In this document: positions 1 to 64,000 of the stretch, one piece after another
Layout: every line of letters begins with the position of its first letter
Numbering within the stretch: the stretch's first letter is position 1
Assembly (NCBI RefSeq): GCF_026914265.1
Contig: NC_069124.1
Coordinates: 25,430,489 to 25,494,488 of the forward strand
Direction: 5' to 3'
DNA: 64,000 nt
DNA from: Mya arenaria
Taxonomy: Eukaryota; Mollusca; Bivalvia; Myida; Myidae
Notes under the pieces: generated by a model
The model's database searches: none
Seen by the model: only the letters and a program-made list of their open reading frames with translations
What the model was told of the DNA's origin: nothing
Made by a program: the position numbers and the translations under genes

Positions 1-345
1 AATGTTGCACTCACACAGATATTCCGTTTTTACAACTTTTTTTTTATTTTTTGTCTTGGTAAGAACAATTATTTGCGTAAGTAAACTGATATTAAAAGAA
101 TGTTAATCAAAGATCAGATGGCGGATTTTCATATTTCCGTTTAAATAATAATGTTTTATAGCTTAAACCGTTACTAACGATTTAAAAAAAAAATGCATAA
201 AACATAAATTTTTGAATTTAAATATATTTTTTTGTCGGTAGTCTTATATAGGGGGTTTCCATGGATTTTCGCAAAAATGGCTCGTTCCAGGACTTAAATT
301 AAAAAGTTGTCAAACCGTTTAATCTGTGAAAATGCAGCATTAAAG
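1..345. mobile_element. TTAA-type MITE, family A (copy 1, left edge may be cut)
   Basis: The two ends are near-inverted copies: TGCACTCACACAGAT near base 6 and ATCTGTGAAAATGCAGC near 322-338. The interior repeats family words such as GATCAGAT and a poly-T stretch. Three better copies lie at 14335, 23619 and 51758. No coding capacity is seen, so it is a non-autonomous foldback-type element. The left terminus may lie outside the window. Confidence 0.7.
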
Positions 346-724
346 CACGCTTATTCTGATTCTGCTTCACACAAAATCTGCATAAAACTTCGTCGCCCAA
401 CATAAAAGGTGTTAAAACATGAAAACATCGGCCGTATGATACCCATGTAAGTGCAGTAGCGATCGAAAAGATAAATAATGCAAATATTCAATAACAAACA
501 GCTAAAACAGGTACAAGAATGGTAAACTTGGGCCGAAAACACAGTTTCAAGTCACACAATTTTCTATTTTCACTTTGTAATCAATTAATCGTTCAGCTTA
601 TACATTCAATAACTTTGTTGTAAAGGCCTCTAGACACATAGGTTAAAAAAACGAGAGACGCTTACACGTGTGGTCTCCGGGTAGGCGTATTTATATTGCG
701 AGAAAGGTGATATAACTTACTTAC

Positions 725-774
725 CAGGTGAAAATACATCCTTGATTCACCGAAATCCCTTTCAACGCCGCCAT
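725..774 (-). CDS. Possible first coding exon of an unidentified gene running left out of the window
   Basis: On the minus strand an ATG in good context (AAAATGGCGG) opens 16 codons reading MAALKGISVNQGCIFT. The exon ends in phase 2 at a strong donor, TG/GTAAGTAAG. The GCCGCCATTTT word across the start resembles a YY1 site, often found at translation starts of CpG or housekeeping promoters. I do not recognise the protein; later exons would lie left of base 725, mostly off the window. The exon is short, so a chance ATG followed by a chance donor cannot be excluded. Confidence 0.42.
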
Positions 775-1212
775 TTTATTCGGCTTCACACAATTTCCCT
801 CACTTAAAATTCGGCGAACACATTTCACGTTGGACCCCCTGCTGAGATTGATATTTGACTTAAGTATTTTTGTGATTTTGGGGCCAGTTGTTGAAGTTTG
901 TTCAAATGATTATAGGATCAGGATGTTATGGAGTTATTTTACTCAATTATATTTTCTCGTATTTCCTTGTTTGGTGAACCCCTTCACTCCACTACCCAGT
1001 TGGAAATCAATCACGCATCCTCTTTAAATTCTCCAATAAATGTTGAGTGAATGTTGATATTTAATACATACTTGAATAGATGTTACGCTGGAAGAACAGT
1101 ATCACTGTTCCTTTGTCATCATTAAGGTAACCAGCAAAAACTGTTGTCTGCTACTTTATAGACGGAAAGCATTGTCTGCTCCCGGATTGACAGTGGAGAC
1201 CAAAGGTTCAAC
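775..1212. promoter_or_regulatory. Probable shared promoter region between the minus-strand exon and PGAP2
   Basis: This is the 438-bp interval between the possible minus-strand start codon at 774 and the PGAP2 start at 1213. It contains no repeat that I recognise. A shared promoter is inferred only from the divergent arrangement; no TATA box or transcription start can be fixed by eye. Confidence 0.35.
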
Positions 1213-4200
1213 ATGTTGAAAAACACTCTATGTTATTTAAAATTTAGCTACTTTGGGCCATTGATATGTTCTTTACCAGCTTTAGCGACGATAATTACAG
1301 TTGTATATTCACTTTTGTTTGATTTAGATGGTTCTACAAGGACGCATTGTGGAGTGAGTATCTATTTCAACTGTTCAAAAATGCTAATAAATATAATACA
1401 CGCACCATACAGCGTTAAACCAAATTTCAACAGACAATGGTGTTTCCTCAAGTTTACATAAAAAGCTTATTCTCTGGCAATTTCTTCCAAAAAAAGAGAT
1501 CAACAGAGACATGCCAATGTTTATATGTTCCTAAAATTTAAACACTGTAATGCACCAGTCAATTGCAACCACTGCCCCCCCCCCCCCCCCCCCAGGTTCG
1601 GGGGTATACCGGGGATAGCCGAGGAGATGGGCCATGTTTTTTTCTTCCGGGTGGCCCTGCAGTGCTGGGTGCATGCGGTGGTTTTGTCTTTGTGCCAAAA
1701 ATGGCTGGGAATGGGCCTAGTCTAAAATAATAGACGTGTTATATGGGATTCTTCCAATCCCTAACGTCTAAACAGGAATGTGCAAAAACGGGGGTGTTTT
1801 AAAAATATTGAAATTGTTTTAAGTGAAGTATTTTATGGTTGAAATTGATCATAAAGAGTTATATTCATATTTTGCCATGTAAGTGAAATGTTATTTTGCA
1901 CTAAACAAGCATTTAATGCATTAAAACAAGTTGTTTACCTTTCCAATAAAACGAAAGTTGACTGACACAGATAACAATTATGCGAAGGGAACAACTCGAT
2001 ACAATCGTAATAACTCGGCCTCCTCCGACAAAGCTTCGAGATAGATCTCGTTATACAATCGTAACAACTCGGCCATGGCCGAAATGTTCCGAGCGATTTA
2101 AAACTGTGCCCTGAAGCCTTGCAGGTGCCCTTCATGTGTATATCGTTATGTTTTGACAGAATGAAATGAAGAAAAGCCGTCAAATTCATAATTATAAGTT
2201 GGATAAAAAAAAATTGTGTACAGAACTAATATAAAATAACATTATCTGGTAATATTTCTTGTTTTTATGATATTTTATAGACGCTATATGCTTTAACCCG
2301 GAATCCTGATCGGAACAACTACCCACTTTTGATACTAAACAATTTGTACGTGAAGGATTTGCCATATCAAAAATCTAAAAAAAATCCGTCAACGTACAAT
2401 TATTTGGACTAGGAATGGGCCTTACTTATAGTCCCTGGGGTGCAGGGGCATTTGGCTGGGATTTTACCAGGACAGGGATCTTACTTGAGCTTTGCTGGAC
2501 CGAAAGTCCAAGTACCCGCTATTCCCCAGACCTGGGGGCCATGGTTACAATTGACTGGTGTATAATACACACACCACACAGCGGTAAACCAAATTTCAAC
2601 AGGCAATGGTGTTTCCTGAAGTTTACATTTAACAGGCTTTTTCTCTGGCAATTTTTCTGAAAAGAGATCAACAGAATATGACAATGCTTTTATTAACTTA
2701 AATAAGGCCATTAAGGCTACCATACCCTGGATTAGGTGTAAAAAAAATGTTTGTTTCCTCTTACCTGATCAACCCTATTTTTTCCTCCTAAGGATACTCT
2801 TTATATATAGCTGTACTAGTTTTTTTTGTTATTTCCTAAAAAATGTGCACTTTAAGTGAAACATGTTATAATTTTATATTTATAATTTTCTACAATTACA
2901 GTGGCGTAGCTTCCCAAAGGCCATAAGGTCTGGGCCTGCACATCAATTTGTCTTTGTAATGTAAATTTTGTTCATTCGATTTGGATAAACTACTCGAAAT
3001 TCGTCTTTGATATTTTTTTACCTATTTTCCTCTTTCAAACACACCAAAACGCACCATTTGCAAGCTTTCAAAATTTTCCCCCAACTTTTGTGCCTGCACA
3101 TCATATTGGCTATAGCTATGCCCCTGAATAATACATCCAGACATTGCAACAGTTTAGCAATGATATTAATATTTGATAACTGAAGTATCATAAAACTTAT
3201 CAGCATCTACATGTATATGAATCAATAGGGAAAACATTTTTTATACAATCATTAAATGCATGGAGTGAATCTTATTTTTGTACAATTGCAATAGAATACT
3301 TATGTCACATTCAGCTCCTTTTTAACTTTTTTTTGGTAAAAATAGTTTAATATGCTGAAATTTTAGACCTCCATTACATTTAAAATTACTGTCCATGATG
3401 AAAAGATCACCTACCATGTAATCAAAATAGAATGTTGGGAAAAAAGCTCTGGCTCTGAAAAAGTAGCTGTCGCGAAAAACCTGACAGTTTTTGACATTGC
3501 AGACATATTGAAATTCTGATAGTAAAAGTTCCTTAAGGCAGAAAAACTAGTTTTGGGGTTATTTCTATAATCATTGGATCAGGAGATAACAGATTATGAA
3601 AACACATGTCTCCTGCTCATTACACAAGTGGATGTCAAATAATAAGGCTCCAGTCGCATATGGCAAGATGAAAGGGCAGTATGGCATGACACCCTGGTAA
3701 AACACTTAAATAAAGTTGTATTGACTATTGGGACTTCATACTGCAAGTTTTCTGTCTTAATATATGCTTTTTTCTAGCATATTTCCATCTTTACAATGTC
3801 ACACCTTGTTCAATTACTCATTTAGGTACCTAACTTCCTGCCTACTGTAAGTGCCTGCATCAGTCGCCGTCCACAATGTTATATCTGGCGGATTCTGATA
3901 GCCCTCCATGCAGCCCCAAGGTTTTTGTTTGCACCAGCTTGGTACAGCTACCATAGTCAGGTTTATGTTGGTAAGTAGGAAAGAAATGAAGTAATGTACT
4001 ACCTAAAATTAAAGGTTTGTGACAGAGGTCATGAAAATCTCGGAATCAATGAATACCTACTGCTCTATTTTCTAAAAATAAAAAAATAGAAAAACATTGG
4101 ATGTGTTACTGGTTTTCATCTGTCATTTACTTAAATTCCTACGGATCGCTAATAAAATTGTTTCTAAATGTATTTCAGCACATCTGAAATTGGACTATTT

Positions 4201-7200
4201 TCATGATCATAACACATTTTTAACTCCTTTGTTTTATGTTGAAATTTTTTGAGGTATTATCAAAATCTTGGTGTCATCTGCGGCAACAGTGTGACCTATC
4301 ATTGTATACTTGTAGTACAAAAAGTTAAACTTTGGCTGTTTCTAAGCATTCAAGATATTCAAATGGAACTTCATACAGAGACAATATGCACATGATTGTA
4401 TAAAGGCTGTGTATATTACAAGTCTTATAACTTTTGCTTGAATAATTCTTGTTTTTGCCTCTTTTTCAACTGAATAAAAACAACAGGCAAAGGGCTCCTG
4501 TTTTTTTTTAAATACATGTTAATTCATTTCATTATGCCCTTTTTCCAATTATTTTTTTATCATCTAAATTTTTAATTTTGATTTCATAATCAGTCAATCA
4601 ATACAGCTTGTCCAATTATTTTGAATGTTTGAATATATAAATTATTTTTTAACAGATTTTTAATTCCTTATGGTGAATGATTGGGGTTGGGGAAAGGGGT
4701 CTCTGATTGATGTCTCATCATCTGTGAAATTTGAAGTTTTTATTTCATTTGTCTATTTCATGTTTTTCAAAAGTAACTTCTCTTGTTGATTTCAGCAAAA
4801 GGCCATGATCTTTACACTTTTCTTACGAAGGCAGCTATATTCTTCTACATTGTCGAAAACTTCATGTTGGTTGTCTTGTCATGCGTGTCTTCAACAGAAA
4901 ATCGAGGTACGTCACACAAGATCCTGAATAAAAAATGGTCATTTTTATTCATTCATTTATGTCTTGTTTATGTTTATTTAATAACTTTGCTCAATTTAAT
5001 ATCACATACTCAGTTAAGTTTTAATGCAACATTGAAGGGGCGTTCTATAATTTTCAACACTGAAAATCAGATGAAGAATGAACTAGATTTCAAGATTTCA
5101 AAATTTGTTAAATATAAAGAAATAGAGGATAAAATCGCATTATATTTTGCCTAGTGAGAACTATAAGCTTTATTTATGTAGAATTGTTGTAGCCATGTGT
5201 GAAATATTCACTTATGGTGTTCATGAGGTGAAATATATTGCAATCTTAAACTCAAACAAATATTTTTTTATTCCGAAAATGAATATAAAATGATAGTTTA
5301 TCGTATTTTTTTTAGAAAACGGGCCATATTGTGTGCAAACATAATATGAATTTTGGTAATAACGATGTTGAAATGGTGTCCAAGTCCTGTGTATGCTGAT
5401 GTTTGATTTGGAACTAAGAGCAAGATAAAATTTCGAACCAATACAAATATTACAAATGTATATACTCTGTCATTGTGTAACAATGTTAACAATGTAATAT
5501 CATTTTTGTTTCACTGATAAATCTCGATAGATCACCAGAATATGTGAAATAAACATCCTTAATTCATTTTTAAAATGTTCATTTTAATATTGTGCTTAAA
5601 ACAACTATATTGGAAAGGTTTTAAGCAAATTAATTTGTAGTGTTATACTGACCCAGAGTATAAATTGTGTTTACATATACATGTATGCACCTGAATTGTT
5701 GTAGTTTTACTGTAAATATATGGAACCTTTCTAAAGAGAAAAACTTGTGATATTAAATTTTCTGCAGCATCAATATTTTATGTAAGTATATTAGTTTAAA
5801 AATGAAGAAAAAAATGATTATTTTATTGTCTTTTACTATGAAATTATCTTAGCAGCTCATTTTAGTTCATCTAACCATAGGTAAATTATGATATAAATAA
5901 TACTGTCCTGATTTTTTGAAGACTAAAATCTTTTATAAGTTCATAAGTAAAAGTATTCAGTTGTACAACAGATAAAAAAAATAGGCTACGGCAAAATTTA
6001 TCTAAGTGTTTGTGGGTTAAGCCTATCGTAAAATGTAATAAAACCCATGTACACCTAGAAATCTAGTCAAGTACACTCAAGTATATCTTTTCTTGATTTT
6101 AAACCTTTACTAATACATGTTTCATAGATAAGGCAGGCAATAAATGAATACAAATGTCACAAATTTAATATGCTTATTGATTGATCATTTAAACAGCTCT
6201 AACATTATTAAGTTTGTAATACCTTACAAAGACATATAAGCCTCGTAAGAGTTTTTAATCGGATATGCGATTTACTGCACCTGGATACAAAACTATGCAT
6301 AAGTTTGAATAATTTATTATGTGGTAATGTTGGTATAGTTGCCACAATGGTGATAGCCTATTGTATGTTTGGGCATCTGTCTGGGTGTTTTTGCATCCAT
6401 CCATCTGTTTGTATGACTATGCAAGGCTGTATATTGGCCATGCACTGGCCTGGTGGACTTAAAAATAACTAGGTACAAATGTTCCCCATGAGAAGCCGGC
6501 ATTTTGTATGCAAGACTCATGTCAGAAGGTCAAAGGTCAAGGTCACCTGTAAGCGTCATTGATCAAAACTACTGGTATTTTGGTTTGTAAGGGCTGTTAC
6601 TTGGCGATGATTTATTGAGTGATTTTGAAATAACTTAGCAGAATTGTTCACTGTGAAAAGCTGGCTTGTCATATGCAAGACTCATGTCATTAGGTTAAAG
6701 ATCAAGGTCACACTAAAGGATCATTGGCCATAATGTTTTTGGCTTGTTCAGACTGTAACCTTGTCATGCATATGTCAGTAGGTCAATGGTCAAGGTCACA
6801 CCACATCACTGTTAAATTCCTTTTATTTGGCTTGTCCAGATTGTAACTTTGCCATGCATCGGGGGAATGTAAAATAAATTGGCACTCCATAAATAGCCAA
6901 TGTGACAAACGCAAGACCAATGTCAGTACATCTTGGTCACGGCCTAAGGGTCATTAGTAAAAAATCCTTGTATTTTGGCTTTACTTCCCCATGATTTAGG
7001 GGATTTAGAAATAAATTGGCACAAATTTTCACCATAAGGAGATGGCTTGTCAAACCATATTAATAAAACAAAGGTCAAGGTCTCATTCAGGGGACATTTC
7101 TTAAATTTCTCTGCAATTTCGTTGATTTGACATTCTGTCTTATGCATAGCTTTCAAGTTTCCACAAATTATATTGTCAGTCAAAGACCAATACCAATTGA

Positions 7201-10200
7201 AAAATACATGAGTTCCATATTCATAAAATAACTTTGGATCTTTATTCATCAATGCTTTGCAGTTCTGTTTCATCATTTCTATTCAGTGGAAGGCTCAACA
7301 TTGTTTGTGTTGGTACTTCATTCATCAATGCTTCGTGGTTCTGTTTCATCATTTCTATTCAGTGGAAGGCTCAACATTGTTGGTGTTGGTACTTCATTCA
7401 CCAATGCTTCATGGTTCTGTTTCATCATTTCTATTCAGTGGAAGGCTCAACATTGTTGGTGTTGGTACTTCATTCACCAATGCTTCGTGTTTCATCATTT
7501 CTATTCAGTGGAAGGCTCAACATTGTTTGTGTTGGTACTTCATTCATCAATGCTTCGTGGTTCTGTTTCATCATTTCTATTCAGTGGAAGGCTCAACATT
7601 GTTGGTGTTGGTATTTCATTCATCAATGCTTCGTGGTTCTGTTTCATCATTTCTATTCAGTGGAGGGCTCAACAATGTTGGAGTTGGTACTTCATTCATC
7701 AATGCTTCGTGGTTCTGTTTCATCATTTCTATTCAGTGGAGGGCTCAACAATGTTGGAGTTGGTACTTCATTCATCATGCTTCATGGTTCTGTTTCATCA
7801 TTTCTATTCAGTGGAGGACACAACATTGTTGGTGTTGGTACTTCATTCATCAATGCTTCATGGTTCTGTTTCATCATTTCTATTCAGTGGAAGGCTCAAC
7901 ATTGTTGGAGTTGGTACTTCATTCATCAATGCTTCATGGTTCTGTTTCATCATTTCTATTCAGTGGAAGGCTCAACATTGTTGGTGTTGGTACTTCATTC
8001 ACCAATGCTTCATGGTTCTGTTTCATCATTTCTATTCAGTGGAAGGCTCAACATTGTTGGAGTTGGTACTTCATTCATCAATGCTTCATGGTTCTGTTTC
8101 GTCATTTCTATTCAGTGGAAGGCTCAACATTGTTGGTGTTGGTACTTCATTCATCAATGCTTCATGGTTCTGTTTCATCATTTCTATTCAGTGGAAGGCT
8201 CAACATTGTTGGTGTTGGTACTTCATTCATCAATGCTTCATGGTTCTGTTTCGTCATTTCTATTCAGTGGAAGGCTCAACATTGTTGGTGTTGGTACTTC
8301 ATTCACCAATGCTTCATGGTTCTGTTTCATCATTTCTATTCAGTGGAAGGCTCAACATTGTTGGAGTTGGTACTTCATTCATCAATGCTTCATGGTTCTG
8401 TTTCATCATTTCTATTCAGTGGAAGGCTCAACATTGTTGGAGTTGGTACTTCATTCATCAATGCTTCATGGTTCTGTTTCATCATTTCTATTCAGTGGAA
8501 GGCTCAACATTGTTGGTGTTGGTATTTCATTCATCAATGCTTCGTGGTTCTGTTTCATCATTTCTATTCAGTGGAGGGCTCAACATTGTTGGTGTTGGTA
8601 CTTCATTGATCAATGCTTCATGGTTCTGTTTCATCATTTCTATTCAGTGGAAGGCTCAACATTGTTGGAGTTGGTACTTCATTCATCAATGCTTCATGGT
8701 TCTGTTTCATCATTTCTATTCAGTGGAAGGCTCAACATTGTTGGTGTTGGTATTTCATTCATCAATGCTTCGTGGTTCTGTTTCATCATTTCTATTCAGT
8801 GGAGGGCTCAACAATGTTGGAGTTGGTACTTCATTCATCAATGCTTCGTGGTTCTGTTTCATCATTTCTATTCAGTGGAGGGCTCAACAATGTTGGAGTT
8901 GGTACTTCATTCATCAATGCTTCGTGGTTCTGTTTCATCATTTCTATTCAGTGGAGGGCTCAACATTGTTGGTGTTGGTATTTCATTCATCAATGCTTCG
9001 TGGTTCTGTTTCATCATTTTTATTCAGTGGAGGGCTCAACATTGTTGGTGTTTTACTGACAAAGCTTAAGTTAATCATTAGTTATCAGTTCTTAAAATAA
9101 ATGCAGCATGTTATCATTATTCATATACATATATACCAGTACTTATTTGGAAATAACTCTGTATGGAATATATTGACATAAACATTTGACAGTTTTTTTA
9201 TGTGTTAAAGCACATGACCCTTCTTGCTTTAAAAATTGTCAAGCTATAACCCTTGATATACTGAAAAGCAGACGATAGTCTGCTCCAAGGAGCTCATGTT
9301 TAAAGTGACACTCTTATTCAAAATCAATACGTATGCATGTATAACAAACCTAAATTTTGAGTGATAAACCTGAGACTACTAACTAAATAATGCATCTATG
9401 AAAAATATTTATCACTGATACCAGGATTGTAACCGTGTATTCAATAGCTGAAAACGCAAAAATATTAAATGATTAGTGAGTGCTAAAAGACAATATACTG
9501 TGATCTACTATCGTCTCATAAGGTAGAAATACCGTGTTTTCTGCACCTTTCTGTCAAAATACAAGCATTATCCTTCATAAGAACCATTGTTTTCGACATT
9601 TATTCATCCTTTTTGGTATATAAAAACAATTGTATGAATTGTGGAAAATCTTTTTTGGGAGTAAGAGTGCACAGTCACAATAATTCTATTTATTGTCCAT
9701 ATTTCAGCAATCCATGAGAACAGCTTTATTATATTCATCGTCTGTTCCTGGCTCTTCATGCTTACCACCCTGTATCTGTGTAAAATGGCGGCCAGAAAGG
9801 ATCTTCAGGTATTTTTTTCTGTGATTCTTTTTTCATTGGTCAAAATTCCTTGTATTTTGGCTTGATCGAGCTTTTACTTGGCCATGAATTGGGGGATTTT
9901 AAAATAGTTTGGCATACATTTTCACCATGAAAAGCCAATGTGTTTTGTGCAAGAACAATAATAAAGTTTGGTCACACTTAAGGGTCATTGGTCATTTTTT
10001 TAATCTTTTTGAAGAATCAAAACTTAACATGTCGCCAAAATTATATCCTTAAAAAATGTCACATCAAACTTTATTATTACATGTACTGCCTACCTGTGAA
10101 ATTATGCATAGTCAGGCGCATTTTCAGAGTATCAATATTGGCTTTAATGTTTACCGCATTAAGCACCTTGAATAACTGATAAAAACAGAAAATTGCGTGT

Positions 10201-11440
10201 GCCTTAACAAGGAACTTGTTTGCAGTAACCTGACAAAATCAGCCTGAAATTTATTCAAATGCATATATTAAGTTTGCTTCATGAATAATTGGCCCCAGGT
10301 TTTCTGTAAAATCTCATACTTTTAGTAAAGCAGATTTTTAATGAATATTTAAATTTAACATTTTTAAGAATTTCATATCATTATCTATATGTAAAAATAT
10401 GCTTACATTTTTTTAATCTGAGAAAGCATATGATAAATGATACTATTGACTAAATTCACTTTTTATTTTACAGGATCAAAAATCCTACCGTCTGAAGAAG
10501 ATATTTGCTTTTTTCAACCTTGCGTGTTTCTCTTTCGCCACATACCTATACTTTAGACACAATAGTTACTGTGAACCGTACGGTAAGTATGAATCACGTT
10601 ACAAAAGTCGACCCCAAGGAACACGAAAATACTTAAGTTATATCTCAATCTGAATCACAACTCCTTTTCCAACATCGCAACATAATGTGATTCAGAATCT
10701 TCAAGAGAACACTTATATTTAAACAACCTTTCTCTGACTGTTTTATGATTTTAGCTTGTCTGTTTTAGCAGAGAAAAGTCTCTTTATTGTCCTAGCCATG
10801 TTGTCGACATAGTAGTGCAAAACCTTGGCCATAATTCAAAAATATTCAAATGAAACATGGTACATATAATGCCATAGACAAATGCGCACAAAGCCAGTAA
10901 CTCTGGCATAATTCATTGTTGAATTAGGTACCTTTTTCGACTAAAATACAAGAGACAAGCATTAGCATTTGTTCCACAGTGCTCTCGTTTATTAAACAGC
11001 ATCAGGCTCAACGTTGTTATTGTGTCCCTATTAAAGCTCCAGGTTATGTTTTAAGCATTTCCATCTTTTATTGGTCATTTAAATAAATCTGTTTGATTCT
11101 ATAAAATTCTGTTGAGTTTCTTGTACATTACGTTATGATTTGGCAGCATTAATAATTTTCGTAGAAATGTACTTGAAGTAAAAACTTATTGTACTTTATT
11201 CCTTTTGTAAACGATTTGTTTTGATTGACGGTCATTAAAGAGTTTTATTTCCCTCCCATAAATAAAGATGCATAATTATGTATTGAAATTGTATATATAA
11301 TTACAGTGTACAGCGCCTTTGCCCTTTTTGAGTACTTGACGATCTTTACAAACATCTTCTTCCATGGTACGCTGACAATTGACATTCGAGAATATGCGGC
11401 GGGCATGGTTCGTACAGATCTCATCTTGAAACAGCGATAA
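1213..11440 (+). CDS. PGAP2: PGAP2 (post-GPI attachment to proteins 2), FRAG1/DRAM/Sfk1 family
   Basis: Six exons: 1213-1353, 3826-3970, 4796-4906, 9708-9808, 10474-10582 and 11307-11440, joined at GT-AG sites with consistent phase. They give 246 aa, close to the roughly 254 aa of human PGAP2. The family is a polytopic Golgi membrane protein needed for fatty-acid remodelling of GPI anchors. Exon 1 has a hydrophobic span (about residues 14-36) and the conserved THCGV at the exon junction. Exon 2 has IALHAAPRFL and exon 3 FYIVENFMLVVLSCVSS. Exon 4 has AIHENSFIIF, exon 5 TYLYFRHNSYCEP, and exon 6 VYSAFALFEYLTIFTNIFFH, all at the expected family positions. The start was chosen because the upstream frame closes at 1159 without another ATG. 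Introns 1 and 3 are swollen by repeats. An AATAAA lies at 11566. Confidence 0.93.
1389..2710. repeat. Direct repeat pair flanking the 10-bp-TSD transposon
   Basis: About 150 bp at 1389-1540 and 2558-2710 are diverged direct copies. Shared words include CCAAATTTCAACAG, CAATGGTGTTTCCT and GAGATCAACAGA. Each lies beside a block containing an ACAATTGACTGGT-like word, in inverted orientation at 1550-1570. A run of 19 C occurs at 1575-1593. This looks like an older interspersed repeat, duplicated or inserted twice in PGAP2 intron 1. Confidence 0.6.
1718..2411. mobile_element. Non-autonomous TIR transposon with 10-bp target duplication, copy 1 (Mutator-like?)
   Basis: The element begins TAGTCTAAAATAAT and ends ATTATTTGGACTA, which are imperfect inverted termini. 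The 10-bp word GGAATGGGCC flanks it on both sides (1708-1717 and 2412-2421). A second family member at 43219-43826 has the same termini and a different perfect 10-bp duplication, which fixes the element borders. The 694 bp hold no plausible transposase. Duplications of 9-11 bp are typical of Mutator-like elements, so that superfamily is the best guess; no domain supports it directly. Confidence 0.85.
2899..3126. mobile_element. hAT-like MITE
   Basis: The left end CAGTGGCGTAGC is mirrored by GCTATGCCCCTG at the right end, giving the inverted pair CAGTGGCGTAGC / CAGGGGCATAGC. Ends of this CAGNGGC type are common in hAT elements. No clear 8-bp duplication is visible, so it is probably old. It lies in PGAP2 intron 1. 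Confidence 0.5.
6520..7100. repeat. Diverged GGTCAAGGTCAC-type repeats in PGAP2 intron 3
   Basis: The words AAGGTCAAGGTCAC, GGTCATTGG and TATTTTGGCTTG recur at irregular spacing. A related fragment lies at 9830-10010, beyond the minisatellite. They resemble decayed central units of the Helitron-like elements elsewhere in the window. No termini can be assigned. Confidence 0.45.
7240..9055 (+). repeat. Minisatellite, 76-bp unit, about 24 copies, in PGAP2 intron 3
   Basis: A 76-bp unit recurs head to tail, anchored on CTATTCAGTGGA and GGCTCAACATTG. Variants differ at a few fixed sites: CGTGG/CATGG, GTGTT/GAGTT, GGAAGG/GGAGGG. At least one unit is 72 bp and one 75 bp. The unit has no stop codon in any of the three plus-strand frames. 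Because 76 is not divisible by three, three overlapping frames of roughly 450-611 codons stay open. I regard these as a property of the repeat, since the array sits between PGAP2 exons 3 and 4. Confidence 0.95.
9301..9671. mobile_element. MITE family B, copy 1
   Basis: The left end TAAAGTGACACTCTTATTCA is mirrored by GGGAGTAAGAGTGCA at the right. A near full-length sister lies at 36572-36943, sharing long interior blocks such as GCTGAAAACGCAAAAATAT. This copy ends 37 bp before PGAP2 exon 4. It is non-coding. Confidence 0.75.
9830..10010. repeat. Fragment of the GGTCAAGGTCAC-type repeat
   Basis: Words such as TTGTATTTTGGCTTG, TTTTCACCATGA and AAGGGTCATTGGTCA match the material at 6950-7080 on the other side of the minisatellite. 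This suggests one older repeat block was split or expanded around the 76-bp array. Confidence 0.4.
10749..10991 (+). mobile_element. Short Helitron-like element (Helentron/HINE type), family 4
   Basis: The 5' side reads TTTAGCTTGTCTG. Near the 3' side the inverted word AGACAAGC is followed by a small hairpin (AGCATTTGT / ACAGTGCT) and then CTCGTTT. This is the same terminal plan as the elements at 15605, 21099 and 25638. It has no tandem core, so it would be a minimal or collapsed member. It lies in PGAP2 intron 5. Confidence 0.5.
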
Positions 11441-14194
11441 GACCATAATACCTAGTAATTTCTGTGATATGAAGAGCTGACAACAAAAATGTGTGAAAAA
11501 AGAAAGCTGATCACAATTTTTATTTAGAGCTTTTATTATGATTCAGTCATTTTATGAATACACACAATAAATATTCTTTTTTTATATTTTTAAACTTTAA
11601 CACTCTTTTGTTTACATTGTGTTTTAAGTTTCATAGTTTTTTTGATAGATCATTCTATATGTACATGTACAACTCACCTGAACAGTCTTTCTGAACAAAT
11701 ATTTCTTGTCGTAAACAAAGTTGCATTCAAGAAATCAAACCGTATATTGTGCTTGTTTTTATCTTGTTTAAGAGGTGTATAATGAATTTGTATAATTATA
11801 TCAGTTATGGAATAGCTCAAGAAATTTTCACCATCATTTGTCATCAGCTCTATTTGATACATTCGAAGTCCATATCAACCAAATTTTGTTAACATTAATA
11901 GTTTTAATAGAGAATAGCCCACAAAAAGTTAATGGGCTAAAACAGAGGATGTTTTTTTTTCAGTATAAGATAACAATATATCTTCCATTGAGTACGCACT
12001 TAAAGCTGAGCTCATGATACAAGTGAAATATTAAATGTTTGTGTTCTTGTAGTGATATACATTGCAAACTTACGCTGAAGCTTTTTTTCTCTTTTTTTCA
12101 CACGAATGATTCGTAAAAATTAATAATTAGTTGTATAATAGTCGCTAATTTTATTCAAGTCATCCAATTTTATGTCCCAACACCATGTGCCTTAACACTC
12201 ATTTTTTTTTGACAGTGAAACTGTCTTATATGAGAGAAACTGAGTGATTTGAGTATGCTAGTGAAATTATATTTCAATAGACCCATGGTTTCAAATGGTG
12301 AGTGTATCAGGATATAATTCATTATTTTTTCAATCAACCATCAAAAAGCATGAAATAAAATTATGTATTATAAGCATGAGCTACTGACAGCTTTGTTTAA
12401 TAGAACAGAACAGAATTTATGAAGAGTATGATAGTGATAGCAACACCTTGAATTGCATATTGATACATGTAGGTGTTGTGAAAAACTCTCAGTTAATTGG
12501 AAATATGTTATGAGACTCAGATACAGATTATAGAAAGAGCTCTTCTGAGAATTCAGGCTTAACAAAAATAAATTGTTTCACTTTTTCTGACCTACATGTA
12601 CATAAAAATTGCAGCTGACACTTATTTTTGTTTTATTTCAGTATTTTTTTTGTACAGAAAAGACATGTTAATGTACTCAGACAAAATGGGAATTGGTTTC
12701 AAGGTTAGAAAGACACAATTTTATTAAAAGCAGTAAAAAATATCCTGACCTACCCTATCTTTCCTATATTTTAATTTTTTTTTTTTTATTTCATGTTGTA
12801 AGAATATATAAGGTGGACTTGATAGTGACTAACGAATATTTCACACTATTTTTCTTTCTTGTATATTAAGGTATAATGGAGAAATTTAGAAGAAAAAATG
12901 AACTATTATCTTATTATGGTAAGAATGTTCTTGATCAACTACCATAAGTTAAGAATATGTTATGTTTTTTGTTATATATTTTTAGTTTAAGTTTTAATGT
13001 TAATGTTTAAGATGTTATTTTTGTATTTACATTCTTAAAACACTGAAGTTTACCGCATTTATAAAATTGCTTTCTGAGCTTGCTCAAATTCTGGATTTCA
13101 TATAGCCGGCTTGTTATTTTATTTTTTAAGCCAAGTACAAGTGTAAGAATTCAGGCCTGTTCATCCAGAAGTTGAAGACAGTAGTATCAATTTATATTCA
13201 TGTTCAATTTTTGGAATGTCTTCAAACTTGGTATGCACTTTGATCATGGTCAATAGATGAACCCTATTCATTTGGGGGTCAAAGGTCATGGAGACATTTG
13301 ATAAACATAAATAAATAGTCACTTTGTTTCCGATCAATAACTTCTAAATGACTTTGTGAAGATTCTTTAGACTAGTAGTGCACATTGGTCATGGTCATTA
13401 GGTGATCCCCGTTGATTTAGGGTTATTAGGTCAAAGGTGAAGGTCATAGTGACCTTTACTAGATTAATTATTGGGTTTTTCGATTTGTATATTATTCCTG
13501 TAGTTGGATAATAAGTGAGTGTCAAAAATGGAATTAAGATTTAAGCTTGTTCTAGTGTTTATTCTAGTCTTCTGATTTGCTTCAAAATATATAACATGTC
13601 AATATAGAAAAGACATTTTCAAAAATCGAACATATGATGCATTGGTTGATAAGGTGGTTGCTATTGCTGTCTTTTTACACTCATGCGTAATATGCTTAAG
13701 GTTTTATCATTCACCATGACATAATCCATGTCACCAACTAAAAAACTATCAATAATTGTACCGGTAATGTCATTCATTACAGGTAACTCTTAGTGCCTTT
13801 TCATTGCATCTGCTTCATCCAAATTTCAAGTCTGTCTTAATGAACAAAAACACCCTTTAATGTCATCATCTATAAATGTATTCAACTTATGCAAATAATT
13901 GTTGCCGAGTTAAGAGATTACAGGTTATCATGCAATAACCGCTATGCATTTCATTATGTATTTTATGACCTTAATGTTGGAGTGTAACATCACTCACCTC
14001 TGCACAATGTGCTCATGGCGAGCTTTTTCTGATCGCCCTTTGTTTTCAGTTATTTATATTCAACAATTTTGTTATTCTCTCTAATAATGTCAGATTTTCT
14101 ACATTAATCTTCATGAAATTTGGTCGGAAAGATTTATAGATTATTAATATCTATATCAGGGTGGTTTGGCCACAATTTTCTTTGGTGTCATGTC
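11441..14194. other. PGAP2 3' flank and intergenic AT-rich DNA
   Basis: A poly(A) signal AATAAA at 11566 probably ends the PGAP2 transcript. The rest shows only short unsupported frames and decayed GGTCAAAGGTCA-type repeat material at about 13240-13480. I see no gene. Confidence 0.6.
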
Positions 14195-14835
14195 AGTTAT
14201 GCAATATTTCTGATGCATTTATGTTTTAATTCTGATACTTACTGTATTATTATAGTATACCATTCCTCTGTGCTTTACAATATGAGAATAATCGGATGAT
14301 ATATAATGCAATATAGCTTTTACAAGCCTTCCTGTTAAAGCTGCACTTTCACAGATAGACAGTTTTGCCACTTAAAAAAAGAAGTGTCTCAGAATCAGCT
14401 GTTTTTTGCATCAATGCCTTCAATTCAATCATGTAAGATACCTCACAATAGAACAGATATCAATTGTTTGGAGAACTGCAGAAAATTTCATTTTTCTTAA
14501 TGCATTAGTAATGCCATTTGTAATGAAAAATAATTTTCGAACACAAATTTGAAAAACTGTGATCTGATCTTTTGTCAGCAGTCATATATCACTGGTTTCA
14601 ACACATTTACAAAAAAATGGCTAATTCCAAGACAATAAATAAAAACAGTTGTCAAAATGGTCAATCTGTGAAACTGCAGCTTTAAGAGTTATAATAATAA
14701 CTAATATCAGTAATGTAATATTTCTGATGTATTTATGTTTTAATTCTTGTAGTTGTAGTATACCTTTGTGCTTTACAATATGCAAATAATCGGGTAATAG
14801 ACAATGCAATATAGCTTTTACCAGCCTTCCTGTTT
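14195..14835. repeat. 140-bp direct duplication bracketing a MITE
   Basis: About 140 bp at 14195-14334 and 14698-14834 are diverged direct copies. Shared words include ATTTATGTTTTAATTCT, GTGCTTTACAATATG and CAATATAGCTTTTAC. The family A MITE lies exactly between them. Either a local tandem duplication was followed by insertion at the junction, or the MITE is part of a larger duplicated unit. Confidence 0.75.
14335..14685. mobile_element. TTAA-type MITE, family A, copy 2
   Basis: The left end is TTAAAGCTGCACTTTCACAG and the right end CTGTGAAACTGCAGCTTTAA, near-perfect inverted repeats. The whole 351 bp is partly self-complementary. The TTAA at each outer edge fits a TTAA target duplication, as made by piggyBac or Kolobok transposases. 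It is non-coding. Confidence 0.85.
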
Positions 14836-15604
14836 TGTGCTTATTTACATACATTGTAAAACATTGATGCTTTTTAAGTTTTTAATTCTGCTCTACATTT
14901 ATATCAGTGTTTCAAGAGATACCAAGAACTATCACATGTTTAGTGATTATGAAATTATGCAAAATCACTGCTGATTTTTATGTTGTAATTTTTTCTATGT
15001 CTCGATGTGCTTTGCTGTGTTTATTTTGTGGTTGGATGTCATTTTTTGTATGAATTTGATAGGAAAAAAAATATGCAATATAATTTTATATACATATAAT
15101 CACTCCTGCATTTTAAGGTCCCTTGTCTACAAACTCTTCATCATCGAGTATGGAAACATTCATAGATTAGTTATAAATATATATATTTTCAAAGTATATT
15201 TTAAGTTATTGAATGATAAGCATTGAAATGTTTTTTTGTATCATAAATGACTTCATCAGCATGAAATAACTTTAATATTATACATTTTTGATATAATTTA
15301 TAACTAGAGTAATAACTGTTATAAATTTAATGCATTTGTGATATAGATAAGTTTTATGAATTAAGCGCAATAAATAATCAAATTTGTATTCATGATATTA
15401 ATAAAATATTAAAGTTAAGTGGTCATTCAATGCGAAATTTATTAAACTTGTTTATTAATTCCACTCCTTTAATATAATGATTAGAAGCATTCAAAAGGTG
15501 TTGTTATTGTTGTTATTTCTTTCTTTCATTTGTTAATAAATTTTCTAGTCAGCATAGAAAACGTTGCTTTAATGAATTGTAGGAAATAATAAGTCATGAT
15601 TTTT
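14836..15604. other. AT-rich intergenic DNA, nothing recognised
   Basis: The stretch is strongly AT-rich with only short frames of unrecognised sequence. No inverted termini, splice-supported exons or tandem structure were found. Confidence 0.5.
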
Positions 15605-18600
15605 TTAGCTCACCTGTCACGTAGTGACAAGGTGAGTTTTTGTGATCACTCTTCGTCCGTCGTCCGTCCGTCCGTCCGTCCGTCCGTCCGTTCACAATTG
15701 CTTGTGAACACAATAGAGGTCACAATTTTGACCTAATCTTTATGAAACTTAGTCAGACTGATCATCTCTATAAAATCTAGGTCAAGTTCGATATTGGGTC
15801 ATCTGGGGTCAAAAACTAGGTCACTAGGTCAATTAGTAGAAAAACCTTGTGAACACAATAGAGGTCACAATTTTAGCCTAATCTCAATGCAACTTGGTCA
15901 GAATGGTCATCTCTATAAAATCTAGGTCAAGTTCGATATTGGGTCATCCGCGGTCAATAATTAGGTCACTAGGTCAATTAGTAGAAAAACCTTGTGAACA
16001 CAATAGAGGTCACAATTTTAGCCTAATCTCAACGCAACTTGGTCAGAATGATCATCTCTATAAAATGTAGGTCAAGTTCGATATTGGGTCATCCGCGGTC
16101 AACAACTAGGTCACTAGGTCAATTAGTACAAAAACCTTGTGAACACAATAGAGGTCACAATTTTAGCCTAATCTCAATGCAAATTGGTCAGAATAATCAT
16201 CTCTATAAAATCTAGGTCAAGTTCGATATTGGGTCATCCGCAGTCAATAACTAGGTCACTAGGTCAATTATTAGAAAAACCTTGTGAACACAACAGAGGT
16301 CACAATTTTGACCTAATCTTTATGAAACTTGGTCAGACTGATCATCTCTATGAAATCTAGGTCAAGTTCGATATTGGGTCATCTGGGGTCAAAAACTAGG
16401 TCAGTAGGTCAATTAGTAGAAATACCTTGTGAACACATTAGAGGTCACAATTTTAGCCTAATCTCAATGCAACTTGGTCAGAATGATCATCTCTATAAAA
16501 TCTAGGTCAAGTTCGATATTGGGTCATCCGCAGTCAATAACTAGGTCACTAGGTCAATTAGTAGAAAAACCTTGTGAACACAATAGAGGTCACAATTTTA
16601 GCCTAATCTCAATGCAAATTGGTCAGAATGATCATCGCTGTAAAATGTAGGTCAAGTTTGATATTGGGTCATTCACGGTCAATAACTAGGTCACTAGGTC
16701 AATTAGTACAAAAACCTTGTGAACACAATAGAGGTCACAATTTTAGCCTAATCTCAATGCAACTTGGTCAGAATGATCATCTCTATAAAATCTAGGTCAA
16801 GTTCGATATTGGGTCATCCGCGGTCAATAACTAGGTCACTAGGTCAATTAGTACAAAAACCTTGTGAACAAAATAGAGATCACAATTTTAGGCTAATCTT
16901 AATGCAACTTGGTCAGAATGATCATCTCTATAAAATCTGGGTCAGGTTCGATATTGGGTCATACGCAGTCAATAACTAGGTCACTAGGTCAATTATTAGA
17001 AAAACCTTGTGAACAAAATAGAGGTCACAATTTTAGCCTTATCTTAATGAAACTTGGTCAGAATGATCATCTTAACATATGCTAGGTCAAGTTCCATATT
17101 GGGTCAACCCAGGTCAAAAACTAGGTCACTAGGTCAATTAGTAGAAAAACCTTGTGAACACAATAGAGGTCACAATTTTAGCCAAATCTCAATGCAACTT
17201 GGTCAGAATGATCATCTCTATAAAATGTAGGTCAAGTTCGATATTGGGTCATCCGCGGTCAACAACTAGGTCACTAGGTCAATTAGTACAAAAACCTTGT
17301 GAACACATAGAGGTCACAATTTTAGCCTAATCTCAATGCAAGTTGGTCAGAATAATCATCTCTATAAAATCTAGGTCAAGTTCGATATTGGGTCATCCGC
17401 AGTCAATAACTAGGTCACTAGGTCAATTATTAGAAAAACCTTGTGAACACAACAGAGGTCACAATTTTGACCTAATCTTTATGAAACTTGGTCAGACTGA
17501 TCATCTCTATGAAATCTAGGTCAAGTGCGATATTGGGTCATCTGGGGTCAAAAACTAGGTCAGTAGGTCAATTAGTAGAAATACTTTGTGAACACATTAG
17601 AGGTCACAATTTTAGCCTAATCTCAATGCAACTTGGTCAGAATGATCATCTCTATAAAATTTAGGTCAAGTTCGATATTGGGTCATCCGCGGTCAATAAC
17701 TAGGTCACTAGGTCAATTAGTAGAAAAACCTTGTGAACACAATAGAGGTCACAATTTTAGCCTAATCTCAATGCATCTTAGTCAGAATGATCATCGCTAT
17801 AAAATGTAGGTCAAGTTTGATATTGGGTCATTCACGGTCAATAACTAGGTCACTAGGTCAATTAGTACAAAAACCTTGTGAACACAATAGAGGTCACAAT
17901 TTTAGCCTAATCTCAATGCAACTTGGTCAGAATGATCATCTGTATAAAATCTAGGTCAAGTTCGATATTGGGTCATCTGCGGTCAATAACTAGGTCACTA
18001 GGTCAATTAGTACAAAAACCTTGTGAACACAATAGAGGTCACAATTTTAGGCTAATCTTAATGCAACTTGGTCAGAATGATCATCTCTATAAAATCTGCG
18101 TCAAGTACGATATTGGGTCATACACAGTCAATAACTAGGTCACTAGGTCAATTATTAGAAAAACCTTGTGAACAAAATAGAGGTCACAATTTTAGCCTTA
18201 TCTTAATGAAACTTGGTCAGAATGATCATCTTAACATAAGCTAGGTCAAGTTCCATATTGGGTCAACCCAGGTCAAAAACTAGGTCACTAGGTCAATTAG
18301 TAGAAAAACCTTGTGAACACAATAGAGGTCACAATTTTAGGCTTAACTCAATTCAACATGGTCAGAATGATCATCTCTAGAAAAATATAGGTCAAGTTCG
18401 ATATTGGGTCATTCGCGGTCAATAACTAGGTCACTAGGTCAATTAGTATAAAAACCTTGTGAACACAATAGAGGTCACAACTTAAGCCTAATCTAAATGT
18501 AACTTGGTCAGAATAATCATCTCTATAAAATCTAGGTCATGTTCGATATTGGGTCATTTACCTTCAATAACTAGGTCACTAGGTCAATTAGTAGAAAAAC

Positions 18601-20569
18601 CTTGTGAACACAATAGAGGTCACAATTTTAGCCTAATGTTAATGCAACTTGGTCAGAATGATCATCTCTATAAAATCTGGGTCATGTTCGATATTGGGTC
18701 ATCCGCAGTCAATAACTAGGTCACTAGGTCAGATATTAGAAAAACCTTATGAACACAATAGAGGTCACAATTTTAGCCTAATCTTTATGAAACTTGGTCA
18801 GACTGATCATCTTTATAAAATCTAGGTCAAGTTCCACATTGGGTCATCCGCGGTCAATAACTAGGTCACTAGGTCAGATAGTAAAAAAACCTTGTGAACA
18901 CAATAGAGGACACAATTTTAGCCTAATCTTAATGAAACTTGGTCAGAATGATCATCTTAACATAAGCTAGGTCAAGTTCCATATTGGGTCAACCCAGGTC
19001 AAAAACTAGGTCACTAGGTAAATTAGTAGAAAAACCTTGTGAACACAATAGAGGTCACAATTTTAGGCTTATCTCAATTCAACTTGGTCAGAATGATCAT
19101 CTCTAGAACAATATAGGTCAAGTTCGATATTGGGTCATTCGCGGTCAATAACTAGGTCACTAGGTCAATTAGTATAAAAACCTTGTGAACACAATAGAGG
19201 TCACAACTTAAGCCTAATCTAAATGTAACTTGGTCAGAATAATCATCTCTATAAAATCTAGGTCATGTTCGATATTGGGTCATTTACCTTCAATAACTAG
19301 GTCACTAGGTCAATTAGTAGAAAAACCTTGTGAACACAATAGAGGTCACAATTTTAGCCTAATGTTAATGCAACTTGGTCAGAATGATCATCTCTATAAA
19401 ATCTGGGTCATGTTCGATATTGGGTCATCCGCAGTCAATAACTAGGTCACTAGGTCAGATATTAGAAAAACCTTATGAACACAATAGAGGTCACAATTTT
19501 AGCCTAATCTTTATGAAACTTGGTCAGACTGATCATCTTTATAAAATCTAGGTCAAGTTCCACATTGGGTCATCCGCGGTCAATAACTAGGTCACTAGGT
19601 CAGATAGTAAAAAAACCTTGTGAACACAATAGAGGACACAATTTTAGCCTAATCTTAATGAAACTTGGTCAGAATGATCATCTTAACATAAGCTAGGTCA
19701 AGTTCCATATTGGGTCAACCCAGGTCAAAAACTAGGTCACTAGGTAAATTAGTAGAAAAACCTTGTGAACACAATAGAGGTCACAATTTTAGGCTTATCT
19801 CAATTCAACTTGGTCAGAATGATCATCTCTAGAACAATATAGGTCAAGTTCGATATTGGGTCATTCGCGGTCAATAACTAGGTCACTAGGTCAATTAGTA
19901 GAAAAACCTTGTGAACACAACAGAGGTCACAACTTAAGCCTAATCTTAATGTTACTTGGTCAGAATGATCATCTCTATAAAATCTAGGTCAAGTTCGATA
20001 TTGGGTCAATTACCGTCAATAACTAGGTCACTAGGTCAATTAGTAGAAAAACCTTGTGAACACAATAGAGGTCACAATTTTAGCCTAATGTTAATGCAAC
20101 TTGGTCAGAATGATCATCTCTATAAAATCTGGGTCATGTTCGATATTGGGTCATCCGTGGTCAATAACTAGGTCACTAGGTCAGATATTAGAAAAACCTT
20201 ATGAACACAATAGAGGTCACAATTTTAGCCTAATCTTAATGCAACTTGGTCAGAATGATCATTTCTATAACATCTAGGTCAAGTTCGACATTGGTCCATC
20301 CGCGGTCAATAACTAGGTCACTAGGTCAATTAGTAAAAAAACCTTGTGAACACAATAGAGATCACAATTTTAGCCTAATCTTAATGAAACTAGGACAGAA
20401 TGATCATCTTAACATATGCTAGGTCAGGTTCGATATTGGGTCAACCCGGGTCAAGTGGCCTCTAGGGGCCATACTTTTCATTGGATCTTTATGATAATAG
20501 GTCAGAATGTTCACTTTATTTAGCAAAGCTACAGGTGAGCGATACAGGGCCATCATGGCCCTCTTGTCT
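15605..20569 (+). mobile_element. Helitron-like (Helentron/HINE-type) element with a 33-unit core of 145 bp
   Basis: The 5' end reads TTAGCTCACCTGTCAC. Its word GCTCACCTGT recurs inverted as ACAGGTGAGC at 20531-20540, followed by the hairpin AGGGCCATCATGGCCCT and CTCTTGT. After the 5' end comes a TCCG microsatellite (about 15657-15690), then tandem 145-bp units from 15701 to about 20460. Each unit contains CTTGTGAACACAATAGAGG and GGTCACTAGGTCAATTAG. Subterminal inverted repeats, a microsatellite, a tandem core and a 3' hairpin are the layout described for DINE-1/HINE Helentron derivatives. The small 71-aa frames inside are by-products. No helicase is present. Confidence 0.82.
15657..15690 (+). 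repeat. TCCG tetranucleotide microsatellite
   Basis: CCGT/TCCG repeats occur about eight times between the 5' terminus and the first 145-bp unit of the Helitron-like element. A microsatellite in this position is part of the HINE/DINE-1 plan. Confidence 0.85.
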
Positions 20570-21098
20570 AAGGTATACATGAGGTAGATCATTTATATTT
20601 GACATACTTTTAAAATGATTATAAGATATGCAGTGTTAACTTTGATTAGGATTTATATGGTTAAACGTGTTTATTTACACGTCTATTGTGCTTTCTTAGA
20701 TGAACCCATATCGATGCGATTGCATTCATATTCCATTGAAGGCAATATCTTCGGAATACCTCGGATAATTCCAAAACACAATCCTTGTGACATAATGTTA
20801 GTTATGTCAACCAGACTTAACAAGTTGTGAACTGACCAATCAAACACTGATGAATACTGAAACATCTATATGTGTTGTATAAACATGTTGTGTATTGTAT
20901 TCCATAGTTTACTTATTCATCAAACCTATTTAGATCAAGAATTTGAAGAGGCAGTTTAGAGAGTTTATTTTATTTACCAAACAATGCATTGTTATTTAGA
21001 TGTATCTGTGGTTGTTTGTTGTTTTGTAAAAATCATATACATACTAAGCTATGCTTTTTAAATATTAGTTCTTATATTCAATGTTAAAGGTGTCACCA
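20570..21098. other. Spacer between two Helitron-like elements
   Basis: There are only short frames on both strands, with no recognisable domain and no repeat termini. I see nothing further in it. Confidence 0.45.
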
Positions 21099-21856
21099 TT
21101 AGCTCGACGATTTGAAGAATTAGGAGGCTGTACTACTCACTGCGGTATCTTTGATCCCTAGGATCAAGGTCAAGGTCACTGTTATTAAAAATAGAAAAAT
21201 GATTGGTACTGAATAACTTAGATTAGGGTTGACATTTTGCAACCAAACTTGGCTAAAGGGAATAGTTTTTAGAGACCTTTCATGGGATTGTGTCTTGGGC
21301 CCTGAGAGTTATGGTCAAGGTTACTGTTACTAAAAATAGAAAATTTGTTAGTTTTGAATAACTTCAGATATAGTGAGTTGACATATTCTGACCAAACTTG
21401 GTATATACATGTAGGAAGAGTTCACGGAGACCTTTCATGGGATTGCGTTTGGGACCACTAGGGTCAAGGTCACTGTATCTAATAATAGGAAAATGGTTGG
21501 TCCTGACTATTTTTAGTTATGGTTGACATATTGTGACTAAACTTGGTATATAGGAAGAGTTTATGGAGGTCTTTAATGGGGATTGCATTTGGGACCTCTA
21601 GTTAAAGGTCAAGGTCACTGTAACTAAAATTAGAAAAAAACAACAGTTGAAACTGAATCTCACAATGAAGGCTGAAGTTTTTCAGTCAATCATGGAAATC
21701 CTGGTATCATCGCATTGTGGCCTTTCCTGTTTACTTTTTTAACTTGACTCTTCTTTATTTATTGCTTTTGACAGGCACTAATAACATCATTATTGAGTTC
21801 TTTTCTAAGACAATGCAGCTAATAGTCAAGTGAGCTGTCCTACAACAGCTCTTGTT
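21099..21856 (+). mobile_element. Helitron-like element, family 2
   Basis: The 5' end is TTAGCTCGACGATTTGAAGA. The 3' end has the hairpin AGCTGTCCTACAACAGCT followed by CTTGTT. Between them are about 3.5 diverged units of roughly 147 bp, each with GGTCAAGGTCACTGT and an AAAATAG word (at about 21160, 21310, 21460 and 21605). The terminal plan matches the elements at 15605 and 25638. It is non-coding. Confidence 0.7.
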
Positions 21857-24800
21857 ACATCTCTACTACATACACAGAGAGTTCTCTTGTTATTTTGCAC
21901 CAATGAAAATCACTATTTAACAGAATTCAAAATTGTTTTCCGGAAATTGTAGTATATCATTTAACATTGGTGCTACTTTCATTAATATCTTTCCATACTA
22001 ATCCAATTAACGAAACATATATCGAAATATGTCAAGCCAGTATTTTTATTAAACACTACCTAAAACATGAGATTTTATATAATTTTATTGAATGTGCTAT
22101 ACAAACAATGAGATGATTGCTTTTATTCTTGCCACTTATTTAAAAGTAAAACTTTACAGAAAGTCTGTTGATAAAAGATGTTGATTTTAGTTTTTGCAAT
22201 ATTTTGTTTACCAATATTATTGATACCTTTATTACTACCATGCTGTAGAATAATCGATTGTTTCATTTTTAGTGTTAACCCTCTGATGGGATTGCCGAAC
22301 AAATTCTGAAGTTTATTATTTAGAGAACATCTATCGAAAAAACTGAACAAAACATTAGGGCATAAGGTCAATAATTGGTTTTTAGTGTTAATTGGGTAAT
22401 TCAGAAGAGTTGTACATCAGCACTGGCTAGTATGGAGAGGTTCACGCCAACACGAAGAATGTTCTATTTTTTTTTGATTTTTTTTTAAACAATTAAATTG
22501 GCAACCAGATGCTAAAAAACAACAAAGCAAAACAGATTCTCATATTATGTTACATTATTAATTGTTTCTTGCCAGATATAAGAAATGGACATGAATCTGT
22601 TTAATAAGGGTGTATTTAGGTTACATAGTATGCTACACAAATTTGTGTTGCTTGTTTTATGATTAATTCAGGAATTTACAGACCACCACCTCAATTTCAT
22701 AGCATATGCTTCTATTTTCATATTTATGGAATAAAGTCATTGTTAATTGTAAAAAGTGTTGTATGTTTTTTATATATTTTGCACATTATATTTTTTGATA
22801 TGTTTGCACAGTCATGCATACTCACTTGTTAAACGATAATTTATTCAGATTTGCTTGCTCTTTCGTGTACAATTTTAAATGATGTATATTTGTTTTATAA
22901 TGCACAAATGAGGCAATTCAAAATCGTGGTCTTCAAAGAAATTATTTGAGCATATATCAACATATTTTGAAGGGTTCCAGCCGACAGAATCTTAGTTTTA
23001 ATATTCCCAATGATTTGCTTCGCTTTATTTTGTCATACAAAAACAGTGCAATTACCGGTAACAAAAACATGAGCAAGTCACTTTAACCATTCAACTCAAT
23101 GAATGTAATCAGAATGTCAAATTGTTGATATGAAGGCTATTTTTGTTCTAGGCATCTGTAGAAAATAATGATCGTGTTAAGTAGATGGCAAACTTAAATA
23201 TTTAGCTTTTCATAAGACTAAGCAAATCTTAAAACTCTTAAACACCTAAAAAATGTGCCCAATATTGTTACAACTGGAATTAAGCTCCAAGCATTTTGCT
23301 TATGGAACACTCAGCTGCCTGCATAATTTGGTACCAATAAAATTCTTAGTCAATTTAAGTTGTTAATTGAAATCATCTTTTTGTCATACTTTCATTATAT
23401 TGGTACATAATTTATTTGTATGAATTAAACTCAAGCCAGTATTATAAATGAACACAAAGTTGAAGAAATTGTAAAAACCAAGGAGTAGCCATTCGTGACC
23501 TTTTCACAGATTTCAGATTATTGAAAGTTAGCAACTTTAAGATCCTTTAATGAAAAAAAGGCCCCAAGGAACTCATGTTTATCATTTTGTTAGTGTGAAA
23601 GTAGAAAATAAAATATTATAAAGCTGCACTCCCACAGAATGACCATTTTAACAACTTATTTAATGTTGTCTTGGGATGAGCCTTTTTTGCATAAATATCT
23701 GGAAACCAGTGATGCAAGATTGCTGACAAAAGATCAGATCACAGTTTTTCATATGTATGCTCGAAATTGATGTTTTATAGCTTACAACGTTACTAACGCT
23801 TTAATAAAACAATGAAATTTCAGCAGTTTTACAAACAATTGAGATCTGTTCTATTGTGAGTCATCTTATATGACTACATTGAAGGCATTGATACCAAAAT
23901 CAGCTGATTCTGAGACAAAAACTAAAAACATGTCTAAACTGTCAATTTGTGAGAGTGCAGCTTTAAAATAAGATAGAGACCCTGCAGTTATCAACTAAAA
24001 TATCATACACTGGGTTGATTTCTATTTATTTATTTTCAGAATGTTGGTATTTGCAAATACAATCTGTTTAAGATCAATAAATTCTCTCAAAGAAGGGTAC
24101 ATTTTGCTTTGCAATATATTTAAGTTATCTAATTATTAGTTGATGTTGTTGATGAGTGACTTCATGTGTCTTTTTCATGTGCTTTTTTCTTGTGATATAT
24201 ATTTGTCTCGTTATGCAGTGCCATTTTCCTGTTGAGATGTTATATTTATGGTAGAATAAAGTATATTAACTAGATCATTGATGTCTTTTATTCAACATTT
24301 TGTACACTTAAAGATGCCATTTCCACAGAAATTCACAGATGCCCATGAATCATGCTAATATATATTAGAAATGAGTAAAGGTTTGAAACTTCAATTGGTC
24401 CATGTGTCAAACTAGATCCCCCCCATAAAAAATACAAAGTTAGGTAAAAAACAGTTTGGACACAATTATTTTCAAAAATGTTTTTTTTTGCGTTCCTTAT
24501 TTTCGTACACCCAAGGGTTCATTCATATTTGTAATGAAGCCAAATATTTCATCCATGATTTGAAGGCTCTTAGACGAAGATTATTGATTATTTTCCTGAT
24601 CGTATGTTATTTTCTGACCAGCTTAGATGCAAACGTGGTAGTCGGTTAACCAGCCTAGAGAAAAAATAAGATCATATGGTATTCGGCTTACCTGTGTAAA
24701 TAGGTTAAACTCTCATATGTGTTGGTTTGGATTGCAGTTGATGGGACTGATGATGGTTCATTAACTTAAAGCTTAATAAATAACCATTGGTGATTATGGA

Positions 24801-25637
24801 TAAGTATGCAATGATTAATGAAATGTGTATTGAAACCTGCGATTTAGCGTGTACATACGCAAAGCCTGATTGTAAGAAAAAAAGTATGGGTTTTTTTTGA
24901 CATGGAAAAAATAAAAAGGCGAACAATATCCATAATAGTTGCATTATATAGTCAGCAAAATGTGTCCCCTGTGATCTACCACGTGTTTGGACCGATTACA
25001 AGCGCCTGCCAATTAGAAGGTATCAATGTTCATCGTACTGGAAAAAAGCAGCTGGTCACGTTTATCTGATTGTTATCATGTTACTTTTATTGGGGCATTT
25101 TTGGGGGGTGTAAATGACAAGCCAGGTTTCCTCATTAAGGGGTTTGGACCGTAAATAAAAGAAAAGATCAAATTTCAGGCCGATTTTTTAACAATTTTCT
25201 GTTAGTGAAATCAGTCAAGCGTGGTCACAATCAGTCCTGACCGGCATATTAATGGTTTTAAGAAGCCCTGGTAAATACAATGGATCTTCAGGTGGAGCAT
25301 TTTTTTAAATTCTATTTTTGTCAATAAATTCTTATATTTAACACTTTGTAACAATGTTTATTGACCGGTAAACTTTTATTCCAAAATTGGTGGTCAAGGG
25401 TTGGAGAATGCTCAAGTTGGAGAGCAAACAATGTGAATTATAATGATTTGTGTATTTCAAGGGCCACAACTCAGTAGTGAATTATGTAAGGAAGTAAAGG
25501 TATTATGTCAATGAAAATTGTTAAAAAGTTTGATGAATATAGAATGATAAGCATTTACATTAAATAAAATGGACAATTCCAATTAAGTAAAATTTGGTCA
25601 TTCAAGGATCGAAACTCCTGGGAGATCTGGCTAGTTT
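21857..25637. other. Intergenic AT-rich DNA with one MITE
   Basis: Apart from the family A MITE at 23619-23967 I find no supported feature. The longest open frames, about 80 codons, have no recognisable domain and no splice context. Confidence 0.5.
23619..23967. mobile_element. TTAA-type MITE, family A, copy 3
   Basis: The left end AAAGCTGCACTCCCACAGA is mirrored by TTTGTGAGAGTGCAGCTTTA at the right. The interior carries GATCAGATCACAG and CAGCTGATTCTGAGAC, shared with copy 2 in the opposite orientation. It is non-coding. Confidence 0.85.
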
Positions 25638-26803
25638 TTAGCTCGACTATTCGAAGAATAGGTGGGCTATACTACTCTCCCCAGCGTCGGCGTCTGGTTA
25701 AAGTTTTAGGGCAAGTTGGGATTTTCACTTATAAGTCCAATACCCTACATTCAATTGACTTAATACTTCACACAGTTGTTTAGGGCCATCACATGATGAG
25801 GTTAGATAACTCCAAATTATTTTTTACACAGATTATGGCCCATGATGGACTATGGAACTTAGATTAAAGTTTTAGGGCAAGTTGGAATATTTATTAATAA
25901 CTTCTATATCCTTTGTTCAATTGACTTAATACTTCACACAGTTGTTCAGGACCATCACACAATGAGGTTACATAACTCCATATTATCCTAAATACTAGTT
26001 ATGGCCCCTGATTGACTTAGGTTAAAGTTATAGGGCAGGTTAAAGTTTTAGGGCAAGTTGGAATTTTCACTTAAAACTCCAATACCATTCATTCAATTGA
26101 CTTAATACTTCACACATATGTTCAGAGCCATCACATAATGAGGTAAGATAACTCCATATTATATTTTATACAAATTATGGCCCCTGATTGACTATGGAAC
26201 TTAGGTTAAAGTTTTAGGGCAGGTTGGGATATTGTTTTATAACTTCTATACCTTTCATTCAATTGACTTAATACTTCACACACTTGTTCAGGACCATCAG
26301 CCAATGAGGTTACATAACTCCATATCCTTAATACAAGTTATGGCCCCTGATTGAATTAAGTTAAAGTTTGAGGCAAGTAAAAGTTAAGGGCAAGTTGGGA
26401 TTTTAATAAAAAACTTCTATACCGTTCATACAATGCACTTAATAAATATAAAGTTATTTACGACTATCTTACAACAAGAAAAATAACTCCGTTTTAAGCC
26501 TAAATACAAATTATGGCCCTTGAATTTTTTTATTTTTTTTTATATATTTTTTTTTTAATTTCCTTTGAAAGGCATATTTGTATATTCTTAACCACATTTT
26601 CATAATGGGAAATCAAGTTATTTGAATGACTTGCGTCATTGTTTGGGCGGGCTGGTTTTTAGGGCAGCATTAAAGTCACCTTATGTATCGAATAATTTTA
26701 GTTCGGTTTGACATAAAGAGACCAAACTTGGTATTATTACATCATTATTGTATTCTAAGTCAAAGCGGCGTAGTCGAGCGCGCTGTCTTACGACGGCTCT
26801 TGT
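25638..26803 (+). mobile_element. Helitron-like element, family 3, with ~170-bp core units
   Basis: The 5' end is TTAGCTCGACTATTCGAAGA. The subterminal word GCTCGACTA recurs inverted as TAGTCGAGC at 26771-26779, then the hairpin GCTGTCTTACGACGGC and TCTTGTT close the element. The core has about five units of 165-176 bp anchored on TTAAAGTTTTAGGGCAAGTT and ACTTAATACTTCACACA. An opposite-strand sister lies at 39449-40278. Confidence 0.78.
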
Positions 26804-27720
26804 TAAGCCACAGTATTTTTTTCAATAAAAAGGGGCATAACTCTACAATTGTTAATGCATGTGTTATGGACCTCTGGCATCATGTACCAAGTTTCAGTTC
26901 AATATTTTTAACAGATTTTGAGCTATAGCCAATGTAAAAGAGTTTTTCAACAACGTAAATGATGACATAAATAACCAAGGCTTTGACAATATCCAGACTT
27001 TGTTTTCAGAAAACAGAGGAACTCAAAAGTCTTCATTTTCATTAATAATAATATTTATTGCAGAAACAGGATATAATGGATACAATATCAGAATACACGT
27101 GTAAAATCATGGAACATACCTTTTAAGTAATCAATAGTATCAGTTTCTTAAATGAGTAAAGAACAACCAATTAAACAGATTAGTAGCTCTTGAAACAGTT
27201 GAAGAACGATAAAACAGAAAATAGCATGCTTTTCTTACAAAATTAATTCCCCAATTTAGTTGTGTTGCCTGTCCAAAGAGCCAATTACTTTCTATTATTA
27301 GTCAACAATCAGTAGGGGTTATCTACTGACCATGACCAATGCACATACCAAGTTTGAAGACCATAAATTGTTTAAAATTTAATAATTGAAAAGAAAGTTT
27401 GATGCTGATTATGTGGACGATGATGCTGGACAAACTTATATCTTTGCATATATAAATTATAAAACAATTATTGATAATGACATTAAAACCATGGCTAACA
27501 TTAAAAGTTGTGACACCTCAAATATACAACCCTTAACAAATTAATCACAGATTTTTAATAAAAACCCTTTCTATGCCTTCACATTTCAAGAATTAAACCC
27601 CTAGCAATTTTTCATTTAAAAGCACACCTTCGTATTTCCTGTACATCCTTAGCCAAACCCGTACATTCCATACATTATAGTTCAATGCTTTTTGATAATA
27701 TATCACATTAAGCACAACGC
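26804..27720 (-). other. PRCP 3' flank, probable 3' UTR
   Basis: This is unique-looking AT-rich DNA downstream of the PRCP stop on the minus strand. A minus-strand AATAAA (plus-strand TTTATT at 27054-27059) lies about 660 bp past the stop and may be the poly(A) signal. No other gene is seen. Confidence 0.4.
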
Positions 27721-30700
27721 CTACTGCTGCTGCCCAAGCCACATTTTGATGATATTCTTCTCCTGTGTACGGGCTGCTACAACCGTGGGTGGGTCAAGAG
27801 GATTGGAAGCGCGAAGATCCAGGTGATGTGCCCCATCTTTAATGATAATGGGGACAAGGGACGCACCTGGGCTCTCTAAAACTCCGCCGGATGACCAGGG
27901 GTCCAGTAGGCCATTGCTAGAAAGGGTGTTAATTATAAAAATGATATACATAGTTGATCAAGGAATAAAGCACTAGCACTGGATCAAGAGGGCATACCCG
28001 GCACAACCCCCCTCCCCCCTAAAATTGTCTACTTTTTATTTAGGTATAGGAGAAAAAAGAAATAAAATATTCCCAAAATGCATTATTTAGAATTAGTTAA
28101 ATTTTTCTTGAGGGAGTAACTCTAACTCTCATGTCAACACTTAAAATCAAATAAATTTTCGTTTGAGGGAGGGGGGCATGTGAAAAGTTTATGCCCCCTA
28201 AGTTATGCCCCCTCTAACATCAAATCTTGGATCCACTCCTGTTAGTGTTATCAATTTACAGTACAGTTACAAAACTTGCTGTTGTCAATTTAAACAAGGA
28301 GAAGTTATTGACAAACAATTGGTAAATAATTGTGTTTTATCTTTATATGCTAATTAACTTAAGCTCAACTGTGATGATGGCTATTCACACTTGAGTTGTT
28401 TTTTTATATATAAACCATGACAGTACTAATTGACACCTCTTTCACCGCAAGCTACTCCCACCTATTTATGATTTTAAGACGAAGCTGTCGGGTAATAAAA
28501 GGATGTGATTGACCTGACGGCTAAAGGGCTGACTGAAACCATTTAAGTAAGGGATTTAGGGGCCACTAAGATAAATGCCTCCAATAAGGTGAAGCATCCT
28601 GCCAAGACGCAAAACTGGCAATACTAACAACAAATAAAGTTACAACCAGAAGCAACCAGTTAACTTTTATAATCAGTTTAAAAAAATAAAAAAAGATCCC
28701 TGTAATATTAATAGTGTTTTATTTGGCAGATACACGAAGGCACATTGAAATTTCCTTCTCCATGCCTTATTTTTTATTTTACAAATTAATGTCAATGTCG
28801 AAAATATGTAGCCACTTACCTAAAAATAATATTGGTAACACTCTGTATTTGTTTTCCCCAGTACTGTGTACTTATCCAATCGGGACGAGGCCGAGTCTTC
28901 CAGCGCTTATAGCATTGCTCGCTGAAATCTGTAAAGTTCCAGGGAGATGGTTCGAACATGTCCATCTGTCCATTTGTACACATTGGCATCACCATCTCTG
29001 TACAGCTCTGAGAAATAATCATTCACTTAGTTTAGAATTTAAGGTCTATAAAGTCTAGGTACTGTGGTGATGTAACCTCAATAAACCAGTAAAACACTCG
29101 TGTGGACAGTCTAATATTTGCTTATCTTATAAAAAATGACCAGTTATATATTTGTTATTAAACACAAATCAAATAAAAAAACAACAACATGAAATAAATG
29201 TGATAAACTGGGCAAGCCAAAACTTTAGACATTGTGCACCAATAGTCATAATAATCAATGATAATTGATAATAATCAATGCCTTTTGAAACTTTCTTCAT
29301 TTCTACCGATTTCATTCTATCACTGGGCAAACATATTAACATCATCAAAACTGGTCTTTTGCAAGACTGTATTATGACACTTGATGCTTGTTGTAATCCC
29401 AACCAAAGTCCCCTTAACACTTGCATTGACCTGTAGAGATGTGTTTAGATTACAGGGTGCCACAAGCGAATCCAGGGTGGAGGGCATACCCGGCTCACTC
29501 CCCCCTAAAATAGTCCAAGTTAACTTTTTATTTCAATATAGGAGAAAAAATGCCGAAAATGCTCGTTTTAGGACTAGAAATTGTTAAAATTTTATAGGGG
29601 AAGTACCCCCCCCCCCCCCCCCGCCAACACTTTAAACCAAATAAATTTAGGTTCAGAGGGAGGGGCACAGGTCAATAGGTTACATCCCTAAGTAACAACT
29701 CCTCTAACATCGAATCCTGAATCCAACTTTGCGTGCCACCTCTGAAGTTGAAAGCATGGAACCGCTCCTGGGTTCCACCTCTGTAGGTTTAGTTGAAAGC
29801 ATGATGCTAACATGAGACATAGTATATATAAAAATATTGGACAATCAAGGTATACCTGGTAATCCCTAAAGACCTGATGTGGCTAAGGCACAGTGTGCCG
29901 CCATTGATTTGTATTTGAAGTTGTAAGCATGATTTTAACATGAAACTTGGTATACATAGAAATATTGGACAGTCAGCGTTTACCTGATAGTCCCATCCAA
30001 GGTCACCTAGACTTGCTGTGGCTTAGGCACAGTGTGTTGCCAGTGTAGTTGTTGCAAGCATATATATAATGGTGTATATAGAAATATTGGAAAGTCTGCG
30101 TTTACCTGATAGTCCCATCCAAGGTCACCTAGACTTGCTGTGGCTTGTTGAGACGTGTTAAGGCATGGTGTGTTGCCAGTGTAGTTGAAATAGATGTTCG
30201 CTGCCTCAAACAGAAACTCTAGCAGCTGGTCACCCTCCGTTGGAATAGACAGCTTATCGCAGACTTTCTGCAGGTAATATATATATATATATATATAAAA
30301 TTTGTAATATAAAAAGAGGGACATTTCTCAGATGAGTATTCTAAACCATTATATATATCATCTGAGAAATAAGCCCCTCTATGTGACCATTCCTGACTAT
30401 GAATTATTGTGACATGATTTGAACTTAATTGGAATGTTGTTTTAATCTATTACTTTTGATCCAAGCAAAAACTGTTTTGAAGTTCATTTCTAATACTAAG
30501 GTCCATTTACAAACAAATGGGCCCTATCCTTTGGCAAACTACTTCATCTACTTGGTGTATGGTTTCTATTAATTTGAAAGAGGACCATGCAAGCATCAAA
30601 TTGTTTCTTCAACAGTCTCGAATGATATTTTTGAAGTTTATTTCCTTATATCTGTAAAAACATCTGTCTATATTGAAGAAATAAACTATGGGTCATATTC

Positions 30701-33700
30701 AATAATCAACTTAGATCTTACTTAAGTTTAAATGTAAAATTTGAGTGTTTTGATTGGACCGTAATACTAGACTAAGCTGGCCAATAGATTGAATGGATTC
30801 ACTGAAGCGTATCTAAAGATAAGGATTATATTGAATACTGTCCCTGGAGTCCTGTTCTCAGAACACTTTCTTGCCAACGAACTGTCCGCGAGTCTTGCTC
30901 ATTCTTTAAAAAATACCAAACTTACAACAGTTAAAGATTTTTAGACATGCGTGCTATCCAATTTCTAAATTACAACAAGTTAAGACCAAAGAAATAAAAC
31001 CATATCCAATAGTCAGAGCTGTGGGACCACTCTAGATGTCAATCTAGGGCCCACAGCATTTGGGGTTCAAAATTACTCATTTGGCGAATATCCCACAAAA
31101 TGGTGGGAATAAAAATCCCCCTTTGGCATCAAAAATATGTTTCAGTCACATTTGAGGATGTGACCGGGTCAAGCCATAATGCAGCCACTATAGGGCGCGG
31201 GCTGACCTTTATAAACTCAAAAACAACTGTCCCTGGAAAGGGGCATAATTTAAATGTTACTTGGTAGAAGAGCTCTAGCTAAGGCTATGAAGAAAATATG
31301 GCCTACTTTTATGGTTTTAGACATGCATAGCTTAAGTTTATTTCCTTATATTAGTTCGACAAGCAAGCAAGGTCCAATGTTCTGTACAGGTACATAGCAT
31401 ACTGCATTATTAATTTAAAGTTGGTTATCAATACAATACACTGGCTGTTAGCCTTTTAGGAATGTGGCAATCTTTATAAGATACCATTTTGATGTTTTTT
31501 AATCACTATAATGTAACATATAATTTCAATTGTAGATACCGAAATCTGCACATGCCTTTCCATGTTAGTTTATATGCCAACACAGTCATGCATGTCAATT
31601 TACTAACTTTTTATCTACAACTTCAATTTTAAAAGATTTTTAGTTGCTGATGCGTTTAAAAGATACATAAGTGACAGTGGACCACTTGGTTGATGACCAT
31701 GGCTCTGTCTATGCCACTTTTGGTTCTGATTTTGTTCATTTATCTTCCACATGGATATTTGTTCCAACAAAATGCACAGGGGACTGATGTTGACGACAAG
31801 TTTGGTTCTCTTGCAGAGAAGTTTGAATCTTTGCATCAACATGTGCTCAATTTAGAAGATAGAGTTAAAGAACAGGAAAGAAAAATTCAAGATCATGAAC
31901 AGAAAATCGCAGAGCTGGAAAATGAACTAAATGACTACAAAAAATACTTTGACCAAGCCAGCCAGGAGGAAAAACAAGACAAACCTAAGATAAGTGGAAG
32001 CAAAAGAACATTTCTTAGCAAGATGTTTGGGCAGAAACGTGTTTTTTCCAAAACCCTAAAAACAAAACCAGAACTGATGACACTTAATGGACATGTGAGC
32101 AATCCAAATATAAATTCAAGGATAAGAAGGAATGTTGAGGGAGAATTTGCATTTTCCGCTTATTTAACTCATATAATCGACCACATGGCACCTGGGCATG
32201 TCATTAAGTGTGACAAAACCCTTCTAAATGATGGGAACGCTTATAATCCTATAACAGGGGTTTTCACTGTGCCAGTAGATGGAGTTTATTTGCTGACATT
32301 TCATATAGACAGTTACACTGAAACGCATGTCACGCTTGTTGTCGATGGAGGGAACACAGCAGATTCTGTTTCTGAGCCACATGTTTACAGAAATGGGTTT
32401 GAGATAATGAGTGGTAATACAGCGCTCATTAGACTGAGAGAAAGGCAAAGCGTATGGTTAGAGGAATATTCGAATGCAGACGGGACTGTCACTTCTGGTG
32501 AAGCCTACCGGTTCACAACCTTCTCTGGGGTATTTATGTATGCATAACTTCAACAGTATATATGTTGGTTGACACTTTTTGAACATTTTAGTTCAAGTGT
32601 GCAAGAAATAAAATAAAAAAACATACTTTGCTTAGTCTTTTTTTAAATGAAATGTGAGTTGTTTGAATTTGGGTTTTCACGGTGGTAACCATGTCACCAT
32701 TTAGCTGCCACATGATAAAAAATATCATAATGCTCTACATTCATGTACTTTTTTATGCTATAACTGAATTTTTTCTGCAATTTCAATTTCATAGAGTAAA
32801 ATAATAACAAAATAAGTGCTTTCAGATGCATTCCGAGAAAACAAATTTTTGGTTCAAAAACATGAGCTAGTCACATTAAGGCATCACATTTATGTTCCTA
32901 ACACATGTGCCAATCTTTTTTAAAGCCCTCCATGCACAAGACACAGCCCAGACATTCCCAACTACTGTATATACACAAATGCAGCATTCCATAATAATAA
33001 TCCTGTAAGTATGACCTTGACCTTTAAGGAAGGGAGGTGGGTGTTGCAAGCGACACATCATCTTTATTTAATGAATACATGGTTTAAGTAATTTAAGTAA
33101 TTTTAAAATTCCTGCTGTGTATAACATAGTTACAGCCTGGATATGACCAACTATACTGTATATGCATATATGCAGCAAGTTACAGTCCAGACATGGTAAC
33201 CATTCCAAAATGATAAAGGTGTAAGTATTTCCTTGAAATAAGAAGTAGGGACGTGGATCTTGCACATGATATGTCATCTTTGTGTACCAAACAAATGTGT
33301 CAAGACATTATAAAATCCCTCCCTGCATGACCAGCATGTAAAGGTTACTGCCCGTACAGAGAAAAACCAGACCCACTTTTGGGCTACAATTGCCTGGTGC
33401 AGAATTGTTGCAGATGTGGAACTGAATGGTTCTGAACTTCAGGTCAGTGTAAACATATATCTTTTCCATAAACACATCAGGTGAGATCAAACTAAATGGT
33501 CCAGCCTGTCAATGCTTTTCTTATTTATAACTTCCTCTTTCAGACATCAACAGAGATTACAAAAGAGATCAAGATAGTGGAAGAAGCAAGATTTCTTCTC
33601 ATAATTTGTCTTCCACATGGATATTTGTTCCAACAAAATGCTTATGGGACTAAAATTGACAACAAGTATTCTTGCAGAGAAGTTTGATTTCTTAAGCATG

Positions 33701-36700
33701 TGTCCATAACAGAAAAGGAAGGAATAATTTTAGCACATGAACTGAAAATTGAAAGGCTGGAAAATGAAATAAATGATTACATTAACTACTTAAGACAGCA
33801 AGCCAAGAAAATAAAACAAGACAATCCAGAGATAAGTAAAAGACCATTTCTTAGCAAGATGTTTGGGCAGAAAAGTGTCTTTTCTCAAAGTTTTCAAACC
33901 AATTAAGGACCAAAAATGCTCGATTGACATTTTGACAATAAAATACAAATATCAACCAAAGAAAAATTGAGAGTGAGATTGCATTTCTGCCTATTAAGGT
34001 CAATTGGTTGTTTACTAGGCACATGGGTATGTCATTAAATGTGACAAAACACTTCTGAACGATGGCAACGCTTATCAGTATAACAAGTGTATTCACTGTT
34101 TCAGTAGATGGAATTTATTTGCTGACAATTCATATAGTAAGTTAAACTGAGACGCATGTAAAGATTTGTAGTCTGCCTGTAAAGTTTTGTTGTCAATGGA
34201 GGAAACACAGCTGATTCTGTTTTTGAGCCACGTTTTAACAAAAACAGGTTTGAGATAATGAATGCTTATAAAGCACTCATTTAACTGAGAGCAAGGCAAC
34301 AGCAAGGCTTGAAAAGAATTTTAACTCAGATGGGTCATTTCTGATGATGGCTTTCAATTTTCAACTGTGTATTGATGTATGCATAGTTTCAACATGGCGT
34401 TTACCTCTAATGCTTTTTTTAATTCATATTGAAATTATTGTTAACAGTTTACATTGGAACACTAAATAAAAAGAAGGTTGATTATTATTTTTAAAATGAG
34501 CAGATTAAGTGTGGTGGGGTATTATGTATTGCAATCAGAAACATACATTTGTTCATCTATTTGTCATCTATTTTCGATGCCTGCACGGTTATCCAATACT
34601 ATTTTGCCGCCATCTGAAAGTGTTAAATGCTAAAAAGAGAAAATGTAAAAAAAAAGAAAAAAAAGAAGTTTTTTTACCTTGAAAAATTGCAAAATAGGTC
34701 ATTTACATCCAATTTTAGTTGAAATAAACAGGAAAATTTGAAGCTGTACTTACTTGATGTATAATCATGATTTGGTCATTTTACACACTAGTTATTAGCA
34801 AGCAATACTCCTCCAATTGATACCAAAATTACATGGGGTCACCAGGCATCAAAAATTTAAAAATGTGGTTTAATATTTGCATCTAAGCATTGGCTTATTT
34901 GTGGGTCAGTAATCATTCCTCATTTTGATTGTTTGAATTGTTAGGTCCTTTGCTTTTCATCCTGACCAAAAATGATCCATGATTAAACATGAAACATTAT
35001 CATAATATATTTGAAGACAAAAAATTGAGATCAAAAAGGTAAACTTAAAGAGGTGTTTATATGATAAATAAATACTTGAACTAGTGACCATTTTTTTTTA
35101 AACTCAAATGATCCATATTTGAACATGTTTGATCATACATACATGTTACCCTGTAAACTTGAGTAAAACCTGTCTTGCAATTTACCAACCACTGAAACTG
35201 TTAATACCTTGACAGGCCATCCGGGTAGATTTTCCAGAAAGTTTGCTGGGTACGGATAGTTGACCATGGCAAGGTCTGTCCATGCCTCCACTAGCCAGGC
35301 CTTGAATAACGTCACATCTGTCGTTGATGTCAGCGGCCCACACAGTCGGAATGTTTTGGTCAGGAAATCTCGGCCAGCATCTATTTGAGGGAAAAAGAGT
35401 ATAACTAAAGGTGTTCTAGATCTGCATGTATTATTTATAATTATGTTATGTTATTAATAATGTGATGCAGACCGATAGGTCAAAGCACTAAAGCGAGTTT
35501 AAATAGAACATTTTATCATGACTAAAATACATTATAATCATTATATCATTCATTTTATATATAACATACTTTACACCAAAATCAGAATTCAAAATGTTAT
35601 TCACAGATGATCAATTAATTAATAATTGATTTAGGAAAGTTTCGTGTGAATATCTTTTAATTATATTTGCATTTTACAACTGTTAAACTAATTTTGCAAA
35701 CCGACAGCACTGAATTCTAATTAAACAGTTTTCCTTACACGGCAGAACATTTAACCTGAAAATGAACACTTTAATATAATGCATTTATTGCTACAGCTAT
35801 GCACACTATCAGCAAATAATTGGGCCAATATTCACAAACGTCTTCAGCCAGAGTTTGATTCTTACCACACAAATGTGCATACAGTCAAATCTCGTTATGT
35901 CGAACACTTTTACCTCGATGTTCTGGTTATGTCAAACTGTTTTCAAATGTGTTGGGTTTAGTTAAACACTTGTTGTATTTCGGTTATATCGAATTTTCGT
36001 TATCTCGAAGTATTTCTCCAGGTCCCAATGCCTTCGACATTTGACTGTATTTAAATTTACCATTTTCCAGTACTCTAACAAAAGTTATTGGCCAGATACC
36101 AATTTTCTAGTTTTAAGCTTCAACAACCTTGACAACCCCTCATAAGCAATCCAAAGATAGTTATTCACATAAGCCACCTACGAACCAAGTTTCGTCACTA
36201 TCCATCAATCCTAACTTAAGTTATTGGTCGGAAACTAAATTTCTATTTTAAGTAACAGTGACCTTGACCCCAACCCCCTCAAAAAGCAACCCAAAGCTAG
36301 CTATTCTGCATTCACAAAAGCAATTGTTGTTCTTGTTTCTAATGTGACAAAATTGACTTCATATTTGCGAAAAATAAAAAAGTATGTATGGAATTCCTTC
36401 ATATACACAAAAAGATGTTTGAAGCTAAAAACAACCAATATATTGTGTGATTGCAATAAAATTCATTTAGGAAAATTGGTGCTTTTGGATGATGTAATAT
36501 TTCTTTGGCAAAGTTTTTTTCCGGCAAAATACATACAGAGAATTGAAAAATTAATCATTTTGACTAAAAAGTTAAAGTGACACTCTTATTCAAAATCAAT
36601 ACATATACATGTATAACAAACAAATTTTGAGTGATAAACCTTTAACTACTTATGAAATAATTCATTGATGGAAAATATTAATTACAACAAGATAACAAGA

Positions 36701-39700
36701 TTGTAACTGTGTATTTAATAGCTGAAAACGCAAAAATATTAAATGATTGGTGAGTGCTAAAAGATTTACTGGGATTAGCTATCCTCTCATACGGTAGAAA
36801 ACCTGTGTTTTCTGCACCTTTCAAATTAAACTCGTTATTTCATAAAAACATTGTTTTCGACATTCATTCATCCTTTTCGGTATATTAAAACTTTTGTATT
36901 AATTGTGGTAAATCCTATTTGGGAGTAAGAGTGCATCTTTAAATACACATTTGTTATGCCATCCCATTAAGGGCAGGGCACTTTTTTGGGCCATACCTGA
37001 TGTTACCATATACCAGCACTTAATTGGATAAAACTTTGATGATGGGTTGACTAATAAGGCTTGTTTGCATATTGAAATGGTATTATTTGGTAAGTAGTAG
37101 TTATTGAATAAATATGGACCAATGAATATATACAATTTGTTTATCCAAACCAAAGATTTAACCAGTTTTTATACAATTGGCTGGTGTACATGAAATATAC
37201 AAAGATTTGATATCTAACAACATCCATGTCTTGATAAAATGCATCATTTCAAAATACAGAACATCTCATGACCAAAGGATTTTAAAAGTCACAATTTTGT
37301 CCTGAATTCAATTTTTATCTACATTTGTATAATTACATAACATACTAATTATTATACATGTAAGCTCTTAAAGTGTTTCATTGACAGTCACAAATTAAAT
37401 GAACCAGTAGGAACATGATTGTCAACATTTAGGACATTGTAATGACTTAACCACATTGCTGAACTATCACATGAGTAAACATCTTCATACTTCAACAAAA
37501 GTGACAAAACTTTACAAGATATGTCTGTTGAAAATATGATTTTTTTTCAAAGATTGTTTATTTTAAGGCCTTCAATCTAAAGTGATAAGGGCAAGGTTGG
37601 GCCAATTTTTTAATTACTCACATTGTCCATGTCCGGTGAGGATTGGTCAAAATCTCCTCTCTTTAAGCAATTCAAGGGTCATAACTCTAATGTGAGTGGG
37701 GTGACATGTCTGGTTATCCAACTTGGCCGTGATATTCTGCCCATACTAATAGTGTCAAAGTTTTGTGATGATTTTCAGAAACCTCTCCAGTCATAGACTG
37801 AACTTTATGTTTTTTGTAATAGGACCATTAAAGGGCCATTACTTTGTAATGACATGGGCGACAAGGCTGGTTATTGAATTTCGTTGAGACATTCTGTCCA
37901 CCGCCGTATTGTTCAAGTTTAGTGATGATCGGATAAAAGTATCTGGAGTAAAAGCAGTGACAACATCCAAAGAGGATGCCGCCCGCCCACCGCAGGATAA
38001 TTCATGACACATCCTGCCTACAACAGGCGTATAAAAGAATCAAAAGTTTGTCTGCTAAACTGAACATTACTAACTAAATATGGAGTTTATGTGGTAGTAA
38101 GCTAGAAGCCAGAAGGACTCTAAGACAGACAGTAAAGTGCAAAAAAAATTGTATCGATAGATTACTCAATACAGCATCAAATCCCTACCGGTACTGCCTC
38201 GCTCTGTAATGGCGGCCCACGACTTCCGAATGTTGTCCACACATGTTGGGGAGGCCTGGTTAAAGGCATTTGTTAGTACCTTGTTGAACGCCTCACACGG
38301 TGTTAGGCTTGGAAACTGCCAGATAGGGGCGGAGCCAGCCAGAGCCCTAAAGTATAATTGGTCGACAATTATCAGTTTATTGATTTAAAGAAGGCTTTTT
38401 GTGGAACAACAGTTGTCCGCATACATGTACATAGTTTACTAAATATTTCATCTTGCAGCATAAGAATCCTAAAATTCACAACTGTGTAGAGCTGGCTAGG
38501 AATGTTTGTAGTAGACTAGGATCACATAAATGGTTACCGGTAACTAAATAACAATGTCATTTAAAAACAGAACGGAACAGAAAATCTATTTTGACTTTAG
38601 TTTAAACTTTATTTAATTTTACAACGATTGTGAAATAAGTTATAACAACTTATATTAATCACTCTCGTTGGCACGATGTTGCGCGAGAGTGTGATCTTGT
38701 GTTGTGGGGGAAACCGGAGAACCCGGAGAAAACCCACTTGTCCGGCTTGGTGACCACTAACCAAACTCACATGCGCCCAGGCCGGGAATCGAACCCGGGT
38801 CGCCTTGGTGAGAAGCGAGTGCGCTTACCACTGCGCTACCCTGACAACCATTTTGACTTTAAAAAGTTCATCAACACATCACACAAATACACAAATTCAA
38901 TAAAAACATGCATAATTACATTATATAATGTGTTTTAAAAGATTTTTATAGTACAAATCTTTTTAGAAAATACACATATCAAGCGTGTACAATGGTTAAT
39001 ATGTAAGTTAAAAAGTTAAACAAATATATATGTAAGTTAGAAAGTTCAATAAATTATTTCACACAGCCAATTTTAAATGAAAAGTCATAGAATGAGACTA
39101 TGAAAAAGAAAACACGCATTCATTAATAATCAGTAACGATTGAAAATTGGAGAAAAAACCATAATTGCTTATCAGAAATAATCTGACAGGCCATTTTGAT
39201 TATTCCTTGCTACATAATGGAAACTGTTTCAAGTGAAATTAGAGGAGCTGTGTTACAACAGTCATCTAAAAGAACTATGAAAATGACTTTCCAGAATTTG
39301 GAACTCCAGGACTCCATCACAGCCTATTGAGTCACCAAAAAGAAAGCTTATTATTACTTTGTTTTGAAAAAGTATATTTATAAAAAAAGCAATCATTAGA
39401 TTCTTATGCAAGAGAATTTTTGTTAATGTCAGCAATAATAAATATATACAAGAGCCGTCGTAAGACATTTTTGATGCTGCCCTCCCACCACCCAAAAAAT
39501 GACGCAAGTCATTCAAATAAATTGATTTCCCATTATGAAAATGTTGTAAAGAATATACATACAAATATGCCTTTCAAAAGAAATTAAAAAAAAAAAATAA
39601 TAATAATAATAATAAAAAAAAATCAATGACCATATAGTATGGCCCTCCTTGTTTTCCCTTGGTAATAAACTGGTAAAGAATGTAAAAATGTGCCTGTCAA

Positions 39701-42646
39701 AATAAATAAAAAAATAAATAAAAAAAACATATTCAATGGACATAATTTGTATTTAGGGTTAAAATGGAGTTATGTTTCTTGTTGTAAGATGGTCGTGATT
39801 AATTTTAAATTTTATTAAGTGCATTGAATGAAAGGTATAGAAGTTTTTTTATTAAAATCCCAACTTGCCCTTAACTTTTACTTGCCTAAAACGTTAACCT
39901 TATTCAATCAGGGGCCATAACTTGTATTAAGGATATGGAGTTATGTAACCTCATTGAGTGATGGTCCTGAACAATTGTGTGAAGTATTAAGTCAATTGAA
40001 CAAAGGGTATAGAAGTTATTTATAAATATCCCAACCTGCCCTAAAACTTTAACCTGAGTTTCATAGTCAATCAGGGGCCATAATCTGTGTAAAGAATAAT
40101 ATGGAGTTATCTAACCTCATCATGTGATGGCCCTGAACAACTGTGTGAAGTATTAACTCAATTGAATGAAAGGTATTGGACTTATAAGTGAAAATCCCAA
40201 CTTGCCCTAAGACTTTAACTGGACGCTGAAGCTCGGACGAGTAGTATAGCCCACCTATTCTTTGAATAGTCGAGCTAATAAATCAATCATCACTAACTTT
40301 GGAGGCAAACGGTCAATTTAAAAAAAACAACCTAATGATTAGAATCTTGGTAAATCTCTTACAAGCTAACACATTTTTGACAACACTTTTGACAATACTT
40401 GAATTTCTGCTTCCACTTACCCTACAATGACGTTGGGATACCTAATCCTCATCCACGCAGATAGCATCCCACCATACGAGCCGCCAAATGCAACCACTGA
40501 GCTATTAGTGGCGCCCGGCAGTGTTGCCTTCAGATGGCTTATCAGTACAGCAAAGTCAGCCAGAGCCTGCTCCGAAGTGAGGTAGTTCATTTTTGTTGGA
40601 GACTGAAGAAGGACATACCATTTTTAAAAATGGTTTCTAAGTTCTATGTAAGTGTACCATGTTTTGAAATTATATTAATATATAAGTATTGTCAGAACAT
40701 TGTTTTTAATCATAAAAAAGTATGTATTAGTATTAAATGAATATTTATCATCCCTAACAAATAATGCCATCTATTTTTTCTCATGGATAAACAGACAGTA
40801 ATCAAACAATAGCATGCTAAAATCATGGTTACTTATATAACATAAATCTAAATAAAACATTCATATTTTAAGCTCTTATATGATTGTATCACCTTATATG
40901 CTTCTGGCCCATATGGAATAGATTCTCCATAATACCTGTGCTCAGCAAACACCAGCAAAGCTTTGAATTCTGCTGCTATGTCCCACATAAAACCCTGCAA
41001 TATGAAAAATAATGATTTGAATATCCACGGATGAGCGAATCACCGCAATTTTTAAACATAGCAAATGCTTGGGTTCAGTATGCTTAGAGGTTGAAAATTA
41101 CTGGTAGTCCAAAATCATAATTGTTATTCTCCTCAAACCCTTTAAAATGTATTTGCATGTCCAATGCGCAATGGACAACAAAAAGGCGATGCCAACAGCA
41201 AAAATTTAAACTTTAAATAGAAGGTTTTTTTCTGAACATTGTCTGTTCAAAATTTATGTTTATGAATAGATATGTTTCAAAAAATGAAGTGTACAATATA
41301 AAACAGTTTATAGGTCCATGATATAATGTACATAAAAAGATAATTTATGTTGTTAACTGTAATTGTGATTTATTGCACTGATGCAGACCGTATTATTACA
41401 GAACCAGGCGATGTCCCCCTCATTTCCTGTGTAGAAAAAGATTGGGCCTCCATCTTTGTTCCAGAACTGCTCTGCAATCAGGTAGCGTTGCTTGTAGGTG
41501 TCTGGATTTGAGAACCCAAAATGATCCACCTGAAAGAAATGTCATGTTTTGGTCAATCTCACGACAATAATAAATTGTGACAGGAGATAATCATGTTTAT
41601 GATGTTATATGCCAATTATACCTTTAAATATGGAGCAAAAGGAGTGAAGGAGTATTTCGATAAATTTTTGACAGACCTGATGAGGCATCCACAATGGAAT
41701 TAGACTGCCTTATTCTTTTTTGCCCGATTTAATAAAATGTGTTACAATTTATAAAAGTCCAACAAGCTCTTATTTAGTATTGATAAAAATAATTATAACG
41801 TAATAATGTCAGTTTTATTTTTCATGTCAACTAAAACACAGACATTTTTCACACTCTGTGTACATAATTTGTTGAATTCTATAATTTTTTGGGGCATATA
41901 GAACAATGAGATAAACAACACACCTGAAGACATTTAAAGCAACTGTGCACCAGATGATCAATTTGCAAGAAAAAAAGAAAATTGTCGAAAAACTGACATA
42001 AACTTGTTATTAATGTGTAACAATGCATTAAAACTTACTAACTGAAGTACCACATAGTTTACAATTTATTTAAGTTTAGCAGTTATTACTGGGTATGTCT
42101 ACCTAGTAGAGTTCATTCTTTACGCTTGATTGGGTAGTCGATGTTAATAATGTTATTACCAAGTTAGGTATATAGCTTAAATATACCACTCGTTTGGAGT
42201 AAGCCTTTGTAGCACAGTGGATACAACACTGGACTGCAATTTTGGCGACACGGGTTTGAACCCCATCTCCGACTTTTTTTTTCCATTTTGGTACTTATTT
42301 TACAATTATGATAGCAAATCGTAACACATTCCATTAAATAATTGTCCTAAGATTCGTTACAGAAAAAACTTTTTTTGTTGCCAATCTGGTGTACAGTCCC
42401 TTTAATGCCTATAAGTATATCATCATTCAAACTTGACAGTTCAGAAAGATACCGAGATACAAAATGTAAAATGAGCCAAGTGCCTGCAGAGTGAGAGAAT
42501 GTAAAATAACTTACTGGCTGAACGAAAAAATCTGTTCTGTAGTCATAACCAGAAAGTATGACTTGATCTTTAATGCCAATACGCCGACTGTAAGTCAAAG
42601 AAATAAGCAAAATAGCTGTAAAGCATTGAATAGGTATGAACTTCAT
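27721..42646 (-). CDS. PRCP: Lysosomal Pro-X carboxypeptidase (peptidase family S28)
   Basis: Nine exons in transcript order: 42646-42515, 41529-41389, 40994-40893, 40602-40421, 38346-38189, 35380-35208, 30267-30106, 29007-28820 and 27916-27721. All join in phase to give 477 aa, against about 496 in human. The enzyme removes a C-terminal residue after proline in lysosomes or after secretion. Residues 1-20 form a signal peptide. Diagnostic blocks are YTGNEGDIAWFCNNTGFMWD, FAEHRYYGES and LTSEQALADFA. The nucleophile elbow is GGSYGG (Ser167), followed by NGLLDPW (Asp418) and GAHHLDLR (His443). Spacings of 251 and 25 residues equal those I recall for human Ser179/Asp430/His455. WFCNNT and SLGDLGWDYQ favour PRCP over DPP7. 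The donor of intron 2 (ACG/GTCTGC) is weak. Intron 6 hosts an antisense C1q gene. Confidence 0.95.
27975..28240. repeat. Interspersed repeat with C/G-rich flanks, copy 1
   Basis: Words such as GAGGGCATACCCGGC, CCCCCCTAAAAT, TATAGGAGAAAAAA and GCCCCCTCTAACATC are shared in order with 29470-29735, and more loosely with 50560-50775. The family is unidentified. No terminal inverted repeats are evident. Confidence 0.55.
29470..29735. repeat. Interspersed repeat with C/G-rich flanks, copy 2
   Basis: It matches copy 1 in order (GGAGGGCATACCCGGC, CCCCCCTAAAATAG, TATAGGAGAAAAAA, AACATCGAATCCTGAATCCA). It contains a run of 17 C at 29606-29622. It lies in PRCP intron 7. The family is unidentified. Confidence 0.55.
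29832..30190 (-). repeat. Tandem triplication covering the 3' end of PRCP exon 7 and its donor
   Basis: Three units of about 122-128 bp are anchored on AAATATTGGA at 29832, 29960 and 30082. The last includes the end of real exon 7. The middle unit keeps about 60 nt of exon sequence (CTTGGATGGGACTATCAG) with an intact GT donor, but has lost 19 nt and has no upstream acceptor. The first unit is more decayed. These are exon fragments inside intron 7, probably unused. Confidence 0.75.
30277..30299. repeat. AT dinucleotide microsatellite
   Basis: About ten AT repeats lie just upstream, in transcript sense, of the PRCP exon 7 acceptor, in the polypyrimidine and branch region of intron 6. Confidence 0.8.
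31693..32547 (+). CDS. Secreted C1q-domain protein, single exon, nested antisense in a PRCP intron
   Basis: The frame starts at ATG 31693 (284 aa) or at the better Kozak ACCATGG at 31699 (282 aa). Residues 1-24 form a signal peptide rich in leucine. Residues about 35-95 are a heptad-like coiled coil (LEDRVKEQERKIQDHEQK). A basic linker ends in RIRR (residues 143-146), followed by a C-terminal C1q domain from about 150 to 284. The domain shows FSAYLTH, the GNAYNPITGVFTVPVDGVYL core and a closing FTTFSGVFMYA. The family forms trimers; in bivalves it is hugely expanded, with roles as lectin-like recognition proteins. There is no collagen region. A poly(A) signal lies at 32607. No introns are seen, which suits either a single-exon C1q gene or an old retrocopy. 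Ligand unknown. Confidence 0.9.
   Translation: MTMALSMPLLVLILFIYLPHGYLFQQNAQGTDVDDKFGSLAEKFESLHQHVLNLEDRVKEQERKIQDHEQKIAELENELNDYKKYFDQASQEEKQDKPKISGSKRTFLSKMFGQKRVFSKTLKTKPELMTLNGHVSNPNINSRIRRNVEGEFAFSAYLTHIIDHMAPGHVIKCDKTLLNDGNAYNPITGVFTVPVDGVYLLTFHIDSYTETHVTLVVDGGNTADSVSEPHVYRNGFEIMSGNTALIRLRERQSVWLEEYSNADGTVTSGEAYRFTTFSGVFMYA
32880..33330. repeat. Two diverged units of about 205 bp between the C1q gene and its decayed copy
   Basis: Blocks at 32885-33090 and 33115-33320 share words in order: CAGCCCAGACATT/CAGTCCAGACATG, CTGTATAT, ACACATCATCTTT/GATATGTCATCTTT, AAATCCCTCCCTGCATG/AAGCCCTCCATGCAC. They look like a decayed tandem pair. No function is inferred. Confidence 0.4.
33560..34390 (+). 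pseudogene. Decayed second copy of the C1q gene
   Basis: The sequence follows the intact gene from the signal-peptide region (CLPHGYLFQQNA) through the coiled coil (LENEINDYINYLRQQ) and FLSKMFGQK. It continues into the C1q core (CATTAAATGTGACAAAACAC, GATGGCAACGCTTAT). Several frameshifts and stops interrupt it, including one early in the coiled coil and one after the SKMFGQK region. The N-terminal signal is also altered. It is a tandem duplicate that has lost coding capacity. An AATAAA follows at 34464. Confidence 0.88.
35882..36047. mobile_element. pogo/Tigger-like MITE (Tc1/mariner group) with TA target site
   Basis: The left end CAGTCAAATCTCGTTATG and the right end (complement) CAGTCAAATGTCGAAGG are inverted copies, each bounded by TA. 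The interior repeats TATGTCGAA and TATATCGAA words. CAGTCAAACCTCG-like ends with TA duplication are typical of Tigger/pogo derivatives. It is 166 bp and non-coding. Confidence 0.75.
36572..36943. mobile_element. MITE family B, copy 2
   Basis: The left end TTAAAGTGACACTCTTATTC is mirrored by GGGAGTAAGAGTGCATCTTTAA. The interior closely follows copy 1 at 9301-9671. TTAA at both edges is compatible with a TTAA target duplication. It lies in PRCP intron 5. Confidence 0.8.
37560..38040. repeat. Decayed repeat of the GGTCATAACTCT type
   Basis: AAGGGTCATAACTCTAATGTG and AAAGGGCCATTACTTTGTAATG, with intervening TCTGCCCATACTA / TCTGTCCACCGCC words, form about two diverged units. They end in a CCGCCCGCCCACCGC stretch. 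Such blocks recur in bivalve introns. The termini are unclear. Confidence 0.4.
38600..38849 (-). mobile_element. tRNA-derived SINE with 12-bp target duplications
   Basis: On the minus strand the head reads TAGCGCAGTGGTAAGCGCAC (A box) and later GGGTTCGATTCCC (B box). A conserved body follows (GTGGGTTTTCTCCGGGTTCT) and then an AT-rich tail. Perfect 12-bp duplications ATTTTGACTTTA flank it at 38588-38599 and 38850-38861. The body resembles the Meta-SINE/Rudi type known from molluscs (from memory). It lies in PRCP intron 4. Confidence 0.9.
39449..40278 (-). mobile_element. Helitron-like element, family 3, opposite strand
   Basis: Read on the minus strand it begins TTAGCTCGACTATTCAAAGA and ends TCTTACGACGGCTCTTGTA, matching the element at 25638. 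About three core units carry CCCTAAAACTTTAACCTGAG and TTGTGTGAAGTATTAA (plus-strand words). The subterminal inverted word before the 3' hairpin is lost, so it is older or partly deleted. It is non-coding, in PRCP intron 4. Confidence 0.75.
41934..42405. mobile_element. TTAA-type element, family C, containing a tRNA-like segment
   Basis: The left end TTAAAGCAACTGTGCACCAG and the right end (complement) TTAAAGGGACTGTACACCAG are clear inverted repeats. The TTAAAGGRR pattern recalls the Kolobok-type T2 elements of Xenopus. Inside, 42205-42272 reads like a tRNA: GTAGCACAGTGGATACAACA (A-box-like) and CGGGTTTGAACCC (B box). Either a SINE inserted into the element, or the family carries a tRNA-like promoter. 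It lies in PRCP intron 1. Confidence 0.72.
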
Positions 42647-42822
42647 TTTGTAAACAAAATCACATGACTGTCATGTGATAAAATTTGATCATGGTCAATT
42701 GACGTTTACATAATCAAGCGTCTGGCTGGACTGGTTTTAATATTTATCAAAAAGATTTACTTTTTACAAACAAAATATAATAACCAGTCGAAGACACGTT
42801 TACTTCCGGGATAATAACAGAC
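42647..42822. promoter_or_regulatory. Bidirectional promoter between PRCP and SPCS3
   Basis: Only 176 bp separate the two divergent start codons. At 42659-42679 the arms ATCACATGAC and GTCATGTGAT face each other around one T, giving two E-boxes of M-box form (TCATGTGA). An ETS-like ACTTCCGGG lies at 42802-42810, close to the SPCS3 start. There is no TATA box in a fixed place. M-box sites are bound by the MiT/TFE factors that drive lysosomal genes, which would suit PRCP; binding is inference. Confidence 0.7.
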
Positions 42823-45800
42823 ATGAACACGGCTTTAGCAAGATTGAATACAATCTTTGCCTTCACGCTTAGCGTGATGGCAGGATTGACCTTTCTTTGT
42901 TTTCTTTCAACCTTTTTCAACGAACACAAGGCCGACGTCTCAATTAATACCGCAAAAGTTATTGTGTAAGTTGATTTTAAATCACCCGGCTTGCAGTGTT
43001 GTCAGTTTTTTTTATATTTTATTTTCTTTATAATGACTGTCAATTAAGTCAGCATGCCTGAATATATCTCAGGAAGACTGCAGTTATGGTGTTCGGAACT
43101 ATGCCTGGGGATCTAACAGTTCATAGATGAACACCAAACACTGTATCTGTTTAACACCAAAATTAGTAAAGCCGTTTCATATTATAGTAAACCTGGGAGG
43201 AAAAGTTTGCCTGGTGCATAGTCTAAATAATAGACATGTTCTACGGGATTCTTCCAATCCCTAATGTCACAGACCTATAAACCATGGTTTATAGGTCTGT
43301 GCTAACGTCTAAACGGGTTTGTGCAAGAACTGGGTTGGTTTGAAAAATATTGAAATTGAATTAAGTGAAGTATTTTATGTTTGAAATGGATGATAAAGGT
43401 TTATATTTATATTTTACCATGTAAGTACAAAGCTATTTTGCACAAAACAAATGATCTACCTTTCCAATGAAAGAAACATGACTATGCCACCTCCGACTAG
43501 CTTCGTGATAGACCTCGTAAATACAATTGTAACAACTCAGCCATGACCGAAGTGCTCGGATTGTTGTATAACTATGAACTGCAGCCTTGCGTTATGTTTT
43601 GACAGAATGAAATGAAGAAAACCCCATCAATCTGAATGTATATTTATTTTTTGTGTACGGAACTAATATAAAATAACATTATCTAGTAATATTTCTTGTT
43701 TTTATGATATTTTATGGACGCAATATGCTCGGAAACCCACTTTTGGTACAAAAAAATTTGTACATTAAGGATTTGCCATATCAAAAATCATAAAAAAAAT
43801 CTGTCAACGTACAATTGTTTGGACTAGCCTGGTGCAGGGCTCAAAACTTTGACCACCAGAGCACTAGAAAGGTGCTCTTACCCACTGAGCCTACTTGGCG
43901 GCTAATTCTTATCCACACACACACTTCACTTCCCCATTCACCTTTGAGGGCAATCCAGGCAGTCTTGTCTATTATTTCTGACACCATTTAAGTTAACCTG
44001 GATGGAATAGTGTGCCCGGTGCAGGTCTCGAACCCATGACCATCCAAACTATAGCAAGGCGTTCTACCCTCTAAGCTAACCGCAAGGCAGGTTCTTACTC
44101 GCACACACTACACTATTGACCTGTCAACCCTAAGAAGTGCCTCCAAATAAAATTGTTTCATCAATGATCATAATTAATTAACTATATGATAATGCATATT
44201 ACGTAGAACTTAGTTTATGTTTGTAGCTAACTTAAATATAACTATTCTTTGCTCTTACATTTCAGAAAGAATGTTCCTGACTACAGTGCTGGCCGAGAGA
44301 AAAATGACCTTGGATTTATTGTGTTTGACCTTCAGACAGATATCCTTTATTGAAATAACTGTTTTAATAAAAGTATTGATAAATTAGAGAAGATCAAAAT
44401 TTGCCTTACAGTCAAACTACACCAAAATCCTTGTATTAATATCCCGAAAAAAATAGTATTCTCTTTATGAGATTCAACATATATCTTACTTCTTAAGCAT
44501 ACATGATATTATGTTTTATAAGGAACAATTGACAAGCCCTGTTTGGCAAGTGACCCTGCAAATCTACTCGCCCTGCACAAAATTTACTCGCCCTATATTT
44601 TTTTACAGACAAATATTTTATCAGCCTTATTATTGTAACAGTACTTTTTAACTGCAAGATTGAATTAAGATGGAAACCAGTCCGTCTATTACCTGTTGTT
44701 ATCGCTTACAAACTATTAAAAACATTCTTATGATTCATTTAATATTCATTTCATAATTCAATTAATAATTTGATTTCTTCGGTTCCCTGAGGATTCATCT
44801 TCAACTGTCCACAACATATAATCAATTAAGCATACTGAGTTCATGCATTCGATAAATTTTATACTTGCCCATCATGACATCATATTACAGGTTTCAGTTT
44901 AACTGTTCTTTGTTCTTACATCTATGTTTTTCACAATAATTTGGTTTTCGGAAATAAAATGGATTTACATGTCTTTTAATCTGGAGAATCTGACCCCTGG
45001 CGGACAAGTTTGGATTGAATTTTTACTGGTTCGACCTCGATATTCAAGCGCAAGTGCAAGCAGGCGAGTGGATTTATTGATGCCTGATTGAATAATGAGC
45101 TGCACTATTGTTCCCTTCAAATAAATTTATAATAGTCAAAGTGGGTATTACAAATCAATTATAGAAAAACCTCCATTTTCCTGTAAAAAAAAATCTGCAA
45201 AATTAGCTAAGTTTAATTGTAACTTCTCAACTAGTGTGGTCTGATTTTTTTAAACTTTGGAAAATAATATACTAAAGCACTATGTTGTTCATATTACATA
45301 CCCCCAACACTTAAGGAAAACATGAAAGCTCTGATTAATAACAGTTATTGAAACTTAAGCCAATAAAGTAAAAGCTTGTTTTTTAACAAACCTGTTTTCC
45401 TTAACAATTCAATTGAAAAATAACTTTGATTCTCCTGGAATATTTTTATCTAAAATAACATTCATTGTAACTACATTGTGTGGTTGGAACTTTCTGAAAC
45501 TTAACGAAAAAAATATTCTAAGGCACAATTATGTTGTTCATAATTTATGCTCACAACACTCGAGGAAAATATGAAAGCTCTAACAGTTATTAAAACTAAA
45601 ACAGTGAAAGCTGGGTGTTTTTTTTAAACAAACCTGTTTTCCTTAACAGCTTTGTACATTTGACCAGAATCTTCAACTGGAATGTGAAGCAGTTGTTTCT
45701 CTACCTATTTGCAGAATATGAGACGGAAGATCATGTAAGTAGACCTAGTTGACTGTAGCTTTTTGCTTGGATCCTTTTCACTGCTGATTTAACTAAATCC

Positions 45801-48203
45801 ATTAATCTACTACATACATGTAGTAATACGTCCCTTTGTAGTTAAAAATGTAAACAAACATCTTTTCTTACATATATTTTTCTATTAAAGCAAATTTGGC
45901 CAGAAATGTCTGAAGCCTAATACTATAGATAGCATGCAGGTATTTTTAAAAATATAAATTGCAGAGAATTGAAGTGCATGCTATACACAGTATAATATGT
46001 TATACTACGTGTCATATATCATGCAAGTCCTGCAACCAGTTTTGCTGTTATAACATTCAGATATAAATGATAGCTGGGGAAAAAGGTTAGATAAATCATA
46101 ATGTTGCCTGATAGATTAAAAGACAAGTTTTACAGCTTGATTTTTAAGGTCATTATAAATAAGTCTTCATTTGAATGCAAGCTCTAAAATTTTTCTTCAA
46201 ATATTTCTTTTTTTCTTAATTTACCAGAAGCTGAACCAAGTTGTAGTTTGGGATAAGATCATTCGCAGGGGAGAGAACTCAATACTGGACTATAGGAAAG
46301 CCAACACCAAGTACTACTTCTGGGATTTTGGTAATGGTTTGAGGTAAGGATTGTTTAGTTTAAGATTATACGTCCTATGTAGTGAGAGATAAAATAATTT
46401 GTAGAGTAGAGAAGTTACTCTCGGACTTCAGGGGTCCGTTCATCAATAATTATAGGAGCAATTTCATACTACTAGAGACTTTTCAAAAGTAGTATAGCAC
46501 TGTTTTATATCTTTATTAGGTATTGAATTGATCCTATGATTCTTTATGAAGCGGACCCCATCAAACTAAACACAAAATATTTATTCTAGAAAAACCGGTC
46601 CAGTACCTAAATTTGGCAGGTACCTAAATCCGGGCCACTCCTTCTGGAGTACTTATGTAACCTTATATCATCTTTTAACGATACCATCTGAAAGAGTGTA
46701 ACACAACTGAATAAACATCTTTTAATATCCTTGTTGTTTGATTGCTATTAAGCATGAAGACTGTTTTTACATGTTGCCAAAGATATAGTTAAATGTCACA
46801 AGGGGAACTGACATACTGTATAATGAATGCACAAATTTTGTTAGATAAAAAGTTGGTCAATATTGTGTTAGAATCATGTTGCCTGTTGGCCTTTTATGAG
46901 AAGTTTGTACCCTTATTTTGCTTTCCAATAATATTCTAAAAGTGGCTGATATTTGAGTCCAAGGAAAAAGGCCTTAACTTACCTGGGTACTTTTCATATA
47001 TGTATTTTTTTTATTTTCAAATGATTTTTTGTTTTTTGAGTGAATGACATGAGTATTTAGTAATGATGATTGTCGATGCTGACCTTGTTTAAAAGATGTT
47101 GAAGAAAAATGTAAAAAAATGCCTGATTTAGGTATTTGACCAGTTCGGTAATGATTTGAAGTAAGAACAGTTAGGTTTTTAATAAGGTATACTTCCAGAT
47201 TAATTTGACTCAACAGGGCATATACATATATGTATACTTATTGTTAAAATAGTTGGGTGTTGCAATAAACTGGTTTACATTGTCCAAACACATTTAATGC
47301 TCTTTGCCATTATTATTAAGTCATTGTTATAAAAAGAGAAACTTGTACCTTGATAATAACTGCCTCACTGGACACAGATCAAACTCGTGTACAACCAGGC
47401 TGGAAATTGAACCAGGATAGTCATGGGTAGACATAAAAGGCTTTTAACACTGCAGTGCTTTCAAAACCGCATTTGATGATCTGGGTAAATGACATAAATA
47501 GCTAAAATTCTATGCCCTTTTCACTAAACAATACCAATCTTGCGTGGTTTCAAAGTACAATTGTAGATCAAAATCTGTGACCATGATTACAAACAGTCTC
47601 AAGACTGAGTCTAGATTCAGACCAAGAAAAGCACTTTAATTTATCAAAGAAAATCATATTTTTCCATTTGTTTTACAAAAATAAAGGTAGGTAATGAGCC
47701 ATGTAAAATTGTAAGAAAATTCATCTTATTTTATCATCAATTCTCAACTTGAAGATTTGCTGTTTTGCCACTTGAGTCTGAACTCAGACTGTTTGTAATC
47801 TTGGCCCCTGGGCTGAGGCTCTTGTATTCTGCCACTATTTTTTCAAGACTCTGAAATTGCTATCATGCATGAATTAGATCACAAAAGAACTGCTATTATA
47901 TGTTGATGGAATTGACATCAGCATGTTTTTGGTATATTTTATTATCAATGTTATATTTTTAATAGTACGAAACTTGTGACACCATGTATTTATTCCCCTA
48001 CTTATGGGGAAGGCATATCATATGGATTTGCCTAGTTTAATGACTAAATGGGTTATTTTTTTACTTCCAGGGGAAACAAGAATGTGACTCTAAGCTTGTC
48101 ATGGAACGTTATTCCTAATGCCGGAACTCTGCCAAAGATCATGGGGACAGGACAGCACAAGATTGAATTTCCCGCAGAATATAGCCCCAATAGATTTCAA
48201 TGA
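42823..48203 (+). CDS. SPCS3: Signal peptidase complex subunit 3
   Basis: Five exons: 42823-42965, 44266-44339, 45658-45734, 46228-46343 and 48071-48203. They are in phase and give 180 aa, the same as I recall for the human protein. SPCS3 (yeast Spc3) is a single-pass ER membrane subunit that stabilises the signal peptidase and its catalytic subunit. The N-terminus MNTALARLNTIFAFTLSVMA leads into the membrane anchor (about residues 11-33). The lumenal part carries DLGFIVFDLQTDL, IFNWNVKQLFLYLFAEY, NQVVVWDKII, KYYFWDFGNGLRGNKNVTLS and SWNVIPNAGTLP, all diagnostic. The C-terminal 20 residues are less conserved. Introns 1, 3 and 4 are GT-AG; intron 2 is AT-AC with U12-type signals. Intron 1 hosts nested transposons. 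The start lies 176 bp from the divergent PRCP start. Confidence 0.96.
43219..43826. mobile_element. Non-autonomous TIR transposon with 10-bp target duplication, copy 2
   Basis: The ends TAGTCTAAATAATAG and CAATTGTTTGGACTA match the copy at 1718-2411. The 10-bp word GCCTGGTGCA flanks it on both sides (43209-43218 and 43827-43836). Interior blocks such as GGGATTCTTCCAATCCCTAA and GTGTACGGAACTAATATAAA are shared. It inserted into tRNA-like SINE sequence of SPCS3 intron 1 and itself carries a 34-bp palindromic insert. Confidence 0.88.
43268..43301. repeat. Perfect 34-bp palindrome inserted in the transposon
   Basis: Arms of 17 bp (CACAGACCTATAAACCA and its exact complement) meet without a spacer at 43284/43285. 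The flanking 7-mers CTAATGT (43261-43267) and CTAACGT (43302-43308) differ by one base. The sister element reads straight through with a single CTAACGT, so the insert is exactly 34 bp plus a 7-bp near-duplication. Confidence 0.92.
43837..44105 (-). repeat. Two decayed tRNA-like SINE heads in SPCS3 intron 1
   Basis: On the minus strand, GGTTAGCTTAGAGGGTAGAA with GGGTTCGAGACCTGCAC (about 44085-44010) forms one A/B-box pair. AGGCTCAGTGGGTAAGAGC with GTTTTGAGCCCTGCACC (about 43900-43835) forms a second, more decayed pair. Both have the CTGCACC context into which the 10-bp-TSD transposon inserted. They are too diverged for functional tRNA genes. Confidence 0.6.
44340..45657 (+). other. U12-type AT-AC intron of SPCS3
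   Basis: The intron opens with ATATCCTTT, the exact U12 consensus donor of the AT-AC class. It closes GTAC at 45657. A perfect U12 branch site TTCCTTAAC lies at 45639-45647, about 11 nt before the acceptor, within the short distance this spliceosome requires. Splicing here gives ACA-G/AT-TTG, encoding the conserved DLQTDLTRIFNW. No GT-AG alternative keeps the frame with the same protein. Confidence 0.93.
45230..45648 (+). repeat. Diverged 242-bp tandem duplication that copied the U12 branch site
   Basis: Blocks at about 45230-45406 and 45477-45648 align in order: ATGTTGTTCATA, AACACT, GAAAGCTCT, ACAAACCTGTTTTCCTTAACA. TTCCTTAAC therefore occurs twice, at 45397-45405 and 45639-45647. Only the second has an AC acceptor at the right distance. 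The first copy would be a decoy. Confidence 0.82.
46431..46559. mobile_element. Foldback MITE with about 35-bp inverted ends
   Basis: The left arm GGGGTCCGTTCATCAATAAT is mirrored at the right by GGGGTCCGCTTCATAAAGAA (complement). The symmetry continues through ATAGGAGCAATTTCA / ATAGGATCAATTCA. The total is 129 bp, in SPCS3 intron 4. Its superfamily is unknown. Confidence 0.7.
47360..47450 (-). repeat. Strongly decayed SINE fragment
   Basis: CAAACTCGTGTACAACCAGG and CTGGAAATTGAACCAGG run parallel to the SINE at 38600-38849 (CAAACTCACATGCGCCCAGG, CCGGGAATCGAACCCGG). Target duplications are not recognisable. It lies in SPCS3 intron 4. Confidence 0.35.
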
Positions 48204-50898
48204 TCACAGAAGTTAAAGATGTTTGTCTAGGGTTTTCAAATTATAAGTATATTAAATTGAAATCAAAAGCGAAAATGAAGAGCTGATATTGCAAAACTGT
48301 CTTAATTCATTTTGAACGTTAATGCAGTTTTGTGCATTTGACTCTCCTAAAATGAATGTTCAGGGTTTAGAATTATAATTGATTGTATCTTGGTGTTGGG
48401 TTTTGATTTTTATAAGTGACAAATGAATGTCACTTTAAAGCCATCCTGTGGTCTTGTGAAGAAATGGGAGTCTTTCAAATAAAGAAAGTCCGAGAGCGAA
48501 GACTAGTCTACAGTAATTTATCCGAACATGAATCATGAAAAAAAATGATTTAATGTTTGTGCAATTTCTGTTTTCTATTTTTTTGTCCATAAATTATTCA
48601 GCCAATGGAATAAAACTTTGATAAGTTGTCCATGGGTTATCTTTAGTCTAGTTTGCCCATTTAAATTATATGATTGGATAGTGGTCATTAATAGGTTAAT
48701 ATTGACCAATCAATGAACCTTTTGGCTGCCATAATTTTAACCAAATTGAGAAACTAACCAGTTTTATACAATTGGCTGCTGCTATTTATTTAGACAGTCA
48801 TTAACATTTAGACTATTGCCATTTTAAAAAGTGCATTTAAACATGAGATGTTTCATTTTACTCTGCAAGTTATTTGTAAGATAACTCAAACACATTATAG
48901 ATATATTAAATCGAATGTTACCTCGGTATTTCATTGACAGCTGAATTTAGGTGTATTTGTTGTAAAGGATGTTGAATTATTTGATATGCGTTGTGTGTGT
49001 TAATGATTTATTATATTGAATAAATTGTAACATAAGTTCCATCTTTATGTTAACTGTATGTAATCATAAACAATCATAACTTTGTCTTCTGTTGTTGTTT
49101 TCATGAGTTCATTCAGTGCTCTTAATAATTACATTTGTGTTTTTTTTATTTGAAGCAAAAAACAAGTGCAAAAGATCTGTTACTTTTTAGGAATCTAATG
49201 CATAAGTGTGTGAATTCTATATGATTTTAAAGTGTATACCCTGTTTTGTTTTGGTATCATTTTAAAGGCCTTTGTGTGCACAAAAAAACAAACTATTAAA
49301 ACATTTACCAATATGGTATAACAAACAAGTGTTTTTGGCCTTTAAATATTGCACAATACTTCATTTTTGTCCGATTTCAGTAAAGGGCAAATATGCAAAC
49401 TGGAATCGATAATATATAATGTTCTATCAGTCATTTAATTCACATAAAAGTTGTCAGCAAGCAAATATCTTTTAACTGGTACCAAAATCATGGGGTCTTA
49501 CACATATCAAAATTTAACATATTCATTTTAATTAAAATTATTAGCTTGTTTGTTTTTCAATCAGATTACTTAATAAATTATTTTCATAGAATAAATGGGT
49601 TTTGTGAGAGCTTCAGTTTTATGCAGTGCATATAAACTGTTGGTGGAAATGAATGATTTATTGTATTTTTACCAAGTCATCCTGTACATGCTTCAACACA
49701 TATGAATTTAAATCCTATGTATATATGTATGCTGTAAGTAAATATGAGTGAATGTTACTTTTCTTTGTGTAAAGACATTTGAATTTTTCTATGAACACTA
49801 TTCTTCGTTTCTGTTTTGTAATGTACTGTGGATTGCTTTAATTTTGTGTGGGGATCAATGATTAGATAGTGGCTACACACTTTTTTAAATTCACAAATTG
49901 TTCCAAAAAGGACATAAATCAAGAAAAGATGTCATTAAATATGAACAATTTACAGTATATTTAGAACTGAGTACTTGTGTAAGCATGAAAATGATAAATC
50001 ATCATTCAGAAATTCATCTATACTTTGTGTTATTGGATGAAATTTTATGATTAAAATATTTCAAGTGATAAACTGTTGTTGTATATTCATGTATATATGA
50101 GAAAAATATTTACCATGTTATAATACGATTAGACAATAACAGTCTAATTTATTAGCTGAGAAGTTATTGCTCAGTTGGTTATAAACACAAGTTTGTTCTT
50201 GAAAGCAAGCCTATGTACTTTTAAAAAATCTAGGATGTGTTACAGTGGAAACCTCTTGGACAAGCCCAGCGTACAAACACCACTGCCTGACCTAACGTGC
50301 ATCAAAATATCTTTATCATTAAATATTGGGGTCACAGCCTTCGAACCGTCAGCAAACAGGAGCTCACTGATTTTAAGAGAACCCCACTACAAACTTGTCA
50401 AAGAGACTTAATTTTGGTGCAATATTCATTAATTTTGATGTTGGAAGAAATCATATATGGAACATTACTCAAGAATGGGAGTTTATAATCAAAGTTTGTG
50501 CTTATCACCCTTTGTACACAGGAGAGTGGATACAATGTAACTATAGGGTGGGATTTAGCAACAACTAGCAGATTGAAGGGGGGTACATTCAGCCCACGCC
50601 TCCCTTCAATTGTCCTGGTTTTTGTTTTAATTAATGTAAAAATTATCAGAGAGAAAAAGTTATATGCCCAAAACCTTCTGCCAACATTTTGTACCATATC
50701 AATTTGGTAAGAAGCTAGGGCGCATGTTAAAAGGTTTGCCCCTTGGTTTACGCCCCCTCTTACATCTGCCTCTGGTAACTTGCTTTGTGAATTGAATTTT
50801 AAATATTTCATTTAGCATGAGGCATTAATTTACCGTGTAAGGTTTCAAGCGAAGGATCGAGAGTCCTAACAACAAGCAAAGTACTTAAAAAGTAATAA
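48204..50898. other. SPCS3 3' UTR and intergenic DNA
   Basis: AATAAA words at about 48478, 48610 and 49018 are candidate poly(A) signals for SPCS3. A block at 50560-50775 resembles the C/G-rich interspersed repeat at 27975 and 29470 (TTTACGCCCCCTCTTACATC). Short frames at 50175-50811 overlap on both strands and show no domain. I see no gene. Confidence 0.5.
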
Positions 50899-51403
50899 AG
50901 ATGGTAAAATACAAAATGGAAGATTTAGAAACAGATAGTAAAATACAAAATGGAAGATTTAGAAACAGATAGTAAAATACAAAATGGAAGATTTAGAAAC
51001 AGATAGTTAAATACAAAATGGGAGATTTAGAAACAGATAGTAAAATACAAAATGGAAGATTTAGAAACAGATAGTTAAATACAAAATGGAAGATTTAGAA
51101 ACAGATAGTTAAATACAAAATGGAAGATTTAGAAACAGATAGTTAAATACAAAAGATTTAGAAACAGATAGTTATATACAAAATGGAAGATTTAGAAACA
51201 GATAGTTATATACAAAATGGAAGATTTAGAAACAGATAGTAAAATACAAAATGGAAGATTTAGAAACAGATAGTAAAATACAAAATGGAAGATTTAGAAA
51301 CAGATAGTAAAATACAAAATGGAAGATTTAGAAACAGATAATTAAATACAAAATGGAAGATTTAGAAACAGATAGTTAAATACAAAATGGAAGATTTAAA
51401 AAC
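50899..51403 (+). repeat. Minisatellite, 34-bp unit, about 15 copies
   Basis: The unit joins AAAATACAAAATGGAAGATT to TAGAAACAGATAGT head to tail. The main variation is AGTAAAATAC versus AGTTAAATAC or AGTTATATAC. One unit near 51150 has an internal deletion. It lies in the intergenic region between the convergent SPCS3 and Fat-like genes. Confidence 0.95.
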
Positions 51404-51757
51404 AAAGTCCCGTTCAGAATGATATTTCTTGGAATGACTGTTGCTGTCTTTTTTTTTATGCATAATATGCCCTTGTGGGCATAAGTAAAACAGTATGTTA
51501 ATCATTCTTATGAAAGTTTTTCAAAACCACATTTCAGGGCCACAACAACTTTTTTATTTAATGTGTTACCCTCTTTATTTAAAAATTATATCAGACCTTA
51601 ATTTGGTCAGTATCTGAAACGCTAAGATACCACTAAAGCTGGGAACAGTAGTACGAGATCAATATCAGAAAACAACATTGACCATAGTGAGCAGCATAAG
51701 GATTAACTTCTTCGAAAACAGTTTCTTTATTCATCTATAAAAAACTACACACCAACT

Positions 51758-52129
51758 TTAAAGCTGCACTCTCACAGATTGAAGGTTTTGACAACTTTTT
51801 TATTTTTTGTCTGGAACGAACCAAATTTTGCAAAAATCTATGGAAACCAGTTTTACACGACTGATGACAAAAAATTAGATTGCAGATTTTTATATTTAAG
51901 TTCAAAAATGGATGTTTTATGCCTTTTTCTTAAACCGTTAGTAATGGTTTAAGCCATAAAACATTAATTTTCGAACGGAAATATGAAAATCTACGATCTG
52001 ATTTCTTGTCAGCAATCTTGTATTGATGACCATTGGTTTGCAGATATTTACGCAAAAATTAGCCCTTTCCAAGACAAGAAATAAAAAAGTTGTGAAAATG
52101 GTAAATCTGTGAGAGTGCAGCAGCTTTAA
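51758..52129. mobile_element. TTAA-type MITE, family A, copy 4
   Basis: The left end TTAAAGCTGCACTCTCACAG is mirrored by CTGTGAGAGTGCAG at the right, before a small CAG duplication and CTTTAAA. The inner halves are also largely complementary (CTTAAACCGTTAGTAA, GGTTTAAGCCATAAAACAT). It is the least decayed family A copy here. Confidence 0.88.
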
Positions 52130-52869
52130 AGATGGCATTTATTCCTGCCATCTTGATTCAAGGTCAAGATTTCTTTCTCAAGTTCAAGGTCAGCAGGCCA
52201 TTACAATAATGTCAACAGGATCACAGAAAGTGGATGCCCTACACTCCTCTGCTTTTTCTTATTCGACCATGGGGCATAAATCAACAAATATGCCCTCCAG
52301 GGTAAGGAGGGATATCGTCATATAGTAAATATGTGTACCAAGTTTCATGGTAATATCCTTAACAGTGTTTGAAGAACAGTCTTGCTGTGAGTCACAATGG
52401 TGATCAAGTATGTAAGTGCATGCGTCTATTTATCCTATGTCCCAAGTGTAACCTTGCCATGCGTATACCAATTTTGACATTGCTTTTGAGCATATTCATC
52501 AAGTTTCCATCTTAAAAAACACATGCCAAAACCATATGATTTCCATATTCACAAAATCTCCGATTATTCGCAATTATTTCTTTAATTAATAAACTGACCC
52601 TTGACTTTGATCACCACTCGGGTGTGCAAGAACTATCGCATGCTATGCATAATTTGAGTTGGTACAAGTTTATAGTAACTGTTATTGTGGTTATCAAGAA
52701 CCTTTATCAAAACTGTTTTGATTTTACTCAACAGTGCCTGGTTTGATATTTTTGGCCTTTTGACGACAAACTCTTGCTGAGTGTTTTGTATAACAACTAC
52801 GGCAATACCAATACTGTGACAATACCTCGGCATTTTTTCTGCAAAACTGACCAACTTAAAATATGAAGA
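52130..52869. repeat. Intergenic DNA with decayed GGTCAAG-type repeat
   Basis: CAAGGTCAAGATTTC, CAAGTTCAAGGTCAGCAGG, ACCAAGTTTCATGGTAATAT and TAACCTTGCCATGCGTATAC are typical fragments of the repeat class seen at 6520-7100. No termini or coding sequence were found. Confidence 0.4.
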
Positions 52870-54577
52870 AACACAAAATATTTGTATCATTTTATTAAAT
52901 TTTTCTTATTGCAAAATATTCAAAATAATAAACGTTTTAAAATTCAGCATCGTGTATTAAATAAAAATAGTCAGATCTATAAAACAACAGTTAGTGACAT
53001 TTTTAATGACACATGAACTCACAATGCAAAATTGAATGATAAAAAATAAAATGAACATAAAATAATGTAAAATGAAATATGTATAAGTGAAAATGACATA
53101 TCATATACGTTATATCAAACATTAATTTCATAATGTTATTAAGTCTGATTTACTTTAAACATGAAACATTTCATCAAATAATTCATAATGACTTTATTAT
53201 AACATAAACAAAACTGTAATATACTTGATGACATTATAAAAATGAAAAAAGAAATTCAATAAAACAGGACAGTATGTCTTTAAAATTGCTTGTGCTAAAT
53301 AGTTTGACTCCTTTCATAATCAATCATACTAATTTATAAACAATTTGACAGCCGCAGTGAGTCAGAGACGTAACATTATACACAAATCATAAAGGAATGT
53401 ATAGAAATTATTTTTATAGCACAAATAAAACATTTTAAATATGCATCTTGCATTTGCAATCTCCATTCAAGCATTTTATAATACTGGTTATCACATTAAA
53501 CGAAACATTTATAACACTTTCAGAGAGCTTTAAAACTGAACAACGATTTTTCAGTGTAATAAAACTCAAATCGAAACTGCATAATATTTTTAATATATTT
53601 GTCGTATGATGAAACCACTGATTTGCGTGAATTTACATGTACGCACCGAATTGAAAGAGCACCATCTTATAAGTGATAATTAGTGATAGCTTACAAGTTA
53701 TTGTTTAGGCCTAAAAATATATATGTTGTTTTTTTCATGTATTTTCTTGACAAGATGTAACCCTTCCCAAACCATTTTTATTTAGCCTGATACATAAGTA
53801 TAATTGTTGAATTATCATGTTAGTGTAAAATATTCAAAGAATAACTTAAAGTTACAATAATAAAGTGCTTTAAATATATCGATAACAACCCTTACAATTT
53901 TATGTTCATGTTTTAATGCTCAAAAGCATATTAAATACTATCTGCAAACACCTACTCATCGAGGTTTGTAAAAATATTTACAATTACAATATATCCTTTT
54001 TACAAATTTTGAAATATGTACACCTGCATAAATTTCGGAAAAGATTCCTTTATATTTTGATTTCAAGATACCCTTATAACACCCTGTTATTTTTGCATAT
54101 GGACTTTTGTTTATTATTTTTTTCGAAATTTTACAAAAGAACAAAACCCCTTCTTGACATTACCTCGAAATATCAGCATTCTTTCTTCATTAAAAGTGAC
54201 CCAACTCGGGTATCGACAGACAAAAACTGTACATGACACATAAAGCATACAAAAATATTGCCAACTTTAATATTATGTCCAATTGCATCGTAAAGGAATT
54301 CCTGAGAATATCACATCAATGGAAACAGTGCAGAGACGGCTTTATTGTTTTAAAGAATGGAGTTAAAACTTAAAAAATTCAATGAAATGAAATAATTATG
54401 GTTGAAATTCTCATTATCATATGTAACAAAATTAAACATAGATGACTGATTGTGAGTTTATTGCTAAGTAGATCTTAAAATCTGTTAATATAATAATTCT
54501 ATTTTTTGAAATTCATTTAAATCTGTAAAATGATTAAATTAAAAAATATATGAAAAGTTAATGCTAGAGGGATTGCA
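52870..54577 (-). other. Probable 3' UTR of the Fat-like gene
   Basis: AT-rich sequence without repeats follows the stop codon at 54578-54580 on the minus strand. A minus-strand AATAAA (plus TTTATT at 52891-52896) gives a candidate end about 1.7 kb downstream. Short frames in it have no domain. The extent is inferred only. Confidence 0.4.
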
Positions 54578-57500
54578 TTAGACATATTCTTCCCTATCAA
54601 CCGACTTAGCCTCCGCTTCTGCGAAATCCACATTCTCAGCGTCTGGCAGTAACGCTATGTCTGTAAACACACCCACAAGTTTCTCAAACTTCGGCCCCCA
54701 GTTCAGAAGGTCATCCCAGTTAAATGCACTGTTAATGGCCTTGGACTGACCTTGATTATCGTCTGATGACCTTTCATTGCTTGAAAATGAATTTCCACCT
54801 GAGTCTAACCCGTCCACTTTAAAGTTTTTGTTATGATATGCACCATCTTCATGTTCTGTTTCTTCTTTGATTTTAGAGAAAATTCTATTCGTTGGATCAA
54901 AATCATTTCTCGGTTTGTCATTTTCATACTCAAACTCTGAGCATGTGAACGAATCATTGGCACTGTCATCAGAACTAGAATCTGGTGGTTCTAATAATAC
55001 ACTAGTGTCTTGGTATTGTTCAAATGGCTTTTGCATTTTACGAGTATTATTTTCACTGGACGTTGAAAACGCTTCCATCAAACTTGCTGGACTTTCCCGT
55101 GGCCTGGCATTTAATCGATCTACCTCTTCTTTCGTCAAGAACTTTCCATTTTCATAATTATGATTTAAGACTTTATTGGAATTCAGGTTACCGTTCGGTA
55201 ACATTTGTCTTTTCGGTTTATTAGGAGTTGAGTTGGAAGTTTTACTTCTATGACTGGCAAGACTGTGTTCAGAAGTAGTTCGACTACCACCATTCAGGTC
55301 TGTTACGGGCATATGGTGCCCATGGATGTTCACAGTGAGTGGGCTCGGCTGCACGTTTGGGCTATTTCTTGACAACTGATTCATCATTGGGCTATGTCTA
55401 GCACTTGGACTGTTTCTGGCAAGATCGTTCATGAACGGAACACTGGATACCAAGTTAGGACTGTCTCTCATTCCGTGGGAATGGTAACTGTGGTTGCTAT
55501 GATTACTATTGTTATTATAATGTCTGGAAGAATGTTTCGATTGTGAATGATCAGAATGAGCTTTGTTTTTCCGGCGTTGTTTGCCGTCGTGGAAATGTCT
55601 ATAGTGGTCTACTACATCTATATCTGAAGGAGCTATACTACTGGCGTTCTCAATGTCATAATGCTCGAGGACTTCGCCATTTAAGTCCCGCAAGTGCGTG
55701 ACATCACTCGCATTGTCAATTATCACAGTTCCATCCTCCATCTCCAGAGGCATGGCAGTCCGATTAACTTCAGACTTTATAATGTCAGGCTTCACTAAGT
55801 GCCCATTTAATTGTCTACTGTAATTACTATGGGCCAACTCTTGAGCAACATGATTTCTTATGATCAACTCATCAATGTTATTCTCCCCATAACCACTGTC
55901 AGGATTACTATGCCCGCTGCTGTTCGCGCTCTTAGCAGGAGCACCAGCACTCAACTGCTTTCTTTTTAAACACTGTTGCCCACGCTTTCTGAACACAATG
56001 AATACTATTACAATGACTATCAGCAAAACTACGAAAAACACAATCATTATGATAATCCCGATGCTCAAAGCAGGCCCCCCTCCTGGCGGCTGGGCACAAA
56101 CTATTGCTTCCCCTTCAATTGTACATCCATTCCCATTACACACATTATTCGTGCACATGTCCGAGCACCCATTCTCATATCCAGCAGTGGCTACAATCTT
56201 ATATTTTTCTGTCTCCCCGATCATTGGAAGCTGCTCACCGTCGAGCTTGAATACGGAGATACAGCCCTGGAAATCCTTAAAATTTTGGTTGTCAATGGTA
56301 ACAGTTGATGGAGCACCACCTATCGTGAAATTCTGAACCTTTGGGTAGTTGAAGAGGAATGGATCCAAGGCAGACGTCTGGCTTTGCGTCCCATCTAGAG
56401 ATAATGTAGCATCTTTTCCTGGAAGTAAAACGAAGTTAAGGGGGGACTTGTAACAAAAATGCCTCAAGACCATTGATGAATGACATCAAGAGTAATCTTT
56501 TAATTGAATGTCTTTTTATTGTTTAATAGCATTTATTTGATGTTAACATGAAGCTTAAGGATAAAATATAGCTCATTTCATCAAACTTGAATTTTAATAC
56601 TAATACTATTTATATCTCGGCCATTTGCCAGACACGTATTGTCTATTTAGTATTTAGATGACTGAAGAAACACTGAATTTGTAAATCTTTCTTACCATTT
56701 AGAGAGACAGTGACATTGTGCCATTCACCATCGGACACGTTGATGTTAGGAGTGATGACTGATTTCGACCCGCCATACTGGGTGACTGTAAACTTGACTG
56801 ATCCATCAAACACCTGTTGAAAGAGAAACAATAGTACATGATTTATTAACTGATTCTCAAAGGATTTGATTTGATAAGTGAGAAAAACTGTATTTTTGGT
56901 TGCCCTTTGGAAAATAAAACTTATAAAACTAGATGTGACTTTCTGGACAGAATACTATTAAAATTATACCTAAAACATAGCATTGTATTGTTTGTTAAAT
57001 GTATAAGTCATAATTGAAATTACATCAATGTTCATGAATATCACTTCTATCTAAATCCAACATACCGAGAGTACACAAAATCTGTTGCCTTCAGCGGATG
57101 CAAACATGAGCATGCCATTTGTCTGTGTCGTACGGAATCTCAACATGAGACTTGATGAGGTAGTTGCCCGCCGTCTACGAGACCCATCCACCAGAAGGGC
57201 ATCTCGTCGGGCTGTCTCCCGCATCTTGATGCTGATGTACGTAGCTGGGCTGAATCCTATGGGCTTCAAAGCTGGTGGAAAGAAAACAAGACAGAGGTTA
57301 TTGAATATGTCACAAGTAAAAAAGATATCTTAGGCCAATAAAATAGTTTAGTTTTGGATGACCCGACCCTACCCTACCATATGACTGTTGGTAAAAAATT
57401 CAACTTTTACTCCATTAACCAACAATGACAATAACTTTCATTTATAAAGCCTAATAAAAAAAAAAGATAAATAAATAAAAAAAATCTACCTTCCCTACCT

Positions 57501-60500
57501 ATTTTTGAAAAGGATGTAACCCTAACCAAACCTCTTTTTTCAGCCTTATAGTTGATATCGTTTTGTGAAATATTTCTTAATTTTTCTGATCAAAGCTTAT
57601 GAAAATGTTAGTTAATACATTGACGTAATTAACACTGATATTAGTTACTAAATGAAACTTCCAACCCACCTTCTTCACAGTGTGTTCCCATAAAGCCTGG
57701 TGTGCAGTGACAAACTGCTCCTGTCCACTCCGACACACAAGCACCCCCGTTGGCACATGTGTACCCGGCGCATACATCACCGGCCTCACTCCGTGGACAA
57801 GCCCGCTCGATCCCCGCGTCACTCAGACTCGTCTCACCCAGGAGCTCCACATCGTTGATCGTGACCGTCTGCATGCAGCCAATAAAGTCATGGCTAGAGA
57901 CCTGACCAAGGCGGTCAAGTATTGTGTCCATGTTCTTTACGCCACCTATCAGTAATGGGTGGTCGTTACGACCGAGGGACCTGAAAAATAACAAGTACTT
58001 GTTTTAAATGGTTGATATAATTAAACTGCACTTTGAATACATCAATAATTAAACATAAAATATTATGAAAATAAATTCAACTTCAAATTTGATTTTTATA
58101 TAAAGAATGAAAATAAATACATCCACTAAAAAACATATCAAATGCATATTTCAAGTGAATGATGAACAAAATATTCAGGTTTTTTTTATCGAACTAGATG
58201 ATTTGGAATTTTATGTCAGTTTCCAAAAGTTTATTGAAATTACGTTTTCATTTACATGAAGTAGTAATACCATGAATTACTGTTCAGTGTATCATGCACA
58301 CATTGTATTATCATTAACAAAGCCTGCATATTATATTTTCATTTTCCCCTAATGGCACATGACAGACTAATCCATTCAATGTAAGATGAGATTTTAAAAA
58401 AGAAATCAAGGATAATCATTTTAATTCAAAGTGACATTTAGATAGAATGCACAGCCTTGTTTCATTCCTAATCTTTCCCCGTCATATTATTCCCATTTAT
58501 AGCAATTAAATAGCTTAGTTGACCTTTCCAAATAAACAAGCAAATTTATTCATGCCCAACAATGTCAACAAAAACGCACCACAAATAGCTTTTAAAGCGC
58601 ACCTTTAACTTTGCGTAATCTCAATGTTTGAGCATATGTGAATTTCAACGTTAAAAATCGTCAAAAAAGGATTTAAGTAAAAGAAACATATAGATAAATT
58701 TCTATGGAAACACACGTGTCAAATTATACCGGATCAAAGATACAACAGAACTTATGAATGCTTTTAAATCCCAGTAATCATATGTATGGCAAGTACTACA
58801 CTACGACGGAATTTCAGGACTTTAAAATGCACTACATTCATCATTTTTGCATATTTTAAAACTCGAAATGGTGGGAAATGTTCATAGGGAATGTCAAACA
58901 ATATTATCTTTTCAGAACATAATTTATCTCTTCATATTTGACATGTCTTAAGAATTTAAAACACACACAAATGAATCAACGACTAACAATATTAAATATT
59001 TGCACGAATTGTTAAATGATGGTTTATTCTATCAATGCACCTGCACAAATTTTTAAGACACTCGAATCAAAACCAGCATTTTTCATACCTACAATAATGA
59101 CAACTTGTGTACTTGTTTAAGAACTGGTCTATTTTTTAAATCCACTAAAGAAGTGCCAAGACAATGACATTGACAGGCACACTACGGTAAGAGCAGTTTC
59201 AAGAATGATTAAGTCATGTACATCGCCAATATCAAAAATGGTGCCTTGGAGCTAAAAAAATGCATTGATATGGTCATGCAGTTGGGGGTGACACTAATAA
59301 TTTCACACACTTCCATGCAAGGATGTTAAACATTCAGTTTTTATCCTGAAAACAGACGGTCGTATGTTTGTTAAGTTTGATATTTGCATTCAGATTGTAA
59401 GGAGTACGGTACTTGTACGGTACTTTTAAATGTAATGGAATTAAGGATTGATTCTTTTATTTATATTTACAAAGTCGCTGACGAGCATTCATACTGCATG
59501 AACGCACAAAATATAAGAATTAATCCTTATATTTACATATCCACTTTTCTTTCATTTATTTTGTGTTGTTATATAGATCTTGGTTTAATGACTTTCGCTT
59601 TTATTAAGAAAATAATTGAGATTTTTCATTTGTGTTTTTTATATGCATGACCCAAATCTTTCTTGTGTAAATTCGCCTACAGAGGCCACGAAAGGTCGAC
59701 GACTGGTTCATGCAAAATGAATGAGTTTTATCATACAAAAAATAAAGTGTGAATGTAAATATATATATGGGCTTTGAAAATAATTTCAACTGAAGTCTTA
59801 GCCCATTAGACCCTGCCTTGGGTCTAAATCCCTCAAACTTCCAACTTAATTTTCAAGATTTGCAGGATAGGGATATAAACATGATCCTGAATGCCCAGAG
59901 CAGACCTTGTTGGTGGATCACTTATAACATCATTTTCATCATTCATTAATACAATAACAATACCGAAATAAATTTGCTTAGGTTAAATACATCAGCATCA
60001 GTTACATTATAATCCTTATAATATCAAACCAAGTAGACTTGTTACATACCATTGTCCTGGGATGTGTGTTTGGTTGTAGCAGTTTGAACCAGTCTGGCAT
60101 TCCTCACACCCTACAAGATTCTCCGGACATCTGTCCACCCACACTCGCACAGTCTAAAAAAGTAAAATATTCATTATTCCTTACATGTCAGCATTTTAGT
60201 ATGCATAATGATTTCTACAATTCTGAATCAGACTAAGCAGAAAAAAAAAATCATTCAATTTCAGCAGTGAGAATGGTTGAATGCGATAAACCCTAAACTT
60301 TACGCAAGGCAACCAGGGTGCTGAGTAGGGCACCTTGGCTTGTTCAGGGCATAGTCTTGGTGTGGGTCACATGGCAAACCATCATTTAAAGAGCGTTAGA
60401 TTGAATTTGAACATATATCCAGTAGTTTACTAGTTATTTAAAGCAAAAAAATCCACAAAACAACATTAATCATCATCCTACTTTTACACAGTAAACCAGA

Positions 60501-63500
60501 ACTAACCTGACTGTTGACAACAATCCTAGCCTGGAACCATTTCCCAGTGTTCACCAGCGTAGAGACGGACAGACGAACAGTTGACCCTGAACCTACATTG
60601 GCTGCAACCTCTAGCTGACCTTTTAAGATTTGTACAGCCAGGAATTTGCTTGAAGCTTGACTTGGGTTGTACATCACCAGAGCGTTCGCTTTCTCAGTAG
60701 CGAAAACTATTTCCATACTGGAAAGTGATGTCACTGCAGGGTACTCCATGTATGATGTCTCAAAGAAGCCAATGCTTGACTTGTCACATGTCAGTCCAAA
60801 ATATCCATAGTTACATAAGCAGACATATCCTTCAGGCTGGTTTTCGCAAGTCCCATGAACACATGGACTGGTTTTACAGAAATTCTCGCCATCTTGACAC
60901 TGTTTCCCGAAATACCCATCAACACATTCACAGGTAAATCCTCCCAGAGTGTTTTGACATGTACCACCATTTTTGCAAAAGCCAGGTGATGCGCACTCAT
61001 TGATATCCTGGTCACACCTGTTACCTGTCCAAGTTTCTGGACAACTGCAGGTGGGCACATTGCCATTGGTTACACAGGTGGCTCCATTCTGGCAGTAGAT
61101 GTTGCCGCAGGGTGTGGCTTGTTGACTGCAATCAGGGCCGGTATATTCGGGTTGACACACACAATATGTGGTCAATTTGAGTGTGGGACTTGAAAATACT
61201 TGATACGGTGAATCTGCTATTTGATTGGTTCCTTGGACAGTCACATGACTAGCACACTGTCCACTGTTTTTACATTGGCTTTCTTGACAGCCACTGAAAT
61301 CTAGGCTTGCGATGTATTTTCCAATATCCTTCTCGATTCGACTTTTGCCTGATGACAGTTTCTGAACAAGTTCAGATTTCTTGAAGTATTCATCGATGCC
61401 ATATGATGCTGCAATATTCACAAGGACACCCGAGGAATGTCCGCTTAACCCAAAAATGTTTATTTTATCTTGTGGCTCAAAGACGCTTTTCAATGCTGAG
61501 AGGAAGTCAGAATACAAATGTTGAATGAAGTTTTCAGGAGTTGTATCTGCAATCTGAATAACAGTGGAATGTTCCAAAGTTGTGTTACCAAAAGTGCTGA
61601 CCTTAACAACAACATCATAGGTGACAGACTCGTGTATTCCATCAGTTGATTCAACAGATATGGTGTACTCGGGATCAGATGGAATCTGGCTCATTTTCAA
61701 ATTGCAACCATCAACGATGGAAAACATAAAGGGATTGTTTGCTCCAGCCAATGAGCATGAATACGACCCAGTTGAATCATCATCGAGGGGTCGGATATTT
61801 GCAATGGGGCCTGATGGCAGTTGGCCTTCATAAACTGACAAGTATATATCCAGATACCTTGGCTTTGGAGGACTATCATTCTCATCCAGGATTATCACCT
61901 TAAAGGTCAAGGTTGATGTTTGCCGAGGCTGACCTGAATCACTCACTACTACTGGAACAGCGAATTCAGAGTTTGCCGATTCCCGATCCAGTACTGCCTT
62001 AGTTTTAACAACACCATTGGACTCAATAGTGAAGAACTGATAAGCAATGTGGCTTCCTGGCTTGTTGCTGTAGCTATATGGTCCCTTATTGCCAGTACCA
62101 TCAAGGTCATCAGTAAACTGGGTCAAGGTTGTTACCATAGTACCAGGAGCCTGACCCTCTCTAACTGAGGCCGTAAAGTTAGTGAAGAATGGGCCATTGT
62201 CGTTAACATCTTCAATGTTGATTGAAACAGTTGCTGAGCCTAAAAATAGAAACATTAATTATTAGACTTGATACCTGGGAATATTTGACTGCATATTTGA
62301 CTGTACTCCTTCACCTGAACAATTAACTTGCGGTAGTTTTGACACTTAATTATAACATAGGATAAAATATACTGTAACATAAACTTTGTGAACCACAAGG
62401 AAATGCCATAAACAACAAAAGTAACTTAATCAAATAACAATGCATTGTATTTGGAAGGGTATTTGAACATGCAAGTCAAAAAATTAAATTATCTTACTAT
62501 GTTACTTTAATTGCTATGATACTTACCAGTTTCAGGTGGTGACCCAGTGTCCACAGCTCCAACAGTCACGTTATACACTGCCACTGTCTCCCTGTCAAGG
62601 GCAATATTCCCAGTGGTCGTAACTATCCCTGTTGATGGGCCAATCTTGAACATATTTTTGACGTTACCAGCCAGAATTGTGTATGTAAACGTCTTGTCTG
62701 CTGCATCAAAGTCTGAATCCACAGCTTGCACTTTAACCACACTTACATCGGCTCTTGTTGTATCTTCTCGGATATATGCTTGGTAAATGTTTTGCGAGAA
62801 TTTTGGTGGATCATTTGCATCTTGGACGTTTATTTGAACTTCACAGATATCAGTGTCGTTGCCTCTCACGCTGCCCCAGTTTTTGGCCAGAACTCTGAGA
62901 GTGATTTTTGGCGAAGATTCGTAATCAGGTTGTCCCGATACAAGAATATCACCGGTGCGAGGATCAACCTTGAAACCTTTAGCATTACTATCACCGATAA
63001 GGAAGTAGTTGACAATTCCATCAGGACCGGCGTCATTGTCCTCTGCCCTCACTCTACCAATGGGAGTGCTGACATCGGCAGATTCACTGACCGAGAAATA
63101 ATATACATCCTTTGTAAATCTTGGAACATATTCATTCACTCCATCAATTGCAATGTTGAGAGTCATGGTACTTTTATGACCAGGTGCATTATTCGACGCC
63201 ATAATCATGAGGGTATACTTCTCCTCAGTTTCATAATCGAGGTCACCGCTGGTTGTTACAAGACCAGTGGAAGAATCAATGAGGAACTTATTCTGGCCAT
63301 TTCCCTCGACAATTGCATACTGGATGACAGCATTCTCACCAGAGTCGGCATCAACAGCTAGTGCTTGATAAACAGACACGCCCCTTGGAGAATTTTCTTC
63401 AATAAAGACTGTATCAGAGCTTCGACCAAACACTGGGTCATTGTCATTAACATCTTGCAACTTCACAAGGTAAGTGATGGATTTGTCTTTCGGATGCAAA

Positions 63501-63897
63501 GCTTTATCCTTAGCAGTAACTGTCAGCTGGTAATCAGTCTCTACTTCATAATCCAATTCATTTTTTACCGATAAATCACCAGACGCCTTGTTCATACTGA
63601 ACAGATCATCATCATTTCCCGCAGTAATGAAAAATTCAATCTCAGCATTCAATCCGTAGTCGCTATCTTCAGCTCGGAATGTTTCAATCAACGTTCCCAC
63701 TTTCTTACTCTCCGGAATTGTTATCTGGCGAGACACAGGAGCTATAAACACAGGGGCGTGCACATTGACGTCAGTGACGACCAAGTTAACAGGAACAGTT
63801 GAGGAAAGTGGGGCGAGGCCCTTGTCTTCTGCCTTAACCACTACTTGGTATTCCTTGTTCTTGTGACCTGACAGACTGGATTTCACAGACACAATAC
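54578..63897 (-). CDS. FAT4: C-terminal part of a Fat/FAT4-type giant cadherin (5' end off the window)
   Basis: Seven exons in transcript order: 63897-62527, 62239-60507, 60153-60050, 57980-57670, 57271-57066, 56813-56696 and 56418-54578. All phases agree, giving about 1,894 codons including the stop. Order of parts: end of one cadherin repeat, five full repeats (DVNDNDPVF, DANDPPKF, DVNDNGPFF linkers) and a degenerate sixth. Then four EGF-like domains (one starting DINECASPG), LamG, EGF, LamG, a cysteine-rich EGF-like piece, a membrane span (IIIMIVFFVVLLIVIVIVFI) and a cytoplasmic tail of about 455 aa. The tail keeps Fat landmarks: ENASSIAPSDID, LTKEEVDRLNARPR, NDSFTCSEFEYEN, WDDLLNWGPKFEKLVGVF and terminal EEYV. 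Fat proteins bind Dachsous and control planar polarity and Hippo signalling. The tail argues for Drosophila Fat/FAT4 over FAT1-3. The first exon here begins in phase 1 at an AG acceptor. Confidence 0.95.
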
Positions 63898-64000
63898 CTG
63901 GAATAAGACAATAATTGATTGAACAACCTAATAGTATAATTTTATGCAAACTCTTTCCATTGAAAGTTCAATGTAAAATAAAGCTTGTTAAGATGTTGTG

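Follow-up and report, generated by a model that had tools for sequence, protein, structure and literature searches.

A predicted U12-type AT-AC intron in the signal peptidase subunit gene SPCS3 of Mya arenaria

Minor (U12-type) introns have been described in signal peptidase genes and in invertebrates. In human cells deficient in RNPC3, the transcripts of both SPCS2 and SPCS3 are reported to be defective (mis-spliced) (PMC3958305). The fly has 19 U12-type introns, among which the text counts eight AT-AC introns and the table holds at least nine AT-AC rows; sixteen of the 19 have a U12-type human orthologue (PMC2831892). Three AT-AC introns are tabulated for Trichinella spiralis, all with ATATCCTTT and TTCCTTAAC, and one of these, 182 nt in length, is found in the signal peptidase subunit SPC25 (PMC2846911). 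Molluscs are a named case of relative minor-intron enrichment (PMC10639083). The excerpted text of PMC7367187 contains nothing that speaks against a U12-type AT-AC reading of the intron described below. As to SPCS3 itself, PMC3958305 was the one article found that ties the gene to U12-type or minor introns, and no literature was found that joins SPCS3 with ZRSR2, or Spase22-23 with U12. Oyster does not appear among the matches listed for U12-type or AT-AC introns. The excerpts of the fly U12-intron papers that were checked have no mention of signal peptidase, nor of Spase or CG5677, which we take to be the fly names of SPCS3.

The window, i.e., the whole stretch of 64,000 nucleotides of Mya arenaria DNA that was analysed, carries an SPCS3 gene whose second intron is very likely of the U12-type AT-AC class and would be removed by the minor spliceosome. 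It shares with that class the elements ATATCCTTT and TTCCTTAAC, a short distance from branch site to AC and the presence of the four minor snRNAs in the genome. No signal differs from the class; what does differ is the duplication of the branch-site region within the intron. The two subunits reported as mis-spliced in RNPC3-deficient human cells, SPCS3 and SPCS2, have U12-type introns here too, and intron 2 is presumably the same minor intron as in human SPCS3. The likeness to Trichinella spiralis consists of ATATCCTTT and TTCCTTAAC in AT-AC introns, one of them in a signal peptidase subunit, but the Trichinella intron is located in SPC25 (SPCS2 family) and not in SPCS3, and measures 182 nt against 1318 nt here. 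In the initial annotation AT-AC introns were described as rare, with signals seldom so complete outside vertebrates and plants. Special rarity is not supported in view of the published AT-AC introns of fly and Trichinella and the enrichment in molluscs; what fails is the statement on how complete the signals are. Because impairment of the minor spliceosome is reported to cause mis-splicing of human SPCS3, and because invertebrate cases are documented, intron 2 is very likely real and very likely an ordinary minor intron of known type. A housekeeping gene of secretion thus provides a clean case of a minor intron, and its sister subunit SPCS2 has one as well. This agrees with the published view that minor introns are old and have been retained, and it alters no open question.

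The gene consists of five exons between window positions 42823 and 48203 on the + strand, and the joined product comprises 180 amino acids (Table 1). Its identity as SPCS3, as originally proposed, was borne out by two protein comparisons. The product matches Pfam SPC22 with an E value of 6.2e-63 over profile positions 1-172 of 173, as expected of a full-length family protein, and residues 1-175 match chain 7p2p_B, the human signal peptidase complex subunit 3, with an E value of 1e-65. When the protein was compared with the whole genome, 5 matches were obtained from 8 candidates, every one of them within this gene. Introns 1, 3 and 4 are GT-AG introns with donors GTAAGT, GTAAGT and GTAAGG and with CAG acceptors; intron 1 is in phase 2.

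Table 1. Window coordinates of the SPCS3 exons, of the signals of intron 2 and of the duplication within it
Feature	Coordinates	Strand	Basis
SPCS3 exon 1, from its ATG (coding)	42823..42965	+	frame and protein match
SPCS3 exon 2, end ...GAC CTT CAG ACA G	44266..44339	+	frame
SPCS3 intron 2, predicted U12-type AT-AC, 1318 nt, phase 1	44340..45657	+	signals, frame, junction scoring
U12-type 5' splice site ATATCCTTT, exact	44340..44348	+	TCCTTT can pair with U11 and U6atac of this genome
Upstream copy of intronic duplication	45213..45406	+	self-comparison, 73% over 205 columns, E 2.9e-26
Second TTCCTTAAC, identical, in upstream copy	45397..45405	+	motif scan
Downstream copy of duplication, ending 1 nt past predicted active branch site	45461..45648	+	self-comparison
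U12-type branch site TTCCTTAAC, exact	45639..45647	+	11-nt complementarity with own U12, one A bulged
AC terminus (3' splice site)	45656..45657	+	coding exons joined in frame
SPCS3 exon 3, start AT TTG ACC	45658..45734	+	frame
SPCS3 exon 4	46228..46343	+	frame
SPCS3 exon 5, coding part; stop TGA 48201-48203	48071..48203	+	frame

The donor, the branch site, the AC terminus and the coordinates of the intron had all been given exactly in the initial annotation. The 3' end of the intron reads ...TTTGTAC. Counted from the branch motif, the terminal C lies 10 nt beyond the motif's last C and 11 or 12 nt beyond its two A residues. How often such signals arise by chance was estimated by simulating one 64-kb strand 60 times under a Markov-1 model, where a full set was defined as ATATCCTTT with TTCCTTAAC no more than 5 kb further on and an AC 8-12 nt after the latter. 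A simulated strand held on average 0.72 copies of ATATCCTTT and 0.53 of TTCCTTAAC, and the full set was encountered once in the 60 simulations (0.017 per strand), a figure that ignores the in-frame fit to the exon boundary. On the + strand of the window ATATCCTTT is present three times (25906, 44340 and 53991), and there is one exact full set, which is that of SPCS3 intron 2 and lies at the exon boundaries. The - strand of the 64-kb window displays no exact full set.

Genes for the minor spliceosomal RNAs were searched for in the genome, which comprises 1,216,080,610 bases in 18 contigs. Matches above the Rfam gathering cut-off were counted, and with 40-49 first-look candidates scored for each RNA the counts are lower bounds: at least three U12, two U11, two U4atac and four U6atac genes. 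All three U12 copies carry GTAAGGAAAAT, which is complementary to GTTTTCCTTAC over 11 nt with one A bulged and one G-U pair. Both U11 copies start with AAAAAGGG, in which AAAGGG pairs with TCCTTT of the donor over 6 nt (one G-U), and three of the four U6atac copies have AAAGGA, which pairs with the same TCCTTT over 6 nt. The fourth U6atac match (L012, C15:56114487-56114608) is diverged, is without the AAAGGA needed for pairing with the donor and is perhaps a pseudogene.

The order in which the snRNAs act at minor introns is established knowledge. At SPCS3 intron 2, ATATCCTTT would be read by U11 and then by U6atac, and TTCCTTAAC would be read by U12, with one bulged A as the putative branch nucleophile; the predicted 3' splice site would be the AC 10 nt beyond the branch motif. 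The signals, the reading frame, the protein match and the animal's own snRNA genes, with their complementarity to donor and branch site, suggest that the intron is spliced in the cell by this route.

Depletion of CENATAC in human cells was found to affect 92% of A-type minor introns (PMC8280824). Exon matches to Pfam CCDC84 (CENATAC) are present in the Mya genome, six in number, all on contig C8 and in two sets of three. In four of the six, the matching frame runs through one stop. Since three of the SPCS3 exon matches likewise have a stop read through, the stops in the CENATAC matches are taken to reflect reading past exon ends. The two sets are near-equal and 2 Mb apart (C8:20572338-20581075 and C8:22598087-22606213; L013-L018), and they may stem from a duplication of recent date or from a haplotype left uncollapsed in the assembly.

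SPCS2, the sister subunit gene, is found on contig C15 of the same genome, with three matches from 41112400 on. It has a complete U12-type intron of the GT-AG subtype, 742 nt long (L032 1662-2403, on C15), with GTATCCTT, TTCCTTAAC and a TTAG end. When the two sides are joined, the sequence passes through CVLS/YFFLMGV (the slash marks the junction), reading CVLSYFFLMGVLTVYT, and the joined piece of 97 residues matches SPC25 with an E value of 1.3e-27. Both signal peptidase subunits therefore carry U12-type introns in this species.

The reading frame bears on which splice junction is used. With 44339 spliced to 45658, the protein reads ...FIVFDLQTDLTRIFNWNV..., in alignment with human ...FITFDITADLENIFDWNV... 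If intron 2 is retained, a stop follows right after ...DLQTDILY, and use of the AG at 45649 with the donor at 44340 leads to a stop right after ...DLQTALYI. Junctions with intron starts at 44291-44420 and ends at 45559-45718, in five terminus classes, were scored against human SPCS3. Stop-free junctions that keep the frame amounted to 40 of the 398 tried, and the proposed AT-AC junction 44340-45657 had the top score (543). The runner-up, AT-AC 44349-45657, scored 530 and adds three residues; AT-AC 44342-45647 scored 529, and the best GT-AC junction, 44321-45647, scored 517. The original claim that only this splice restores the conserved DLQTDL...FNW protein is nearly correct, the junction being the best of the 40 in frame. 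One of the 40, the best GT-AG junction (44323-45649), overlaps the AT-AC pair and would allow the major spliceosome to remove the intron, with FIVF-VHLTRIFNW as the product and a net loss of three residues. Its acceptor TTTTCCTTAACAG carries a pyrimidine tract. The weak-looking donor TGT/GTTTGA, however, differs from the three GT donors of the gene, the DLQTD segment is lost, the alignment score falls to 516 as compared with 543, and use of this pair alone would leave the complete U12 signals unexplained; such a route is considered exceedingly improbable. A twintron arrangement, where splicing mainly uses the AT-AC pair and the GT-AG pair serves as a minor or regulated alternative, has a slim chance of being correct. 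It is consistent with the maintenance of the frame by each pair and with the alternative SPCS3 transcripts reported from human cells whose minor spliceosome is impaired (PMC3958305), but it depends on the same weak-looking GT donor. Removal by the minor spliceosome through the AT-AC pair remains the preferred reading.

A further question is posed by the second branch-site motif, which is part of a diverged direct duplication in the 3' part of intron 2 (73% over 205 gapped columns; the E value of 2.9e-26 refers to the window). The duplication had been overlooked in the initial annotation. In a longer alignment of the two copies, 161 of 190 ungapped columns are identical, and the final 22 nt of each copy, TTCCTTAAC included, are the same. 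Both sites might be used, at 45397 and at 45639; the upstream one would then act as an alternative branch point or serve for U12 docking. The identity of the motif in the two copies, inside the 22-nt run, is what suggests this. Against it, a run of 22 nt is unsurprising at such similarity (P 0.23), which led to the rejection of selection on the upstream copy. Also, the only AC or AG within 30 nt after the upstream TTCCTTAAC is an AC 19 nt on, ending at 45424, and its use as a 3' splice site would give DLQTV and an immediate stop. Use of both sites is thus judged very improbable. There is likewise a small chance that the amount of SPCS3 mRNA is tuned, either by a productive U12 docking site together with a decoy one or by the overlapping GT-AG pair. 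Most likely, the upstream branch site is a neutral leftover from duplication within the intron, and it looks like a functionless decoy. We read the arrangement as one where, after the local duplication, only the copy adjoining the exon stayed useful. With its duplicated branch site, the intron offers a modest natural experiment on whether U12 branch sites are chosen by their distance to the 3' end.

Two other origins of the duplicated region were considered and rejected. One was that the upstream duplication includes a dead copy of exon 3. This was suggested by the heptamer CTGGAAT, present in register at both 45435 and 45677. Past the branch site 13 of 35 positions agree in register (P 0.18), and local alignment was not above shuffled sequences (P 0.32); clear similarity therefore stops 1 nt past the branch site. 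The other was a dispersed repeat, of which no other genomic copy was found. A comparison of window positions 45150-45657 with the animal's own genome, by a DNA search that skips very common words, returned the self-match only (1 candidate). A 21-nt stretch of the branch site is found in the genome at two exact places, which are the two copies, and at three with 2 mismatches, as compared with 11 for a reversed control pattern. Pattern scans of viral contigs (5 matches) and of genome contigs (26 matches) gave none that was confirmed as a relative, and duplicated U12 branch sites do not appear among the literature matches listed.

Several other features of the window were noted. On the - strand, the interval 40417-41541 contains three open reading frames with matches to serine carboxypeptidase S28 (Pfam PF05577), positioned head-to-head with SPCS3. 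A hydrophobic start near 42647, seen by eye, may be the first exon of this S28 gene, and the S28 and SPCS3 genes may therefore share a short promoter region. Stretches that resemble tRNA by eye, with a B-box-like segment or its complement, are located at 42201-42280, 43835-43900 and 44017-44085 and are possibly tRNA-derived SINEs; the sole tRNA listed by Rfam at gathering score is at 38774-38845. Tandem arrays are present at 7240-9052 (76-base unit), 15701-20454 (145-base unit) and 50899-51404 (34-base unit). Arrays with a 166-base unit occupy 25696-26444 and 39813-40220; by eye the two look alike in opposite orientation, and they are perhaps a dispersed satellite.
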